The position numbers and the translations under genes are program-made. From IMG/VR virus record IMGVR_UViG_3300034072_001152, positions 1 to 56,520 of that record: a DNA stretch of 56,520 nt. One strand, 5' to 3'. This DNA is from a virus. The notes beneath the pieces are model-generated. The model was not told the DNA's origin. It ran no database searches and saw only the letters and a program-made list of their open reading frames with translations. The number at the start of each line of letters is the position of its first letter. The stretch's first letter is position 1. Positions 1 through 56,520 of the stretch are shown here, piece by piece.

Positions 1-127
1 GCGCTTGAGGGCCTGACCGGAAGCATCAAGGGGCTTGAGGGCCTTTCCGAGACGTTCGGCGCTTTCCTGAACGGCTCGGCCATCGGTTCGCAGGTTTCCG
101 GCATCAGCAAGGCTCTCGGCATCGGCG
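1..127. repeat. Terminal direct repeat, left copy
   Basis: Bases 1-127 are identical to bases 56394-56520 and both copies lie in the same frame of the tape-measure gene. An exact overlap of 127 bases is what a de Bruijn assembler with k=127 leaves on a circular contig, so this is best read as an assembly overlap and not as a biological terminal redundancy. Confidence 0.95.
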
Positions 128-1335
128 GTTCCAATACCGGAGCGCAGATCGGCGGGGCGCTGGGCACATTCCTGCCGATCCCGGGTGGGCAGATCATCGG
201 CGCCATTGCGGGCAACCTGCTCGGGGCTGCATTCAAGAGCACCCCCCGCGCCTCGGCCACCATCGGCGGCGTCGGCGGCAGTCTCGGGATCACCGGCGTC
301 CGCGGCAACAGGAGTGCGCTTCGCGACCAGTCCAGCGGCCTTGCGACCAATGTGCTCGACAGCATCCAGAACATTGCCGACCAGCTCGGTGCCAGCGTCG
401 ATGCCTCGCGCGGTTCTGTGTCGATCGGTGTCCGCAAGGGCAACTTCCGCGTCGATACCTCGGGACAGGGGCGCACCAAAACGAGCCGCGGCGCGCTTGA
501 TTTTGGCGAGGATGCCGAGGCGGCGGTTCGCGCCGCTGTGCTTGATCTCATCCAGGATGGCGTCATCAAGGGCCTGCGCGCTTCCGAGGAACGGCTGCTC
601 AAGGCCGCGAAGGATGTCGAGGCCGGTGTCCGTGATGCGCTGACCTTCCGTTCCGTCTTCGACCGGCTGAAGGCGTTCAAGGATCCGCTCGGCGCTGCGA
701 TCGACGAAATCAACCGCGAATTCGAGGGGATGATTGATCTCTTCAAGCGGGCCGGGGCCACCACCGAAGAGTTCGCCAGCCTTGAAGAGCTCTACAATCT
801 GGAACGCGCGCAGGCGATCAAGGATGCATCGGATCGCGTCGTCGGCTCGCTGAAGCAGTTGCTCAATGACCTCAAGATCGGCGACAGCGGGCTTTCACTT
901 CGCGACCGGCGTGCCAACGCTCTTGGCGAGTTCAACGCCTTGGCTTCGCGCGTGGCTGCGGGCGACACCAGCGCCTTCGACGACTTCGCCGACATCTCGC
1001 AGCAGCTTCTGGACATCGAGCGGCAACTCTTCGGTTCGACCCAGAGCTATTTCGACCGCTTGGCACAGGTGACGAGCCTCACCGAGCAGGCGATCGCGGG
1101 CCAGACCAACGTGACCAGCATCGGTGCCGCCCGGCCGAGCCCGTTCGATGATGCACCGCAGATTGATCGCAGCATCGACACCATGAACAGCAACCTCGGC
1201 GCCAAGCTCGACACGCTCAACTTCAACATCGTGACCGCGCTCGGAGCACTGGCCGGACCTCGGCCTGTCAGCGGCGGCGGCGGTGGCTTCCTGAGCGAAA
1301 TCTTCAACAACATCGGCAGGGTCGCGAACTACTGA
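1..1335 (+). CDS. Tail tape measure protein, C-terminal part
   Basis: This is the carboxy end of the tape measure protein, which spans the tail tube lumen and sets tail length. The frame is open from base 1 with no start codon and stops at TGA 1333-1335. It joins in frame to the gene that begins at 54018, giving a protein of about 1236 residues across the contig ends. This part begins with glycine- and alanine-rich hydrophobic segments (bases 1-230), as is common where tape measures interact with membrane or tube, followed by a charged helical region and a serine/glycine-rich end. The next tail gene starts one base after the stop. Confidence 0.9.
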   Translation, partial: ALEGLTGSIKGLEGLSETFGAFLNGSAIGSQVSGISKALGIGGSNTGAQIGGALGTFLPIPGGQIIGAIAGNLLGAAFKSTPRASATIGGVGGSLGITGVRGNRSALRDQSSGLATNVLDSIQNIADQLGASVDASRGSVSIGVRKGNFRVDTSGQGRTKTSRGALDFGEDAEAAVRAAVLDLIQDGVIKGLRASEERLLKAAKDVEAGVRDALTFRSVFDRLKAFKDPLGAAIDEINREFEGMIDLFKRAGATTEEFASLEELYNLERAQAIKDASDRVVGSLKQLLNDLKIGDSGLSLRDRRANALGEFNALASRVAAGDTSAFDDFADISQQLLDIERQLFGSTQSYFDRLAQVTSLTEQAIAGQTNVTSIGAARPSPFDDAPQIDRSIDTMNSNLGAKLDTLNFNIVTALGALAGPRPVSGGGGGFLSEIFNNIGRVANY

Positions 1336-1336
1336 C

Positions 1337-3544
1337 ATGACGGCCCTGATTACCTTGAACCCGATTGACCCGGGGACCGATACGCGCGTCACCGTCAGGC
1401 TGTGCGCGACACAGGATCCGGCTGACACCGGCGCGGACGGTCAGATCTGGTGGCCCGCGATCATTGCCCAGCCCGTTCTGCAAGCGCGACTGTTCGATGG
1501 TGATTTCACCTCGGGCGTCGATAACGGCTCGGCGAGCTTCACTGTGGCGCTCGGCGTGCTGATGCGCAGCGGGGCCTTCCCGCGTGTCGAGCGATACGAC
1601 TGGGCCGGCGCAGAGGTGACGATCCAGCGCCGCAACGGCGGGTCGCTTCAGACCCTTGCAACCATGAAGGTGGACACCTTCGCGTCCGAGGCCGGTGTGT
1701 TGTCGCTGCGTCTGGCGGCTGCAACCCAGTTCGGCGATACCGATGTGCTTGCGGCCACCTATGCGGGCACAGGCGGTGCTGAGGGCGGTGCTGACCTGAA
1801 GGGGCAGGTCAAGCCGTGGGTGTTCGGGCGCGCGCTCAATGTCGAGCCGGTGTTCATCGACCAGATCGACAACGTGTTTCAGGTCAGCGGCTACGGGCCG
1901 GTGCAGGCCATCACCGCGGTCTATGAGCGCGGGTCCAGCTTCGGCGCCAGCGTCGGGGACTTCGCCAGCTATGCCGCCTTGGTAGGGGCGACGATCCCGG
2001 CCGGGCGCTGGGGCACCTGTCTGGCACAAGGCATGATCCGGCTCGGCGCCCCGCCTGCCGGCGTCATCACGGTCGATGTGGATGGCGACAATACCGGTGG
2101 GTTCCTGCGCCGCACCGGTGCGATCATCGAGGAAATCGCCGACCGGCTCGGCCTGTCCGGCAACATCAATGCCGCCAGCCTTGCCGCGCTCGACACCGCT
2201 GTTGCTCGCAACGTCAACATCCTGATCGCCGGGCAGATCAGCTTCTTCGAGCTGGTGCAGCGCATGGTGGCGCCGTGCAATGCCGTCCCCGGCATCGCGC
2301 CGGATGGTAAGCTCATCGTATCGCGCGTCGTCTTCGGCACCGAGCAGTTCACCTTGGACGCGCAGGGCCGCGAGATGCCGCCTGTGCTTGGCATGGTGCG
2401 GCAGAACACCAGTGCGCCCTACAAGCGCATCCAGATGGGGGCCGCGCAGTCCTGGCGGGTGCATAGCTTCGACGAGATCGCGTTCTACTCCGAGATCATC
2501 GACAAGGGTGCCTATGACGCGGCGACGGTCTATCGCGAGGGGAACATCGTTTCCTCGGTGGACAAGACCCGGTGGATATATAGCAACCCGACGCCTGCCT
2601 CGGGCAATGCGCCGCCGACATGGCCGACGACGAGCAATGCTTACTGGTCAAGCCTTGAGGGTCCGGCGAGCGATGACCCGGCGATCGCCAACAGCAATGT
2701 CGTCTTGTCAGGCGATTTGGCCGATTTGCCTCCTGCCGGCGACTATGACGGCCAGACCTATGCCGCGGAGGACACACTCGAGCTCTATCGCTGGGATCAG
2801 AGCACTCTTGGGTGGGTGCCGGTTTCAGACATCACCGCCACCGCCCAGCGCAGCATTGAGGCACAGTTTCCGGTCATCGAAATCAAGGAAGGCGAGGCGG
2901 GGAATGTCGGCACCCGCACCGTCACTCACGTCGCCAAGCGCGGCACCGTGACGCTGACGGGCGGGACATGGAGCCTGCCTTCGACCAACGTGCCCGGCAG
3001 CACTATCACGATCAATTCGACGACCGGCACGGTTTCGCTCTCAGGGGTCGCGATCAGCGGTGCCTACACCGTTCGCTATACCCACACCGATGGCATCGTG
3101 ACCGAATTGCCGATCAATGTGACCTATATGCCCGAGGCTGCGGCACCTGTGACCGTGATCCGCAACGAGTCTGCAACCACGACTGCCGGGACGGCCAACA
3201 ACAACCTCTGGCAGACCATTCTCTCGCTGACCGTTACCGGCGCGCCTGCCGGCCTCACCAACCTTGGCAGCTTCGGCCGGAGTAGGCTGACCGTATCCTC
3301 GGGCACTGGCACTGCGGATTTCGAGGCCCGCCTGCTGCTCAATGGAGTCGAGGTGGCATCGGTTGCCAGCCAGAATGTCGTCACGGGCGGGGTCATCTCG
3401 CCGACTGATTTCACCGATCTTTTCGATGACTCCTACAGCACCTCAGCCGGAAACGTGACCTTCACCATTGAGCTTCGCCGCACCAGCGGCACTGGCACGA
3501 TCACGGCCACCAACACCCGCCTTGATGTGACCATCATCGCCTGA
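1337..3544 (+). CDS. Tail tip / baseplate hub-like protein, 735 aa
   Basis: A large virion protein immediately after the tape measure, where distal tail and hub proteins normally sit. The first 480 or so residues are a mixed alpha/beta region rich in Gly, Asp and Val. The rest is serine/threonine-rich and looks like beta-sandwich (Ig-like or lectin-like) repeats, as in proteins exposed at the tail tip. ATG 1337 begins one base after the upstream TGA, which suggests coupled translation. I do not recognise a named family; the tail-tip role is inferred from position and composition. Confidence 0.7.
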   Translation: MTALITLNPIDPGTDTRVTVRLCATQDPADTGADGQIWWPAIIAQPVLQARLFDGDFTSGVDNGSASFTVALGVLMRSGAFPRVERYDWAGAEVTIQRRNGGSLQTLATMKVDTFASEAGVLSLRLAAATQFGDTDVLAATYAGTGGAEGGADLKGQVKPWVFGRALNVEPVFIDQIDNVFQVSGYGPVQAITAVYERGSSFGASVGDFASYAALVGATIPAGRWGTCLAQGMIRLGAPPAGVITVDVDGDNTGGFLRRTGAIIEEIADRLGLSGNINAASLAALDTAVARNVNILIAGQISFFELVQRMVAPCNAVPGIAPDGKLIVSRVVFGTEQFTLDAQGREMPPVLGMVRQNTSAPYKRIQMGAAQSWRVHSFDEIAFYSEIIDKGAYDAATVYREGNIVSSVDKTRWIYSNPTPASGNAPPTWPTTSNAYWSSLEGPASDDPAIANSNVVLSGDLADLPPAGDYDGQTYAAEDTLELYRWDQSTLGWVPVSDITATAQRSIEAQFPVIEIKEGEAGNVGTRTVTHVAKRGTVTLTGGTWSLPSTNVPGSTITINSTTGTVSLSGVAISGAYTVRYTHTDGIVTELPINVTYMPEAAAPVTVIRNESATTTAGTANNNLWQTILSLTVTGAPAGLTNLGSFGRSRLTVSSGTGTADFEARLLLNGVEVASVASQNVVTGGVISPTDFTDLFDDSYSTSAGNVTFTIELRRTSGTGTITATNTRLDVTIIA

Positions 3545-3561
3545 CCCGAAAGGAACCTGAT

Positions 3562-3846
3562 ATGCCGAGAAACACCACCGTTCCCGTCGACACGACCTGG
3601 ACGCAGATCACTGACGCCAACATCACCGAGATCACGTTCCAGAACATCGGTGCCAGCGCGATCTATATTCAGGGCACGGTCGGAGCCGTCGCGCCCGGTG
3701 CGAACGATCTCGGCGTTCTCTACCGGCCCGGCGAGGGTGAGGCCAAGCGCGCTCTTTCCGACCTGTTCCCCGGCGTCAGCGGTGCGAACCGGGTCTATGC
3801 CAAGAGCGCATCGACTGCCGCGCAGGTGTTCGTCAGCCATGCGTAG
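3562..3846 (+). CDS. Small beta-rich tail protein, 94 aa
   Basis: A short Thr/Ala/Gly-rich protein with no signal peptide or membrane segment, preceded by an AAAGGA ribosome site about 10 bases before ATG. Its stop overlaps the start of the spike gene by 8 bases. The composition suggests an all-beta structural protein, perhaps an adaptor between tail tip and spike. That role is inferred from position only. Confidence 0.65.
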   Translation: MPRNTTVPVDTTWTQITDANITEITFQNIGASAIYIQGTVGAVAPGANDLGVLYRPGEGEAKRALSDLFPGVSGANRVYAKSASTAAQVFVSHA

Positions 3847-5698
3847 TATCGTCTCGCCTTTGAGGGGCCTAGGGATTGGCTCGCTGGGGGGCGGTGGGGG
3901 TGCTTTTGTGCCCGACTTCTACGTGGACAGCGTGAACGGCTCGGACAGCAACGATGGCCTGACCGCACTGACCGCGTTCCAGACCTTAAGCAAGGCGCGA
4001 ACTGAAGTGCTCGCGCGAGGCAGCGGAACTAATCTTGCTTTGGTTAGCGGTTCGGATTGGCGCGAAGCCCTTAACTTCGGTGCAACAACCGGAATTACGG
4101 TAGGGGTTGTCGGCACAGGCTCTCCTCCGATCATTCGATGCACCGACATTGCGACGGGCTGGACGCAACCAGATGCCGTAAACTTCCCGAATGTCTGGTA
4201 TCTGCCGAACTGGATTAGCGAGTCTATCGCCAACAACTTCCTGTTGGCCGTTTATGAAGACAGTATTGAACTTGTTAATCTGACAAGCGACTTGGCCACG
4301 CTCAACGCGACTCCGGGGCGCACTCTGATCACAACGTCGCCTGATGGTAATGACATTCTTTACCTGCACACTAGCGATAGTGGTAACCCGAATACTAACG
4401 GGAAACTCTATGAGGCGTCGAAGCGACAGGCTGCTATTTACACCGCGACATCGACTAACGGCTACAATCTCTCTGTTTTGGGTCCGGTTCTGGGCTACAA
4501 TGCTTCAAGTAGCGCGGGGGCGTTCATCAGCACATCGGTGATCAATTACAATAGGATCGCTTCGGTTGACAGCAGGCGCGGCTGTTATTTGGCGCAAGGA
4601 ACCGTGACGGATTGCATTTTCCGCGGATCAACTCCGCGCAGAAATGCGGGCGACAGCAATCTGGCGGTTTTTTTCACGACCATACCGGGCACGTTCCCCG
4701 GTAGCGTAGTGCGCACTGGCTTTCTTGTGGGGGATAACCCGGACAAGACGGGCTACGAAGATGTAGCGGGCCTTTTCTCGCACAATGATCAACCCGGAGT
4801 GACGCACAGCTGCACGGCAACGCAATGCTGGTTTGTTGGTCTGGCGAGCGCGGGCGGCTTTAGAGGAACCGGAATTTCCTACACTGCGCCGTATATAAAG
4901 AACAGCGGCCCGTTCAACTTGACCACGGGCACCACCCCCGCTGACCCTCCCGTGACCTACGGTCTAATGAGCGGCGGTATAGCTAATGCGGGCTTGGCGT
5001 CTTGGGACGCCAAGCATTCCTTTTATCATTCTTGCTCCTATGACAACAAGCCGATTAGAATTGCGAACGGTTTTGAAATTCACAATTGCGTCTGGATCAG
5101 CACCAACGGCTCTACTGGCTGTATGCAGCCGATTTCGACAGGAATTAACAACCTTGATCTGAGAAATTCTATATTTCTCAGCATCAATGCTAACGCCTTA
5201 CCGCTGGTAGATCTCAACACAAACACGGGATACACGGGCGACTATAATATTTTCGGCACGTTCCGCGCGGATTTCCGCATCAGGTGCCGTTACAACGGTG
5301 TAACATACCAAACCCTTGCGGCATGGCAAACTGCTACGGGTCAGGATGCGAATAGCGCGTATATTCTGCCCGCCGATCAAACCATCGGCGGGGCTAATGC
5401 GTTGTTCCTTGCATGGGCCGAGGCATCTAGCGGCACACTGGCAGACCATGGCCCGGCGCAAGGCGACTTCCGCATTAATCCTGATGCTCGGGTCTATAGC
5501 AGTGCCGATGTGGCATACATCGGTGAGTTCCCTGACGGCACGCCTCTGGTTGCCAATGTGGGGCCGCAGTTCCATTGGGATTGGAACACGCGCGGTGTTG
5601 TGGCTGGCCCGCCGACCCGCTGGCCTGTTGTGCCGGAAAGCGAGGCCGATCAGGCGGCTTACATTGCTGACCCGGCTGCGTGGGACTTCTACCCATGA
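3839..5698 (+). CDS. Tail spike / receptor-binding protein with beta-helix character, 619 aa
   Basis: Start ATG 3839 overlaps the previous stop. The frame is open further left, but that part shadows the upstream gene. A glycine-rich linker (residues about 8-20) leads to a segment reading DFYVDSVNGSDSNDGLT, typical of the entrance to right-handed parallel beta-helix proteins such as pectate-lyase-like spikes. Long Asn/Ser/Thr/Gly-rich repeats follow, and the protein ends with a Pro/Trp-rich tail. Such spikes bind or degrade surface polysaccharide. The gene is visibly poorer in G+C than its neighbours and uses many TTA, AAT and ATA-type codons, which suggests recent transfer of the host-range gene. 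Enzymatic activity cannot be told from the sequence. Confidence 0.75.
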   Translation: MRSIVSPLRGLGIGSLGGGGGAFVPDFYVDSVNGSDSNDGLTALTAFQTLSKARTEVLARGSGTNLALVSGSDWREALNFGATTGITVGVVGTGSPPIIRCTDIATGWTQPDAVNFPNVWYLPNWISESIANNFLLAVYEDSIELVNLTSDLATLNATPGRTLITTSPDGNDILYLHTSDSGNPNTNGKLYEASKRQAAIYTATSTNGYNLSVLGPVLGYNASSSAGAFISTSVINYNRIASVDSRRGCYLAQGTVTDCIFRGSTPRRNAGDSNLAVFFTTIPGTFPGSVVRTGFLVGDNPDKTGYEDVAGLFSHNDQPGVTHSCTATQCWFVGLASAGGFRGTGISYTAPYIKNSGPFNLTTGTTPADPPVTYGLMSGGIANAGLASWDAKHSFYHSCSYDNKPIRIANGFEIHNCVWISTNGSTGCMQPISTGINNLDLRNSIFLSINANALPLVDLNTNTGYTGDYNIFGTFRADFRIRCRYNGVTYQTLAAWQTATGQDANSAYILPADQTIGGANALFLAWAEASSGTLADHGPAQGDFRINPDARVYSSADVAYIGEFPDGTPLVANVGPQFHWDWNTRGVVAGPPTRWPVVPESEADQAAYIADPAAWDFYP

Positions 5699-5734
5699 CC
5701 CGCACCGAAGCCGAGCGACTGACCGAGGAAGGCC

Positions 5735-5836
5735 ATGACTGACCCATTTAACAGCTTGCCCGAAGGCACCAAGATAGCGGGGGACATTTTGTCTATAGCA
5801 ACACTGCTGGGTTCGCTGGCGCGGATCAGGAGATAA
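5735..5836 (+). CDS. Small hydrophobic peptide, 33 aa
   Basis: A 33-codon frame with a good GAGGAAGG ribosome site just upstream of ATG 5735, filling the gap between the spike gene and 5840. It has one hydrophobic stretch (AGDILSIATLLGSLA) followed by a basic end (RIRR), so it could be a small membrane peptide. It resembles the start of a longer holin-like membrane protein cut short, but this is weak. It may also be non-coding. Confidence 0.4.
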   Translation: MTDPFNSLPEGTKIAGDILSIATLLGSLARIRR

Positions 5837-5839
5837 CCC

Positions 5840-6214
5840 ATGCCCGCAACACCATCCCGCATCGGGTTCATCACGCAAGCCTTCCGGGTCGTCACCGCCG
5901 GACCCGACACCGCGGTTGCCGCGCTCTATGGCAGCGCCGCGCGCGACACGGCGGAACCGCTTGAGTCCTTCTTCGACGATCCCGCCGATGCGCAGGCCAT
6001 GGTCGATGAGCGGCTGACCTTACTGTCGGAGCGCCGAACACTGGTCACGGCCTCGCTCAATGGCATCGAGCCCGCAGCAAGCCTTGATCGGTCGGCAAGC
6101 CTTCCAACCGTGCGTGTCATCGACGACGAGCAGGACCGCAATTCGCCGGCACTGATCGTCGGCGTCACTATCGACCTCAACACCGACCGCACCACTCTGG
6201 AAACCTGGGGGTAG
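5840..6214 (+). CDS. Hypothetical tail-associated protein, 124 aa
   Basis: An acidic protein encoded between the spike gene and the 264-aa protein, with no membrane segment or recognisable motif. It starts at ATG 5840, four bases after the stop of the small upstream peptide, and its own stop lies three bases before the next ATG. This tight packing supports one late transcript. Composition (Asp, Arg, Thr, Ala) suggests a small virion or assembly protein. No family recognised. Confidence 0.7.
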   Translation: MPATPSRIGFITQAFRVVTAGPDTAVAALYGSAARDTAEPLESFFDDPADAQAMVDERLTLLSERRTLVTASLNGIEPAASLDRSASLPTVRVIDDEQDRNSPALIVGVTIDLNTDRTTLETWG

Positions 6215-6217
6215 GCT

Positions 6218-7012
6218 ATGCCACTCAAGCCTTTCGCTGTCCTACCGCTCGCGCTGTCTAACATCGCCACGGGCAATGAGAAGGCGAACAGGCCCGCCAC
6301 GCATCTCGCCCAGCCCCATCCCGGTATGCGCTGGGAAAGCACCGGCGACACGAACCTCTGGGTGCGCGGCCAGTTCAGCGCGACCCAAGCCGTCAACTTC
6401 GTCTCGCTAATGGCAGCAAATGCACTGCCCGGCACCACGATCCGCGTCCGGCTCGGCACGACCCAGGCCGAGGTCGACGGCACAGCACCCTATGACAGCG
6501 GCGCGCTTGCCCTGATCGCGCCGGCCCGAACCGAGATAGGGGGGCGCTATCACTCGCATCTGGAACTGCCCTCGGTCGTCAATGCGAGCTGGTGGCGCAT
6601 TGATATAAGCGGGCACACCGGGGACTTCTCGGCGGCCTATCTGGTGTTCGGGGAGAAGCGGGAGCCGTCCAATTTCTACAACCGGGATAGGGAGCTCGGG
6701 TTCGAAAACCTTGGCACGATCGAGATTGCCCGCAGCGGGGTGATTGCGGCCACGCCCGGGGTCAGGCTGCGGACGTTCCTGTTCCGGCTGCAATGGATGT
6801 CGGAGAGCGAATTCTTCGACAAGTGGGCGGGTCTAATTGAGCCTGATGCCACTGGTAGCCTGCCGATCCATTACTGGTGCATGGACCCCGAAGCGACGGT
6901 CTATCGTCAGCGCAAGAGCTACTTGGGATACATGGCGCGCGATCCCTTCATGCGGGGCAACGACCTCGGCACGTTCAATCAGGGGGACTTCCAGTTCAGA
7001 TCGGTGCTGTGA
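6218..7012 (+). CDS. Hypothetical minor tail protein, 264 aa
   Basis: Last rightward gene of the tail cluster. The protein is rich in Trp, Phe, Arg and Gly and has the look of a beta-sandwich tail protein; the C-terminal part (FNQGDFQFRSVL) resembles short beta endings of minor tail proteins. No catalytic motif is visible. Several GRTAGG-type motifs of the block to the right already occur here (6207, 6534, 6684) and force rare AGG and ATA codons, which argues that the motif is not produced by codon choice. Confidence 0.7.
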   Translation: MPLKPFAVLPLALSNIATGNEKANRPATHLAQPHPGMRWESTGDTNLWVRGQFSATQAVNFVSLMAANALPGTTIRVRLGTTQAEVDGTAPYDSGALALIAPARTEIGGRYHSHLELPSVVNASWWRIDISGHTGDFSAAYLVFGEKREPSNFYNRDRELGFENLGTIEIARSGVIAATPGVRLRTFLFRLQWMSESEFFDKWAGLIEPDATGSLPIHYWCMDPEATVYRQRKSYLGYMARDPFMRGNDLGTFNQGDFQFRSVL

Positions 7013-7047
7013 TGCACCAACGATCTCCGGGCGGGGATGGCCGGAGC

Positions 7048-7087
7048 CGGGGCCGAGACGCTTTCTCCTCTGGGCGGCTCGGCCCCG
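7048..7087. terminator. Hairpin at the junction of convergent operons
   Basis: A 10-bp perfect stem (CGGGGCCGAG at 7048-7057 and CTCGGCCCCG at 7078-7087) with a 20-base loop lies between the last rightward tail gene and the first leftward gene. There is no T tract, so it may be a weak bidirectional terminator or only a transcript end-stabilising hairpin. A small frame 7012-7125 (37 aa) overlaps it and looks non-coding. Confidence 0.45.
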
Positions 7088-7156
7088 ATGCTGACTACGC
7101 TGATAGGGTCACTGAATCGGGGTAGGATGCTCGAAATCGCTCTCCCCGACTGAGGC

Positions 7157-7786
7157 TCAGGGGTTAGAGTCGACTTGCGGTTCTTGCACAGTTGCCTGAG
7201 TTACTGTGCGGCGCTCCCCAGCTAATGCTTTGCCGTGATTTGGATGAAATCCGTGTTTTCGTTCAGCCAAATCTCTCGCCTTACACGCCGCATCGAAAGA
7301 CTTGAAAAACCCTAAGCTGAAGGTTTTCCCATCGACAGTGATGCGCGCCCACCATCGGGGATGTTTCTCATTCCAGCAGATTCCAACACGCCCCCATTTG
7401 TTGTCTCGGCGAACCGGAAAGTTCCGGCAATTGTCCTTGTGGGAGCCATCGCGAAGATTACACAAGCGGTTGTCTGAGGGCTGCCTGTTGATGTGGTCGA
7501 TGACATTCGGCCAGTATCCATACACTAGGCACCAGATCACGCGGTGGGCAGAGATATGAACCTCTAAGACCTTGCCATACATATGACCTGATGGATGCTG
7601 GTAGATCAGCGCTTGCTTGCCAGCGAATCTCCTGTTCCATGCCGCGCAGGAACCCTCTTGCGAACGCGTTTTCGTTGGCTGAAACATTTCGATCGGGCGC
7701 GGCAACCAATACAGCTTCCCCGTCTCCGGGTCATAGCGCAGCAGCTTGCGCAGAGTCTCAGGGTCGGGCAGTTGGCGCTTAGCCAT
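7157..7786 (-). CDS. HNH homing endonuclease with AP2-like domain, 209 aa
   Basis: A free-standing nuclease of the HNH-AP2 type: an N-terminal module (LLRYDPETGKLYWLPRP), then the HNH core (AHRVIWCLVYGYWP, then IDHINRQPSDNRLCNLR) with the DH-N-N spacing, then an AP2-like DNA-binding end (WWARITVDGKTFSLGFFKSF). Start ATG at 7786 is chosen over a longer frame because GAAAGGA stands about 8 bases upstream and because three paralogues in this genome begin the same way. Such enzymes nick or cut DNA to spread themselves. It is the last gene of the leftward block. Confidence 0.85.
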   Translation of the reverse strand: MAKRQLPDPETLRKLLRYDPETGKLYWLPRPIEMFQPTKTRSQEGSCAAWNRRFAGKQALIYQHPSGHMYGKVLEVHISAHRVIWCLVYGYWPNVIDHINRQPSDNRLCNLRDGSHKDNCRNFPVRRDNKWGRVGICWNEKHPRWWARITVDGKTFSLGFFKSFDAACKARDLAERKHGFHPNHGKALAGERRTVTQATVQEPQVDSNP

Positions 7787-7853
7787 GGCGATGGTCCTTT
7801 CATCGGTGTGGTCAGGGCGGGCTCGGCGCTGGAACGCCTTGCCTGCCCGATCC

Positions 7854-8204
7854 TTATGGCACCACGCGCTCCATCCGCCACCCGAGCTGCTTCTTGACCA
7901 TCGACCGCGCGCGGTCATGGTATTGCAGGAAAGTCAGCACGGCATCGACCATGGCAAACGGCGGATGCCCCTTGCCCACGCCCTGCCACGGCTCGGTCGG
8001 CTCGACCACGATCGCATCGGTGTAGCCATCATCGCCATCGCCCTCGCGCACCGCGATCAGCGCGCCGCCTTGCGTCTCCCAGATTTCGAACCGCATCGTG
8101 TCGCCGCGATTGGTTTCCCATTCCGTTTCGGCGATCAGCTTGCCGTTGAAGCGCAGCGGGGCGCTCCGGTCGGGGGTGATTTTCACGGGGGTATAAACGG
8201 TCAT
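7854..8204 (-). CDS. Hypothetical protein, 116 aa
   Basis: A soluble alpha/beta protein with a strong ribosome site (GAAAGGA) upstream of ATG 8204. It lies between two HNH-AP2 genes. No motif is recognised. Charged, Trp-containing segments and a C-terminal basic end suggest a small binding protein, but no function can be assigned. Confidence 0.7.
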   Translation of the reverse strand: MTVYTPVKITPDRSAPLRFNGKLIAETEWETNRGDTMRFEIWETQGGALIAVREGDGDDGYTDAIVVEPTEPWQGVGKGHPPFAMVDAVLTFLQYHDRARSMVKKQLGWRMERVVP

Positions 8205-8243
8205 TTCCAGTCCTTTCGATTGCGCTGGTGCGCGGGGTAGGGG

Positions 8244-8834
8244 TTAGGCGGCCCGGCCTCGATGAAGCGGCCTGTCGTGGTTGGGGTGGTATCCGAACCG
8301 ACGCTCGGCGGTTTTTCGAGCCCGGATTGCATCCTCTTTTCGCTTGAACAGCCCTAGATGATAGGCTTTCCCGTGAAGGTTGATTGTGGCCTGCCATTTG
8401 GAGAACTGGCTCGACCAGAACACCCCCATGCAACCACTGCTGTTTCTGCTGTCGCGCGCCCTGTTCCTTAGATTAGAAGATCGATCAACGGACCTTAGGT
8501 TGCACCATCTGTTGTCGGCTGTGTTCCCATTAATGTGGTCGACCTCAATCGGATCTTCGCCGGTCATCATTTTCCAGATAACCCGGTGCTTGAGAAACTT
8601 CTGGCCAAATATCTGGACCTGCCCATACCCGCGACAGCTTGCCGGACTGATGCTGGGTGACACCTCCTGCCCCTCATATTTCTTAGTCCAGTTAGACCAG
8701 TTGATGAGTTGTGTTCGGTTGCCGGGCTTGAACATTTCTACTGGTCGCGGGAGCCAATAGAGCCTCCCCGTCTCAGGGTCATAGCGCATGAGCTTGCGCA
8801 GCAGTTCGGCATCAGGCAGGGGCTTGGCAGCCAT
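8244..8834 (-). CDS. HNH homing endonuclease with AP2-like domain, 196 aa
   Basis: A paralogue of the nuclease at 7157. It has the same N-terminal module (LMRYDPETGRLYWLPRPVEM), an HNH core (KHRVIWKMMTGEDP, then VDHINGNTADNRWCNLR) and an AP2-like end (WQATINLHGKAYHLGLFKR). ATG 8834 follows a GGAGGA ribosome site. The GGGGTAGGGG motif directly abuts the stop codon. It probably acts as a mobile DNA endonuclease between the genes of the accessory block. Confidence 0.85.
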   Translation of the reverse strand: MAAKPLPDAELLRKLMRYDPETGRLYWLPRPVEMFKPGNRTQLINWSNWTKKYEGQEVSPSISPASCRGYGQVQIFGQKFLKHRVIWKMMTGEDPIEVDHINGNTADNRWCNLRSVDRSSNLRNRARDSRNSSGCMGVFWSSQFSKWQATINLHGKAYHLGLFKRKEDAIRARKTAERRFGYHPNHDRPLHRGRAA

Positions 8835-8955
8835 AGAGTCCTCCACATCAGGGTTCTTGGTCAGGGCAGGCCGGGCGTTGGTAGCGCCTCGCCTGCCCGC
8901 ATTTGGTAGCACGGGTAGCCCTCTGATCCTAGCGCCCGATGAGCGGGATAGGGGG

Positions 8956-9648
8956 TCACGCAGCGGCCCGCCAGCCAAGCCGGTCGCGCCAAGGTCGCCC
9001 CACTTTCAGCCACGAATTGCTGCGCGCTCGGACATAGGGGGCAAAGGCGTCTTTCACCACGCACCCTTCCAAGCCCGCCGCCCACATTTCACCGGCCATC
9101 TCGATCGCCTCATCAACGTGCCAGACTTCCCGGTGAGGCAGGACGCGGACGGCTTGGCGGCCTTCGTCACGGCCACGGCTGCCCGGCCGCCATGTCCACA
9201 TATGTTCGGCGTCTGTCTCCACTGCTAGGGCCAGTGCTTGCAGGCGTTGCTTGCGCTGCCACCACGGCTGAGACGATCCGCCCCGCATCCAATCCTCGAA
9301 GCTGAGGCAGTCGAAAGCGTAGAACGTGCCCGCCTCTCCCCCGAATTTCCATTCGCGCTCGCACCAGGCTTTCGTTGTGGCGAGGGTGTCCGGCCCGTCA
9401 CCGACGCAGAATTCGCCGTCGATCATCAGCGGCTCGCCTGCGATGCGCTCAAATGCCGCAAGCTCGTGAAGGATATGGCCCACACCTTCGATAGGGATAC
9501 CCCCTCGCGTCCATAGTCCGGGCCTGCCTTCCCAGTCGCGGATATACAGCGCGCGGAAACCATCGTGCTTGGTTTCGATCACGGCACCGTCTGGCAGGTT
9601 GCGGCCATCCCATGCACCGACGAGCTGGCAAAGTTCGGGCGGGGTCAT
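8956..9648 (-). CDS. ATP-dependent DNA ligase, adenylation domain, 230 aa
   Basis: The nucleotidyltransferase core of ATP-dependent ligases is visible in order: motif I (ETKHDGFRALYI, with Lys27 as the expected adenylated residue), motif III (LMIDGEFCV), motif IIIa (FYAFDCLSF), motif IV (EGCVVKD) and motif V (SNSWLKVG). It seals nicks using ATP. The length fits an adenylation domain with no or a minimal OB-fold, so it is a compact form. ATG 9648 overlaps the upstream stop in an ATGA, indicating translational coupling. GGGATAGGGG abuts the stop. With the clamp-like gene upstream it forms a replication or repair accessory module. Confidence 0.8.
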   Translation of the reverse strand: MTPPELCQLVGAWDGRNLPDGAVIETKHDGFRALYIRDWEGRPGLWTRGGIPIEGVGHILHELAAFERIAGEPLMIDGEFCVGDGPDTLATTKAWCEREWKFGGEAGTFYAFDCLSFEDWMRGGSSQPWWQRKQRLQALALAVETDAEHMWTWRPGSRGRDEGRQAVRVLPHREVWHVDEAIEMAGEMWAAGLEGCVVKDAFAPYVRARSNSWLKVGRPWRDRLGWRAAA

Positions 9649-10286
9649 GGCTGCACCCCGATTTTGCGCATCAGGTCGCGCCAATCCATGAAGCACCACG
9701 AACAGCCGTTTTCGTCATCTAGGGCCGGGAACGCCTCATCGGCGGAATACTCGGGCGCATCCTCGCATTCGCACCATTGGCTCTCGCACTCTTCGCAGTA
9801 GGGATGAGCGGGGCCACATTCCTCTTCGATTGCGCTGAGAATGTCGTCAATGTGCTCGCCGACCGTCTCGCCATCCGACCAGTTGCTTTCGGCCCATCCG
9901 CTATGAACGCGCACGACATGGAAGTTCGGGCGCTGGTTGATAGTGAAGATGCGCAAGAGCCGCAGCCCGTCGCCGAAAGAGCATTCGCAGACGTAGGGCG
10001 TGAGCATCCCGCTATCGCCATCCGTCCACAGCGTCCCGAGAAAGGGTTGCTCGATCACATCCTTCAGCATCTGCAAATTCAGCAGATCGCCAATCACCAT
10101 GTCACGCGCAGCTTTTGCGGGCACCACGTTTGCGCGCCAGTGCGGCTGCGGATTGTAAACGCGCCCATCCACTTCAAGCATGACGCTTTCCGGGTTCGGC
10201 CCATCGCCCACTACGGTCGCATAGTCGCGTCGGTCATCTCGCACCACGACAACGCGCTGTCCGATCTCAAGCTGTTCCATCGTCAT
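9645..10286 (-). CDS. Hypothetical protein with Cys-rich acidic C-terminal part, 213 aa
   Basis: Coupled by ATGA overlaps to the genes on both sides. The N-terminal 60 residues look like a small beta-barrel (QRVVVVRDDRRDYATVVG). The C-terminal part contains a cluster of Cys (YCEECESQWCECE and later CSWC) that could bind zinc. Its place between the clamp-like gene and the ligase suggests a shared DNA-processing role, but no family is recognised. Confidence 0.7.
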   Translation of the reverse strand: MTMEQLEIGQRVVVVRDDRRDYATVVGDGPNPESVMLEVDGRVYNPQPHWRANVVPAKAARDMVIGDLLNLQMLKDVIEQPFLGTLWTDGDSGMLTPYVCECSFGDGLRLLRIFTINQRPNFHVVRVHSGWAESNWSDGETVGEHIDDILSAIEEECGPAHPYCEECESQWCECEDAPEYSADEAFPALDDENGCSWCFMDWRDLMRKIGVQP

Positions 10287-10438
10287 TCCCCTGCTAGGGT
10301 CTGAACGGGGATAGCCCCGCCGCCCTGTTCAACCTTGCGCGCCCAGAATTCGGCGCGCAGCTTCCCGGCATTGGCGCGGGCGTGCTCGGATAGCAGCCTG
10401 TCGCGCCTCTGCTCGATCGTTTCCAGCCCGCCGATCAT
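10283..10438 (-). CDS. Small hypothetical protein, 51 aa
   Basis: A short Arg/Glu/Ala-rich helical frame that exactly fills the gap between the clamp-like gene and 9645-10286, with ATGA overlaps at both ends (ATG 10438 overlaps the upstream stop; its TGA overlaps ATG 10286). The double coupling is the main support for it being real. No motif is recognised. Confidence 0.6.
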   Translation of the reverse strand: MIGGLETIEQRRDRLLSEHARANAGKLRAEFWARKVEQGGGAIPVQTLAGE

Positions 10439-12849
10439 GCCGCGCCCGCCTCAGCCGCGATAGCCCCAACCGGGGTAGCGGGTGCCGTCAGCGCTTCGAT
10501 CTCGGCCCAAAGCTCGGCGTTTTCAGTCTCGGCCATCTCGGCGCGGCGCTCCAAGGCGGTGACAAGCCCGCGCATCTCGTCACGCATCGCCTTGGCCTCG
10601 GCGGCCTCTTGCTCGGCAAGGCGGGCGCGGTCCTGAACGGCGCGTTCCCGGTTCTCCACGCCCCGCACATAAGTCGCCGCGCTTGTCTCGATCGCCTCGG
10701 CATTGGCCTTTGCGGCATCGCGCTCGGCTTTCACGCGCTGATATTCGGCCTCGGTCGTTTCGGCCATGTCGCGGAAGGCGGCCGCGCCGGCGACGGCATA
10801 GCGCCGCGCCTTCCGTTCCGCCCAGGCGCGGCGGATCGCCCGTTCATGCGCTGGGGTCCGCTTGGGCCGTGCGGATGCGACGGGTAGGGCCGCAAGCAAG
10901 GCTTCGATCTCGGCGAGGCGCGCCCGGACGGCTGCGATAGGGTCCGGGTCGGCATCGCAAGGCGTCTCAGCCGCGACAGGGGCCGCAACGGGCGCGATTT
11001 CGGGCATCGGGGCGGCATGGGTAGCGGGCGCGGGCTCGCCATCGCAGGGAAGGGCCGTTTCCGGGGCGCTGGCGGTATTTCCGATTTCAGCGGAAATAGC
11101 TTCCACGGTAGGGGCCGCCGCTTCGATCGCCGGCGCCTCAGTCATGATAGCCTCGCCCGCCAGCGCCGCCGCGACTTGTTCCCGGCTGACATATTCCCGC
11201 GCCGCACCCGCCTTCGGGCATCGGCCATCCTTGCCGACACAGAGCAAGCGAGAGTCGCCTTGTTCATAGCACCAGGCCGACACGTAACGCGCCCGGCCAT
11301 CGGCGCCGGGGATCTCGATCACTTCCCACACCGAGTCCCCGATCAGCGCCGCCACTTGTTCCTTGCTCAAGTGAATCTGGGTAGCCCCGGAATTGACCGC
11401 GACGGGATAGCGGCGGTCGCCTTCCACGGTGACGGAATAGTCGGGCTCGATCGCCGGGCCGCCTGCCGGCATCAGGATTGAATAGCTGCCTTCCATGACT
11501 TCATCGAAGGCGGGGATAGTGATTTCCCGCTCGCAAAGCGCTTCCCAGTCTTGCACCGTTTCGGTTCGGGCCGGGTGCGTGACATAGCCGCCCACGGTAA
11601 GGCCCAGCACTCGCTCGCCTTCCGTCTGGATATGTCCCCAGGTTCGGGCAAGCGTGCTGCCGGGCGCATCATTGACCCGCTCAGCCTTCGCATTGTAGCT
11701 CGCCACGCTCGGCAAGCCTTGCCCCTCGGCTAGCGCCTTCAGATATTCCCGGGCATCATAGCGAGACATGCCATCGCTGTAGCGATAGCCCTTGCGCGGC
11801 TCGCTATCCTTCGCGAGCATCATGGCGCACCAGGCGAGTCCGGGATCGCTGGCAGCCGCGCCGAAATAGCGCTTCTCGCCCTCTTGCCACTCGACAGCCA
11901 CCGGCGCGGCCTTGGCGAAGGCTTCCATGGCGGCAAGCGGGCGGCCCGGCATCATGTCAGGGAAAAGCGGGGCCTCGCCTTGACTGGTAGGGGTCGCCAT
12001 GCCTTCAAAGGCGCGCGGCCAATCGGGAAAAGTCCCGTCGATCAGCTTCGACACGATCCGCACCGGGCCGAACCGCACCGCGACCTTTCCCGCGCTGTCA
12101 TTACCGAACCGGGATAGGGTGACAGCCTCGCCCGCGTCATAGATCTTCGCCGCTGCGAGGATCACGGCCCCGGTCTTGCGCGGCAAGATTGCATCCTGCC
12201 AGCCTGCCAGCCCTGCCGGCATCGGACGCGATGCGGCGGCCATGTTGCTGCCATCGGTCGCCACCATCACAAGACTATCGCGCCCGGCCATGTCGCGGGC
12301 CTGCATTGCATAGCCGTTCAGATAATAGCGCGTCTCTTCAGTCGACACGGCGGGCGCGAGCGCCTTCAGATCCGCAAGGAATTGCCCGGCCGGGATAGGG
12401 GCGGACATGTCAGGCGCGGGGACATATGCCAGCGCCGGGAACAATTCGGCGTCATGGCCGCGCAGGGCCCAGACACCGCGCCCGGCCTTCAGCGTCGCCC
12501 GGTTGCTGTCTGTCTGTGTCAGCCGCACCCGGTCGCTATCCTTGCGAGCCTTTGCCAGCGCATCGGAAAGCGGCCCCGCATCCAAGCACAGGCGGCCCGG
12601 CTCGATTGTCTCGCCAGCATCGGCTTGCAGCTCGATACGCGCCAAGATGTCCAAATCGGTCCCGGACAGGGTGACGCGGCCGCAAGGTTCCACTTCGATC
12701 AGCAGTGCCGACAAAACCGGGATAGAGTTGCGCCGCTCGATCACCTTGGACGCGAGCAGCTTTGCCGCGTTGGCGAATTCGGCGGCGTTGAGGGTGACGA
12801 TTGCCCGCGCATCGGTTGCGGTTTCCGGGCTCATGGTTTCGTGTTGCAT
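10435..12849 (-). CDS. DNA polymerase III beta-clamp-like protein with long C-terminal extension, 804 aa
   Basis: Residues about 10-370 match the sliding clamp fold: near the start ASKVIERRNSIPVLSALLIE and LSGTDLDILARIE are typical of DnaN, followed by further repeats (LKAGRGVWALRGHDAELFP; VRIVSKLIDGTFPDWPRAF). Clamps are about 370 residues, so some 430 residues are extra. The extension has a middle region of unknown type, a Pro/Ala/Glu linker, and a long Ala/Glu/Arg coiled coil near the end. Start ATG 12849 is chosen for its AAAGGAAACGAAT ribosome site. Many GGGRTAGGGG motifs lie inside the gene in different frames. It could replace or compete with the host clamp during replication. The clamp call is firm for the N-terminal part only. 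Confidence 0.75.
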   Translation of the reverse strand: MQHETMSPETATDARAIVTLNAAEFANAAKLLASKVIERRNSIPVLSALLIEVEPCGRVTLSGTDLDILARIELQADAGETIEPGRLCLDAGPLSDALAKARKDSDRVRLTQTDSNRATLKAGRGVWALRGHDAELFPALAYVPAPDMSAPIPAGQFLADLKALAPAVSTEETRYYLNGYAMQARDMAGRDSLVMVATDGSNMAAASRPMPAGLAGWQDAILPRKTGAVILAAAKIYDAGEAVTLSRFGNDSAGKVAVRFGPVRIVSKLIDGTFPDWPRAFEGMATPTSQGEAPLFPDMMPGRPLAAMEAFAKAAPVAVEWQEGEKRYFGAAASDPGLAWCAMMLAKDSEPRKGYRYSDGMSRYDAREYLKALAEGQGLPSVASYNAKAERVNDAPGSTLARTWGHIQTEGERVLGLTVGGYVTHPARTETVQDWEALCEREITIPAFDEVMEGSYSILMPAGGPAIEPDYSVTVEGDRRYPVAVNSGATQIHLSKEQVAALIGDSVWEVIEIPGADGRARYVSAWCYEQGDSRLLCVGKDGRCPKAGAAREYVSREQVAAALAGEAIMTEAPAIEAAAPTVEAISAEIGNTASAPETALPCDGEPAPATHAAPMPEIAPVAAPVAAETPCDADPDPIAAVRARLAEIEALLAALPVASARPKRTPAHERAIRRAWAERKARRYAVAGAAAFRDMAETTEAEYQRVKAERDAAKANAEAIETSAATYVRGVENRERAVQDRARLAEQEAAEAKAMRDEMRGLVTALERRAEMAETENAELWAEIEALTAPATPVGAIAAEAGAA

Positions 12850-12961
12850 ATTCGTTTCCTTTGTCATGCCTTTGCTCATCAGCGGGCGGCCAAGGCGAGC
12901 CGGTCCCGGACGCGCGCTGGCCGGGATAGGGGCGCGCGTTTCGCTTGAATCGGGGTAGGTG

Positions 12962-13162
12962 TCAGTAATCGAAGCGCCGGAACGTGAGGCGGTGCGCGAA
13001 GTCGCGGCCCTCGTCATAAGCCTCGTCAAGCTCCGTATAATTGTCATCGTCATCGCGCGCCGGATCCGCCCATGTGAAGTCTGAGCGGAATTCCAGCATT
13101 CCAAGGATGAAAGCGCCCCAGCGTGTGCGCGGGTTGAAGCGGGCTATTGCAGAATGAAACAC
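12962..13162 (-). CDS. Hypothetical protein, 66 aa, GTG start
   Basis: Start GTG 13162 follows a clear GAAAGGAAAGACC ribosome site; the open frame extends left of it without a good site. The protein is mixed, with an acidic middle (ARDDDDNYTELDEAYDEG) and aromatic ends. GGGGTAGGTG directly abuts the stop. No function can be assigned. Confidence 0.6.
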   Translation of the reverse strand: MFHSAIARFNPRTRWGAFILGMLEFRSDFTWADPARDDDDNYTELDEAYDEGRDFAHRLTFRRFDY

Positions 13163-13193
13163 GGTCTTTCCTTTCGATAAATCAGGGTAGGGG

Positions 13194-13568
13194 TCAAATA
13201 TGCCCCTCGCACCATTCTGGAACGGTTGCCGCCACGGTCGCGCCCGCCTTGGCCTTATCCTCATCGCTCAGGCCTTCCGGCCATGTGGGCGAGCTGTGTG
13301 CATGGGCGCGCCCGGCCTTTGTGTGCTCGCCCAGGCGGCCGCCCTTGCGGATGGTGACGGGAAAGAGCGTGCGCCGCAGCCATTCGGAATCGCTGGTGAA
13401 TTGCAGGGGATAGGGGCGGCCATCATCGCGCGGCTTCTTGCTCCACAAGGGGCGATGATCGCCGGTAAAGCGGTGGAGATAGGACCGCAGCGCATCTTGT
13501 TGCAGCGCGGGCGGCAAGAGATCGCCGCGCACCATGGCCGGGCCGGTGTATCCGTTGAAATCGGGCAT
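13194..13568 (-). CDS. Hypothetical protein, 124 aa
   Basis: ATG 13568 is preceded by AAGGAAATTGCG. The protein begins PDFNGYTGPAMVRGD and is Arg/Pro/Trp-rich without a membrane segment. The motif AGGGTAGGGG abuts its stop. It belongs to a row of small soluble proteins of unknown role in the leftward accessory block. Confidence 0.65.
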   Translation of the reverse strand: MPDFNGYTGPAMVRGDLLPPALQQDALRSYLHRFTGDHRPLWSKKPRDDGRPYPLQFTSDSEWLRRTLFPVTIRKGGRLGEHTKAGRAHAHSSPTWPEGLSDEDKAKAGATVAATVPEWCEGHI

Positions 13569-13698
13569 CGCAATTTCCTTTTCCATGCGGGCAAAGCGGC
13601 CCGCGCGCTTGGCTTTGTCGCCACGTTCCCCGCCGACTCGCGGTAGGGGACATGGCGGCCCGATCATGCGACCGGGCGCGCCTGAATTGGGGTAGGGC

Positions 13699-14265
13699 CT
13701 ATTCTTCCCCCTCTTCCACGAGATCGATCGTGCGGCCCTCCACGGCATGAAAGCAGGCGGCATGAATTCCGACTTCACACACGAAACGGCGCTCGGCGTG
13801 CGCCTCATCCTCAGCTTTGACGAGATAGCTGACGGTTTCGGTTATGCGGTAGGTTGCCAAGTCTCCGGGCCATGATTCATCTGGTTGCGCGACGGCGACC
13901 GGCGATTGATTGCCGGTAGGTTCGCCGGTTGCGGCGGCAATGGCCGATTGAATTGATAGCAGCGCATCGGCCTCTTCAGCATTGCGAGCGGGGCTAAGAG
14001 CATCCGCAGCTAACCGCAGTGCAGCCAACATCACAGGCGCGGCCTGTTGCGCCCGGTGAATTGCCACAGTGGAGTCAAGATCGCCGGGGCCATGGACAAG
14101 GCTCACTTCGCGCTCGATTTCGTCCCCGGTGACTTCATCCCAAAGGAACGCGCCCACTTCGCCATTGTCGAATTTGTCGCGGGCTTCCCGCGCGTTTGCC
14201 GCTTCGACTTGCCAGAATTCACGGATGGGGCTTTCCGCCGTGGTTTCGATGATAAACAGAGGCAT
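13699..14265 (-). CDS. Hypothetical acidic protein, 188 aa
   Basis: Start ATG 14265 (MPLFIIETT) is chosen because GGAGATTGACGCA precedes it. The first 60 residues and the last 60 each look like a short alpha/beta module with an Ala-rich helical linker between. The end is strongly acidic (VEEGEE). GGGGTAGGGC abuts the stop. Function unknown. Confidence 0.65.
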   Translation of the reverse strand: MPLFIIETTAESPIREFWQVEAANAREARDKFDNGEVGAFLWDEVTGDEIEREVSLVHGPGDLDSTVAIHRAQQAAPVMLAALRLAADALSPARNAEEADALLSIQSAIAAATGEPTGNQSPVAVAQPDESWPGDLATYRITETVSYLVKAEDEAHAERRFVCEVGIHAACFHAVEGRTIDLVEEGEE

Positions 14266-14406
14266 TGCGTCAATCTCCACATCATGCCGCGAATGCGCGC
14301 GGCGCGCCTAGGCCGGGTGCCTAACCAGATTCACCGCATCGCAGTAAATCGAGATAGGGGCGAAGGCCGCGACCGTGGTAGGGCGCAAGCCTTCGCCGGT
14401 AGGGGG

Positions 14407-14895
14407 TTATTCCTCTTCCTCAGCCTCGGCTTGCGCCTCAATTGCATCCCACAATTGATTGCCGATCATTTCGATCTCGCGATAAATGCCAACGCCGATC
14501 ATCTCCATCACGCCGTCATCGGGCGCGATTCCATATTCCTCGGCGGCCTCGTCCACATAGGCAACGCGCGACACATGCGAGGCCAGCCAGGCGGCGCGCT
14601 CGGCATTGTAATCCGGCACAAGCGAGTCGGCGCCCTCGGCTATAATGTCGTATCGCTCGTGTTGCCCATATTGGAGCGATTGGAGCGACTTCGCTATGTG
14701 ATCCGCTATCCCGGCGGCAAAGCGATAGGTCCAATCATTCGGCAGCATTTCACCGTTATCGTGCGCCGCGTGCAAGGCGTCCTGCATCCATTCGGGCGCG
14801 CCATCTTTCAGGCAATAGAAGCCCTCGCCATTGTCGCGGGTCTTATGCTCAAATGCATCGGCAAGAGCGCGGGCGGTTTCGATAAGGTTTGCCAT
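14407..14895 (-). CDS. Hypothetical protein, 162 aa
   Basis: A helical, acidic protein ending in EAEAEEEE, with no membrane segment. It contains a region (GFYCLKDGAPEWMQDALHAA) that resembles accessory proteins of plasmids and phages, but I cannot name the family. CGGTAGGGGG abuts the stop codon. The 111 bases between its stop and ATG 14265 hold two more copies of the polar motif and no gene. Confidence 0.65.
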   Translation of the reverse strand: MANLIETARALADAFEHKTRDNGEGFYCLKDGAPEWMQDALHAAHDNGEMLPNDWTYRFAAGIADHIAKSLQSLQYGQHERYDIIAEGADSLVPDYNAERAAWLASHVSRVAYVDEAAEEYGIAPDDGVMEMIGVGIYREIEMIGNQLWDAIEAQAEAEEEE

Positions 14896-15023
14896 CGTTT
14901 CAATTCCTATGCGGCCAGAACCGGGCCGCGCGGCTAGGCGGGTTGCCTATCGCAAGGCCCGCAATCGCAGGCCAAGGGATAGGCGGCGGGGTTGCCCCCG
15001 CGCGCCGTTAAGCGGGGATAGGG

Positions 15024-15239
15024 CTAGGCCATTGCCCCCGCCATGCTGGCATTGATGCGGGCGAGATAGTCCCCGATTGGTTCCGCGCGATACGCTCGCC
15101 CGTTCATCGAGCTGGCAAGGCGCTTGTCACTCTTGAAGAGCTCCATGGCGCACTCGCCCGAATCGCGGTGGACGATTGCCCATGAACCTTCCCATGGGCG
15201 CAAAGGGGGAAGTGCGAGCCCCTGATTCGCCGCGCCCAT
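15024..15239 (-). CDS. Hypothetical protein, 71 aa
   Basis: ATG 15239 overlaps the upstream TAA (TAATG), so translation is coupled to the 113-aa gene. The protein has a Trp-containing core (WEGSWAIVHRDSGECAM) and a helical end. GGGGATAGGG abuts the stop. No family is recognised. Confidence 0.65.
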   Translation of the reverse strand: MGAANQGLALPPLRPWEGSWAIVHRDSGECAMELFKSDKRLASSMNGRAYRAEPIGDYLARINASMAGAMA

Positions 15240-15580
15240 TATGCGGGCCCCACTTCAAGAGAGGGGGCCGCATCCATAACGCGCCAAAGCTTGTCCGGGC
15301 CGTGTCTGGCAACCAGCGATTCGACCAGCAAGCGCGCGCCAATCCAATTGAGCCCTTGCGCCTGGCCGTCAACGCGACCGCTAATCACGTTAGCCAGAAG
15401 GAAGGGCGCAATCCTGCCAAGCATAAGGCCCGAACGGGCACATGAGAGGCGCGGCCCTTCAAGCGCCGACTCCTCATGGATGAACAGACGGGCAAGGCGG
15501 TCACCAATCTTAATATCGAAAGCCTCGCCTGCGACCGCCACCGGGCCGTCTTCAGTGTGAATGTGGAATGTCTGGGTCAT
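15239..15580 (-). CDS. Hypothetical protein, 113 aa
   Basis: A soluble alpha/beta protein of the leftward accessory operon. Start ATG 15580 lies one base after the stop of the small membrane protein at 15582. A helical C-terminal half (LLVESLVARHGPDKLWRVM) is apparent. No catalytic motif is seen. Confidence 0.65.
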   Translation of the reverse strand: MTQTFHIHTEDGPVAVAGEAFDIKIGDRLARLFIHEESALEGPRLSCARSGLMLGRIAPFLLANVISGRVDGQAQGLNWIGARLLVESLVARHGPDKLWRVMDAAPSLEVGPA

Positions 15581-15581
15581 G

Positions 15582-15704
15582 TCAGGGCCTTTCGTTCATC
15601 AGGGTGCGCCACGCCTTCAGGGCCGCGCGCAAGCTATGGGCGATGGATGCGAGCGCGATTGCGCCCGCGACATAGAATAGGGTGGAGATTGCGAGGGTGA
15701 GCAT
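15582..15704 (-). CDS. Small membrane protein, 40 aa
   Basis: A 40-codon frame with TAATG coupling to the upstream gene and a stop one base before the next ATG. It consists of one hydrophobic helix (LTLAISTLFYVAGAIALASI) and a basic cytoplasmic tail. Such single-pass peptides occur as lysis, exclusion or assembly factors, but nothing here decides between them. Confidence 0.6.
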   Translation of the reverse strand: MLTLAISTLFYVAGAIALASIAHSLRAALKAWRTLMNERP

Positions 15705-15955
15705 TAGGCTTGCCACTGCGCGAAGATGGCACCCAACGGCTTGCCCGCCTTGCTGACAAGATCAGCGCGCAGCATGTCGCTTGCTACCTGCTCCCATGTC
15801 GAGCGCTGCAGGGCTTGCAGCACATGCTTAGGGACGGGGAGCTTTGCCAGCTCGCCAAAGTCAGGGATGCGCATCATGTTTTCGTGCCGATACGGCGGCA
15901 CATTGCGGGCAATCACATTGCCGATTGCGCTAACTTGATAGGTGAGTGTGAACAT
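15704..15955 (-). CDS. Hypothetical protein, 83 aa
   Basis: Start ATG 15955 (MFTLTYQVS) follows a purine-rich AAAGGCAAGGCA site; a longer frame to 15979 is less likely. Mixed alpha/beta protein with a helical C-terminal half. Its stop overlaps the next start. No function recognised. Confidence 0.6.
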   Translation of the reverse strand: MFTLTYQVSAIGNVIARNVPPYRHENMMRIPDFGELAKLPVPKHVLQALQRSTWEQVASDMLRADLVSKAGKPLGAIFAQWQA

Positions 15956-15994
15956 TGCCTTGCCTTTCAAATGCGCCATGCCGGGCGCGCGGGA

Positions 15995-16183
15995 TTAAGT
16001 GCGAATTGCCGCCATCGCGGCGAACAGGTTGTGGCGGCCATTGAGAAGCTGTTCGGGAACCGGGCGGCCCTCGCGCTCAAAACTTTCGATGCGCGCCGTT
16101 GCCCGATTGTAAGCTGCAGCTTCCGCCGCGCTGATCACTGCGCCCGTATAGAGCCTGTCACCTGCTTTAAGGGGGTTGGCCAT
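15995..16183 (-). CDS. Hypothetical helical protein, 62 aa
   Basis: First gene of the leftward accessory block. ATG 16183 is preceded by a GGCAAGGCAAG site. An Ala/Arg/Glu-rich helix makes up most of the protein. It follows the 335-bp gap that probably carries the block's promoter. Confidence 0.6.
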   Translation of the reverse strand: MANPLKAGDRLYTGAVISAAEAAAYNRATARIESFEREGRPVPEQLLNGRHNLFAAMAAIRT

Positions 16184-16518
16184 TGCTTGCCTTGCCGCGG
16201 TTTGGGGAGAGACTTAGCGCCTCTCCCCTTCCCGCCCTTTCCTTTCAAGTGCTGCCAAGCGGACAGCGCGCGTCTTTCGTTTCAAATGCTGATTAGGTCA
16301 GCGCCATGTGTCGCTAAATACGCTCGCCAGAATTGAACGCAAGTAAAAAATGCGCGCCCATAGCTCGAGCTGGCACAATAGGCGCGCCTGGTGGAGCGTA
16401 TCGGGCGCGGGTAAATTGCGGTTCCTACCTAGAGAGAGCAGATCATGATAGCGCTGTGGAACCTCAAAGTTTGGCTCTGACCTAGTTTTACTGAATTAAT
16501 TCTGTTTGAGGTTTAGGT
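16184..16518. other. 335-bp non-coding gap upstream of the accessory block
   Basis: No convincing gene is present. The gap holds an 8-bp stem hairpin with a 9-base loop (GGGGAGAG at 16204-16211 and CTCTCCCC at 16221-16228) and two purine-rich leader-like copies of GCNNTTGAAA on the minus strand near 16240 and 16285. It also holds a candidate leftward promoter and, beside the HNH stop at 16519, an 8-bp inverted repeat (ACCTCAAA 16461-16468 and TTTGAGGT 16505-16512) around an A+T-rich loop. Confidence 0.6.
16315..16342 (-). promoter_or_regulatory. Candidate leftward promoter of the accessory block
   Basis: On the minus strand TTGCGT (16342-16337) is followed after 16 bases by TATTTA (16320-16315), a fair sigma-70 type match. 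Transcription would start near 16308 and enter the gene at 16183. Prediction by eye only. Confidence 0.35.
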
Positions 16519-17034
16519 TTATTGCCTGCCGGTAAATCCATACTTGCGTTCAGCGGACTTCCTAGCCTTCACTGCGTCCTCGAATTTGGAAAAGCCTCCC
16601 AAGGCTATCTGGACATCATTGACCTTGATGTAGGCGAGCCAGCATTGCCGCTTCGTGCCCCAGCAGACGCCAGTTCGCCCGCTCGTGTTCGAACGGTGCC
16701 GGCCTTGATTCCGCTGATTGACGACTTGAGGAACGTCTCTGAGATTGCGCAGCCGATTGTCGGCACGCTTCCCGTTCCGATGATCTAGCTGCTCAGGCCA
16801 ATATCCGTGAACCATCGCCCATATGACCCGGTGCGCTAGATACGTCTTGTCGAACAACTTCAGTGCTCGATACCCGTGAGCGTCGATCGTCCCGGCCATT
16901 TTCCCGGCGTGCAGGGTGTTCCAGCGCTTCGACCATTTGCCGGTGCGCGGCCGCCAAAACAGCAATCCTGTCTCGGGGTAATAATCCAGCAGTTGACGCA
17001 ACAGTTCTGGCGAGGGAAGTGGCTTCTTAGCCAT
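16519..17034 (-). CDS. HNH homing endonuclease with AP2-like domain, 171 aa
   Basis: Third minus-strand member of the HNH-AP2 family: N-terminal LLDYYPETGLLFWRPRTGKW, HNH core (AHRVIWAMVHGYWPEQLDHR, then NGKRADNRLRNLR) and AP2-like end (WLAYIKVNDVQIALGGFSKF). ATG 17034 follows TTGGAG at 8 bases. It probably cuts DNA at a specific site for its own spread. It lies between the integrase-proximal operon and the accessory block. Confidence 0.85.
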   Translation of the reverse strand: MAKKPLPSPELLRQLLDYYPETGLLFWRPRTGKWSKRWNTLHAGKMAGTIDAHGYRALKLFDKTYLAHRVIWAMVHGYWPEQLDHRNGKRADNRLRNLRDVPQVVNQRNQGRHRSNTSGRTGVCWGTKRQCWLAYIKVNDVQIALGGFSKFEDAVKARKSAERKYGFTGRQ

Positions 17035-17121
17035 GCGATGCTCCAATCATCGTTGTGGTCAGGGGCGGGTGAGGTTGCAGCCTTATCCGCCTCGCCTTTG
17101 TGCCGGTTCTGTTCTCATTCG

Positions 17122-17247
17122 TCAAACACGGCTCACCCGATCACCAGCTTTCCGAGCAGTGACCAGCGCGGTCGGCATCACCTCGCTGAAGCCGAGGCAT
17201 TCCGGCGAGATGCCGCTGTCGCACTGGATCGCTACTCGGGTGGTCAT
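17122..17247 (-). CDS. Small hypothetical protein, 41 aa
   Basis: ATG 17247 overlaps the PcfJ-like gene's TGA in an ATGA, so it is probably translated by coupling. It is a short mixed peptide with two Cys. No motif is recognised, and its reality rests on the overlap. Confidence 0.45.
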   Translation of the reverse strand: MTTRVAIQCDSGISPECLGFSEVMPTALVTARKAGDRVSRV

Positions 17248-18308
17248 TTGACCACTGCCTTCCGATACTGGGCATCATACTCGCCCACCGCCGCCCTGAA
17301 GCCGGCCGGGAAGCTGGTGCTGTTGCAAGGGCCGCGCAGTTGAATCGCGCCCGCGACCGGAGACATCTCGATCGTCGCGATGCGCTTGCCGTCTTTCTGG
17401 CAACTGACGATTGAGGCCGAGCCCCGCATGACCCGCGGCGTGTAGCTGGCAACGCAGTGGTGCATCGCTGCGCCCTCAAGGTGGATGGCCTCGGGCGTCC
17501 GCAGCGCAATGAAGGTGAAGCCGCCGATCTCGACCTGATCGGACATGGGGTTTCGGCAGATCACTTGGTCGACCGGGACGCCGTGAACATTGGCTTTCTG
17601 GCGAGCAAGGGCTTCGTGCCAGCGTTCCCGGGCGGCTGCGGCTTGATCCCATGTCCAGTTGAGGTCGATCGTCACCCTGACCTCGCGGGTGAAGTTCGCC
17701 CGGGTGAAAAAGTCGATCATGTCGAAAAGCTCAGAGCCGTTGTGCGTCCCGAGTTCGCGAACCATCCAAGGCCAAAACCGCGTTTCGAACATCCGTGGCA
17801 TCGCGCCATTGAGCACGTTCAACCAAACCCGTTGCCGCTTCGGATGCGACCTCGGCATGGCCTGAGCGATCATCGACGGGTTCATGTCGCAGAGCAGGCG
17901 CAGCAGATCGGCGTGGCGCGGCAACGGAGCCTTAGGGTGGATATTGCGCATCGGCATCGGGATCGACCAGCGCCGCATGATGTCGCGCAGCCGTGGCCTG
18001 CCTTCGAACACATCAATGACCGTGCGCTGGATTAACTCGGCCTGCTTGGGCGTGATGCGATGCGGCTGGGTAACGCCGTGGCCCAGCCAGATCGGCAGTG
18101 CCGGGAACTGCTCGAAATAGTCGATCACCCACGGCCTGTAGCGGGTCATCGGCAGCGCAAGGGCGCACATCTGGGTCTGGGCGCCGTAGAGGGCCTTGCA
18201 GCGCGCTTCGACCGTATCGCCGACCAGATAGTTCTGCTCATCGGCCGGATTGGCGAATTCGAAGGGCAGCATCTCGCCCGGCCGAGGCTGTTCTGGAAAC
18301 CAGCTCAC
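17244..18308 (-). CDS. PcfJ-domain protein, 354 aa
   Basis: The C-terminal part carries the hallmark of PcfJ-like proteins (AMHHCVASYTPRVMRG followed by GKRIATIEM), a domain found in conjugative elements and phages whose chemistry is not established. The N-terminal 200 residues are helical and Trp/Arg/Pro-rich. It is followed with a 4-base overlap by a 41-aa gene and preceded by the small HNH gene, whose stop it overlaps. Possible roles include nucleic-acid binding or host takeover, none of which can be told from sequence. Confidence 0.65.
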   Translation of the reverse strand: MSWFPEQPRPGEMLPFEFANPADEQNYLVGDTVEARCKALYGAQTQMCALALPMTRYRPWVIDYFEQFPALPIWLGHGVTQPHRITPKQAELIQRTVIDVFEGRPRLRDIMRRWSIPMPMRNIHPKAPLPRHADLLRLLCDMNPSMIAQAMPRSHPKRQRVWLNVLNGAMPRMFETRFWPWMVRELGTHNGSELFDMIDFFTRANFTREVRVTIDLNWTWDQAAAARERWHEALARQKANVHGVPVDQVICRNPMSDQVEIGGFTFIALRTPEAIHLEGAAMHHCVASYTPRVMRGSASIVSCQKDGKRIATIEMSPVAGAIQLRGPCNSTSFPAGFRAAVGEYDAQYRKAVVK

Positions 18309-18601
18309 GCAACCTTCCCCCGCTTCCGCAGCCGGGCATTGACCATCTCAAGCCATATCCGCTCGCATCCGGTCGGCATCCGATCGCCTTTCCTGAGATT
18401 GCAGGACTGATGCATTACGACCTGGTTGCCATATTCGCGCTTCCCGCCCTTTGCGCGCGGAATCACCTCGTCGATCGTGAGTGCGCGCGGATGCTTCCGG
18501 CCGAGGTGCGGAAATGCGCGCTCGCCGCAGGAAGCGCATTTCAGGTCTTGCAGTTTCCAGAGCAGCATCCGGCGCTTTCCTTTGCCCTGCGCCTTGCTCA
18601 C
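18305..18601 (-). CDS. Small HNH-family protein with altered DH motif, 98 aa
   Basis: Zinc-binding CASC near residue 23, then LTIDEVIPRAKGGKREYGNQ and MHQSCNLRKGD reproduce the McrA-type HNH layout. The usual Asp-His of the first motif reads Asp-Glu, so the general base position is changed; the later Asn and His remain. It may be a divergent nuclease or a DNA-binding remnant. Overlaps both neighbours by 4 bases. Confidence 0.7.
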   Translation of the reverse strand: MSKAQGKGKRRMLLWKLQDLKCASCGERAFPHLGRKHPRALTIDEVIPRAKGGKREYGNQVVMHQSCNLRKGDRMPTGCERIWLEMVNARLRKRGKVA

Positions 18602-19095
18602 GCCCCCTCTCCCGCGGCGATGACGGCTTGGAGGCGTTCAATCTCGCCGAGGATGTCGGGGTGCGGACGGAACCACTCGCCATGAAGGCGATGCTCGGCA
18701 AAGCGAGCGTGATACGACCGTTCAAGAGAAACTGGGCCTTCGACGATGGCTGCCAGCGTCAATTCGCTCGGCCCAGCTAATTGCAAATCGCGCATACGTC
18801 GGTGGGGGTTCTTTGCATGGCCGATCTTGATGGGCCCAGCGCTGCTCGTGATGAAATACACGGTGGTCAGATCGCGAGAGACACCAGAAGCCCACTGGCC
18901 TTGGTTTTGCTGCGGCCGGGCGAGATAGGCTTGAACCATTGCAGCCCCTTCGGGGTGCCCATTAGCCCAGCACGACATAGCGTTGATCCACCCCCCAGGG
19001 TCAGCGCGCGTCTTTTCCTGATCCCAAGCGTGAATGGAGCCGGGCAGGCCGTATGGAAAGACGGGGCAATCAGTGGTAGGCGACATATCAGCCAT
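18598..19095 (-). CDS. T5orf172 / GIY-YIG-like nuclease domain protein, 165 aa
   Basis: The central part (TVYFITSSAGPIKIGHAKNP, then RMRDLQLAGP, and later ARFAEHRLHGEWFRP) matches the T5orf172 branch of GIY-YIG-like domains. ATG 19095 is chosen for its GAAAGGACC ribosome site; the frame stays open far to the right but there shadows the integrase. Enzymes of this type nick DNA or RNA-DNA hybrids; the specific role here is unknown. Confidence 0.7.
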   Translation of the reverse strand: MADMSPTTDCPVFPYGLPGSIHAWDQEKTRADPGGWINAMSCWANGHPEGAAMVQAYLARPQQNQGQWASGVSRDLTTVYFITSSAGPIKIGHAKNPHRRMRDLQLAGPSELTLAAIVEGPVSLERSYHARFAEHRLHGEWFRPHPDILGEIERLQAVIAAGEGA

Positions 19096-19157
19096 CGTGC
19101 GGTCCTTTCGCATGGAGGTCAGGCCCGGCATGGTGCTCGTAACACCTGTCGGGCCAA

Positions 19158-19431
19158 TGTGTACCGGCGTACACCTGATCGGCACATAAATCGAACAAAA
19201 GCGGCCCAAATTGGGGAAATCGGCCTGCAATTGGGCGAAAAAAGCGTGGATTGTCAGAGACACCCCAAGTTTACACCGAGAAGGCCGGGGGATCGTGACC
19301 CTCACCGCCCACGGCGGAATTCCGCCATTTTTCACAGTCCCGCCGAATTGGGCGTGTGTACCGATGTACGCTAGAAGGCGGTCGCTGAGCTCGCATCGCG
19401 CATGAATGAGGGGCTGTACCTCGCGTACACC
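19158..19431. repeat. Three GTAC-N4/5-GTAC inverted repeats by the integrase 3' end
   Basis: TGTGTACCGGCGTACACC at 19158-19175 has 6-bp arms. GTGTGTACCGATGTACGC at 19354-19371 and TGTACCTCGCGTACACC at 19415-19431 are related. The first two lie in the 275-bp gap between the integrase stop and the next gene, where arm sites or an operator would be expected; the third is in the integrase coding end. No attP core could be identified without the host sequence. Confidence 0.45.
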
Positions 19432-20339
19432 TGCTCGGTCATGCGCAGGCTGGTGTGACCGAGGTACTGCGAAATCATCTGCATCGGCACATTGTCCTGC
19501 GCCATCCAGACTGCGCAGGTGTGCCTCAAGACATGAGGTGAGAACGGAATGCCGGTGCGATCCGACAGCCGCTCGATCGCCTTTTTCACGCTGCCGACCT
19601 GCTTGCCGCCGTACTCGATAACGAAGTCCGTCAGCCGCGCCTCGTTCGCCGCCTGAAGCGCCGCATAGGTCTGCTCGTTCATGGGCACCACGGTACGGCG
19701 CTTGTTCGTCTGGATGCGACCAGAAGGTCGATAGTCGATGGTGCGCTGGTCGAAATTCACGCGATCCCATGTGAGATCGAGGATGGCGCCCGCTCTCGCG
19801 CCAGTCGTCAGCCCGAGGATCAGAAACAGCTTGATGTGAGGCGTTGTGGCTGCGTCGACGATCGCTCTGGCCTGCTCTTTGGTCAGCCAGGCATCCCGAG
19901 CTTTTGAAGCTGGCGGAATCCAGATCGCTGGCGCATCGGCGCGATAGTGGTGTCGGAGACAGGCGCGTAGCAATTCCAGATCTGTCTTGATGGTGCTGTT
20001 CGCGTACCCCAGCTTTCGGCGGGCATGGTAATATGCCCGGCAGTCGTCCTTGGTGATGCTGCTGCCGATGCGGTTGCCGAAGGTCGGCCCAAGCGCCGCC
20101 CAGTGTGCCTGAAACCTGTCCGCTCGGGCTCCGTCTGTGATCCGGTCGCGCGTGTACGCAGGCCATAGATCAGCTACCCGCTCACTTTTTGCGGCGTGGA
20201 GCCGGTTCCAGATAGCACGGGCGACAGCTTCGGCCTCGCCGCGGTGATCCGTGCCAGTCGTGATTCTGCGGCGACGTTCACCGTCTCGGAAGGTGAGCGC
20301 GTACTTTCCTCGGTGGATGGTGAGGGAATATTCTGACAC
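19371..20339 (-). CDS. int: Tyrosine recombinase integrase, 322 aa
   Basis: A site-specific recombinase for phage integration and excision. N-terminal arm-binding and core-binding parts precede the catalytic domain with the first Arg (LTTGARAGAILDLTW), HVLRHTC (His-x-x-Arg), LGHTS (His) and the nucleophile Tyr in TEQVYARYSP. GTG 20339 (VSEYSLTIHRGKY) is proposed as start because the frame upstream overlaps the excisionase gene; a slightly later start is possible. The gene overlaps the excisionase gene by about 166 bases, so the two are controlled together. It proves a temperate lifestyle. Confidence 0.9.
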   Translation of the reverse strand: MSEYSLTIHRGKYALTFRDGERRRRITTGTDHRGEAEAVARAIWNRLHAAKSERVADLWPAYTRDRITDGARADRFQAHWAALGPTFGNRIGSSITKDDCRAYYHARRKLGYANSTIKTDLELLRACLRHHYRADAPAIWIPPASKARDAWLTKEQARAIVDAATTPHIKLFLILGLTTGARAGAILDLTWDRVNFDQRTIDYRPSGRIQTNKRRTVVPMNEQTYAALQAANEARLTDFVIEYGGKQVGSVKKAIERLSDRTGIPFSPHVLRHTCAVWMAQDNVPMQMISQYLGHTSLRMTEQVYARYSPSFMRDASSATAF

Positions 20340-20491
20340 TCGTACCGCGCTACCTCGGCTGCTGGGATGCGGATGAGCTTGCCCAGCTCGAAGCCGGCTA
20401 GCTCGCCGTCGCGGTACATACGCCGAATTTTCTCGGCTGAACAACCCCAGCGTTCGGCCAAGGTTTTCGGGCAGTAGGGCTTTTCAGTCAT
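20174..20491 (-). CDS. xis: Excisionase-like MerR-type helix-turn-helix protein, 105 aa
   Basis: A helix-turn-helix of the excisionase/MerR type occupies the first 55 residues (LAERWGCSAEKIRRMYRDGE and LGKLIRIPAAEVARY). A disordered Ser/Thr/Pro-rich tail is encoded over the start of the integrase. Such proteins bend DNA at attachment sites to favour excision. ATG 20491 fits the family N-terminus; an earlier Met adds only a basic tail. Confidence 0.75.
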   Translation of the reverse strand: MTEKPYCPKTLAERWGCSAEKIRRMYRDGELAGFELGKLIRIPAAEVARYECQNIPSPSTEESTRSPSETVNVAAESRLARITAARPKLSPVLSGTGSTPQKVSG

Positions 20492-20568
20492 GTCATCGTC
20501 CTTTCCACCGCGCCGCAAGCGTGGCGACGGTGAATGCCGGGTTCGGGTCACGGATTAGGTTCGCCCGA

Positions 20569-20826
20569 TCATGCCGCCACAACCAGAGGTTCGGCCTCGC
20601 GCGGCTTTTCGGGCGCGCAACGCGGGCAGTGCTTGTCGACGGCCTCGATCATGCCCTTGAGGGCCGTGCTTTCCTTGACCATGCGCTCGGCAAGTGCGCG
20701 GGCGCTGGCGTCGTTGATCGCATCGCCTTGCATCAGCCAGATCACCAGCTCGGCCTTGTGGGCATCGCAGGCGGATTGGTGAACTTTGCCGCTGCTGTCG
20801 CGGTAGCAGGTGATTTCAGTGACCAT
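20569..20826 (-). CDS. Hypothetical protein, 85 aa
   Basis: A small protein with a CPRC near the C-terminus and a helical middle; no paired zinc ligands are obvious. It starts at ATG 20826, directly beside the stop of the next gene. It belongs to the tail of the leftward early operon. No family is recognised. Confidence 0.65.
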   Translation of the reverse strand: MVTEITCYRDSSGKVHQSACDAHKAELVIWLMQGDAINDASARALAERMVKESTALKGMIEAVDKHCPRCAPEKPREAEPLVVAA

Positions 20827-20827
20827 C

Positions 20828-21232
20828 TCAGTCTCTCCCGTGTTTCTTGAGTTCGGCAGTGAGGCGGCTCAGGGTGACAAGCCCTTGGAGGGCGTAGTGG
20901 TCTGCCCAAAGCAGGCGGCGCTGCACAATATCGACCAAATTACCCGGCTCAGCTTCGAAAGCGCCAAGTTGCTCGGTAAGCCCCTCCGCTCTTGCCGCCT
21001 CGAAGCACATAGAGACGCTCTCCAAAGCCTCCCTCGCCGCCTCTATCGCGTCCAGCAGCGGGGCGGTGGTGGATTGCGTCACCTCGGCTTCAAAGCGGGT
21101 TATAACTGCCGTGACAGCGTTAGTGTCGATCTCGTAATAACCACCATTGGTCACGATGTTGGCGGCACTGGTCACGTCCTCGGCGACCTCCTCCGCGCGC
21201 TGCGTCACCCGCGCCTCGCTCGGGACGGTCAT
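20828..21232 (-). CDS. Hypothetical helical protein, 134 aa
   Basis: Ala/Glu/Val-rich, probably all-helical with coiled-coil stretches (LLDAIEAAREALESVSM). It overlaps the upstream stop by 4 bases. No membrane segment or motif. Typical of small early phage proteins of unknown role. Confidence 0.65.
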   Translation of the reverse strand: MTVPSEARVTQRAEEVAEDVTSAANIVTNGGYYEIDTNAVTAVITRFEAEVTQSTTAPLLDAIEAAREALESVSMCFEAARAEGLTEQLGAFEAEPGNLVDIVQRRLLWADHYALQGLVTLSRLTAELKKHGRD

Positions 21233-21786
21233 TGGTCGGCTCCCGTAAGATAGTGATCGTCGATTTCATCGAGCAGCCCTTCCCAAGTGAAGGCAGACGC
21301 GACCGGGGCATCAGGATCGGCACCGCCAAGATAAGCTTCCCAGCCATCGGTGCCCCAGCGCGCGTTCTCTTCGTGAAAGCCACACTCCCAGCCGCGATAC
21401 CAAACGGTCTTGCCCTCAGTCGGCTTTACAGGGCGAGAGCCGTGCAAAAGGGCGCGGGCTTTGTCCGCGAAGTGATCGCCGATAACGCCGTCAGGGGATG
21501 AGTATTTCAGCAGTCCAGCCATAAGTTCGCGGACTTCGTCGGACATGACAGCTTTTGTCGTGCTGTCCGTGCTATCGCTAGGCTTGGGCAACAGCCGCAT
21601 TTCTTCGCGGCTCGGTTCCTGATCGCTGCAAAACCCCGCGTCGATGAATGCCTTTAGGGTCGTATGTGGTGTGCGGCAAAAGCCAAGGCACCACGCTTCA
21701 AGCTCGGCCTTGGTCCATTGGGGCGACGACACACGAAACGCATCACGGTCGGCAGTAATGCCGGAGGGGGTGCGGGGCGCGCTCAT
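21229..21786 (-). CDS. Hypothetical protein, 185 aa
   Basis: Two modules are visible: a helical N-terminal half, and a C-terminal half with aromatic motifs (WYRGWECGFHEENARWGTDG) resembling small domains seen in other phage early proteins. ATGA overlaps join it to both neighbours. No function can be given. Confidence 0.65.
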   Translation of the reverse strand: MSAPRTPSGITADRDAFRVSSPQWTKAELEAWCLGFCRTPHTTLKAFIDAGFCSDQEPSREEMRLLPKPSDSTDSTTKAVMSDEVRELMAGLLKYSSPDGVIGDHFADKARALLHGSRPVKPTEGKTVWYRGWECGFHEENARWGTDGWEAYLGGADPDAPVASAFTWEGLLDEIDDHYLTGADQ

Positions 21787-22052
21787 GATGCACCGCCTTG
21801 AGCGCGAGCTATGACAGAGTTGACGCGCGCCAGAGTTGCTGCGCGGGTGTCACCCATGTCGTCGCCATTGTGCTCAAGTAGTTCCTCAAGCGCCCCTGCA
21901 CCGATAAGGGCGCACTCCAGCAACTCTCGGTGGCTTTCCAACAGCGTCCGCACGTCCTCACGGCTCGGCAGCACGCGGCTGTCCCACGTAGCGCGGTCAA
22001 GGCGGTCCAGCGCGACGGCAAACGCCTCACGGTCGATACGGGGCGCGCTCAT
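21783..22052 (-). CDS. Hypothetical helical protein, 89 aa
   Basis: A short helical protein (LESHRELLECALIGAGALEE). Like its neighbours at 21786 and 22354 it opens with MSAP, and the DNA at these three starts is alike, which hints at copied start regions. Overlaps of 4 bases on each side. Confidence 0.65.
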   Translation of the reverse strand: MSAPRIDREAFAVALDRLDRATWDSRVLPSREDVRTLLESHRELLECALIGAGALEELLEHNGDDMGDTRAATLARVNSVIARAQGGAS

Positions 22053-22354
22053 TCCGCCGCCTCCCGCTCCATGCGGTCAATCTCCCAACAGGTGCCATCC
22101 ACCGCCGCCGCCCACTCGTTCACCGTGTAGCGAAGCGAAGTGCAGGTGACGTTGCACACGGCAACATAAGCATCGTGCTCGCGGCAATGCTGGATAGCCA
22201 CTTCAAGGCGGGCGATGATCTTTGCAGCGCGGGCCGTATCGCCAACGCCGTGGTCAATCACCTCCTGCAAGCGGGCGATCTGCTTGCGGGCGCGCACCAC
22301 ATCAGGCGCGGCGGCAAACTCGGCTTCGGTGCAGAACTTGAGGGGGGCGCTCAT
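22049..22354 (-). CDS. Hypothetical helical protein, 101 aa
   Basis: Mostly helical with three Cys and a probable coiled coil (VVRARKQIARLQEVID). It sits in the ATGA-linked chain between the DHFR-like gene and 21783. No motif is recognised. Confidence 0.65.
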   Translation of the reverse strand: MSAPLKFCTEAEFAAAPDVVRARKQIARLQEVIDHGVGDTARAAKIIARLEVAIQHCREHDAYVAVCNVTCTSLRYTVNEWAAAVDGTCWEIDRMEREAAE

Positions 22355-23013
22355 GCCTCACCACCTTCCGGCTTGCCCGTCATGTGGGCGCGCTCCATCC
22401 GCTTCGCAGGCTCGACATGGACCTGCCCCTTGGCACCGTCAGCGATGCACTCAATCACCAAGCCCTCGGGCGTGAAGCTGCTGCTGTAATAGCCGACAAC
22501 CTTGCCCTGCCACTCAGGGCCGGACTTCTTGCGGACTTCGCAGCCGAGCGGGAAGGCTTCAGCCCCCGGCCACGGTGCCACAGGGACGCGGGAGAGGGTG
22601 GCGCGGATCATTGCAATCTTGGACTTCGCTTCGTGCTGGACGAATTGCCCAGCGGTGCCGCCGTTGTCGGCAATGACTTCGGACAGGTCGAGTTCACACC
22701 AGTTGGCAACCCAGCGCTCTAGATGCTTGAGCGCCTCGACCCCTGCCTCGCCCAGCGCAGGGACGCGCCCTAGTTCCATGCCACGGCGAAGGGCGGCGTG
22801 GAGGCGGTCAACCACCGCTTCAATATTGCCCCGATAGTTATGAGTTTCGCTACATGCAAAGTCCCCAAATTCGATCGGTGTGTCGGTAAGTTCGAGCGCA
22901 TCCCGCAGTGCATCTCGCACCGCATCCCGCGACAGCGGGTCAACCTCTCGCGCCTCCAACGCAGCACGTTCCGCAGCGTGGCGGGCTTCCATCTGTTCGC
23001 GGGTCTCGGTCAT
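22351..23013 (-). CDS. Protein with C-terminal type II (R67-like) DHFR-type SH3 domain, 220 aa
   Basis: Residues about 155-210 align closely with plasmid R67 dihydrofolate reductase: VRKKSG (160-165), WQGKVVGYY, TPEG (181-184), then GQVH (196-199) against R67 VQIY, and an ER near the end. Lys162 matches R67 Lys32 and Gln197 matches Gln67, but Tyr69 is His199 and Val66 is Gly196, so folate reduction is uncertain. The N-terminal 150 residues are helical and unrelated to R67. R67-type enzymes work as homotetramers and resist trimethoprim. Here the domain may instead be a binding barrel in an early phage protein. Confidence 0.7.
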   Translation of the reverse strand: MTETREQMEARHAAERAALEAREVDPLSRDAVRDALRDALELTDTPIEFGDFACSETHNYRGNIEAVVDRLHAALRRGMELGRVPALGEAGVEALKHLERWVANWCELDLSEVIADNGGTAGQFVQHEAKSKIAMIRATLSRVPVAPWPGAEAFPLGCEVRKKSGPEWQGKVVGYYSSSFTPEGLVIECIADGAKGQVHVEPAKRMERAHMTGKPEGGEA

Positions 23014-23270
23014 GCGGGGGTGTCCTCTGTGTCGTTTCGGCTTTCATCGACTGCACGAATGGCAGCGTGCGCAAAACGGATACATTTGGCCCTGTCGTCT
23101 TCCCATTCGCACCACTTCTCGCAAATCAACTCTAACGGGTCGTCTTCGTGGAAATGGGCGCGGAAAATAGCAAAGGCGACCGCGAACAGTTCGGGGGCAC
23201 CGCGCTTACAAGGTCGGCCAAGCTTGGCTCTTACCTTGGCGGTGAATTGCTTAAGGGTCGTTTCAGCCAT
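23010..23270 (-). CDS. Hypothetical helical protein, 86 aa
   Basis: Start ATG 23270 follows GGAGAGTGTG. The protein has a basic N-terminal part (KVRAKLGRPCKRG) and an acidic Trp/Cys-containing middle. Coupled to the DHFR-like gene by an overlap. No family is recognised. Confidence 0.65.
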   Translation of the reverse strand: MAETTLKQFTAKVRAKLGRPCKRGAPELFAVAFAIFRAHFHEDDPLELICEKWCEWEDDRAKCIRFAHAAIRAVDESRNDTEDTPA

Positions 23271-23317
23271 CACACTCTCCATTCACCGGCCCGCAGGCCA
23301 TAGGGTTGCACGGTCAT
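23270..23317 (-). CDS. Possible 15-residue coupling peptide
   Basis: A 15-codon frame begins in an ATGA overlap with the RecT stop and ends in TGATG with the next gene. It may only carry ribosomes across the gap between two genes. Evidence is limited to the perfect overlaps. Confidence 0.3.
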   Translation of the reverse strand: MTVQPYGLRAGEWRV

Positions 23318-24405
23318 GCCTGAGCCTTCGCCTTGAGAGCTTCCTTCAGCGCATTGGCCTGGCGGGCGAGACTGTCGCGCACCTCCTGCGGCATGACCTC
23401 GAGATCGGCCTTGAACTTCGTCGGCACGGCTTGCAGGTCGATCACCGTCTCGGCCTTGTCCATGGCGGCCTTGATCTCGGCGACCTTGGCGGCCCATGGC
23501 GCGTCCGGCGAGAACGGGTCGATCGCTTCGTCTTCCGGCTCGCCCTGCTCAAGCGGCCCGTCGATTTCGTCGAGCGTCTGCTGTGCGGCTTCGGAGAGCG
23601 TGCCGGGCATCTCGTCGTCTTGGATGTCAGCGGCAAGTCGCTCACGGCGGGCCTCATCGGCTTCAAACTGGCCGTCATTGATGTCCTCGACCTCGGCGTC
23701 TTGCACCTGCTCGGCGGCGACTGTTTCCATTTCCGACACAGTTGTCGTCTGCTCGACCGTCACACCGGCCTGCTGGGCGAGCATGTCGCTGCTGAGACGT
23801 TGGGGACGGTCGGCCTGCCCTTCCATGAGATCCGGCCGGTCGCGCACTTCCTCGGCGATATGCAGGCCCTTGAGGACATCGGCAAAACCGTCGCGCATTG
23901 CCCACGACCGGGCGCGCATCTGGCGCATCCGCTGCGGATATTGCGTCCAAGGCCCCGATTTTCCGGCCAAGCCCGCCTTCTTCGCATCCTCCATGCTGAA
24001 GCTGCGCACGATCGGTGTCGACCGGCCTTTGCGCACCAGCTTGCAGGTCGCGGTCTGACCGTCATCGGTTTCCTCGATGTCGTCCAGCAGACCGGACGCC
24101 TGCACCAGCGCCAGCGCCCCGTCGCCCCAGATCGCCGGGTTATTGCCGATCACCGCGATGGATTGGAGGGCTTGAAACGGGGCGAGGCCGAGCTCGGCAC
24201 CGGCCATGATGCCGACGAAGCACTTGTTGACATCGTTCCCGTAGGCTTTTGGCGTCATGCCGGACATCGCAAGGGCATTGGCGAGCCGGAACGCCTGCTC
24301 GATGTCTGTCGGCACGAAAGCCGAGACGGCGGTGCCAGACTGGATGGCAGGCGGGCGCGGCCGCGGGGTCTGCTGTTCGGCGATGGCTGTGGTGGTGTCG
24401 GTCAT
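23314..24405 (-). CDS. RecT-family single-strand annealing protein, 363 aa
   Basis: Residues about 40-190 match RecT-type recombinases: FVGIMAGAELGLAPFQALQS, then PAIWGDGALALV, and GPWTQYPQRMRQMRARSWAM. It coats single strands and promotes annealing during phage recombination. The C-terminal 170 residues are acidic and probably disordered up to a helical basic end. ATG 24405 is chosen because the longer frame overlaps the exonuclease. It is next to two nucleases, which together form a RecET-like module. Confidence 0.85.
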   Translation of the reverse strand: MTDTTTAIAEQQTPRPRPPAIQSGTAVSAFVPTDIEQAFRLANALAMSGMTPKAYGNDVNKCFVGIMAGAELGLAPFQALQSIAVIGNNPAIWGDGALALVQASGLLDDIEETDDGQTATCKLVRKGRSTPIVRSFSMEDAKKAGLAGKSGPWTQYPQRMRQMRARSWAMRDGFADVLKGLHIAEEVRDRPDLMEGQADRPQRLSSDMLAQQAGVTVEQTTTVSEMETVAAEQVQDAEVEDINDGQFEADEARRERLAADIQDDEMPGTLSEAAQQTLDEIDGPLEQGEPEDEAIDPFSPDAPWAAKVAEIKAAMDKAETVIDLQAVPTKFKADLEVMPQEVRDSLARQANALKEALKAKAQA

Positions 24406-24995
24406 GCTGCAACCTTTCGTGCTTCGATGGCGTGGTAAACTCGCTTGCAGGCCCGGACATCGACCAGCGCGTCGTGAGCGCCTTCCAGCGTCTCGCCGAA
24501 GAAGAACTGGACGCATTCGCCAAGGTTCGGCGCCTTGAATTTGGTGAAGCCCGCCGCGAGCATCTTCTGCGTCGGCGGCAGCTTGATGATGGGGGCTGCG
24601 CTACGCATCGTGCAGACGTAAGGCGCGGGACAATCCCACTTGAACCCGCGAGCCTTGGCGGCGTGAATGCGCATCATCCGGAGGTCGAAGGTGACATTGT
24701 GCCCGATGACGCGCTCGGCCCGGAACACCATGTCGAAGAAGCGATCAGCGACCTCGCCGCCATCCATGCCTTCTTCGGTGGCCTTGCGGGTGGTGATGCC
24801 GTGCGCCTTGAAGGCTTCCTCGCCGATGATGCAGCCCGGATACGGCTTGACCAGCGTGCTGAAGGTTTCGACCTCGGTGCCGTCTTCTTCGGCAAGGATG
24901 CAGGCCAATTGCAGCAGGTGCGGCTGGCTGGGATCATCCGAAGGCAAACGCCATTCGGGCAGGTTCGAAGTTTCGGTATCGAAAAACAGGTTCAT
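24402..24995 (-). CDS. DEDDh-type 3'-5' exonuclease (DnaQ-like), 197 aa
   Basis: Exo I (FFDTETS, with Asp6 and Glu8), Exo II (GHNVTFDLRMM) and Exo III (GAHDALVDVRAC, His and Asp) are all present. It uses two metal ions to remove nucleotides from 3' ends. It overlaps the RecT gene by 4 bases and follows the PD-(D/E)XK nuclease, so it probably acts in recombination or DNA turnover. Confidence 0.85.
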   Translation of the reverse strand: MNLFFDTETSNLPEWRLPSDDPSQPHLLQLACILAEEDGTEVETFSTLVKPYPGCIIGEEAFKAHGITTRKATEEGMDGGEVADRFFDMVFRAERVIGHNVTFDLRMMRIHAAKARGFKWDCPAPYVCTMRSAAPIIKLPPTQKMLAAGFTKFKAPNLGECVQFFFGETLEGAHDALVDVRACKRVYHAIEARKVAA

Positions 24996-25948
24996 GCGTA
25001 TTCCCCTTCAGGCTCGCCCCAGATGGCTTTGGTGAGGTCGGTTTCGGTGGATTCGTCGACGCGCATACGGGCGTAGATCGGCAGCCCGACTTCCATCGGG
25101 CGATCCGCGTATCCAGGCCATTGGTTGCGCTTGACGCACTCGGCGAAGACGTTGATCGCCTGCCGCATCATCAGTCGGCCGCGCTCGATGTCCTCTGGCG
25201 GCGGGTAGTAGAGCGAGACGGTGTGCGGCTCGTCCTTCTCGACAACCACGAACACGAAGCCGGTCGGATACTTGCCGTAGATCTGCTTGATGCCTTCGCT
25301 GTAGTGTGCGGCGGCAAGATAGAATCCGAAGTCGTCCATCGCTTTCGCGAACTTGCGCGGCGAGCAATGCGTGCCCGCAAGGAACTTGAGATCCGTCACG
25401 ATGCGGATGTCCTCGCCGTCGATGCACGATTGCGGCAGGAAGTCAGGCCTTGCGCGCAACCAAACGCCTGTCAGTTCATCCTGCCACGCCAAGGTCATTT
25501 CAGGCACGCCGCGCATGAGGGCATGGCGAGCGGCTTCGTTGCCCCCGATCCTGTCAGCGATGCGCTCGACCAGCGCCATGTCCTCATGCCGGATGACCGT
25601 CTTGCCCTTGCTGACGGCGTAGTCGGCGGCGGCGATGTGCTCGGCCATGGCGACCGTCTTGGTGCGACTGAAGCCTTCGGGCAGGACGTGGAACTGCTTC
25701 GCCCAATCGTCACCCAAGAGGATCAATGCGTGAGCAGCGCGACCGATGGCGAAGTGCGGCGCATCGTTCGAAACCCGGTTCGGGTTCATCGCGGACTGAT
25801 GGTAAAAATGGGCGGGCGACTTTTCCAGCAGCACCTTCGCGCCGGATGCCGAAAGCGATGGGCCGGGCAATAGCAGCGGGTTCGAATGATAATCCTGCTC
25901 GCTGATGCCCTCGTAGGCGCCGCGCTCTGTGATGATCGGCCCGCTCAC
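24992..25948 (-). CDS. PD-(D/E)XK exonuclease, RecE/Exo VIII-like, 318 aa
   Basis: N-terminal YEGISEQDYHSNPLLLPGPS and an AIGRAAHALIL helix, then WLRARPDFL and IVTDLKF give the metal and Lys positions of the Exo VIII-like PDDEXK fold. Later FYLAAAHYSEGIKQIYGK matches the conserved Gln/Tyr-type helix. It should resect double strands to make substrates for the RecT protein encoded downstream. Genes overlap by 4 bases. Confidence 0.85.
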   Translation of the reverse strand: MSGPIITERGAYEGISEQDYHSNPLLLPGPSLSASGAKVLLEKSPAHFYHQSAMNPNRVSNDAPHFAIGRAAHALILLGDDWAKQFHVLPEGFSRTKTVAMAEHIAAADYAVSKGKTVIRHEDMALVERIADRIGGNEAARHALMRGVPEMTLAWQDELTGVWLRARPDFLPQSCIDGEDIRIVTDLKFLAGTHCSPRKFAKAMDDFGFYLAAAHYSEGIKQIYGKYPTGFVFVVVEKDEPHTVSLYYPPPEDIERGRLMMRQAINVFAECVKRNQWPGYADRPMEVGLPIYARMRVDESTETDLTKAIWGEPEGEYA

Positions 25949-26172
25949 TTGCCGCGCTCCCGCAGCATCGCGTCGGCCTGCTGGTATGCCCAGTAAGCTC
26001 GCTCATCCCTCGCCCGGTCATGGTTTAGGTTGGAGAAGCCCGCAGGCATCCATGTGCCCATTCCAGCGAGCGCAGCAGCGGCAAACAGGTCACGCAAGGT
26101 CATGCCGCCAAACGGGGCGTCGGGGTGAACGCTTTGCGGGAAAACAGGCGGGTTTTCGGGTTGGTCAGTCAT
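25945..26172 (-). CDS. Hypothetical protein, 75 aa
   Basis: A small early protein with a helical MTLRDLFAAAALAGM core that is common in phage proteins of unknown role and a charged C-terminal helix. Overlaps both neighbours by a few bases. Confidence 0.65.
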   Translation of the reverse strand: MTDQPENPPVFPQSVHPDAPFGGMTLRDLFAAAALAGMGTWMPAGFSNLNHDRARDERAYWAYQQADAMLRERGK

Positions 26173-26374
26173 GTGCGGGGGGCTCCCTGCGGGCGGTTTC
26201 AGGTTCGGCGCCGAGGCCGATAAGCTCGAAATCGATCATCTTCCGCACCATGCGGAGGCGCGGGCCGGTCAGGTGCCCAGCCTGCGCCCAGAGCGAGCGC
26301 AGACACCGGATTTTCCAATTGCGCTCACGGGCTTTGGTCTGCGCAGGCGTCGGGCGGCGGAATTCGCGGGTCAC
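26165..26374 (-). CDS. Hypothetical basic protein, 69 aa
   Basis: Highly basic (many Arg and Lys), with two helices (RNWKIRCLRSLWAQAGHL and PRLRMVRKMIDFELIG). It may bind nucleic acid. It lies in the chain of overlapping early genes. Confidence 0.6.
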   Translation of the reverse strand: MTREFRRPTPAQTKARERNWKIRCLRSLWAQAGHLTGPRLRMVRKMIDFELIGLGAEPETARREPPAHD

Positions 26375-26634
26375 AGAACACCACCCGCATCAGCCATAAA
26401 TTCCTCAGCCTTGGCGATAAACGCCCGCGCCATGGCAATCTGATCCTGCCATCCATCTGCGTTGCTGATGTGGCTAACCACGAAATGCTTGCCACGTTCG
26501 ATCTTGGACTGCTCGGAGATCATCAGCGTAAAGGTGACGCGCTTGCCGCCGATCACCGGGTTGAACGCGGTGTCGAGTTGCTGGCGAAGGCGCTCCATGG
26601 CTGCATCGGAAGCTGCTTGGACTTCGGGGGTCAT
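26371..26634 (-). CDS. Hypothetical protein, 87 aa
   Basis: A small alpha/beta protein with a central beta pair (KRVTFTLMISEQSKIERGKH) and flanking helices. It is coupled to the coiled-coil gene (ATG 26634 shares a base with the upstream stop). No family is recognised. Confidence 0.6.
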   Translation of the reverse strand: MTPEVQAASDAAMERLRQQLDTAFNPVIGGKRVTFTLMISEQSKIERGKHFVVSHISNADGWQDQIAMARAFIAKAEEFMADAGGVL

Positions 26635-27743
26635 CAGAACCGCACCTCGACATTCGGGACATTGCCGCTCGCGATCTCATTGATGATCGCCCGCGCCATC
26701 TTCTGCGTGACGAGCGGGATGGCGGTGAGCGCTTCGGCGGCAGTCTCGATGATTTGCTGCCTATGCGCGATGTCGGCTTCGCGGCGGCGCTGTTCGGCTT
26801 CGGCTGCCTCGCGCTCGCGCGCTTCCTTTTCGCGCTCAGCTGCGATGCGCTGGCGCTCCATGTCGGCAAGGCGCTCAGCCTCAGCAGCACGCGCATTGGC
26901 GGCGTCAATCTCAGCCTGGGCGGCGCGGTCGCGTTCTTCCTGCTCGCGCCGGGCCTGTTCCTCGGCGGCACGCTTGGCCTGCTCGGCAGCTTCGACCTTG
27001 GCGCGTTCGATGCGCTCGGCCTCGGCCTTGGCGGCGGCTTCGGCACGTTCCTTGGCGATGCGCTCCTGCTCGGCCTGTTGGGCGGCGATGCGCTGGCGTT
27101 CCTGCTCGGCGCGCAACTCGGCCAGCTCAGCATCGCGCGCCTCATTGGTCTTCAGGTCGGCAACCGCCTTGGTGAGCGCAGCAACGGCATCATCGCGCAA
27201 GTCGGTCGCCATCTCGATGCGGACGCCAAGCACCTCAGCGTTCAGATTCATGCCCCGGATGCGGTCGAGCCGTTCCTGCACCTGCTCGGAAGTCATGCCG
27301 AACGTCACGGTCGGTGCTGCGGTCAGGTCAGCGATGATCCGGTCAGCCTCGGCTTGGCGGGCCTTGTCGGCTTCTTCCCATGCCGTGACAGGCGCGCGCA
27401 CTTCCTTGGCGAGTTCGTCCATGCGCTCGGCAATGGCCTTGCCGGTGGCGTTCACCTTGGCGGTTTGCGTGCGCCAATGCTCGGTCAGCCCCAGCTTGGT
27501 CTTCTCGAATGCCGCCTTCCGGCTGCGGACGCTGGCAGCCTTGGCAACGATGCGGTCCCGGCCAGCCTTGGTGCTCAGGTCGAGTTCGGACGGCTCGACA
27601 AGCGGACGCAGGCTGGTGAGGTAGGCGTCCAGATCGACCTTGCCGAGCAGCAAGAGCTTCGGATCGGCGTCGACCTGATCGACAATGCAGACCTGTTCGG
27701 CTTCGTCGGTGGCGGGTTCAATCTGTGTGGGGATGGCATTCAT
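26634..27743 (-). CDS. Long coiled-coil early protein, 369 aa
   Basis: An N-terminal globular region of about 130 residues is followed by a very long Ala/Glu/Arg/Gln coiled coil (residues about 190-330) and a short C-terminal module. It resembles phage proteins of the DUF1351 kind found beside RecT and exonuclease genes, but I am not certain. It could scaffold the recombination proteins. First large gene downstream of the small leftward genes. Confidence 0.65.
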   Translation of the reverse strand: MNAIPTQIEPATDEAEQVCIVDQVDADPKLLLLGKVDLDAYLTSLRPLVEPSELDLSTKAGRDRIVAKAASVRSRKAAFEKTKLGLTEHWRTQTAKVNATGKAIAERMDELAKEVRAPVTAWEEADKARQAEADRIIADLTAAPTVTFGMTSEQVQERLDRIRGMNLNAEVLGVRIEMATDLRDDAVAALTKAVADLKTNEARDAELAELRAEQERQRIAAQQAEQERIAKERAEAAAKAEAERIERAKVEAAEQAKRAAEEQARREQEERDRAAQAEIDAANARAAEAERLADMERQRIAAEREKEAREREAAEAEQRRREADIAHRQQIIETAAEALTAIPLVTQKMARAIINEIASGNVPNVEVRF

Positions 27744-27746
27744 CAG

Positions 27747-27950
27747 TCAGTTTCCTTTGCTGGCGATGGTGGTGGCGAGGTCGGCGAAGGCCATTTCCAG
27801 TGTCTCGCCCTGGCCCATGTGATTGTGGTCGACGCTGATGCTCCAAAGCTCGCCGGTTAGGTGATCCTCGTAAGGTTGGAGGCTGATCTGGGCGACCGGG
27901 CCAAGCCTGCGGATGGTTTCAGCGAGTGTGGGATAGGATGGAGGGGGCAT
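27747..27950 (-). CDS. Hypothetical protein, 67 aa
   Basis: Start ATG 27950 (MPPPSYPTL) follows AGAGGATC. The C-terminal part (DHLTGELWSISVDHNHMGQG, then LEMAFADLATTI) reads like a small alpha/beta domain widespread in phages. Function unknown. Confidence 0.6.
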   Translation of the reverse strand: MPPPSYPTLAETIRRLGPVAQISLQPYEDHLTGELWSISVDHNHMGQGETLEMAFADLATTIASKGN

Positions 27951-28071
27951 GGGGATGATCCTCTTGCAAAAATGTGGGCACGGTGCGGCGAGCATGATGG
28001 CCGCTCCACCACTGCGAGCGCTGCTCGGCGACTGCGGTGTTGATGAGGCGGTATTGGGCGCTGTGTTTCAC
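27919..28071 (-). CDS. Small basic protein, 50 aa, GTG start
   Basis: GTG 28071 overlaps the stop of the small membrane gene (GTGA). The product is His/Arg/Gln-rich (LINTAVAEQRSQWWSGHHA). It overlaps the next start by 32 bases, and support comes mainly from the coupling. Confidence 0.45.
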   Translation of the reverse strand: MKHSAQYRLINTAVAEQRSQWWSGHHARRTVPTFLQEDHPHAPSILSHTR

Positions 28072-28217
28072 GAAGCACCGCCCTTCACGGCTTCGACGAT
28101 CGACAGTATCGCGAACAGCACCGCGCTGATGATGGCAAAGACCCGCCAGAACAGGCGATCATTGCGCAGCGCGTAGTCAGCCGTCAGCACGGCCAGCCAG
28201 AAATAGACGAAGTTCAT
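28068..28217 (-). CDS. Small membrane protein, 49 aa
   Basis: Coupled by ATGA to the 97-aa gene. Two hydrophobic stretches (NFVYFWLAVLTADYAL and VFAIISAVLFAILSIV) separated by a charged turn suggest a hairpin membrane protein. An early membrane peptide could alter the host envelope or exclude other phages, but nothing decides this. Confidence 0.6.
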   Translation of the reverse strand: MNFVYFWLAVLTADYALRNDRLFWRVFAIISAVLFAILSIVEAVKGGAS

Positions 28218-28507
28218 GACGCACCGCCTTGCGCAGCGGCCAGAAGCCGCTTGCAGTAAACGCCCATGAAATTATCGAACGTGGGGAGCGGGCCGATCTC
28301 GGCATACATCCGCTTCACCGCCCAATACGGCCATGCCGCGTTGACAGCGATCTCAGCCGCCCGAGCCATGCACGCATCGGCCTGGCCCCACTCCTTGCCG
28401 CTATCGTCAGCGAAGTGGTGGCTCGCTTGGTTGAGCGCCTTGGAGAATTCGGGGTAATCCTTTTCCGGGCAGATGGTGCCGGAAGGCCACGGCTGCACCG
28501 CGCTCAC
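28214..28507 (-). CDS. Hypothetical protein, 97 aa
   Basis: A soluble helical protein rich in Trp, Cys and Ala, without a recognised motif. It overlaps the first gene of the leftward operon by 4 bases and the membrane peptide by 4 bases. Confidence 0.65.
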   Translation of the reverse strand: MSAVQPWPSGTICPEKDYPEFSKALNQASHHFADDSGKEWGQADACMARAAEIAVNAAWPYWAVKRMYAEIGPLPTFDNFMGVYCKRLLAAAQGGAS

Positions 28508-28890
28508 AACACCACCTCAGCGCTCAGCTTGCCCTGTCGCGCCAAGCGCCGCGCGATACGCCGCTCGAACCGCCCATTCTTCAGCAGCATCACGACGAAT
28601 TCGAAGCGGCGCTGGCGCGTCGACGAAAAGCCAACCGCATCCGCATCAGCGAACAGCGCGACCACATTGCTGAAGGATTCCGGCATCTCGACCGGACGGA
28701 TCAGGGCATTGGCAAGCCGCGATGCCTCGGAGCGCACGAACGCCCGCAGCGCCGTCGCCTCGCAATTGGGGAACATCGCGCGCGCCGACTCAAAGGTCGG
28801 ATGCGGGACATTGAGTTCGGCCGTCAGGCGCGGGCGGAAGCGATTGGCGTGGTGATACAAGGCTGCTCTCCGACTGGGTGTCGGGAACAT
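28504..28890 (-). CDS. First gene of the leftward early operon, 128 aa
   Basis: A basic, helical protein (many Arg) that follows the operator pair at 28900-28930 by 10 bases, so it is the first product of the left early transcript. In lambda-like phages this slot holds antiterminators or host-takeover proteins; the Arg-rich N-terminus (PTPSRRAALYHHANRFRPRL) would fit RNA binding. This is inference from place and composition. Confidence 0.6.
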   Translation of the reverse strand: MFPTPSRRAALYHHANRFRPRLTAELNVPHPTFESARAMFPNCEATALRAFVRSEASRLANALIRPVEMPESFSNVVALFADADAVGFSSTRQRRFEFVVMLLKNGRFERRIARRLARQGKLSAEVVL

Positions 28891-28899
28891 AGGTGACGT

Positions 28900-28930
28900 G
28901 TAGAATGCTACTCGTCAAGTAGAATATTAC
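28900..28930 (-). promoter_or_regulatory. Left operator pair and early promoter
   Basis: Two palindromes, GTAGAATGCTAC (28900-28911) and GTAGAATATTAC (28919-28930), are 19 bases apart centre to centre. On the minus strand TTGACG (28917-28912), a good -35 element, lies between them. Repressor binding would block it. The same palindrome recurs on the other side of the repressor gene. Confidence 0.7.
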
Positions 28931-28938
28931 ATTGCGAT

Positions 28939-29256
28939 CTAGCCGTCTGTTCCGGTGCGGGCAAAGACCTGAAGAAACTCCATTGCCTGCTTGCGCCGTT
29001 CCTCGCTCATGGTTTCGAGCAGCTTCCCTACGTCAGCATATCGGTCTGGATCGCCTTCACCAAAGGCCAGCCAGCGGGCATCGACATCGAGCGCTTCGGC
29101 CAGCTTCTCAATGGTTTCCAGAGTGGGGGAGCGGACATCCCCCTTGAGCAGTTTGTTCAAGGCGCTGTCCGACAGGCCCGCCTTGAGGGAGACGTTGCGA
29201 ACACTGAGCTCGTCGTCTGCGTCGATGATGGCGTTGATGCGGTCACGGAAGTCCAT
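28939..29256 (-). CDS. XRE-family phage repressor, 105 aa
   Basis: A helix-turn-helix fills residues about 12-65 (LSVRNVSLKAGLSDSALNKL and SPTLETIEKLAEALDVDARW). There is no peptidase S24 domain, so this is a short C2-type repressor and not a self-cleaving CI. ATG 29256 is chosen; an upstream Met extends through the operators. It lies between two operator pairs and is divergent from the Cro-like gene, the standard lysogeny arrangement. With no autocleavage domain, induction probably uses an antirepressor or another inactivating protein. Confidence 0.85.
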   Translation of the reverse strand: MDFRDRINAIIDADDELSVRNVSLKAGLSDSALNKLLKGDVRSPTLETIEKLAEALDVDARWLAFGEGDPDRYADVGKLLETMSEERRKQAMEFLQVFARTGTDG

Positions 29257-29294
29257 GAACGCATTATGCGGCCAGATTGCCACCGATGGCGCGT

Positions 29295-29330
29295 GTAACA
29301 TCCTACTTGACCCGGCGTGTAGCATACTAC
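29295..29330 (+). promoter_or_regulatory. Right operator pair and early promoter
   Basis: GTAACATCCTAC (29295-29306) and GTAGCATACTAC (29319-29330) match the left operators under the consensus GTARNATNYTAC. TTGACC (29307-29312) stands directly after the first one, the same arrangement as in the left pair, with a -10-like CATACC at 29330-29335. The site lies between the repressor and the Cro-like gene and should control both directions. Confidence 0.7.
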
Positions 29331-29342
29331 ATACCTCGCGCC

Positions 29343-29546
29343 ATGACCCACACTGAAACGCTCATTTCACGCATCAAGGCCGCCGCTGAAAAGCAGGGGG
29401 TCGCGCCAGCTACGGTCGCCGCGAGGCTGCTTGGAAGCGGTTCGTCTTTCGCCAACCTTGAGGCTGGCAAGACGATCACGCTCGCCAAGTATGAGCGCGC
29501 CTGCGCCATGCTGGACAAGATGGAAGCCGAGGCTGCTTCCGCATGA
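29343..29546 (+). CDS. Cro-like helix-turn-helix protein, 67 aa
   Basis: ATG 29343 starts just after the right operators. A compact helical protein (LISRIKAAAEKQGVAPATVA and SSFANLEAGKTITLAKYERA) with the length and pattern of Cro-type regulators. As first gene of the rightward transcript it should oppose the repressor. Its stop overlaps the next start by 4 bases. Confidence 0.7.
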   Translation: MTHTETLISRIKAAAEKQGVAPATVAARLLGSGSSFANLEAGKTITLAKYERACAMLDKMEAEAASA

Positions 29547-29947
29547 ACACCAATTCCCATGGCGTGAGGCACAGCCCCCCCGCTGCCGTCATGGGCGGGG
29601 CGCGCATTTCCCTGCGACCCGAAAGCGCGCCCCAATCCTGTTGCCGTGCGATCCTCTCTCTCGATCCCAGCACGGCAGAGCGGCGCGTGATGTCCAACCC
29701 ATCGCGCGCCGCTCACTTCTTTCAGATCGTCGCTGCTCTGACTCACCATCCGGCAGTGGCGCGGGGCACGGGCGAAGTAGTGCGCGTCCGTGCCTCGACC
29801 ATTTCTGATGACCTGCGGTTTCATGCTGCTGACGTAGCGGAAATCACAGGTTTTCCCACAGGTCCGAATGCTGCTGTTCCGCATCGGGGCAAGACAGCGG
29901 CAATTCTTAACGTCCCCTGCCCCGGCGAGGACCATCCCCATGATTGA
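29543..29947 (+). CDS. Hypothetical early protein, 134 aa
   Basis: Coupled to the Cro-like gene by ATGA. Composition is rich in Arg, Ala, Pro and His with no clear domain. Its place is that of an early right-operon regulator (compare cII or antirepressor slots), but no motif supports a specific role. Confidence 0.55.
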   Translation: MNTNSHGVRHSPPAAVMGGARISLRPESAPQSCCRAILSLDPSTAERRVMSNPSRAAHFFQIVAALTHHPAVARGTGEVVRVRASTISDDLRFHAADVAEITGFPTGPNAAVPHRGKTAAILNVPCPGEDHPHD

Positions 29948-30314
29948 ACTGCTGATCTTTGCAGCCGGAGCGGCCACCGGCGCCGTTGCGATGATGCTGC
30001 CCTATAATCGCGCCGTGACTGAGCGCGATATGCTGCAAGTCACGAAGGACACGCTGGCGTTCGATGTCGAAAAATTGACCGGCCGAGTGACGACCCTGCG
30101 CGGCGACAATCTGGCGCTGGAAAAGAGCGTCGACAACCTGCGCATCGGCCATGACCGGCTTGTCGACGAGCGCGATCAGGCTGTCCGCGAGCTGGGCCGC
30201 CTGAAGGCTGAGGCCGTTGCCGCCAAGCCGAAGCGCGGTGCGAACGGCAAGTTCGTCTCGAAGAACGCCGGTGCCGTGCCGAAGTCCATGCCCAAGCCCG
30301 TCGCTTGCGGCTGA
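29940..30314 (+). CDS. Membrane-anchored coiled-coil protein, 124 aa
   Basis: Start ATG 29940 gives an N-terminal hydrophobic helix (LLIFAAGAATGAVAMMLPY), then a coiled coil (residues about 30-95) and a basic Lys/Pro-rich end. Probably a single-pass inner membrane protein with a cytoplasmic helical arm. Role unknown. Confidence 0.65.
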   Translation: MIELLIFAAGAATGAVAMMLPYNRAVTERDMLQVTKDTLAFDVEKLTGRVTTLRGDNLALEKSVDNLRIGHDRLVDERDQAVRELGRLKAEAVAAKPKRGANGKFVSKNAGAVPKSMPKPVACG

Positions 30315-30352
30315 CCATCCCCACCATCCCCGAAGCCTGAAAGGAAACCGAA

Positions 30353-30787
30353 ATGGGCCGACCCAAGAAGACTGCCGAACCTGATACCGAGCATGGCGCC
30401 GGTGACATCGAGGGCGAATACAAGCGCCCGAATGCAGCGCGCGCCGTGGAAATCTTCGACGATCATATCTCGCCGAAGCTAACCCACATCAACACGATCA
30501 AGGGCGACCTGAAAGAGCCTTGGCAGATGCTCAAGGACGAGGCGAACATGCCTCGGAAGGAGTTCAACTACGTCCAGTCGCTCGTCGACGAGGATGATGA
30601 AAGTAAGCTGGAACACAGACTCCGCGCCTTGCGTGAATTGCTCGTCCACTACGGTCTCACGATTCAGCCCGATCTGGTCGATGCGGCGCAGGGCCACAAC
30701 AGCGCAAACGTGGTGCAGTTTGGCGCGGCCAGCGCTCCTTTCGTGCCCGGCGTCACCGATGATGACGATGACTTCGGCGAGGACTGA
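30353..30787 (+). CDS. GapR-like (DUF2312-type) helical protein, 144 aa
   Basis: The middle 75 residues form a helical unit (FDDHISPKLTHINTIKGDLK, then YVQSLVDEDDESKLEHRLRA) whose layout recalls GapR/DUF2312 proteins, alphaproteobacterial DNA-binding coiled coils that sense overtwisted DNA. The start (GRPKK) is AT-hook-like and the end is acidic. A good GAAAGGAAACCGAA site precedes ATG 30353. The GapR likeness is distant. Confidence 0.5.
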   Translation: MGRPKKTAEPDTEHGAGDIEGEYKRPNAARAVEIFDDHISPKLTHINTIKGDLKEPWQMLKDEANMPRKEFNYVQSLVDEDDESKLEHRLRALRELLVHYGLTIQPDLVDAAQGHNSANVVQFGAASAPFVPGVTDDDDDFGED

Positions 30788-30850
30788 GTTCCCCGAGGGT
30801 CGCGCTTTGCGGCGCGGCCCGACGATGAATTCAGACCTTCCGAGGGCCGC

Positions 30851-31417
30851 ATGACACCGAGAAACACACTTCCAATCGACGTTCTGCGTGAGCTAATCTC
30901 CTATGATCCCGAGACTGGCGCACTGACTTGGCTGCCGCGCAAGCCCAAGCACTTCACCGGCGAACACCGGATGTCTCCGCAGGGCCGCGCTGCCCAGTGG
31001 AACGGTCAGTTCGCAGGCAAGCTGGCGATTACCACGAAGTCAGCGACCGGCTATCTGAAGGGCACCATCTTCTGCCAACACTTCCTTGCGCATCGCATAG
31101 CCTTTGCCCTTCATCACGGTTTTTGGCCTCAAGAAATCGACCACATCAACGGCGACAAGGCTGACAATCGCGCTTGCAATCTTCGCCAAGCGACTCCGTC
31201 GCAGAACAACCGGAACCGCGCGCTGCCTTCCACGAACAAAAGCGGGCGCATCGGGGTTCACTATTATCACCTCGGAAATTGCTGGCGAGCACATGCTAAG
31301 GTCGGTGGTCGCCAGATACACCTCGGCAGTTTCCGAACGCGCCAAGCAGCAGTCGCAGCCCGAGAAAAATTTGAGCGAGAAAACGGCTTTCACCCAAACC
31401 ACGGGAGGGCCGCATGA
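30851..31417 (+). CDS. HNH homing endonuclease with AP2-like domain, 188 aa
   Basis: Only plus-strand member of the four-gene HNH-AP2 family: LISYDPETGALTWLPRKPKH, core AHRIAFALHHGFWPQEIDHI with NGDKADNRACNLR, and AP2-like WRAHAKVGGRQIHLGSFRTR. It overlaps the RuvC-like gene by 4 bases. Probably a mobile nuclease carried within the replication operon. Confidence 0.85.
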   Translation: MTPRNTLPIDVLRELISYDPETGALTWLPRKPKHFTGEHRMSPQGRAAQWNGQFAGKLAITTKSATGYLKGTIFCQHFLAHRIAFALHHGFWPQEIDHINGDKADNRACNLRQATPSQNNRNRALPSTNKSGRIGVHYYHLGNCWRAHAKVGGRQIHLGSFRTRQAAVAAREKFERENGFHPNHGRAA

Positions 31418-32025
31418 GAATCTGCACCCTCGACCTTTCCAAATCCTGCACTGGCTGGTGCGTCTGGCATGATGACTGGGCCAAGCCTCGCATCGGCAGC
31501 AAGAAGCTCGGCGGCGAATACTCGACCAATGGGGACGTGTTCATCGCGCTCCACAAGCTGTTGCACGAACTGCGCATGACGTTTGGCTTCGACATGCTGT
31601 TTTGGGAACAGAAGCTGGCCGTCCAGAAGATCATGACCGGCACCACATCGCAGGCCACGCTCGACATTCAGGGCGGGCTTGACGCCTACGCTGAGGGGTA
31701 TCGGGCTGCGTATCGCCTTCGCGGCGGCCCGGTAAAGGTCGACCTATGGCGCGGCGAGTTTATCGGAAAAGACGTTGACGGCACCATCAAGGCCGCAACC
31801 CGCCGCCACAACAAGATCGCCAAGGAAACGGGCGGCCGGAAGATCACCAGCACCGACCGGCTGAAGGCAGCGACAATGGAGCGCGCGCGCCAGCTCGGCT
31901 TCGATCCAGCTAACTTCGACGAGTCCGACGCTATCGGCATCATGGATCACAAGATCGCCAGTTACGGCATCACCCCGCCGTGGCGTGCCAACGAGGTGCT
32001 TCGCGCGCCGCTGGGGGTGCGATGA
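31414..32025 (+). CDS. RuvC-like Holliday junction resolvase, 203 aa
   Basis: The RNase H-like fold is indicated by an N-terminal LDLSKSCTGW with Asp7, a LFWEQKL strand with Glu, and a C-terminal ESDAIGIMDH that supplies the last acidic residues. It should cut branched DNA made by replication and recombination before packaging. Translationally coupled to genes on both sides. Confidence 0.8.
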   Translation: MRICTLDLSKSCTGWCVWHDDWAKPRIGSKKLGGEYSTNGDVFIALHKLLHELRMTFGFDMLFWEQKLAVQKIMTGTTSQATLDIQGGLDAYAEGYRAAYRLRGGPVKVDLWRGEFIGKDVDGTIKAATRRHNKIAKETGGRKITSTDRLKAATMERARQLGFDPANFDESDAIGIMDHKIASYGITPPWRANEVLRAPLGVR

Positions 32026-32789
32026 GCAGCCCCGTCATCATCGGCAATGCGGAGCTATGGCTAGGTGACTGCCTTGAGGTTCTGCCCACCCTTGGCAATG
32101 TCGATCATATCATCATGGACCCGCCCTACGAGGCGATCATGCACGCGAGTAAGGCGGGCATCAAAGGCTTGGTGCGGCCTGATGGCACTCATCACTGGAA
32201 GCCTCTCGACTTTGAGCCGATTGACAACATCCGCTCCCAGATTGTCGATATGTCATCAGCCGCTTGCGAGGGCTGGTTCATAGCCTTTTGCACCAGTGAG
32301 GGCGTTGGCCGCTGGGCGGATGAAATCAACGCGAGCCCGATGAAATACAAGCGGGCCTGCGTCTGGATAAAGCCTGACTCGACGCCTCAGATGAATGGGC
32401 AGGGCCCGGCTCAGGGTGCTGAGCACTTTGTCTGCGCATGGGCCGGTCAGGGCTATGCAAAATGGAACGCTGGCGGCAAGCGCGGTGTTTACACTCACTG
32501 CGTCAATGGACCTTCCCGAGAAGGGACCCACCCTACCGAGAAGCCTCGCTCTCTAATGGCCGAGATTGTTGGTGATTTCACCAGCATTGGTCAGGTCATC
32601 CTCGACCCCTTCATGGGCAGCGGCACGACCGGCGTGGCGGCGGTCCAGATGGGCCGCAAGTTCATCGGCATTGAGCGTGAACCAAAGTATTTTGAGGTCG
32701 CCTGCCGCCGCATTGAGGAAGCGCAGAAGCAAACAGACCTGTTCATCGCACCCCCTGCCGCTCGCGCAGTCCAAGAGCCTCTGCTGTGA
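32022..32789 (+). CDS. DNA adenine/cytosine-N4 methyltransferase, 255 aa
   Basis: The catalytic DPPY (33-36) precedes the cofactor-binding FMGSGTTG (197-204), which is the beta-class order. THPTEKP before the second motif is typical. It transfers a methyl group from S-adenosylmethionine to an exocyclic amino group. ATG 32022 overlaps the resolvase stop. No restriction enzyme partner is visible, so it probably protects phage DNA or sets expression. Confidence 0.85.
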   Translation: MSSPVIIGNAELWLGDCLEVLPTLGNVDHIIMDPPYEAIMHASKAGIKGLVRPDGTHHWKPLDFEPIDNIRSQIVDMSSAACEGWFIAFCTSEGVGRWADEINASPMKYKRACVWIKPDSTPQMNGQGPAQGAEHFVCAWAGQGYAKWNAGGKRGVYTHCVNGPSREGTHPTEKPRSLMAEIVGDFTSIGQVILDPFMGSGTTGVAAVQMGRKFIGIEREPKYFEVACRRIEEAQKQTDLFIAPPAARAVQEPLL

Positions 32790-33076
32790 GCCGCCGCGCG
32801 CCCTCAGCCGCCACCGCCGATGATGTCCTGCGCTACGTCGCCGGATACCTTGAGGCGCATGACGGCATCAGCCCGTCCTACCAGAACATCTGCGATGCGC
32901 TCGGCATCCACAGCAAGAGCAACATCGACCGCAAGATGGATGAGCTTGGTGCTCGCGGCCTGATCGCGCGTCGATGGCACCGCGCCCGTTGCCTTGAATT
33001 GCTGGCCCCTGTCGACATCCCGCGCGGGCCAGCGGGCGAACCGCTCTACTTCGTGAGGTCGGCGTCATGGGCATGA
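32786..33076 (+). CDS. LexA-type winged-helix DNA-binding protein, 96 aa
   Basis: A winged helix like the LexA N-terminal domain: DVLRYVAGYLEAHDGISPSY, then ICDALGIHSKSNIDRKMDEL and a wing with GLIARR. No peptidase part follows. GTG 32786 overlaps the previous stop (GTGA). It may regulate the replication operon or the host SOS regulon. Confidence 0.75.
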   Translation: MSRRAPSAATADDVLRYVAGYLEAHDGISPSYQNICDALGIHSKSNIDRKMDELGARGLIARRWHRARCLELLAPVDIPRGPAGEPLYFVRSASWA

Positions 33077-33405
33077 AACCACCTGCACGCCGGCCTTGGG
33101 CCGACTGGGAGCGCGCCGAGCTTCGAAGGCTTGCCGCTCGCCCGAATGCCAGCTTCGAATCCATCGCCAAGCGCCTCGGTCGCACACAGGCTGCGATTGA
33201 GAACCAGATGACCAACATGGGCATCCGGCTTTCCAGCAGCAGCCGCCCCAAGATGGATCCGGTCGAGAACTTTTTCCTCAACGGCGAGCCTCTGGTGTTC
33301 GCGCAGACCGGGACACCCTGCGCCCGGTGTGGTGTCCGCGAGGATGTCCACCGCATCCACGGGTGCGGCCAGTTCGCAGGCGAGATCAGGGTGAGGCTGA
33401 AATGA
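33073..33405 (+). CDS. SANT/Myb-like helix-turn-helix protein, 110 aa
   Basis: ATG 33073 overlaps the upstream TGA; an alternative ATG 33067 adds two residues. The N-terminal half (WADWERAELRRLAARPNASF, then IAKRLGRTQAAIENQM) is a SANT/Myb-like helix-turn-helix. The C-terminal half has CARCG and later HGCG that could bind a metal ion. DNA-binding role inferred. Confidence 0.65.
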   Translation: MKPPARRPWADWERAELRRLAARPNASFESIAKRLGRTQAAIENQMTNMGIRLSSSSRPKMDPVENFFLNGEPLVFAQTGTPCARCGVREDVHRIHGCGQFAGEIRVRLK

Positions 33406-33578
33406 ACGCTCAGATCGACCTCGCCCGCCAGGTGATTCAGGCATGGGAAGCCTACCAGGCTCTCTGCCTCCAAGCCGCAGCCGATGCGAAGCTGATGCTC
33501 AATCCCTTCCACGAGGCGCTGCGCGACATCGCCTACCAGCGCTTCCTGCGCATCTTTGAGCAGTGGGTGCGCCAGTGA
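33402..33578 (+). CDS. Small helical protein, 58 aa
   Basis: ATG 33402 overlaps the upstream stop, and the helicase GTG overlaps its TGA. The product is a compact helical protein (VIQAWEAYQALCLQAAADAK). It may be a helicase-loader-like partner by position, but that is a guess. Confidence 0.6.
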   Translation: MNAQIDLARQVIQAWEAYQALCLQAAADAKLMLNPFHEALRDIAYQRFLRIFEQWVRQ

Positions 33579-34930
33579 ACGATCTTCCGAAGAACCTCGA
33601 ACTCGAAGCTCAGGTGCTCGGCATGATGCTGGCGCACAATGAGACGATCGACACGGTTGCCGACATCCTGAAGGCCGAGGATTTTGCCGAACCGCTGCAT
33701 CAGCGAATTTACGCCTCGGCCCTCTCGCAGCACTCCACAGCAGGCGTAACTAATCCAGCAACCTTGCACTCGCTGTTCAGGGATGATCCGGCGATCAAGG
33801 AACTTGGCGGGCCAGCCTACCTGATGCAGCTTACCGCTACGCCGGTCGGTATGCTTGATCCGCGCGGCTTTGCGACACAGCTCGCCGACACCGGCCGCCG
33901 TCGCCGGATCGTGGAAGGTCTGAGGGGAGCTATCGCTGCCGCGTCCGACGCGCACTCCCCGATCAGCGATGCGATCGGCCTTGCGGACGACGCCATCGGC
34001 GAGCGCGTCGTCCAAGCGGTCAAGGATCACAGCGCCGAGGATTGCTTCGACCAGATGCTCGCCGGCTACGGGCGTGAAACCCGCGGCGTCACCTGTGGGC
34101 GCATCAAGTGCTTGGACGAAGCCATGGGGGCCCTCGCGCCAGGCAGCATGAACGTCATCGCGGCGCGCCCCGGTATGGGCAAGACAGCCGTGGCGCTGTC
34201 CTACGCTATCGGAGCCGCTGAGCAGGGCTACGGCGTCCTGCTGGTGAGCCTTGAGATGCCCGGCGAGCAGTTGGCGCAGCGCATGGCCGCTGACATGCTC
34301 TATGACACGCTCAGGGTTCCCTACGAGCGCATCCGCGATGGCAAGCTCGACGATCACGAATTCAAGGCCATCCAGCGAGCCAAGCACAGGGTCGGCGAGC
34401 TTCCCCTGCGCATCGCCACGGGCAGCTCACTGGCAGTCGGTCGGCTCGCCTCTCTGATCCGTCGCACCAAGCGCCGCTTCAAAGCGCACGGCGGCTCGCT
34501 CGACCTTGTGATGATCGACTACCTTCAACTCCTGAAAACCGATGTCAGGCTGAAGTCGGAATACGAGTCGATCAGCGAAATCTCGACCGCGCTCAAATCA
34601 ATGGCGATGGACAACGAGGTCGCCTTGATCGCGCTGGCCCAGCTCAGCCGCGAAGTTGAAAAGCGCGACAACAAGCGGCCAGTGCTCAGCGATCTCAGGT
34701 CCAGCGGCCAGATCGAGCAGGACGCCGATGTGGTGCTCTTTCTGCTCCGCGAGGAATACTATCTGCTCAAGGATGAACCCCCGCGCGGTCAGGACAAGTG
34801 GGCCGAATGGCAGATGGCCTTGGCCGAGGTCCGCGACAAGATCCGCTTCATCTGCGCCAAGCGCCGCAACGGTGTCGAGGGCACCCAGACCGGGCAGTTC
34901 TACGGCGAGTTTCAGGCGGTGCGCGGATGA
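33575..34930 (+). CDS. dnaB: Replicative DNA helicase, DnaB family, 451 aa
   Basis: N-terminal helical domain (residues 1-100), linker, and RecA-like ATPase with Walker A ARPGMGKT (197-204), Walker B LVMIDYLQLL and the DnaB signature around LAQLSREVEKRDNKRPVLSD. It unwinds DNA 5'-3' as a hexamer at the fork. GTG 33575 is preferred, giving the GTGA overlap typical of this operon; GTG 33563 is also possible. It overlaps the initiator-like gene by 4 bases. Confidence 0.9.
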   Translation: MNDLPKNLELEAQVLGMMLAHNETIDTVADILKAEDFAEPLHQRIYASALSQHSTAGVTNPATLHSLFRDDPAIKELGGPAYLMQLTATPVGMLDPRGFATQLADTGRRRRIVEGLRGAIAAASDAHSPISDAIGLADDAIGERVVQAVKDHSAEDCFDQMLAGYGRETRGVTCGRIKCLDEAMGALAPGSMNVIAARPGMGKTAVALSYAIGAAEQGYGVLLVSLEMPGEQLAQRMAADMLYDTLRVPYERIRDGKLDDHEFKAIQRAKHRVGELPLRIATGSSLAVGRLASLIRRTKRRFKAHGGSLDLVMIDYLQLLKTDVRLKSEYESISEISTALKSMAMDNEVALIALAQLSREVEKRDNKRPVLSDLRSSGQIEQDADVVLFLLREEYYLLKDEPPRGQDKWAEWQMALAEVRDKIRFICAKRRNGVEGTQTGQFYGEFQAVRG

Positions 34931-35682
34931 GCCAGAAACCCGCCGCCATACCCCTGTTCGCCGACGCATATCTCGCGGACACGACGCACCTCACCACAGA
35001 GGAACATGGGGCTTACCTTTTGCTGCTGATGGCGGCGTGGAGGCAGGACGATTGTGGGCTGCCGGATGATGACCGCAAGCTGGCCCGCATCACTGGCCTG
35101 ACCCCTCGAAAGTGGGCGTCGATGAAGCCCACCATTATGGAGTTCTGGCAGGTCGAAGGCGGGCGAATTTACCAGTCGCGCCTTCGCAAAGAACACGACT
35201 TCGTGTGCAAAAAAAGTGAGGCAAATCGAAAGGCGGCCGCTTCTCGTTGGGAAAAGCAAAATACTGAAAAGGTTGAAGATGGGGGTATGCGTTTGCATAG
35301 CGACCGCAATGCCCCTCCACCTCCACCTATAGAAGATACTAACGTATCTTCTCCCCCTAAGCCCCCTAGGGGGCAGGGGAAGACTGGCCTACCGGCAGAC
35401 TGGACCGCACCTGCCGTCGCCGACCTGCCCCCGCAAGCCAAGCAATGCGCCGGGCAATGGCCTGAAGGTGCCTATGCTCGCCATGCCGAAGCGTTTCACA
35501 GTTACTGGCGCTCGAACGGCAAGAAGATGACCGACTGGCGCCTGACATGGGCGAACCGGGTCATCGCGATCCACGATGATGTGATGCGCCGTCATCAAAT
35601 GGCGACCCGCTTCGGTTCGCCCGAGATCACCTCATCAAGCCCTATGGTCGAACGAATTCTCAGAGAAAGGCAGCACCAATGA
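34927..35682 (+). CDS. DUF1376-type replication initiator-like protein, 251 aa
   Basis: The first 90 residues match DUF1376 (PLFADAYLADTTHLTTEEHG, AYLLLLMAAWRQDDCGLPDD), found in phage replication proteins. A Lys-rich part and a Pro-rich linker (residues about 120-150) follow, then a helical C-terminal domain with HAEAFHSYWRSNGKKMTDWR that probably contacts the helicase. ATG 34927 overlaps the helicase stop. The linker DNA carries three inverted repeats, so the gene may contain the origin as lambda O does. Confidence 0.8.
   Translation: MSQKPAAIPLFADAYLADTTHLTTEEHGAYLLLLMAAWRQDDCGLPDDDRKLARITGLTPRKWASMKPTIMEFWQVEGGRIYQSRLRKEHDFVCKKSEANRKAAASRWEKQNTEKVEDGGMRLHSDRNAPPPPPIEDTNVSSPPKPPRGQGKTGLPADWTAPAVADLPPQAKQCAGQWPEGAYARHAEAFHSYWRSNGKKMTDWRLTWANRVIAIHDDVMRRHQMATRFGSPEITSSSPMVERILRERQHQ
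35286..35374. other. Candidate origin: three inverted repeats in the initiator gene
   Basis: Within 90 bases lie TATGC-GTTT-GCATA (35286-35299), AGAAGATAC-TAAC-GTATCTTCT (35331-35352) and the 14-bp perfect palindrome GCCCCCTAGGGGGC (35361-35374). The sequence from about 35195 is locally A+T-richer than the rest of the operon. Position within an initiator-like gene parallels lambdoid origins. No strand-skew calculation was done. Confidence 0.45.
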
Positions 35683-35885
35683 ACTTCATCGCACGAATGC
35701 TCGCCAGCCGCGAAATTGCCGAAGCTGAGCGCCGGGCGGCCGAGGCCCGCGCCCGCCTTGCTGCCACGCTGAAGCCCTGCCCCGAGATCCGCGAGCGCCG
35801 TCTGCGCCAGATGGGGCCGGAACGCCGCGCCCGAGCCGAGCGCAATGCCCGCGAGATCGCTGACCTGATCGGGGGTGCGCTGTGA
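35679..35885 (+). CDS. Small Arg/Glu-rich helical protein, 68 aa
   Basis: Nearly all helix with alternating Arg and Glu (REIAEAERRAAEARARLA), probably a coiled coil. Overlaps the initiator stop and the next start by 4 bases. Function unknown. Confidence 0.65.
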   Translation: MNFIARMLASREIAEAERRAAEARARLAATLKPCPEIRERRLRQMGPERRARAERNAREIADLIGGAL

Positions 35886-36061
35886 GCGATAAGACCTGCA
35901 TCTACTGCGGCGGCAAGGGTTGGCGCTGGGGCCGTGCGGCCTCTTCGGTTGGCGAGAAGGGTTACGCAGTGAAGCGGGCCTGCGGATACTGCCCGGCTGG
36001 AAAAGTGATGAAGGCTAAGTCGGCAGGGGCGAAAATGCGCACTGGGAGCGGCAAAGCATGA
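35882..36061 (+). CDS. Zinc-ribbon-like protein, 59 aa, GTG start
   Basis: Missed by length filters but flanked by GTGA and ATGA overlaps. Two CxxC pairs (CIYCGGKG and CGYC) about 28 residues apart give a zinc ribbon similar to DnaJ-type zinc modules. The C-terminal tail is basic. Probably binds nucleic acid or a protein partner. Confidence 0.65.
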   Translation: MSDKTCIYCGGKGWRWGRAASSVGEKGYAVKRACGYCPAGKVMKAKSAGAKMRTGSGKA

Positions 36062-36273
36062 GCCGCAGCAGCCTCACCCGCTACGCGCCCCTGATGCGCG
36101 ACCCCGACCCGAACGGCGCGCATCGCTTGGCGAAGCGGCAGTTCCACGAAACCGGCGCGATCACCTTCCTGCCCGACCAGCTGGCGCGGATGCCGTGGCA
36201 GGACCGAGAGATCGTCAACCGCCTCGCCAGCAAAGAATACGGCCCCCGACAGGAGACGAAGCGCAATGGCTGA
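36058..36273 (+). CDS. Small basic protein, 71 aa
   Basis: ATG 36058 overlaps the zinc-ribbon stop. The protein is Arg/Pro-rich with a helical C-terminal half (LPDQLARMPWQDREIVNRLA). It overlaps the start of the next gene by 8 bases. No family is recognised. Confidence 0.6.
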   Translation: MSRSSLTRYAPLMRDPDPNGAHRLAKRQFHETGAITFLPDQLARMPWQDREIVNRLASKEYGPRQETKRNG

Positions 36274-36937
36274 CACCCCCACGATCCGCCCCTACGTCAG
36301 CAGCGCCGAGGCCAAGCGCCGCGAACAAGCCCGGGTGAAGGCCATGATCGAGCGCGACCGTGCCGACCAAATGCGCGAGATCGAGCGCGCCGCGGCTGAG
36401 ATTGAACTGGCATCGGGCAAGACAGCCTTTGTCAAGGAAACGGTGGTCGAGCCGACGCCGGAATGGTTTCAGCACGGCGATGCGCAGGAAATCTCGGTCG
36501 ACACGCCGGACAGAACCGCGATCGCCATGAAGACCGTGCGGCGGGTGCAGACACCGATCGTCAAGCGAATGTGGGCGGCCGGCAAGCTGGACATCGACCA
36601 GTATCGCGCCTGCACTTGGTATGCGGAATGCTACGAGGCATCCGGGCTGCACGGCAACATCCCCAGCGTCCAGATGGGCAAGGAAGTGTTCGGCGGCGGG
36701 CCTGACAGGGTTCTGTTCACCGAGGCCCAGCAAGAGGCGCAGCGCACCCTTCGGATGCTCAAGGCCGTGCTGACACCCCACCGGGTCCGGTTTTTCGAAG
36801 CTGTGGTTATCGACAATGTGCCGGTTGCGCGCGCTTCACGATTTATCCGAACTACGCGCAGCAACCAACTGAAATTGTTTAAGATTGAAGCGCAGAAAGT
36901 GACCGCTGAAGCTATCCGCTTGGGAATTCTTGCATGA
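36266..36937 (+). CDS. Candidate late-gene regulator, 223 aa
   Basis: A basic helical N-terminal part (AKRREQARVKAMIERDRADQ), a central unit (IVKRMWAAGKLDIDQYRACT, WYAECYEAS) and a C-terminal helix pair that reads like a sigma region 4-type helix-turn-helix (NVPVARASRFIRTTRSNQLK). It is the last gene before the terminase genes, the usual place of late activators or antiterminators. No known family is named; the role is inferred. Confidence 0.5.
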   Translation: MADTPTIRPYVSSAEAKRREQARVKAMIERDRADQMREIERAAAEIELASGKTAFVKETVVEPTPEWFQHGDAQEISVDTPDRTAIAMKTVRRVQTPIVKRMWAAGKLDIDQYRACTWYAECYEASGLHGNIPSVQMGKEVFGGGPDRVLFTEAQQEAQRTLRMLKAVLTPHRVRFFEAVVIDNVPVARASRFIRTTRSNQLKLFKIEAQKVTAEAIRLGILA

Positions 36938-37041
36938 AACGGGAAATTTTCGTAAAGGAACGTGCATCTGGATTTCTGCGCCTACCGGATTTTTCCGGCA
37001 TCGACCGCAGATTTTCGCCCCCTCACATCACGGAAACCTGA
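36934..37041 (+). CDS. Possible small protein, 35 aa
   Basis: ATG 36934 overlaps the upstream stop and the frame ends three bases before the terminase start. The product is basic and unstructured. The same stretch could instead hold late regulatory DNA; it includes a short CCGGA-TTTT-TCCGG hairpin. Reality uncertain. Confidence 0.35.
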   Translation: MKREIFVKERASGFLRLPDFSGIDRRFSPPHITET

Positions 37042-37044
37042 CGC

Positions 37045-37779
37045 ATGGCCCGACCCGGTGCCAGCGAAGAGACACGCATCCGCAAGCTGAAGGATGCGCT
37101 TCAGCGGGCGAGAACTACCCTCACGCCCGGCGAGATGATCGGGCAGCGCGCGATGTGCGACCTGCTCGGCGTCTCATCCATGACACTGCGCGAATGGCTG
37201 GATGACCCCGAGGTCGAAGGGTCTGGGGCCTTCAAGCGCGGCGGCATGGGCAACAAATACGAGTTCGACCCGGTGCTGACGATCTGGGTGCTGCTCTGGT
37301 ATTTTGAGCGCAAGCGTTCGGATGCCGTGCTGGTCAATGCGCGGATGCGCGAGATGGTCGTCGGCGACCGTCTCGGCGATGCCCCGCCTGAAATGACCAT
37401 GCGGGATGTGAAGGAAGCGATGCAGGTCAACCTGCAACTGCTCACCGCCGAGAAGGAAGCGGGCAAGCTGGTCGACGCGACCGAAGCTGCTTCGACCTAT
37501 CGCAATCTGCTGCTGTCGATCCGCGACACCCTGCTCGGCTCGCCGCAGCGGCTGGACCCGACGAATGCCTGGCCGACCGAGTTCCGGGAGACGTTCGACA
37601 ATGCCTTGTCGGATGTGCTCGTCGAATTGCGGAACGCCGCTGAGAAAGCCCTGATCGACCTCGATGCAACTCTCCCCGCACGTCCTGATGCACCGGCTGA
37701 CCGATCTGGCGGCCGGAAAGCGGCTGGCCGACGCGCGGGCACTGGCGCGAAACGAGCTCGAGCTACTTCAGCCGCCTGA
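37045..37779 (+). CDS. terS: Terminase small subunit, Nu1-like, 244 aa
   Basis: A winged helix-turn-helix (IGQRAMCDLLGVSSMTLREW) near residues 32-52 fits DNA-recognition small terminases of the Nu1/DUF1441 type. Helical oligomerisation segments and an Ala/Arg/Lys-rich tail follow. It recognises packaging sites and loads the large subunit. Its last 116 bases overlap the large subunit gene in another frame, an unusually long overlap. A lambda-type cos site would be expected just upstream, but no defined cos was found. Confidence 0.75.
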   Translation: MARPGASEETRIRKLKDALQRARTTLTPGEMIGQRAMCDLLGVSSMTLREWLDDPEVEGSGAFKRGGMGNKYEFDPVLTIWVLLWYFERKRSDAVLVNARMREMVVGDRLGDAPPEMTMRDVKEAMQVNLQLLTAEKEAGKLVDATEAASTYRNLLLSIRDTLLGSPQRLDPTNAWPTEFRETFDNALSDVLVELRNAAEKALIDLDATLPARPDAPADRSGGRKAAGRRAGTGAKRARATSAA

Positions 37780-40700
37780 GAAGATCAGCACGGTCGACAA
37801 CGCCGAGAAGTATCGGTTCCTGCCCGGCACGGAAAACGGGGCTATCGTCCGCTACGACCGGATGCGGACGCCTTACAATGTCGGGCCGATGAATTCGCTC
37901 GACGATCCGAAGTGCCAGCTTCTCGTCATGGTGAAGCCTTCGCGATCGGGCGGCACCGCGGTCGCCGAGAACTACCTGTTCAAGCTCGCCAAGTTCGGGC
38001 CGATGACCGGCATTGCTTGGGTGCTCAACAGCGACGAAGCTGTCACTGCCTATGTCCGTAAGGTCGCGAAACCGCTGTTTGATCTGAACCTGGCCGACCG
38101 GGTAAGCAAGGAGCGCGGCGAGGACACTGACTACTACAAGGTCGTCTCGGGTTATCCGATCGAATATCTGGCGAACAAGGATTCGACATGGCGTGACCGC
38201 GAGCCCGGCTACATCCATGTCGACGAGCCGGATGCGGCAGCAAAGCGCTGGGCGGCATCGCCCCGGGTCCAGATCGACGGTCGGCAGAAGCAGCTCGGCA
38301 ACCGGCGCAAGGCGTCGATCATGTCGCACCCGGACTTGGGTTACAGCAGCGGTGTGGCGGCGGCGTTCGAAGATACGAGCCGCGGCATCTACGTGATGAC
38401 CTGCCCGGAATGCGGCGGCCACGCGGCGGCCTATGCGACGAAATACTGGGATGACGTGCCCCAGTTCAAGCTGAGCTGGACGCGGAACGAAGAACTGCCG
38501 ACCGATGAGCGGGTGAAGCTGGCCGAGGCGACCGCCGCCGTGGCCTGCCCGCATTGTGGTGCCGCGCTTGACGATCAGCAGCGCCGCGACATGGTGGATG
38601 CCGCGCTGACCCGCAACGATGCGAGCCGCGACGGCTGGATGCACCGCGGACAGACACTGGATCCCGAGCGCGGGGTGATCGGCGAGCCCGATCCGCACAC
38701 CGCGCACGGCTACTGGGTGCATGGCATCATGCTCAAGACGCAGGACATCGCGAAGCTGGCCCGCGATTACGAGCAGGCGCTCATCAAATTCGAACGCACC
38801 AAGGATGCGGCACAGCTCAAGGAATTCCTGAGCAAGCAGCTTGGGGAGATATTCGAAGGGGCCGCCACCACGGGCGGGGTCAGTGCGCGGATCCTGAAGG
38901 AACGGGTTGCTGAGGCGGCCTATGATCGCGGCTTCTGCCCGCGCGAGGTCGAGTTCATCACGGCGGCGATCGACCCGGGCCGCCGCAAGTTCGATGCCGC
39001 CTTCTGGGGCTGGGACTTGCAGGGCCGGTCATGGCTGATCGACCGGATCACCGAGCGGCAACGGCTGCATGACGGCGGCCAATGGCGCGACATCGACCTC
39101 TACGGCCGGATCGAGGACTGGGACATCATGTGGAGCAAGGTGCTGAACCGCACCTTCCCGATCGTCGGCAGGCCGGACATGGCGATGCCGGTGGCTGTGG
39201 CGCTGCTGGACTCCTCGGACGGTAACGTGACGTGGAAGGCTCGCGAGTTCGCGCGCCGCGCCATGCTTGCTGGCTATGCCTGGGGTGGCTGGCAGAGACT
39301 GAAGCTCATCAAGGGGCAAGCCGGCAAGCGGCCCGCCCTGCCCGAAGCGCCGACGCGGATCGACAAGGATGAGCGCGGGCAACAGGTCGAGCCGGTGCTG
39401 ATGGAATACCGCCTCGGGGTCGATGCCTTGAAGGCGCAAACGCTTGAACGTCTGGCAACACCGGAAGGTGAGCCGGGAGCCTGCCGCTTCCCGCGCGAGA
39501 TCGAACCGCACTACCTTGAGGAATACTTCGGGGAGACGCTGATCGACGGCAAATGGGTCCGCAACGGCCCGAACGAGACTTTGGATTGCTTTGATATGGA
39601 AACGGAAATCCTCACTGAAAACGGCTGGGTTCCGTTCCCTGAGCTTGATCGGGCTTGCCGTGTCGCAACGGTCAATCTGAAGAGTCGTGAAATCGAATAT
39701 CAATGGCCGACAGAATACATCGCCCGTCGCCATAGCGGCGACATGGTGAAGCTGGCCGGTCGCCGCATCGACATTCTGGTGACGCCCAATCACCGCATGG
39801 TGACGATGAAGCCCGAATGGGATCAGTCAAAGCAGGGCTGGAACTTTGATGTCGAGCCCCAGATCACCTTGGCGAAAGATTTGACCATCAGGCATTCGCT
39901 GCTGATGTCGGCGAAGTGGCGCGGATCGCAAGTTGAACAGATCACTGTGCCTAAGTTTATCAGCGCACAGGGGCGCGCCGTCTCTAAGAGTGTCGATGTC
40001 GACGCGAAAGCGCTTGCCGCTCTGACAGGATGGTTTGTCGCTGAGGGTTGTCTGGCGCAGTATCGCAGCAAAACGCAGGGTAATATGCGCCGCCGTGTTC
40101 TGATCTACCAGAACGAGGGCCCAAAGGCCGATATGATCCGCGCGGTCTTGGCGGCACTGCCTTGGCATTTTGTTGAGTCTCGCCGCGGCGAAGGCGTGCT
40201 TTTCACTGCGTCGTCTGCGCAACTGCACGACTTCTTGCAGGACTGCGGCGCCGGTGCTGCGTTCAAGAGGGTGCCGCAATGGATCAAATCGGCCGAGCCG
40301 GAAATCATTTCCGCGTTCATTGATGCCGCAATCGCTGGCGATGGCTGGAGTCAGACCAAGGCGGGCCAAAGGGTGCATCGCACTTACGCCACCGTGAGCA
40401 GGCAACTGGCTGACGATATGCAGGAGCTTTTCATCAAGATTGGCTGCGCTGCAAACATCAAGGTGCGTCGTGGCGGGAAGCCGTGCAAGATCGGCAGGGC
40501 TGACGGTGAGTGCCTAGACCAGTATCATGTCTCCGAATGCAAATCCGCTACCGCCGCTCTTGATACGAGCGTGGGCGGCAAGCGACGGTTTCTGGGCGAG
40601 ACGGTCCAGTATCACGGCATGGTCTATTGCGTGACGGTGCCAAACGGGACGCTGATCTGTCGCCGCAATGGCAAGAGCTTCATCGCTGGCAACTGCCACG

Positions 40701-40870
40701 CTTACGCCGAGGCGGGGCGCCAACTGCTCGCGCCCGACCGGGCCGACATAGACTGGAAGAACAGCCGCCCGGCTTGGGCGACACCGATTTCACTGAGCAA
40801 GCAGGCCGAAGAAAGCGCGCCTGCCGAGGGCCCGAATATCTTCGACGCCTTCGCAGCTCTCAATGACTGA
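37664..40870 (+). CDS. terL: Terminase large subunit (GpA family) interrupted by an intein, 1068 aa precursor
   Basis: ATPase-nuclease that pumps DNA into the prohead. The N-extein carries a Walker A-like VKPSRSGGT (about 90-98), a zinc-like CPECGG, CPHCG pair, and a nuclease domain starting TAAIDPGRRKFDAAFWGWD. Residues 642-1010 are an intein; after splicing the exteins join ...NETLD|CHAYAEAG..., as in GpA proteins, giving 699 residues, a normal length. ATG 37664 is used, though ATG 37688 would shorten the overlap with the small subunit. Confidence 0.9.
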   Translation: MQLSPHVLMHRLTDLAAGKRLADARALARNELELLQPPEKISTVDNAEKYRFLPGTENGAIVRYDRMRTPYNVGPMNSLDDPKCQLLVMVKPSRSGGTAVAENYLFKLAKFGPMTGIAWVLNSDEAVTAYVRKVAKPLFDLNLADRVSKERGEDTDYYKVVSGYPIEYLANKDSTWRDREPGYIHVDEPDAAAKRWAASPRVQIDGRQKQLGNRRKASIMSHPDLGYSSGVAAAFEDTSRGIYVMTCPECGGHAAAYATKYWDDVPQFKLSWTRNEELPTDERVKLAEATAAVACPHCGAALDDQQRRDMVDAALTRNDASRDGWMHRGQTLDPERGVIGEPDPHTAHGYWVHGIMLKTQDIAKLARDYEQALIKFERTKDAAQLKEFLSKQLGEIFEGAATTGGVSARILKERVAEAAYDRGFCPREVEFITAAIDPGRRKFDAAFWGWDLQGRSWLIDRITERQRLHDGGQWRDIDLYGRIEDWDIMWSKVLNRTFPIVGRPDMAMPVAVALLDSSDGNVTWKAREFARRAMLAGYAWGGWQRLKLIKGQAGKRPALPEAPTRIDKDERGQQVEPVLMEYRLGVDALKAQTLERLATPEGEPGACRFPREIEPHYLEEYFGETLIDGKWVRNGPNETLDCFDMETEILTENGWVPFPELDRACRVATVNLKSREIEYQWPTEYIARRHSGDMVKLAGRRIDILVTPNHRMVTMKPEWDQSKQGWNFDVEPQITLAKDLTIRHSLLMSAKWRGSQVEQITVPKFISAQGRAVSKSVDVDAKALAALTGWFVAEGCLAQYRSKTQGNMRRRVLIYQNEGPKADMIRAVLAALPWHFVESRRGEGVLFTASSAQLHDFLQDCGAGAAFKRVPQWIKSAEPEIISAFIDAAIAGDGWSQTKAGQRVHRTYATVSRQLADDMQELFIKIGCAANIKVRRGGKPCKIGRADGECLDQYHVSECKSATAALDTSVGGKRRFLGETVQYHGMVYCVTVPNGTLICRRNGKSFIAGNCHAYAEAGRQLLAPDRADIDWKNSRPAWATPISLSKQAEESAPAEGPNIFDAFAALND
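39587..40693 (+). mobile_element. Intein with LAGLIDADG homing endonuclease in the terminase, 369 aa
   Basis: Starts at Cys1 (CFDMETEILTENGWVPF, block A), has the block B TxxH (VTPNHRM), and ends VTVPNGTLICRRNGKSFIAG N followed by Cys+1. The endonuclease motifs are ALTGWFVAEGCLA and SAFIDAAIAGDGW, in LAGLIDADG positions. The residue before the terminal Asn is Gly where His is usual, which may slow or alter the last splicing step. The reading frame is intact, so splicing is expected. Confidence 0.9.
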
Positions 40871-40917
40871 CAGAACTGGAACCCGAAAATGTCGCAAACC
40901 GGACGGAACTTCGAAGC

Positions 40918-41220
40918 ATGAGCAATCCCCCGGTGTTCTTCACGCGCCAAGACGGCAAGCTGGCTCTTTGCCTGTCGCGCGCGGCGCAGTGGTTCGCAGG
41001 TGTATTCGCCACGCTGGTTGGCGCTGGGACGATCTGGTTTTTCAGCCTGACCTATACCGCCGCAGAAAACAGCAGGCAGGCACTGCTCGAGATCAAGCAT
41101 CTCTCCGAGAAACTGGATCTCTACAAGGCTGACACGAATGAGCGGCTGAAGGACTTGAAGGCTCAAGTCGACAAGAACGACGAGCGCGACTTCAAGGTTC
41201 ATGGAAGGGAAGAGGGATGA
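40918..41220 (+). CDS. Single-pass membrane protein with coiled coil, 100 aa
   Basis: A transmembrane helix (WFAGVFATLVGAGTIWFFSL) at residues about 24-44 is followed by a coiled coil (NSRQALLEIKHLSEKLDLYK onward) and a charged end. First gene of the lysis group, overlapping the muramidase start. It may be a holin-associated or antiholin-type protein. Confidence 0.65.
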   Translation: MSNPPVFFTRQDGKLALCLSRAAQWFAGVFATLVGAGTIWFFSLTYTAAENSRQALLEIKHLSEKLDLYKADTNERLKDLKAQVDKNDERDFKVHGREEG

Positions 41221-41951
41221 GCCAGAGCAATCGCATCGCGCTTCAGCAGTTCCTCAACAGCAAGGGTGCGCGGCTGGCCGTGGATGGTGCCGTGGGGCCA
41301 GCAACCCGTGACGCGCTCTACACCCTGTTCGCCAACCGGCAGGCCCTGCCGATCATGCCTTCGGAAGTTGCCGGCATCGCCCGGGTGCTTGGCGTTTCGA
41401 CCGCACAGGTGCGCTCCGTGGCGGCCGTGGAATCTGCTGGCGGTGGCTTTCTCCCGACCGGCCATCCGAAGCTGCTCTGGGAGCGGCACTGGTTTTTTCG
41501 CCGCATCGGCGTGAAACTGACCTCTGCGCTACCCGGTCAATGGGTCGCCTTCCCTGACCCGGGCGGCTACACGCTCGACGCCGACAAGGATGGTGTCAAC
41601 GATAGCTGGGAGAAGCTGCTCGAGGGCTGCACCCGCGATCCTGTGGCCGCCTTCGAAAGCTGCTCATGGGGTATGTTTCAGATCATGGGCGCGCACTGGA
41701 AGTCGCTTGGCTACCCCAGCGTGTTCGAATTCGCCTGGTCGATGCGTGAAAGCGAGGCCGGGCACTACCGCGCGCTGGCGGCGTTTATCCGCGTCAACCG
41801 GCTGATCCCTGCGATGAAGTTGCTCTCGACCAACGCCGCAGCCAACCGCGCTTTCGCACGCGGCTACAACGGCCCTGCGTTCGCCAAGAACCGCTATGAC
41901 GAGAAACTGGCCGACGCGATGGTGCGGTTCTCTCGCGAGATCGGCGCATGA
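41217..41951 (+). CDS. Endolysin, N-acetylmuramidase family, 244 aa
   Basis: An N-terminal peptidoglycan-binding helical unit (FLNSKGARLAVDGAVGPATR) precedes the muramidase domain with the catalytic Glu72 in RSVAAVESAGGGF, then PKLLWERHWFFRR and SCSWGMFQIMGAHW, which mark this family. It cuts peptidoglycan glycan strands at lysis. No signal peptide, so it depends on the holin encoded next. Confidence 0.85.
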   Translation: MSQSNRIALQQFLNSKGARLAVDGAVGPATRDALYTLFANRQALPIMPSEVAGIARVLGVSTAQVRSVAAVESAGGGFLPTGHPKLLWERHWFFRRIGVKLTSALPGQWVAFPDPGGYTLDADKDGVNDSWEKLLEGCTRDPVAAFESCSWGMFQIMGAHWKSLGYPSVFEFAWSMRESEAGHYRALAAFIRVNRLIPAMKLLSTNAAANRAFARGYNGPAFAKNRYDEKLADAMVRFSREIGA

Positions 41952-42337
41952 GCCGCGCGGACGTTGCATCAAAGGTGCTGCATCTGCTCGGTCTGCCGTT
42001 CCGGCTGCTGTGGAATGCGCTGACCTCGATCGCCAATCTCACCCGGCCGCAAATCCGCAGTCTGGTGACGGTCGCGTTCCTCGCCGGGATGATAAGCCTT
42101 TCGGGTGAGAACTGGGCGATCACCTTCGCCGCAGATCACGCTTCACACCGCTTCGCCGAAGATGGTGAAGGCGCTGCGGCGCTGCTCGGCTTTCTGACCG
42201 AGCGGATGCGCTACATCAGCGGGTTGCAGGCGTGGCTGGCGCTGATCCTCGGCGCGGTGATCCTCAACGCGGATTACGTGCGCCTCAAGCTCGGGGACAA
42301 TGAGGCCAGCCTTGGCAGTAAGGGGACTGGCGAATGA
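41948..42337 (+). CDS. Putative holin, 129 aa
   Basis: Two predicted membrane helices (IRSLVTVAFLAGMISLSG and AWLALILGAVILNADYVRL) flank a charged segment with His/Asp/Glu. It sits between endolysin and spanin genes, with ATGA overlaps, so a pore-forming holin is likely. No named family. Confidence 0.65.
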   Translation: MSRADVASKVLHLLGLPFRLLWNALTSIANLTRPQIRSLVTVAFLAGMISLSGENWAITFAADHASHRFAEDGEGAAALLGFLTERMRYISGLQAWLALILGAVILNADYVRLKLGDNEASLGSKGTGE

Positions 42338-42891
42338 TCGCTCGCGTCAAGGACTTCATCATCGCCAACGCGCTGATCGTGGTGGCGGTGCTGCTGGGGC
42401 TGCTGACCTTTCAGACCATCCGCATCGACGGATTGCGCATCGACCTGCCCCTGATCGGCATGATTGGCCCCAAGGGCCTGATCGCCGAGAACGATGATCT
42501 GGCGACCGCGAACAAGAAACTGCTTGCACAGCGCGATGCCGCCCGCGCCGAAAGCCAGCGTATCGCCAAGGCGAACACCGCTGCAACTGAGAAGGCTGAC
42601 GCTGATGAGACTGCCGAACTTGCTGCTGAAATGCCTGCTTCCGAGCGCTTCATTGCTGCTGGCGGCGTGCGCAGATGTCCCGCCCCCAGAACCGACGCCC
42701 CCGCCTCCGGTCAAGGCTCCGGGGTCGATGAAGGAGGAAGTGCGCTGCCCGTCATGGATGACCTGCCCGAAGTCGTGACCGTGCTGCCCGAGGATGTGCG
42801 GATCTGCACCGAAAACACGGTGAAGGCGCGCGCTTGGCAGCAGTGGGGGCTGTCGATTGAGGCGAACAGCGGAGTGAAGAGCGATGAGTGA
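42334..42891 (+). CDS. Rz-like inner-membrane spanin, 185 aa
   Basis: N-terminal membrane anchor (ALIVVAVLLGLLTF), then a periplasmic coiled coil (LIAENDDLATANKKLLAQRD onward). Partner of the lipoprotein encoded inside it; together they fuse inner and outer membrane at the end of lysis. Its C-terminal 90 residues share DNA with that gene. Confidence 0.75.
   Translation: MIARVKDFIIANALIVVAVLLGLLTFQTIRIDGLRIDLPLIGMIGPKGLIAENDDLATANKKLLAQRDAARAESQRIAKANTAATEKADADETAELAAEMPASERFIAAGGVRRCPAPRTDAPASGQGSGVDEGGSALPVMDDLPEVVTVLPEDVRICTENTVKARAWQQWGLSIEANSGVKSDE
42605..42778 (+). CDS. Rz1-like outer-membrane spanin lipoprotein, 57 aa, embedded in Rz
   Basis: Out-of-frame gene wholly inside the Rz-like gene. 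It has a lipoprotein signal ending SLLLAAC with Cys22 as lipidation site and a Pro-rich mature part (DVPPPEPTPPPPVKAPG), the hallmark of Rz1. Full nesting matches the lambda Rz/Rz1 arrangement. Confidence 0.8.
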   Translation: MRLPNLLLKCLLPSASLLLAACADVPPPEPTPPPPVKAPGSMKEEVRCPSWMTCPKS

Positions 42892-43147
42892 AACCCCCGC
42901 TGAAGCCGTCGCCCGCATCGAAACCGAGCTTGGCCAGGCCCGCGCCGCGCGCGCCCTCGCCGCTTCGGGTAAGCAGGTCGAGGATGTCTGGCGCGATGGT
43001 CGCCGCGTCCGGTATTCGGCGTTCTCGCTGAGTGAGTTCACAACGCACATCCGGCAGCTCGAGAGCGAACTCTACGCCGCGCAGGTTGCTGCCGGCATGT
43101 GTGTCGAACCGCGCCGAAGCGCAATCTCGCTGAGGTGGAGCGACTGA
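42884..43147 (+). CDS. gpW-like head-tail joining protein, 87 aa
   Basis: The helical pattern and DGRRVRYSAFSLSEFTTHIR match lambda gpW, which seals the connector below the portal. It sits directly before the portal gene, as in lambda, and shares one base with its start. Confidence 0.75.
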   Translation: MSETPAEAVARIETELGQARAARALAASGKQVEDVWRDGRRVRYSAFSLSEFTTHIRQLESELYAAQVAAGMCVEPRRSAISLRWSD

Positions 43148-44856
43148 TGGGTAAGCCTCGCATCAGGGTTCTCAGCGACGGCACTGTTCCGGCGCAGAGC
43201 GGACTCGCAGAACTCGGGTTGAAGCCGATGGCGTCCAGCTTTCTCGGATACAGCAAGCGCGATGCTGCGCGCCACGACCTATCCGAGATGTCGGGTTGGC
43301 GCCCGCAAATCGACTTCGCCGGATCGTCCTACCGAAACGACTGGGAAACCGTCACCGGCCGGGCGCGCAGCCTTGATGAAAACAACGGCTGGGTGAATGG
43401 CGGGCTTGATCGGCGCGTCGAGTCCGTCATCGGCGAGAACATCCGGCTCAGCGCCCAGCCCTCCCATGTGCTGCTCAATCGGGACTATGAGTGGCGCATG
43501 GGCTGGACCGCCGATGTGCAGGAGCGGTTCAAGGTCTGGGCAAACGACATCCACCACCGCAACGATGTTCGCAAGAAGCTGACCTTCGGCGCGCAGGCCC
43601 GCTTGGCCTATCTGACCTATGTGCGCGACGGCAGCGCGGCGGTGGAAATCCGCGATCTCGACCGCGGCATCCGCAACCCGACAGCGGTGCTGCTCGTCGA
43701 GCCGGAACGCATCGAAACGCCACCTGAGATGAAGGCGGCTGAATCGCCACGCCTGCGCGACGGCATCGCCTTTGATGCCAACGGTGCGCCGATCGGTTAC
43801 TGGGTTCGCAACGGACACCCCAACGACCCGCTTCAGAACTTCGAGGGCACGCGCTACACCTTCGTTCCTGCGGAGGGCCGGACCGGACGCGCGCGCTTCG
43901 TCCATGTGTTCTCGCCGCGTCGGATCGAGCAGAATATCGGCATCAGCAAGCTCGCCGAGGTCATGCTGCCAGCCAAGATGCTTGATCGCGTCGACCGCGC
44001 CGAGGTCAATGCCGCGCTGAAATCCGCGATCTTCTCGCTCTTCATCAAGGCGCCGGGCACGTCCGAGGACATCGCGGCCTCGCTGGCGCCCTCAGGTGGC
44101 GTGAAGCAGGTCGATCCGTGGATTTCAGCCTACGTCGATCAGCGCAAGAAGAACCCGATCGTAGTCGATGGGGCGCAGGTCAATCACCTCTATCCCGACG
44201 AGGATGTGGTGACGCCGGATGCCTCGCATCCGAACAGCAACTATCCCGACTTTGCCCGCTTTATCTTGCAGAAGGTCGCCAGCTCGCTCGGCATCAGCTA
44301 CCCGCAGATTTCGCAGGACTATGCCGGCATCAATTACAGCAGCGCCCGCACGCTGCTCAATGAAATCTGGCGCGGGCTCAAGCAGGATCGCGTCTTCTTC
44401 TGCCAACACCTCCTGACCCCGATTTACTCCGCATGGCTGGAATGGGAGGTCGCCAACGGCGATGTGAAGGTGCCGGGCGGCCCCGCCAACTTCTACCGGA
44501 ACAAGACTGCGATCTGCATGGCGGAATGGATTGGTCCCGGACGGGGCTCGGTGGATCCCAAAAAGGAAGCCGACGCCAACAATCTTGATGAAGCCGCTGG
44601 CAGAAAGTCAGTCGTCGAGTCGATCCTTGAGAATGGGCGAGATCCGAGCGACGTATTGGCCGAGGAGGCTTGGTATATCCAAGAGCGCGAGCGCCGCGGC
44701 CTCGCGCCGGTCAACCGCAACGTCAAGGCTGCCGCTGCTGGCGCTGATGGCGAAAGCGAGGGCGGTGGCACGGCTGATGACCGCGACGGCGATGGACAGC
44801 CGAATGAGAGTGAGCGCCGCCGCCGCGGTGCCCAACCGGAAGGGGCTGAGGGATGA
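43147..44856 (+). CDS. Portal protein, lambda gpB family, 569 aa
   Basis: Dodecameric ring at the packaging vertex. Recognisable segments include YRNDWETVTGRARSLDENNG, WVNGGLDRRVESVIGENIRL and the later SLGISYPQISQDYAGINYSS, typical of lambda-type portals. ATG 43147 is chosen over the longer frame because it overlaps the gpW stop and follows GAGGTGGAG. The C-terminal tail is charged and disordered. Confidence 0.9.
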   Translation: MGKPRIRVLSDGTVPAQSGLAELGLKPMASSFLGYSKRDAARHDLSEMSGWRPQIDFAGSSYRNDWETVTGRARSLDENNGWVNGGLDRRVESVIGENIRLSAQPSHVLLNRDYEWRMGWTADVQERFKVWANDIHHRNDVRKKLTFGAQARLAYLTYVRDGSAAVEIRDLDRGIRNPTAVLLVEPERIETPPEMKAAESPRLRDGIAFDANGAPIGYWVRNGHPNDPLQNFEGTRYTFVPAEGRTGRARFVHVFSPRRIEQNIGISKLAEVMLPAKMLDRVDRAEVNAALKSAIFSLFIKAPGTSEDIAASLAPSGGVKQVDPWISAYVDQRKKNPIVVDGAQVNHLYPDEDVVTPDASHPNSNYPDFARFILQKVASSLGISYPQISQDYAGINYSSARTLLNEIWRGLKQDRVFFCQHLLTPIYSAWLEWEVANGDVKVPGGPANFYRNKTAICMAEWIGPGRGSVDPKKEADANNLDEAAGRKSVVESILENGRDPSDVLAEEAWYIQERERRGLAPVNRNVKAAAAGADGESEGGGTADDRDGDGQPNESERRRRGAQPEGAEG

Positions 44857-45749
44857 GCAGGTTTGCGCATGTAAGCTCTAGGCTGTTCAACGCCCCACTC
44901 ATGCTGCGCCCCGAGAAGGCCGAGATGCTGTGCGCAGCGCTGGTCGACCGGCTCGGCATCGCCAAGCTGGATACGATTGATGGTCGTTCGCTCGGTGCGG
45001 CGCAGATGCGCCAGATGGCGATGGATGATGACTACTACTGGTCAAAACCCAAGACGGCCCGCGATATGTATGAGGTCCGCCGAGGGGTAGCGACCATCAA
45101 CATCAACGGATCGCTCGTCCACAAGCTCGGCGGCGTCGAGCCCTACTGCGGCCTCGTGGGTTACGACTGCATTGAGCGCATTGTCGCTGATGCCCAAGAC
45201 AACGAGGATGTCGGCGCGATCCTGCTCGACATCGACAGCCCCGGTGGCGAGGTTGCTGGCTGTTTCGATTTTGCCCGCAAGCTGCGCACCATGGGAGCGC
45301 GGAGCGGCGGTAAGCCGATCGTCGCCTTTGCCAACGAAATGGCCTGCTCTGCGGCCTATGCCATCGCCTGCGCCTGTGATGCCGTGATGACCACCGAAAC
45401 CGGGATCGTCGGCTCCATCGGCGTCTGGACCATGCAGGTCGACATGACCAAGGGCCTGTCGAAGAACGGCATTGAGGTCACGATGATCCGCGCCGGTGAG
45501 CGCAAGGCCCGCGGCGGACCCTATGAGGTCGCCGATGATGAGACGTTCTCCAAGCTGCAAGGCTGGGTCGATCAGACCTGGGACATCTTCTGCGCCCATG
45601 TTGCCGAATGCCGCGGCGAGGATGCCGCTGATGTGAAGGCGCTTGAGGGTGACTGGTTTACCGGCCGGGATGCCCTTTCCATGAACCTTGTCGATGGCGT
45701 CGACACGCCTGACGCCATCTTCGAAGCCGTCGCCGCGATGGCGCGATAA
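44853..45749 (+). CDS. S49 (SppA-like) prohead maturation protease, 298 aa
   Basis: Serine protease of the lambda gpC kind: oxyanion region DSPGG (129-133), nucleophile Ser166 in NEMACSAAYAIA, and Lys218 (GERKARGG) as likely base. It trims portal and scaffold during head maturation. Here the scaffold is a separate downstream gene at 45792. Confidence 0.85.
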   Translation: MSRFAHVSSRLFNAPLMLRPEKAEMLCAALVDRLGIAKLDTIDGRSLGAAQMRQMAMDDDYYWSKPKTARDMYEVRRGVATININGSLVHKLGGVEPYCGLVGYDCIERIVADAQDNEDVGAILLDIDSPGGEVAGCFDFARKLRTMGARSGGKPIVAFANEMACSAAYAIACACDAVMTTETGIVGSIGVWTMQVDMTKGLSKNGIEVTMIRAGERKARGGPYEVADDETFSKLQGWVDQTWDIFCAHVAECRGEDAADVKALEGDWFTGRDALSMNLVDGVDTPDAIFEAVAAMAR

Positions 45750-45791
45750 CCGGACGCACCTGCGCCCACCCACAACCCGAAAGGAACGACT

Positions 45792-46397
45792 ATGACCGAA
45801 GCCTCGAAGGGGCTGCGGAAGGCGATCGTGCGTAATGCCGGCGTCTCCAAGCTGACCACCGATGAACTGCTCGCCGAGATGACCGACGATCAGAAGGCCG
45901 CGATCGCCGCCTCGCTGGCACCGGCCGCGAACGCCGCCGCGCCCGCCGCCAATGCCGGTAATACCCCCAAGCCCGACGCGGAAGCCGAGGACGACGAGGA
46001 TGACGCCGAGATGATGGACAAGAAGAAGAAGTCCAAGAAGGACGGCGAAGAAGAATACATGGACGACGACAAGGCCAAGGCCGCGACCGATCGTGCCATT
46101 GCCGTCATGTCGAGCGAGCACTTTGCCGGCCGCGAGGCGCAGGCCAAGACCCTTCTCGCCAACGACAAGCTCAGCGCCGACGAGATCATCACGATCCTCG
46201 CCGACCTGAAGCCTGCTGCCCCGGCCGACCCGGAAGCGGGCGCCCGCGCCGAAATGCAGGCGGCGCTGAAGGACAACGCCCCCTCGGGCATCGAAGCCAA
46301 CACCACCACCCCCAACAGCAATCCGGCCAGCAAGGCCGAAGATGTGTGGGCCTTCGCCACGGCGAAGGTCTTCGGACCCAACAACAAGGCCGTCTGA
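45792..46397 (+). CDS. Scaffold-like protein, 201 aa
   Basis: Highly charged and Ala-rich with a long acidic-then-lysine stretch (EDDEDDAEMMDKKKKSKKDG) and helical C-terminal part. No fixed fold is suggested. Its position between protease and decoration genes and this composition fit an internal head scaffold. Confidence 0.65.
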   Translation: MTEASKGLRKAIVRNAGVSKLTTDELLAEMTDDQKAAIAASLAPAANAAAPAANAGNTPKPDAEAEDDEDDAEMMDKKKKSKKDGEEEYMDDDKAKAATDRAIAVMSSEHFAGREAQAKTLLANDKLSADEIITILADLKPAAPADPEAGARAEMQAALKDNAPSGIEANTTTPNSNPASKAEDVWAFATAKVFGPNNKAV

Positions 46398-46427
46398 TCG
46401 CGGCTTCAAGCACGAAAGGAATAAGCA

Positions 46428-46802
46428 ATGCCGACTCTTACCGAAGGCAAGCATGAGGGCGAATTCATCGGCGAACTCGCCATGAGCCCCGGCTACCACA
46501 TCGACGCCATCACCGTTCTTTCCGGCCAGAACCTCTCTGCCTGCACCGTGCTCGGCAAGATCACCGCGTCGGGCAAGTTTGTCGCCTACGACAATGCCGG
46601 GACCGATGATGGCCGCCGCACCGTCGCGGGCATCCTGGTGCCCGCCGCCGATGCCACCACTGGCGATCTGACCTCGCGAGCGCTGCTGCGCGGCCCGGCC
46701 ACCGTGAACAAGAACGACCTCGTTTGGGCTGCCGGGATCGACGCGACCGAACAGGCCGCCGCGATCGCGCAGCTTCTCACCCTCGGGATCAAGGCCGTCT
46801 GA
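46428..46802 (+). CDS. Head decoration protein, lambda gpD family, 124 aa
   Basis: Trimeric capsid-cementing protein. EGEFIGELAMSPGYHIDAIT at the start and the regular beta pattern through GKITASGKFVAYD match gpD. It lies directly before the capsid gene as in lambda, with an AAAGGAATAAGCA ribosome site. Confidence 0.85.
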   Translation: MPTLTEGKHEGEFIGELAMSPGYHIDAITVLSGQNLSACTVLGKITASGKFVAYDNAGTDDGRRTVAGILVPAADATTGDLTSRALLRGPATVNKNDLVWAAGIDATEQAAAIAQLLTLGIKAV

Positions 46803-46831
46803 TCGGCGGCTGACAGCAAAGGAATCCTGCC

Positions 46832-47857
46832 ATGCACATGAATATCTTCGATGATGACGCCTTCAGCCTTCAGTCGATGACGGCTGCGGTCGAGAAGATG
46901 CCGACCGTTCCGAGCTTCCTCGGCTCGCTGGGCATCTTCGGCAACGGCGAAGGTGTTGCCACCGACACCGTGACGATCGAGCGCAAGGATCACATCCTGA
47001 CCCCGATCAAGACCTCGCAGCGCGGCACCGAACCGCCGATGGGCACCACCGAGAAGGCAAAGCTGCGCAGCTTCGTCATCCCGCGTGTCGCCAAGTCGGA
47101 TCAGGTCTTCGCCCGCGAGATCGCCAACATCCGCGCGTTCGGCACCGAGTCTGAGCTTCAGACCGCCGCCCAGATCATCGCCCAGAAGCAGGCGAAGCTG
47201 CTGATGGAGCATGAGACGACCATGGAGATGCACCGTCTCGGTGCGATCCGCGGTATCCTGCTCGATACCGATGGCTCGACGCTCTACAACTACTTCACCG
47301 AGTTCGGCATCTCGCAGCCGGCCGCCATCGACTTCAACCTTGATGCGACCAACCCGACCGAAGGCGTGCTGCGTTCGCTGATCTCCAACAGCGTCACCCG
47401 CGTTATCGCGCGCGCTTTGGGTGCATCGTTCACCCCCGGCGTCCGCATCATGGCGCTGTGCGGCGACACCTTCTACGACCAGTTCGTCAACCACCCCGAT
47501 GTGCGTGTGACCTACAAGAACTGGGAAGCCGCCGCCGCCCTGCGCGAGAACACCGCGTTCGAAACCTTCCGCTTCGCCGGGATCGAATGGGTGAACTACA
47601 AGGGCACCGACGACAACAGCACTGTGGCGGTCCAGACCGGCGAAGTGCAGTTCATCGTGCTCGGCGTGCCCGGCCTCTACCGCCGTATCAACGGCCCGGG
47701 CGAGACGTTCGACACCGTGAACACCATCGGTCGTCCGATCTATTCGTGGCTGGTGCGCGACGAGAAGCGCAATATGTGGGTGCAGCCGGAGATCTACTCC
47801 TACCCGCTCCACATGGTCACGCGCCCCGAGGTGCTGCTGCGCGGCACCAACACCTGA
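46832..47857 (+). CDS. Major capsid protein, lambda gpE family, 341 aa
   Basis: The start (MNIFDDDAFSLQSMTAAVEK), the middle (MEMHRLGAIRGILLDTDGST) and the end (PEIYSYPLHMVTRPEVLLR) are typical of gpE-type HK97-fold capsids. Length is normal (about 340). AAAGGA precedes ATG 46832; the second Met (residue 3) is a possible start. Confidence 0.9.
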   Translation: MHMNIFDDDAFSLQSMTAAVEKMPTVPSFLGSLGIFGNGEGVATDTVTIERKDHILTPIKTSQRGTEPPMGTTEKAKLRSFVIPRVAKSDQVFAREIANIRAFGTESELQTAAQIIAQKQAKLLMEHETTMEMHRLGAIRGILLDTDGSTLYNYFTEFGISQPAAIDFNLDATNPTEGVLRSLISNSVTRVIARALGASFTPGVRIMALCGDTFYDQFVNHPDVRVTYKNWEAAAALRENTAFETFRFAGIEWVNYKGTDDNSTVAVQTGEVQFIVLGVPGLYRRINGPGETFDTVNTIGRPIYSWLVRDEKRNMWVQPEIYSYPLHMVTRPEVLLRGTNT

Positions 47858-47864
47858 TGAGTTA

Positions 47865-47900
47865 GGCCCGGTCGGCTTTGTGTCGGCCGGGCCTTTCTCT
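47865..47900 (+). terminator. Possible terminator or attenuator after the capsid gene
   Basis: Perfect 7-bp stem GGCCCGG (47865-47871) and CCGGGCC (47887-47893) followed by TTTCTCT. It lies between the capsid gene and the next late gene and may reduce read-through so that capsid is made in excess. Confidence 0.5.
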
Positions 47901-47919
47901 GTTCGAAAGGACTGTCCCC

Positions 47920-48246
47920 ATGAAGTTCCAGGCACTTTCCACGTTCGTCATCTTCAACGGCCAGATGAACGTGTTCAATACCGGCGACGAGGGCGAACTG
48001 CCCGCCGAGCTGGTTCAGCCCTACATTGACGGTGGCAAGGCCGTCGCAATTGCCGAAGTCGCCGATGACAGCGAACTCGCCGACGATGCCGCAGCGCTCG
48101 CCGAGATGACGGGCGCGCCGGTCGGCGATGGTCAGGATGATCCTGCCGCCGACGAGCCCGATGCGCCCGACGAGCCGGCTGACGATGCGCCGCCCGCCGA
48201 GCCCGAGGCACCGCCGCCCGCGGCCCCGGCCAAGAAGGGCAAGTGA
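47920..48246 (+). CDS. Hypothetical head protein with acidic Pro-rich tail, 108 aa
   Basis: ATG 47920 follows GAAAGGACTGTCCCC; the frame upstream overlaps the hairpin. The first 45 residues form a small beta unit, and the rest is Asp/Pro/Ala-rich and disordered with a basic end. Position suggests a head-completion protein such as lambda FI, whose tail is also low-complexity. That is inference. Confidence 0.6.
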   Translation: MKFQALSTFVIFNGQMNVFNTGDEGELPAELVQPYIDGGKAVAIAEVADDSELADDAAALAEMTGAPVGDGQDDPAADEPDAPDEPADDAPPAEPEAPPPAAPAKKGK

Positions 48247-48251
48247 GCAGC

Positions 48252-48281
48252 AGGGGCGCGGGGAGCAATCCTCGCGCCCCT
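48252..48281 (+). other. 13-bp hairpin with GCAA tetraloop
   Basis: AGGGGCGCGGGGA (48252-48264), loop GCAA, then TCCTCGCGCCCCT (48269-48281). One G-T pair only, and a GNRA loop. No T tract follows, so it is more likely an RNA stabiliser or processing site than a terminator. Confidence 0.6.
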
Positions 48282-48297
48282 CTGACAAGGAAACCCG

Positions 48298-48627
48298 ATG
48301 ACCGAGCTTGAAGCCCTCTCGCCCGAACTCTTCGCCAAGTGCGACGACACGCTCGGCGAGACGATCACCTATGTCACCGCCACTGGTGCGATCCTGAGCA
48401 TCAATGCCATGGTCAACTATGCTGATGGTGCGCGCGATATTGGTGCGGGCCAGATGGTCGATCAGGAGATGATGGTCGAGATCCGCAAGTCCCTGCTCCC
48501 CGCCGCGCCTGGCAGCACGGTGCGGATGCAACTGCCAAAGCGCCCGGGCCTGACCTATCGCCCCGGCACCGTGAAGACCGACGAAACCGGCCATTACTGG
48601 CTGATCGTGCCGAAGCTGGTCGTCTGA
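48298..48627 (+). CDS. Head-tail joining protein (FII-like), 109 aa
   Basis: A small beta-rich protein ending TDETGHYWLIVPKLVV, placed between capsid and tail-tube genes where lambda FII-type joiners sit. The sequence itself is not diagnostic. An AAGGAAA site precedes ATG 48298. Confidence 0.55.
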   Translation: MTELEALSPELFAKCDDTLGETITYVTATGAILSINAMVNYADGARDIGAGQMVDQEMMVEIRKSLLPAAPGSTVRMQLPKRPGLTYRPGTVKTDETGHYWLIVPKLVV

Positions 48628-48628
48628 C

Positions 48629-49054
48629 ATGAGCGCCCGTCTTGAGGTCCGCGCCTTGCTCGCGGCCAAGATCACATCGCTGGGCTACACCGCGCTGGAA
48701 TATCGCGACGAGGATGATGCAGCTCTGCCCGGTGACATACCGTTCGTGCTGATCCAGCAAGCCGGGTCCGTTGAGATCACGCGCGCCGAATACATGGCGG
48801 GTGGCACCGAGACGCATGAGGCGTCGTTCTTCTTCAGCTTCGCTGCCGAAAGTCGCGACGATGCCGAGGCGATGATGGTCGCCGCCGTCGCCGCTTTCGC
48901 TGCCGACCCGACGCTGGGCGGCCAGATCCAAGACATTCGCCCTGTCGGCTACGGCGACGAGGAAACCGAGGCGCGTGATTACGCCGCCATCGTGCTCGAG
49001 AACCGTGTGCAGTTCTGCACCGCACCGGGCGACTGGTCCGCTCTGCTCTACTGA
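48629..49054 (+). CDS. Tail terminator-like protein, 141 aa
   Basis: An alpha/beta protein of typical tail-terminator size (lambda gpU type), starting with a helix (LEVRALLAAKITSLGYTALE) and with a beta core (ASFFFSFAAESRDDAEAMMV). It follows the joiner by one base. It would cap the finished tail tube. Assigned mainly on position and size. Confidence 0.6.
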   Translation: MSARLEVRALLAAKITSLGYTALEYRDEDDAALPGDIPFVLIQQAGSVEITRAEYMAGGTETHEASFFFSFAAESRDDAEAMMVAAVAAFAADPTLGGQIQDIRPVGYGDEETEARDYAAIVLENRVQFCTAPGDWSALLY

Positions 49055-49078
49055 ACCCCAAACACGAAAGGACTGCCC

Positions 49079-49228
49079 ATGGCCCGCGTCGAGAAGAACG
49101 CGGCGGGTGAAGACGTGCGCGTCGACACCCCCGAATACGGCTGCATCGTCATCGAAGAGACGAAGCCCGCCCCTGCGAAAAACAAGGCCGCCGAGAAGGC
49201 TGAGCCCGATGAAGAAGGAGCCAACTGA
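49079..49228 (+). CDS. Small charged protein, 49 aa
   Basis: A clear ribosome site (AAAGGACTGCCC) and TGATG overlap with the tail tube start support this short gene. It is Lys/Glu/Ala-rich with no fold expected. It may be a translation coupler for the tube gene or a small assembly factor. Confidence 0.6.
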   Translation: MARVEKNAAGEDVRVDTPEYGCIVIEETKPAPAKNKAAEKAEPDEEGAN

Positions 49229-50439
49229 TGTCGGATTTTCTGACCACCAAAACCAGTGTCGCCATCGCGGTGCAGGCCGATTCCGTCACCCGCGCAACGA
49301 TCTCGACCCCGGGCGACTTGCTGCCGGTGGCAAACGTCGCCAATGCCGGTGAGGTATTCACCACGGCCAACCCTGAATACACAGGCACGATCCATGCAGT
49401 CGGCGACGGTGTATTCGGCCGCGCGCCTGGCCTTACGTTCGACATGATGATGCGCGGGCCGGGCGGCTCGGCCCCGCCCTCGGCTGGTGTCTATGGCATG
49501 GGGCGGCTGCTGCGCGCTGCCGGCTTCGACGAGATCGTGTTCGCGGGCAAGGTTTCGGCAGCCTTGGCTGTGGGCGGCGTCAATACCGGTGCGACAACTA
49601 CTGTCGTGCTGGACGCCACCGCATCCGCTGTCGACGGCTTTTATGTCGGCATGGTTATCCAGTTCGCTGGCGTCAACGGCGGTTCCGGCTTCAAGTCGTG
49701 TTCGACTATCGTGGCCTATAACGGCACCACCAAGACCGCCACACTCGGCGAGAAGCTGGCTTTGGTGCCCACCGGCAACTTTACCATCCCGCCGCAGCTC
49801 GTCTATCGCCTCAACGGTCTGGCGAACCCGCTGTGGCTGACGTTCGACCGCTGGCATGATCGCAAGCGCTACCAGTCGCAGAACGGCATCCTGTCCACGC
49901 TGTCGATGAACTTCCCGACCGCCAACCGCGGCGATGTCAGCTTCCCCACGATGTCGGCAGGCATCGTCGGCGATGACGCCACGGTTCGCGAGGTCGATGA
50001 AAGCGCGCCACTCACTCCCGCTGCCGGGGCCATTCCTCCGGTGCGCGACGGCAAGCTGGCACTCAACGGGGTCTATGTGCCCGGTTCCAGCCTGAGCTAC
50101 GATCACGGCATCCAGGTCGCCTTCCCGCCGAACCCGAACAAGGCCGGTGGCAACGACCCGGGGCAGATCGTGCGGACGCAGCGCAGCGTCTCGATGAACC
50201 TTCAGACCGTGACGCTGACCACGCAGGATCGCACCGCGCTTGCTGCGGCGCAGGGCTATGTGCCGATCATGCTGCACTACGGCAATGTCGCCGGCCGGTC
50301 GGTGTCGTTCTGTGTCCCGCAGGCTCGCCTGAACTTCAGCAACCCCGATCTGGGCGGCGAGTTCGTCACCGAGCAGGTGGACGCCTTCATCGACGGCTCG
50401 ACCGGCGCGGTGGCGATCAGCTTCCCGTTCTACACCTGA
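49228..50439 (+). CDS. Major tail tube protein, 403 aa
   Basis: Tail-tube fold suggested by ANAGEVFTTANPEYTGTIHA near the start and repeated beta strands ending EQVDAFIDGSTGAVAISFPF. An inserted Ig-like or beta region around residues 110-190 (GATTTVVLDATASAVDGFYV) makes it longer than average. It stacks as hexamers around the tape measure. Confidence 0.75.
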   Translation: MSDFLTTKTSVAIAVQADSVTRATISTPGDLLPVANVANAGEVFTTANPEYTGTIHAVGDGVFGRAPGLTFDMMMRGPGGSAPPSAGVYGMGRLLRAAGFDEIVFAGKVSAALAVGGVNTGATTTVVLDATASAVDGFYVGMVIQFAGVNGGSGFKSCSTIVAYNGTTKTATLGEKLALVPTGNFTIPPQLVYRLNGLANPLWLTFDRWHDRKRYQSQNGILSTLSMNFPTANRGDVSFPTMSAGIVGDDATVREVDESAPLTPAAGAIPPVRDGKLALNGVYVPGSSLSYDHGIQVAFPPNPNKAGGNDPGQIVRTQRSVSMNLQTVTLTTQDRTALAAAQGYVPIMLHYGNVAGRSVSFCVPQARLNFSNPDLGGEFVTEQVDAFIDGSTGAVAISFPFYT

Positions 50440-50465
50440 CCCTCTGACCCAAAGGACCATCCCCC

Positions 50466-51326
50466 ATGTCCATCCCCGTAACCGCGTCCACCGAGACGTT
50501 CACGCCGGCGTGCATGGCGGAAATTGAAGGCGCTCCGACCTTCACGTTCCGTCATGCCACCGTGCTCGACAAACATCGCTATCCCAACCTCGTTATTGAG
50601 GCGGGCCTGCGCCACCACCCCAAGGAAGCTGTTCGCGAGGCGATCATTGAACAGCTCCGCGCCGAGTTCGATTCCGAGGGCCTAGAGCAGAACATCACCA
50701 AGCTCACCGCCTACTGGGCGGCTGTCGACGAGTATCAGTCGGCGATGCAGAAGCATGAGGCGATCGTAGCCGAGATCGTCAGCGCGCATGAAGGCGACGA
50801 CGAGCCTGAGCTTCCGCCGAAGCCCAAACTGGACTTCCCCGAAGCCGATGCGGCCGCGCTTGATGCCATGGTCGATCAGGTCTGCGAAGAAAGCGCCGCC
50901 GTGCGCAAGATGCTGGCCCAGAACCACTGGCATTCGGTGATGATGCCCCGCCTGCTGATGCGGATGTTCCTGACCGCCACCAGCCTGCCGGTGAAGCTGA
51001 AGAAGGCCGGGCCCGTGCTCACCGAGGAATCGGTTGAAGCCGTCTATGAGGCGCTGGGTGCTTTTGCAGCCGAGCACGGTGTGCCCGTCGATGTGGCTGT
51101 TGCCGAGGTCGAGGTGCAGGCTTTCATGGCCTTCCGCATCACCGGGGATGAGGAAAAAAACTCATCGTCGCCGCGCTCCGGGTCTTCTGCCCCGAAGTCG
51201 TCGGCGAGCAAGCAATCTTCTGGCCGCCAAACGACCCCAGCCCGGTCTGCATCGAGCGCCCCTGCGACCTCGGAAGCGGAGAATGGCTCGAGCTCGTCAG
51301 CATCCGACAGTCCTGTGTCAGCATGA
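50466..51326 (+). CDS. Tail assembly chaperone G, unshifted product, 286 aa
   Basis: A helical protein placed after the tail tube, where chaperones that load the tape measure lie. After the slippery site at 51155 the zero frame becomes Ser/Ala-rich low complexity (SSSPRSGSSAPKSSASKQSS), which shows that the real C-terminal domain is in the -1 frame. This product would be the majority form. Confidence 0.75.
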   Translation: MSIPVTASTETFTPACMAEIEGAPTFTFRHATVLDKHRYPNLVIEAGLRHHPKEAVREAIIEQLRAEFDSEGLEQNITKLTAYWAAVDEYQSAMQKHEAIVAEIVSAHEGDDEPELPPKPKLDFPEADAAALDAMVDQVCEESAAVRKMLAQNHWHSVMMPRLLMRMFLTATSLPVKLKKAGPVLTEESVEAVYEALGAFAAEHGVPVDVAVAEVEVQAFMAFRITGDEEKNSSSPRSGSSAPKSSASKQSSGRQTTPARSASSAPATSEAENGSSSSASDSPVSA

Positions 51327-51445
51327 TGGGCACGATCTGGCCTGACGGGAAGCCGCTGCTGGAACAGCCCTACAAGCTGAAGCAGGCATTCGCGATCATC
51401 AGCCAGGTCGAACACAAGGCGAGGAAGCAGCCCGGTGCCGCTTGA
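50466..51445 (+). CDS. Tail assembly chaperone GT, -1 frameshift product, 326 aa
   Basis: Read 50466-51161, then shift back one base and continue from 51161 to TGA 51443-51445. The -1 frame encodes a plausible T domain (LIVAALRVFCPEVVGEQAIF onward, ending AIISQVEHKARKQPGAA). The G/GT pair with a short GT share is the standard chaperone scheme of long-tailed phages. Confidence 0.8.
51155..51161 (+). promoter_or_regulatory. -1 ribosomal frameshift site A-AAA-AAC
   Basis: The zero-frame codons are GAA AAA AAC, so the heptamer is in the canonical X-XXY-YYZ phase. It lies exactly where coding switches frame in the tail chaperone gene. The strong G+C-rich sequence downstream could form a stimulatory stem. 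Confidence 0.85.
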
Positions 51446-52142
51446 TTATCGGATCGAGATTCCACCGGGCGGCTTCGTCACGCTGGGCGGCGAGTTGAAG
51501 AAGCTCGCCGACCGGCTCATTCTTGATGTCAGCGACCGGGCCGCGACCAAGCTGAAATCGCAGGTCCGGCAAGATATGGCTGGTGCCGGTCTGGGCCGGC
51601 TCGGTCAGGCGATCACCAGCACATCGGATAAGGCGCGCGGCGGCACGATCTATCGCCGCGGCGGTGTCAGCCGGGCATCGGGCATCGTCTATATCCGCAC
51701 CAAGGCGCCGCGCACTGTCGGTGCGATCATCTCCTACACCGAGGGCGCGGAAATTACCCCGAAGAAGGGGCGCTGGCTCTACTTCCCGACTGATCAAGCG
51801 CAGCGTCTGGTCGGCAAGGGCAAGGGCCGCCGCCGTCTGGTTCCGGCCGATTGGAAGTCGAGCGGCATGGAGGCCAAGCTAGGCCCGCTGTTCCGGATCC
51901 GTGGCAGCAGCGGCAACCCGTTGCTGGTCGTCCGCAATGTCGGCGTCAGCGAGGTCGGTGCGCGCGGTGGCAGGCCGCGATCGCTCACGAAGTCGGGCCG
52001 CCCGCGCAAGGGTGACAGGACTGCCGAACTGGTCGTCGTGTTCGTTGGCATCCCGCGCACCAGTCGCAAGGTCCGCGTCAATGTCCGACAGCGCGCGTTT
52101 CAGGCGGCGCAGCAGGCGACGGCCGAATTGCGAGGGGTCTAG
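51435..52142 (+). CDS. Minor tail protein (possibly DUF6441-like), 235 aa
   Basis: GTG 51435 overlaps the GT stop. The protein is basic with a helical start (LKKLADRLILDVSDRAATKL) and a beta core containing GRWLYFPTDQAQR, a pattern I associate with minor tail proteins of the DUF6441 type, though not with certainty. It lies between chaperones and the accessory cassette. Confidence 0.6.
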   Translation: MPLDYRIEIPPGGFVTLGGELKKLADRLILDVSDRAATKLKSQVRQDMAGAGLGRLGQAITSTSDKARGGTIYRRGGVSRASGIVYIRTKAPRTVGAIISYTEGAEITPKKGRWLYFPTDQAQRLVGKGKGRRRLVPADWKSSGMEAKLGPLFRIRGSSGNPLLVVRNVGVSEVGARGGRPRSLTKSGRPRKGDRTAELVVVFVGIPRTSRKVRVNVRQRAFQAAQQATAELRGV

Positions 52143-52175
52143 GCCGTCAGGGGCCTCTGTGGTATGGCGGCGGCC

Positions 52176-52415
52176 ATGAAAAGGGTCATTCTTGTCGCCG
52201 CCATATTGCTCGCTGGTTGCGGGCAGAGTGCAGGTGAAAAAGCTGAGGCTGAGTATCGCATCGCTCGCGAGAGCGGGGTGACAAGCGATCAAGCCTGCGA
52301 ATTCGAGACGCGGATCAGAGACGCATACCTGTCTGATGAGAACCGCGAAAAATACCAGCGTTGGCGGATAGCTGCGGCCACGAGCTGCAATGAGGCGGCG
52401 CTTGAACGGCTTTAG
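52176..52415 (+). CDS. Small lipoprotein, 79 aa
   Basis: ATG 52176 gives a short basic start, a hydrophobic core and lipobox LLAGC with Cys15, then an acidic helical mature part with a Cys pair. It is probably anchored in the inner or outer membrane. Lipoproteins of this size in lysogens often block superinfection, but no motif shows that. It overlaps the antisense regulator gene by 4 bases tail to tail. Confidence 0.65.
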   Translation: MKRVILVAAILLAGCGQSAGEKAEAEYRIARESGVTSDQACEFETRIRDAYLSDENREKYQRWRIAAATSCNEAALERL

Positions 52416-52591
52416 TCGAACGCCTTGCTGACTATCCTGCGGATTGCCTCAGGTCGATTTGGACTGTCGGGTTGAGCGCCCCGCCAAGCATCAATGCTGG
52501 CAAGTAAGGCGCTGTCGACGCGCACGGTGATCGGGGTATTAACCCCAGTTGCAGGCCGACCACGCTTTTTTGTGACACCAGTAATTGACAT
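52412..52591 (-). CDS. Ribbon-helix-helix DNA-binding protein, 59 aa, antisense in the late operon
   Basis: A small Arc/CopG-type regulator: basic KKRGRPATGVNTP leads into the strand ITVRV, then helices LLASIDAWRGAQP and RPEAIRRIVSKAF. It is the only leftward gene between 29 and 57 kb and is independently transcribed, as expected for a lysogenic moron or a local regulator of the cassette to its right. Its start region faces the hairpin at 52618. Confidence 0.8.
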   Translation of the reverse strand: MSITGVTKKRGRPATGVNTPITVRVDSALLASIDAWRGAQPDSPNRPEAIRRIVSKAFD

Positions 52592-52617
52592 GATGAAATT
52601 GTGATGCCATAAAAGGC

Positions 52618-52652
52618 GGGCCGGATCAAGAGGTGGTGCTCTTGTCCGGCCC
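52618..52652. other. 14-bp hairpin between divergent genes
   Basis: GGGCCGGA (52618-52625) plus CAAGAG pairs with CTCTTG plus TCCGGCCC (52639-52652), with one bulged T and a 6-base loop. It lies between the antisense regulator and the leader peptide. It could be the operator of the ribbon-helix-helix protein, a terminator of upstream late transcription, or both. Confidence 0.5.
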
Positions 52653-52680
52653 TAACCAATCCGATCAACAGGAGATCGTT

Positions 52681-52734
52681 ATGGCTGACGTGACCAATAC
52701 CGCGCTTTGCGCGCTCCGCAAGGGAGGCGCATGA
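52681..52734 (+). CDS. Leader peptide, 17 aa
   Basis: A 17-codon frame (MADVTNTALCALRKGGA) with a strong AGGAGATCGTT ribosome site ends in the start codon region of the next gene (GCATGATGG). Its own good site and the coupled stop suggest translational control of the downstream protein. Confidence 0.5.
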   Translation: MADVTNTALCALRKGGA

Positions 52735-53309
52735 TGGCGGCCTCCAAGACCATTGAGCTTCCCGCTCTGAAGATTCAGACGCTTTCGCTCATGCTGGTGG
52801 GCGATAGCCCGCTGATCGTCCACGCTTGGTCCGAGAAGGCCAAGCGCCAGATGCTCGACAAGCAGATGAAGAAGGCGACCAAGGCCAAGGAGGCGAAAGA
52901 CCCTGAGGCCGATTACGAGGCTTGCTTCTATCGCACGGAAACGGGGGGCTACGGCTTCCCGGCCATTGGGGTGAAGGCGGCGATGGTGTCGGCCTGCCGG
53001 TTCGTGGACATGAAAATGACCGAGGCTCGCGGGGCCTTTCACATCGACTGCGAGATGTTGTCGGTAATCGGCGACCCTCGCCCTCGCGAGGACATGGTGC
53101 GGGTCGGTATGGGCACCGCTGACATTCGCTATCGTCCGGAGTTCCCGCAGTGGAAAATTCCGGTCGACATCAAGTTCAACGCTGGCGTCATCAGTGCCGA
53201 GCAGATCGCAAACCTGCTTAACACGGCGGGCTTCGCCATCGGCATTGGCGAGTGGCGACCGGAGCGCAACGGTTCCTATGGCCGCTTTCATGTCGGGGGT
53301 GGCGAGTGA
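52734..53309 (+). CDS. RAMP/Cas7-like candidate RNA-binding protein, 191 aa
   Basis: Begins with a beta strand TLSLMLVGDSPLIVHAWSEK, has a Lys-rich linker (residues 40-60), then FPAIGVKAAMVSACRFVD, which recalls the PGSSLKG helix of RAMP proteins. A conserved-looking REDMVRVGMGTADIRYRPEF follows, and it ends GFAIGIGEWRPERNGSYGRF, a Gly-rich loop like those of Cas6/Cas7-type RAMPs. No Cas family match is claimed. It is coupled to the leader peptide upstream and to 53309 downstream, and the five-base repeat array follows in the same transcript. Confidence 0.6.
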   Translation: MAASKTIELPALKIQTLSLMLVGDSPLIVHAWSEKAKRQMLDKQMKKATKAKEAKDPEADYEACFYRTETGGYGFPAIGVKAAMVSACRFVDMKMTEARGAFHIDCEMLSVIGDPRPREDMVRVGMGTADIRYRPEFPQWKIPVDIKFNAGVISAEQIANLLNTAGFAIGIGEWRPERNGSYGRFHVGGGE

Positions 53310-53776
53310 TGATCTACAAGTGGAAAGAAGGCGCGCGGGTCAGCATTGACCCGCAAGCCGCTGGCGAAGAAATCGAGCGGGTCCGAGTTGCTCAGAATGG
53401 ACGGCTGCTCGCCCCTGATCTTGTCGAGAGTGCTCGCGACCCGTCATCGCCTCTGCATCCGGCTTTCGAGTGGGATGACGCAACGGCTGCCGAAAACTGG
53501 CGGGTCGAGCAGGCAAGCTACTTGATCCGGTCGATTGAGGTCATCGTCGAGCGGCAGGAAGAAGAAAGGCCGATCCGGGCGTTCGTCTCGGTGAAGCGCG
53601 ATGAGGACCGCTCCTATACGAGCGTTTCGCACGCGATGGCTGACCCCGATCTTCGTCAACAGGTGCTCGCTGGGGCGCTGAAGGAATTGGAAGCGTGGCG
53701 GGTTCGCTACGCAGAGCTTGTCGAACTGGCGAAGGTTTTCGCCGCGATCGACGAGGCTCGGGCCGCCAATGAATAG
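53309..53776 (+). CDS. Partner protein of the repeat cassette, 155 aa
   Basis: ATG 53309 overlaps the RAMP-like stop. A small N-terminal part is followed by a beta pair with FVSVKRDEDRSYTSVSHAMA and a helical C-terminal half (LAGALKELEAWRVRYAELVE). No catalytic residues stand out. The gene ends 12 bases before the first GGC unit of the array, so it is in the same putative operon. Confidence 0.6.
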   Translation: MIYKWKEGARVSIDPQAAGEEIERVRVAQNGRLLAPDLVESARDPSSPLHPAFEWDDATAAENWRVEQASYLIRSIEVIVERQEEERPIRAFVSVKRDEDRSYTSVSHAMADPDLRQQVLAGALKELEAWRVRYAELVELAKVFAAIDEARAANE

Positions 53777-53788
53777 GGCTCGAAACAT

Positions 53789-53945
53789 GGCAGGCGTGGC
53801 AGGGCTAGGCTCGGCAGGGCTCGGCCGGGCGTGGCGCGGCTGGGTGAGGCATGGCAGGCGAGGTTAGGCTCGGCGCGTCCTAGTAGGGCAAGGCATGGCG
53901 GGGCAAGGCATGGCGAGTTGAGGCTCGGCAGGCTTGCCTAGGCAG
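53789..53945 (+). repeat. Five-base periodic GGCNN array (about 31 units)
   Basis: GGC recurs every 5 bases with two variable bases between. The first in-phase run has 13 units (53793-53856), the second 15 units (53857-53930) and the third 3 units (53931-53945). Runs are separated by single 4-base steps. Variants GGT, GTC, AGT, GTT and GCC occur at a few positions. There is no long identical repeat and no open frame. It is followed 20 bases later by a strong terminator, so a transcript would end just after the array. Confidence 0.9.
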
Positions 53946-53964
53946 TCAGCCACTAAGCAACCCG

Positions 53965-53997
53965 GAGGGGGTCACGAAAGTGGCCCCCTCTTTATTT
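53965..53997 (+). terminator. Strong intrinsic terminator before the tape measure gene
   Basis: GAGGGGGTCAC (53965-53975), GAAA loop, GTGGCCCCCTC (53980-53990), then TTTATTT. An 11-bp stem with one T-G pair and a stable tetraloop makes this the best terminator in the window. It separates the cassette and array from the tape measure gene. Confidence 0.85.
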
Positions 53998-54017
53998 GGA
54001 GAAACGGAAAGAAGAGA

Positions 54018-56520
54018 ATGTCACAATCATCTGTTTTTCCGATTTTTTTGCGAGCCGAATACCGCGATAGCACCGCGCTTCAACGCTTTCAGAGCGATGC
54101 GCAGCGGGCTGCGCAGGCCGCCAAGCGCGAGTTTCAGGGGGTGAAGGCGGCGCTCGACGCGGCTCTGACACGACCTCGCACCAGTGGCGGCAGCCTAGAC
54201 CTAGGGGTTGATGAGCTTCGCCGGGCAGCGCAGGCTCAGCAGGAGGTCGCTGCAGCGGCGAGACAGGTTGCCGAGGCGACCCGGCGAGCAGCACAGGCCA
54301 GCGGGAGCTTTGACGCCTCGCTCTCCCGGTCGACCCGTGCGGCCTTCGAGTATGCGAACGCGCAGGAACGCTCGTCGCGCGAGATGCTTGAGCAGCTCTC
54401 TCTTCTCGACCGCGTGCAGGCTGAGCTAAATCAGGTCGCCAGCGCGTCGGATGCGGTCACGGCAGCGAACCGACGCGGCACCTCGGTATCGGGGCAACAG
54501 CGGCAGGGATTGCAACAGCTCTCGTTTCAGCTGAATGACGTGGCGACGCAATTCGCCCTTGGAGCGAGCGCCACCCAGATTTTCGCGGCGCAGTCGGGTC
54601 AGGTTATCCAGGCGTTGCAGACGATGACGGGAGGCACCAGCCGCCTAGCTGCCTTCCTCGGTGGGCCTTGGGGGTTGGCACTCACCTCGGCCGCGATCGT
54701 CGTTTCACCCTTCATCGGCAGGCTGTTCGAGGCGGGTGAGGCCAGCGACAAGATGAGCAAGGCGCTCGATCAGGCCCGGTTCGCGAGTGACGGCATGGCC
54801 TCGGCTCAGAGCATCCTCGGCGATGTCATCGATCTGACGACCGGCAGGATGAAGGACCAGACCAATCAGGCGGTCATACTCGCGCGGGCTCAGCTGCAGC
54901 TGGCCGAGGTCCGGGCCCGGGTTGCAGCGAATGAAGCGCGCACCACGTTGCAGGGTGCTGCACGGCGGACCACCCAAGTCGATATTGCATCGGCTGGCAC
55001 TGGAAGTTTCGGCGGCACCGTGTTCCGCAGTGTCCGGCGCCCGACTATCTCAGCAGCCGCGGCGCGACAGGCCCTTGCAGGTGATACGCAGGGGGCCCTC
55101 GATGCGCTGAAGGAAGCGGTCGACACGGGCAAGACGACTGCGGCGATCTACGCCGAGACGGCAACGGCGATCGCAAACCTCGGTGCCGAGACTGAAAACA
55201 TGAAGCGGTTCGGCGACGCGCTGCGGGCCTTGGAAGGCGACCAGAGTGCTCTGCGCCAGTTCATCCGTCCTGACAGATCTCGCACGCCGCGCGGTGGCGA
55301 TGAAGCCAAGCGCCAGGCACGGGAGGCGGAACGGCTGGCCACGTTCGGCGAGCAGGCGGCGGAGAGTATCGCCCGGTTGAACGAGCGGTTCGACGAGCAG
55401 CCCCGTTTGATCGATCAGGCATCGCAGGCAACGCGGCAGCTCGATGCGCTGATTTCCGACCTCAGCGAGCGCAAGCCCGCCAACTTCGAGGCTCTGATCG
55501 CCGATGCGGAGAAGGCCAAGGCGACCGTGCAAGCGGCGCTGACCCGTCCCTTCGACGACTTGCGGCGCGAGAGCGAGGAACGCCTTGAGATTGAGCAGCT
55601 GCTCGCGCAAGGCCGGGAAGATGAGGCCGTCGCCTTGCAAGAGGTCTTGCGCCTGAAGCGGCAGATCGGCGGCGTTACCGAAGAGCAGCGCGCCGAGGTC
55701 GAGGCGATCGTTCGGGCCGAAGCGGCCAAGACCCGTGAGCTTCGGGTGCAGCAACAGCTGTTCGCCGCACAACTCGAAGTGATCGACACGGTGCAGCGCT
55801 CGCTCACCGATTTGCTGAGCGGTCGCTCGACCGATTTCTTCGGGGATTTCCGGCAAGCCCTTCGCGACCTGCAAGGGCAACGGCTCTTCGAAAACATCTT
55901 CGGAGAGGCCTTCAGGGGCATCCGGGATGAGCTTCAGGCCAACACGCCGCTTGGCAGGGCGAACAAGGCGCTGGCGGACGAGACGAACAAGGCGGCGCAG
56001 ACCGTCAGTGTTGCGAAAGATGCGCTCGCTGATTTGGCCGACGCTTTTGCTCAGGGTGCAGCCCGCATTCGCAATGGTGGGGCCGCAAACGACAACGGCT
56101 TTGCAGCGGCGTTCGGCAACGGTGCTTCGGTAGGAGCCGGTGCGCTAGGGCTGGGCGGTGCGGCGCAGCGCTTCTTGAACAGCGCCCGAGGTAACGAAAT
56201 CCTTGTCGAAGCCAAGATCGCCCGCAACTCAGTGACCGATCTTGCCAAGCTCATCAGCACGGGCATCGGTGACAGCATCGGAGAGCAGCTCGAGGATGTG
56301 CTGGGCACACGCTTTGCGCAGGTCCTTGGCGACACCATCGGCGGCTTTATCGCCGGCAAGACGCTTGGCGGCACCACGGGCGGCATCTTGGGCGCGCTTG
56401 AGGGCCTGACCGGAAGCATCAAGGGGCTTGAGGGCCTTTCCGAGACGTTCGGCGCTTTCCTGAACGGCTCGGCCATCGGTTCGCAGGTTTCCGGCATCAG
56501 CAAGGCTCTCGGCATCGGCG
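54018..56520 (+). CDS. Tail tape measure protein, N-terminal part
   Basis: ATG 54018 follows GGAAAGAAGAG. The start (FPIFLRAEYRDSTALQRFQS) and LQQLSFQLNDVATQFALGAS with TQIFAAQSGQVIQALQTMTG are typical of prophage tape measures. A hydrophobic segment (LGGPWGLALTSAAIVVSPFI) and long coiled coils follow. No stop occurs before the right end; the frame continues at base 1 (bases 56394-56520 equal 1-127). Whole protein about 1236 residues. Confidence 0.9.
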   Translation, partial: MSQSSVFPIFLRAEYRDSTALQRFQSDAQRAAQAAKREFQGVKAALDAALTRPRTSGGSLDLGVDELRRAAQAQQEVAAAARQVAEATRRAAQASGSFDASLSRSTRAAFEYANAQERSSREMLEQLSLLDRVQAELNQVASASDAVTAANRRGTSVSGQQRQGLQQLSFQLNDVATQFALGASATQIFAAQSGQVIQALQTMTGGTSRLAAFLGGPWGLALTSAAIVVSPFIGRLFEAGEASDKMSKALDQARFASDGMASAQSILGDVIDLTTGRMKDQTNQAVILARAQLQLAEVRARVAANEARTTLQGAARRTTQVDIASAGTGSFGGTVFRSVRRPTISAAAARQALAGDTQGALDALKEAVDTGKTTAAIYAETATAIANLGAETENMKRFGDALRALEGDQSALRQFIRPDRSRTPRGGDEAKRQAREAERLATFGEQAAESIARLNERFDEQPRLIDQASQATRQLDALISDLSERKPANFEALIADAEKAKATVQAALTRPFDDLRRESEERLEIEQLLAQGREDEAVALQEVLRLKRQIGGVTEEQRAEVEAIVRAEAAKTRELRVQQQLFAAQLEVIDTVQRSLTDLLSGRSTDFFGDFRQALRDLQGQRLFENIFGEAFRGIRDELQANTPLGRANKALADETNKAAQTVSVAKDALADLADAFAQGAARIRNGGAANDNGFAAAFGNGASVGAGALGLGGAAQRFLNSARGNEILVEAKIARNSVTDLAKLISTGIGDSIGEQLEDVLGTRFAQVLGDTIGGFIAGKTLGGTTGGILGALEGLTGSIKGLEGLSETFGAFLNGSAIGSQVSGISKALGIG
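56394..56520. repeat. Terminal direct repeat, right copy
   Basis: Identical to bases 1-127. Removing one copy closes the circle and restores one tape-measure reading frame. Confidence 0.95.

Follow-up and report, generated by a model that had tools for sequence, protein, structure and literature searches.

A probable VIPR cassette on a sphingomonad phage carries two delimited guides that appear directed at sibling phages

Introduction

Viral Interference Programmable Repeat (VIPR) systems were first described in a 2026 preprint (PMC13142463; bioRxiv 2026.04.26.720920). According to its main text, a VIPR system comprises a small RAMP protein (Vipr), an accessory gene (vap) and guide RNAs built from 9-16 GGY/NN units, and its target is double-stranded DNA. 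The evidence given there, from other VIPR systems, includes RNA sequencing, copurification, DNA binding and repression assays. Array layouts differ among types: in the SUSP1 clade each guide RNA has an invariable structured 3' tail, and 'staggered arrays' are a topic of the preprint's supplement.

Here we analyze a stretch of 56,520 nucleotides (positions 1 to 56,520 of IMG/VR virus record IMGVR_UViG_3300034072_001152), hereafter the window. An original prediction had proposed that it encodes a phage-borne RNA-guided or RNA-scaffolded system. We identify this system as VIPR from Vipr homology, RAMP fold, a linked array and the main text of the preprint. The SUSP1 locus, which we fetched, agrees with that text: it has the vipr homologue and an accessory gene, preceded by one array and followed by others. 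The window is therefore taken to hold a VIPR system as well.

Results

Cassette genes and position

The cassette is phage-borne, lying in the phage record between tail genes and the tape-measure gene; its neighbors in the window are tail genes. Hosts of three close relatives are Sphingomonas soli, a Novosphingobium MAG and Sphingopyxis indica. The genes are as follows.

52412..52591, minus strand: ribbon-helix-helix-like gene, 59 aa, divergent from vipr; Pfam RHH_1 at E 0.0085, which is below the Pfam curated cut-off
52731..53309, plus strand: vipr, 192 aa, or 191 aa with the ATG at 52734; RAMP-fold protein, putatively guide-RNA binding
53309..53776, plus strand: vap (vipr-accessory), 155 aa; phrog_15946, E 1e-23

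The coupled gene pair that had been predicted is present. From either start (52731 or 52734), vipr ends at 53309 and overlaps vap (53309-53776) by one base, with the array directly behind. As in described VIPR systems, the accessory gene is adjacent, and vap adjoins vipr in most relatives. No similarity between its 155-aa product and the accessory protein of SUSP1 could be detected, and the product has no match in PDB, Pfam, PADLOC or NCBIfam.

Small ORFs resembling the divergent gene occupy the same position in about 10 of 14 sphingomonad relatives, and this gene may belong to the cassette as a regulator. Upstream of vipr, a short plus-strand ORF of 17 codons (52681-52733), whose stop overlaps the vipr start region, is possibly a translational leader.

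Vipr has a predicted RAMP fold

The 52731 product belongs to phrog_4652 (E 6e-33), a family of unknown function, and has no match in Pfam, PADLOC or NCBIfam. A sequence search of the PDB returned one real match, chain D of 36pp, which is the Vipr protein of SUSP1. This match was obtained at E 9e-7 by phmmer with the single sequence and at 1.3e-11 with a profile lacking any SUSP1 sequence.

The protein had been proposed to be RAMP-like, and structure prediction agreed. With 45 aligned relatives as input, AlphaFold2 gave a model with pLDDT 87.8 and pTM 0.80, compared with a pLDDT of 37 for single-sequence prediction. Foldseek comparison of the model to the PDB yielded 50 listed matches, all 50 of which were RAMP or Cas7-type CRISPR effector subunits, including Csm3, type VII Cas7 and Cmr6 (E-values from 1e-5 and weaker, TM-scores ~0.4-0.56). 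The glycine-rich GIGEWRPERNGSYGRF, highlighted in the original prediction, is among the best-conserved stretches of the protein. Thus both sequence (36pp) and predicted structure (AlphaFold2 and Foldseek) characterize the product as an ancestral RAMP homologue of ~20 kDa, as described for VIPR. Because it combines this fold with homology to SUSP1 Vipr, we assign the cassette to VIPR.

Array layout

To delineate the array we used a model consisting of GGY plus two free bases, with slips allowed. The tract at 53793-53945 scored 103. Elsewhere in the window the best chain reached 20, the minus strand reached 15, and 40 order-2 Markov copies of the whole window gave 22 at most. The array had been described as about 31 units of GGC plus two variable bases. 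Its periodicity of five bases holds, but it is not a single run: there are two strict five-base runs, of 12 and 14 units. Nor is the constant triplet strictly GGC; it is GGY, with some GTY. The register is shifted by three four-base GGCA units (53789-53792, 53853-53856 and 53927-53930), giving the following arrangement with its flanking elements.

53758..53783, plus strand: hairpin bordering the array on its 5' side; it overlaps the stop codon of vap
53782..53786, plus strand: invariant GAAAC directly 5' of the first delimiter
53789..53795, plus strand: opening delimiter, GGCA/GGC
53793..53852, plus strand: guide 1, 12 units (GT AG TA TC AG TC CG GT GC TG GA AT)
53853..53859, plus strand: delimiter GGCA/GGC between guides 1 and 2
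53857..53926, plus strand: guide 2, 14 units (GA TA TC GC CT AG AA AT GG AA AT GA GA TC)
53927..53933, plus strand: closing delimiter, GGCA/GGC
53964..53991, plus strand: intrinsic terminator-like hairpin, 12-pair stem with T-rich tail TTATTT

The earlier reading of the array is supported in amended form, with two putative guides rather than one. Both lengths fall within the 9-16 GGY/NN units of VIPR guides. GGCAGGC accounted for 217 of 416 four-base steps across all loci, more than any other junction, and consecutive four-base steps were usually separated by 8-12 five-base units, with a mode of 9-11. A shoulder of short pieces between delimiters probably arises from degenerate arrays and the parser. 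Two neighboring guides of one relative (L002) match two sites 126 bases apart within one gene of another phage, which fits the delimiter as a separator of independent guides. This GGCA-delimited layout is common to the relatives and is new here; the main text of PMC13142463 mentions neither delimiters nor a leader hairpin, while its supplement may mention them.

The hairpin and GAAAC form a leader seen in the sphingomonad relatives. Over 15 relatives, 94% of hairpin cells were paired and three pairs showed two-sided changes. The covariation score exceeded that of 500 out of 500 shuffles and was maximal at slide 0, the true register. Since the alignment tested had also served to propose the hairpin, by eye and with RNAalifold, these values constitute support rather than proof. 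GAAAC was present in 15 of 15 aligned leader sequences. A hammerhead ribozyme, suspected from this motif, is not supported: Rfam shows none in the window, and the Rfam search gave nothing above chance. At the other end, the strong terminator that had been predicted corresponds to a terminator-like hairpin with a T-rich tail, and a hairpin occupies this position in most sphingomonad relatives. Beyond the delimiter and the terminator hairpin, no conserved tail sequence was found 3' of the array, the conserved hairpin lying 5'.

Guides match with a one-base skip

The 35 guides taken from the window and 13 relatives, each read between successive delimiters, were compared with ~570 kb of these phages, with arrays masked. 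E-values were binomial approximations using a match probability of 0.27. Skipping one target base between dinucleotides gave 42 matches at E<1, including 26 at E<0.01. Skips of 0, 2, 3 and 4 bases gave 3, 0, 0 and 5 matches at E<1 and none at E<0.01, and 20 order-shuffles of the guides gave means of 2.9 and 0, respectively. Many of the 42 matches represent one guide on the same gene in several phages. Since homologous genes were matched repeatedly, the 26 stronger matches trace to only five guides, which is the number of independent events.

The same preference was apparent within the guides' own genomes. With a one-base skip, 10 of 35 guides had near-matches in their own genome, all 10 within 6 kb of the array, compared to 1 at each other skip and 1.25 (0.4 near the array) for shuffled guides. 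Among 248 guides from other lineages, 11 had near-matches at their own locus at skip 1, versus 1-3 at other skips and 1.6 when shuffled. Specificity had been predicted to be gapped and carried by the dinucleotides. Indeed, only the one-base skip produced sibling matches, and the main text of PMC13142463 reports the same by experiment. The one-base skip of VIPR is thus found computationally for the sphingomonad subgroup, and for guide 2 of the window through a match of 23/28.

Guides match sibling vipr and tail genes

Four sites in the window are relevant to guide targeting.

53088..53110, plus strand: site in vipr matched 16/16 by a guide of L003, a sibling prophage in Sphingomonas soli
52911..52936, plus strand: site in vipr matched 17/18 by a guide of the sibling phage L041
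54024..54064, minus strand: near-match of guide 2 (22/28, with mismatches) where the phage's own tape-measure gene starts
55419..55453, minus strand: near-match of guide 1 (18/24, with mismatches) in the interior of the phage's own tape-measure gene

The first guide of L003 matches vipr at codons EDMVRVGM, with 16/16 in 9 of 13 sphingomonad relatives (window included) and 13/16 in its own vipr. Similarly, the first guide of L041 matches vipr (DYEACFYRT) with 17/18 in most relatives and 14/18 in its own. Both sites are in codon phase 0, such that the skipped bases are wobble positions throughout. The two L002 guides each match 18/20 in a large ORF downstream of vipr, at the tape-measure position, in the phage of L012; in their own record they reach at best 14/20.

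For the window itself, the best match of guide 2 (23/28) is antisense to the start of the tape-measure gene in the L002 phage. When reversed, the guide reads [DE]SS[IM]FP[IM][FL]L[SR]A[DE]YS, compared to QSSVFPIYLRAEYRD in that gene. Guide 1 reaches at best 18/24, a value that by itself lacks significance in the full search; a tape-measure allele fitting this guide would encode [IM]S[HQ]ATR[DE]L[DE]YLT. The own near-matches of both guides lie in one gene, on the same strand and in the same codon phase. From these sequence comparisons, both window guides would seem to point at the tape-measure gene of a sibling.

Searches of larger collections were negative for the window guides. In IMG/VR, six eight-unit core patterns gave no full-length match for either guide, and the matches did not extend. 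No match with ≤3 mismatches was found for guide 1 or guide 2 in 301 Sphingomonadaceae genomes, nor for guide 2 in further Novosphingobium and Sphingopyxis genomes. The targeted allele is absent from the searched collections and may simply be unsampled. A match of guide 1 to an integrase (20/24, L160-L162) was discounted, since the query pattern itself forced eight of the matching units.

On the simplest reading of these data, guides are directed against neighboring genes in the allele carried by siblings, from which the own allele has diverged. The main competing explanation also invokes VIPR, with the guides autoregulating the phage's own tail genes and vipr through imperfect pairing and the sibling matches being a by-product of homology. 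Such a role would account for the 10 of 35 guides with near-matches within 6 kb of their own array, and for the pairing of the window guides with their own tape-measure gene (22/28 and 18/24). However, own sites are always mismatched, and they match less well than those of siblings for the vipr guides (13/16 and 14/18 against 16/16 and 17/18) as well as for both L002 guides (≤14/20 in their own record against 18/20 in the tape-measure gene of another phage). Moreover, silencing was abolished when NN pairing was perturbed, according to the main text of PMC13142463. We consider autoregulation improbable.

Arrays accompany vipr across other loci

We then examined 60 loci from IMG/VR that encode Vipr relatives. 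Arrays lay beside these homologues in 50 of 60 loci, as opposed to 0 of 51 unrelated phage loci, which upholds the predicted association. In all 50 array-bearing loci the array was on the strand of the gene; none was found on the minus strand (maximum score 17). Among the ten loci with no array, the DNA of some (L009, L044 and L061) ends just after the gene.

This linkage bears on an alternative in which the array acts as DNA, either structurally or by binding protein (for example as an iteron, a recombination or packaging site or a terminator region), and lies near vipr only incidentally. Short regular repeats are common in such elements, and predicted folding of the array RNA is better than that of shuffles (z -3.6). 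A DNA element is nevertheless very improbable given the 50 of 50 arrays on the vipr strand, the hypervariable dinucleotides, the register shifts introduced by delimiters, and the restriction of guide-target matches to a single skip length.

Several loci merit separate description. Six vipr homologues (L049-L052, L057 and L058) have no clear GGYNN array in the fetched DNA. L053 and L057 contain weak tracts rich in GTY, which point to another constant triplet. Very long arrays, with 10 to at least 26 parsed guides, occur in L018 (4584-7131), L015 (4584-5315), L016 (5145-5903) and L020 (5177-5898); that of L018 is broken by an apparent other gene and has GGCC/GTC delimiters. Homologues annotated as 'hypothetical protein' adjoin GGYNN arrays in Mycobacterium phage Pippy (L064), Gordonia phages ODay (L063) and Pipp (L067), cyanophage Cy-LDV1 (L066) and Pseudomonas phage LESphi2 (L065). 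The ODay cassette likewise lies between tail chaperone and tape-measure genes.

Discussion

Our data make it very probable that the window carries a VIPR system on a sphingomonad phage, with two guides aimed at sibling phages and with the phage's own alleles spared. In the proposed mechanism, the array would supply two guides, split by the four-base GGCA delimiters. Each guide RNA would be covered by Vipr, which would keep hold of the constant GGY bases and leave the variable dinucleotides accessible. These could then pair with double-stranded DNA as NNxNNxNN, skipping every third target base, and binding would repress the target gene. Mismatches in its own alleles would spare the phage from its own guides. 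By analogy with the experimentally studied systems, the window copy may be expressed and act in this manner, a model built on what we observed directly: homology, fold, the array and its linkage, siblings matched with a one-base skip, the codon phase of the sites and the mismatches at own sites.

A more specific proposal, to which we give slightly less than an even chance, is that the delimited multi-guide array is a distinct VIPR layout for mutual exclusion among siblings. Guides would be placed on conserved vipr and tail codons, with escape through first- and second-position changes in the phage's own alleles.

From sequence alone, this work independently confirms an RNA-guided recognition code that is both unusual and very recent, and does so for a group of phages not discussed in the main text of PMC13142463. 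The role suggested here, in which related phages aim guides at the vipr and tail genes of each other while their own alleles are mismatched, is testable in culturable sphingomonads such as Sphingomonas soli.

Comparison with known systems

The SUSP1 VIPR (Escherichia phage; type II in the main text of PMC13142463; PDB 36pp) resembles the window in its RAMP-fold Vipr (24% identity), an accessory gene directly behind vipr, same-strand GGY/NN guides, the one-base skip and its location on a phage. In SUSP1, the guide RNAs are separate from one another and each carries a 3' tail; one lies upstream and three lie downstream. The window instead has one continuous downstream tract of two GGCA-split guides, with a hairpin and GAAAC ahead, and an accessory protein unrelated in sequence to that of SUSP1. 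The loci of Mycobacterium cluster phages such as Pippy, of ODay and Pipp (Gordonia) and of Cy-LDV1 share with the window a protein of ~28-44% identity, a related accessory gene and the same kind of array with GGCA delimiters. In these loci, which belong to other hosts, the array can sit upstream of vipr or in the immunity region.

Class 1 CRISPR effectors (Csm3, Cas7, Cmr6) also have the RAMP fold. In these effectors a guide RNA is coated by protein, and target pairing is interrupted at regular steps. In contrast, the window has a single small protein and pentanucleotide guides with two informative bases per unit. The fold could also point to a remnant of a class 1 CRISPR-Cas system that has diverged. 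This is extremely improbable, as Vipr is far closer in sequence to SUSP1 Vipr than to any CRISPR RAMP, neither cassette protein has a PADLOC match, the genes beside them are tail genes with no cas operon, and the window has no regularly spaced repeats of CRISPR size. Altogether, this kind of system has already been described; what is new is that this phage group belongs to it, together with the layout by delimiters, the leader hairpin, and the evidence for guides pointing at the vipr and tail genes of siblings.
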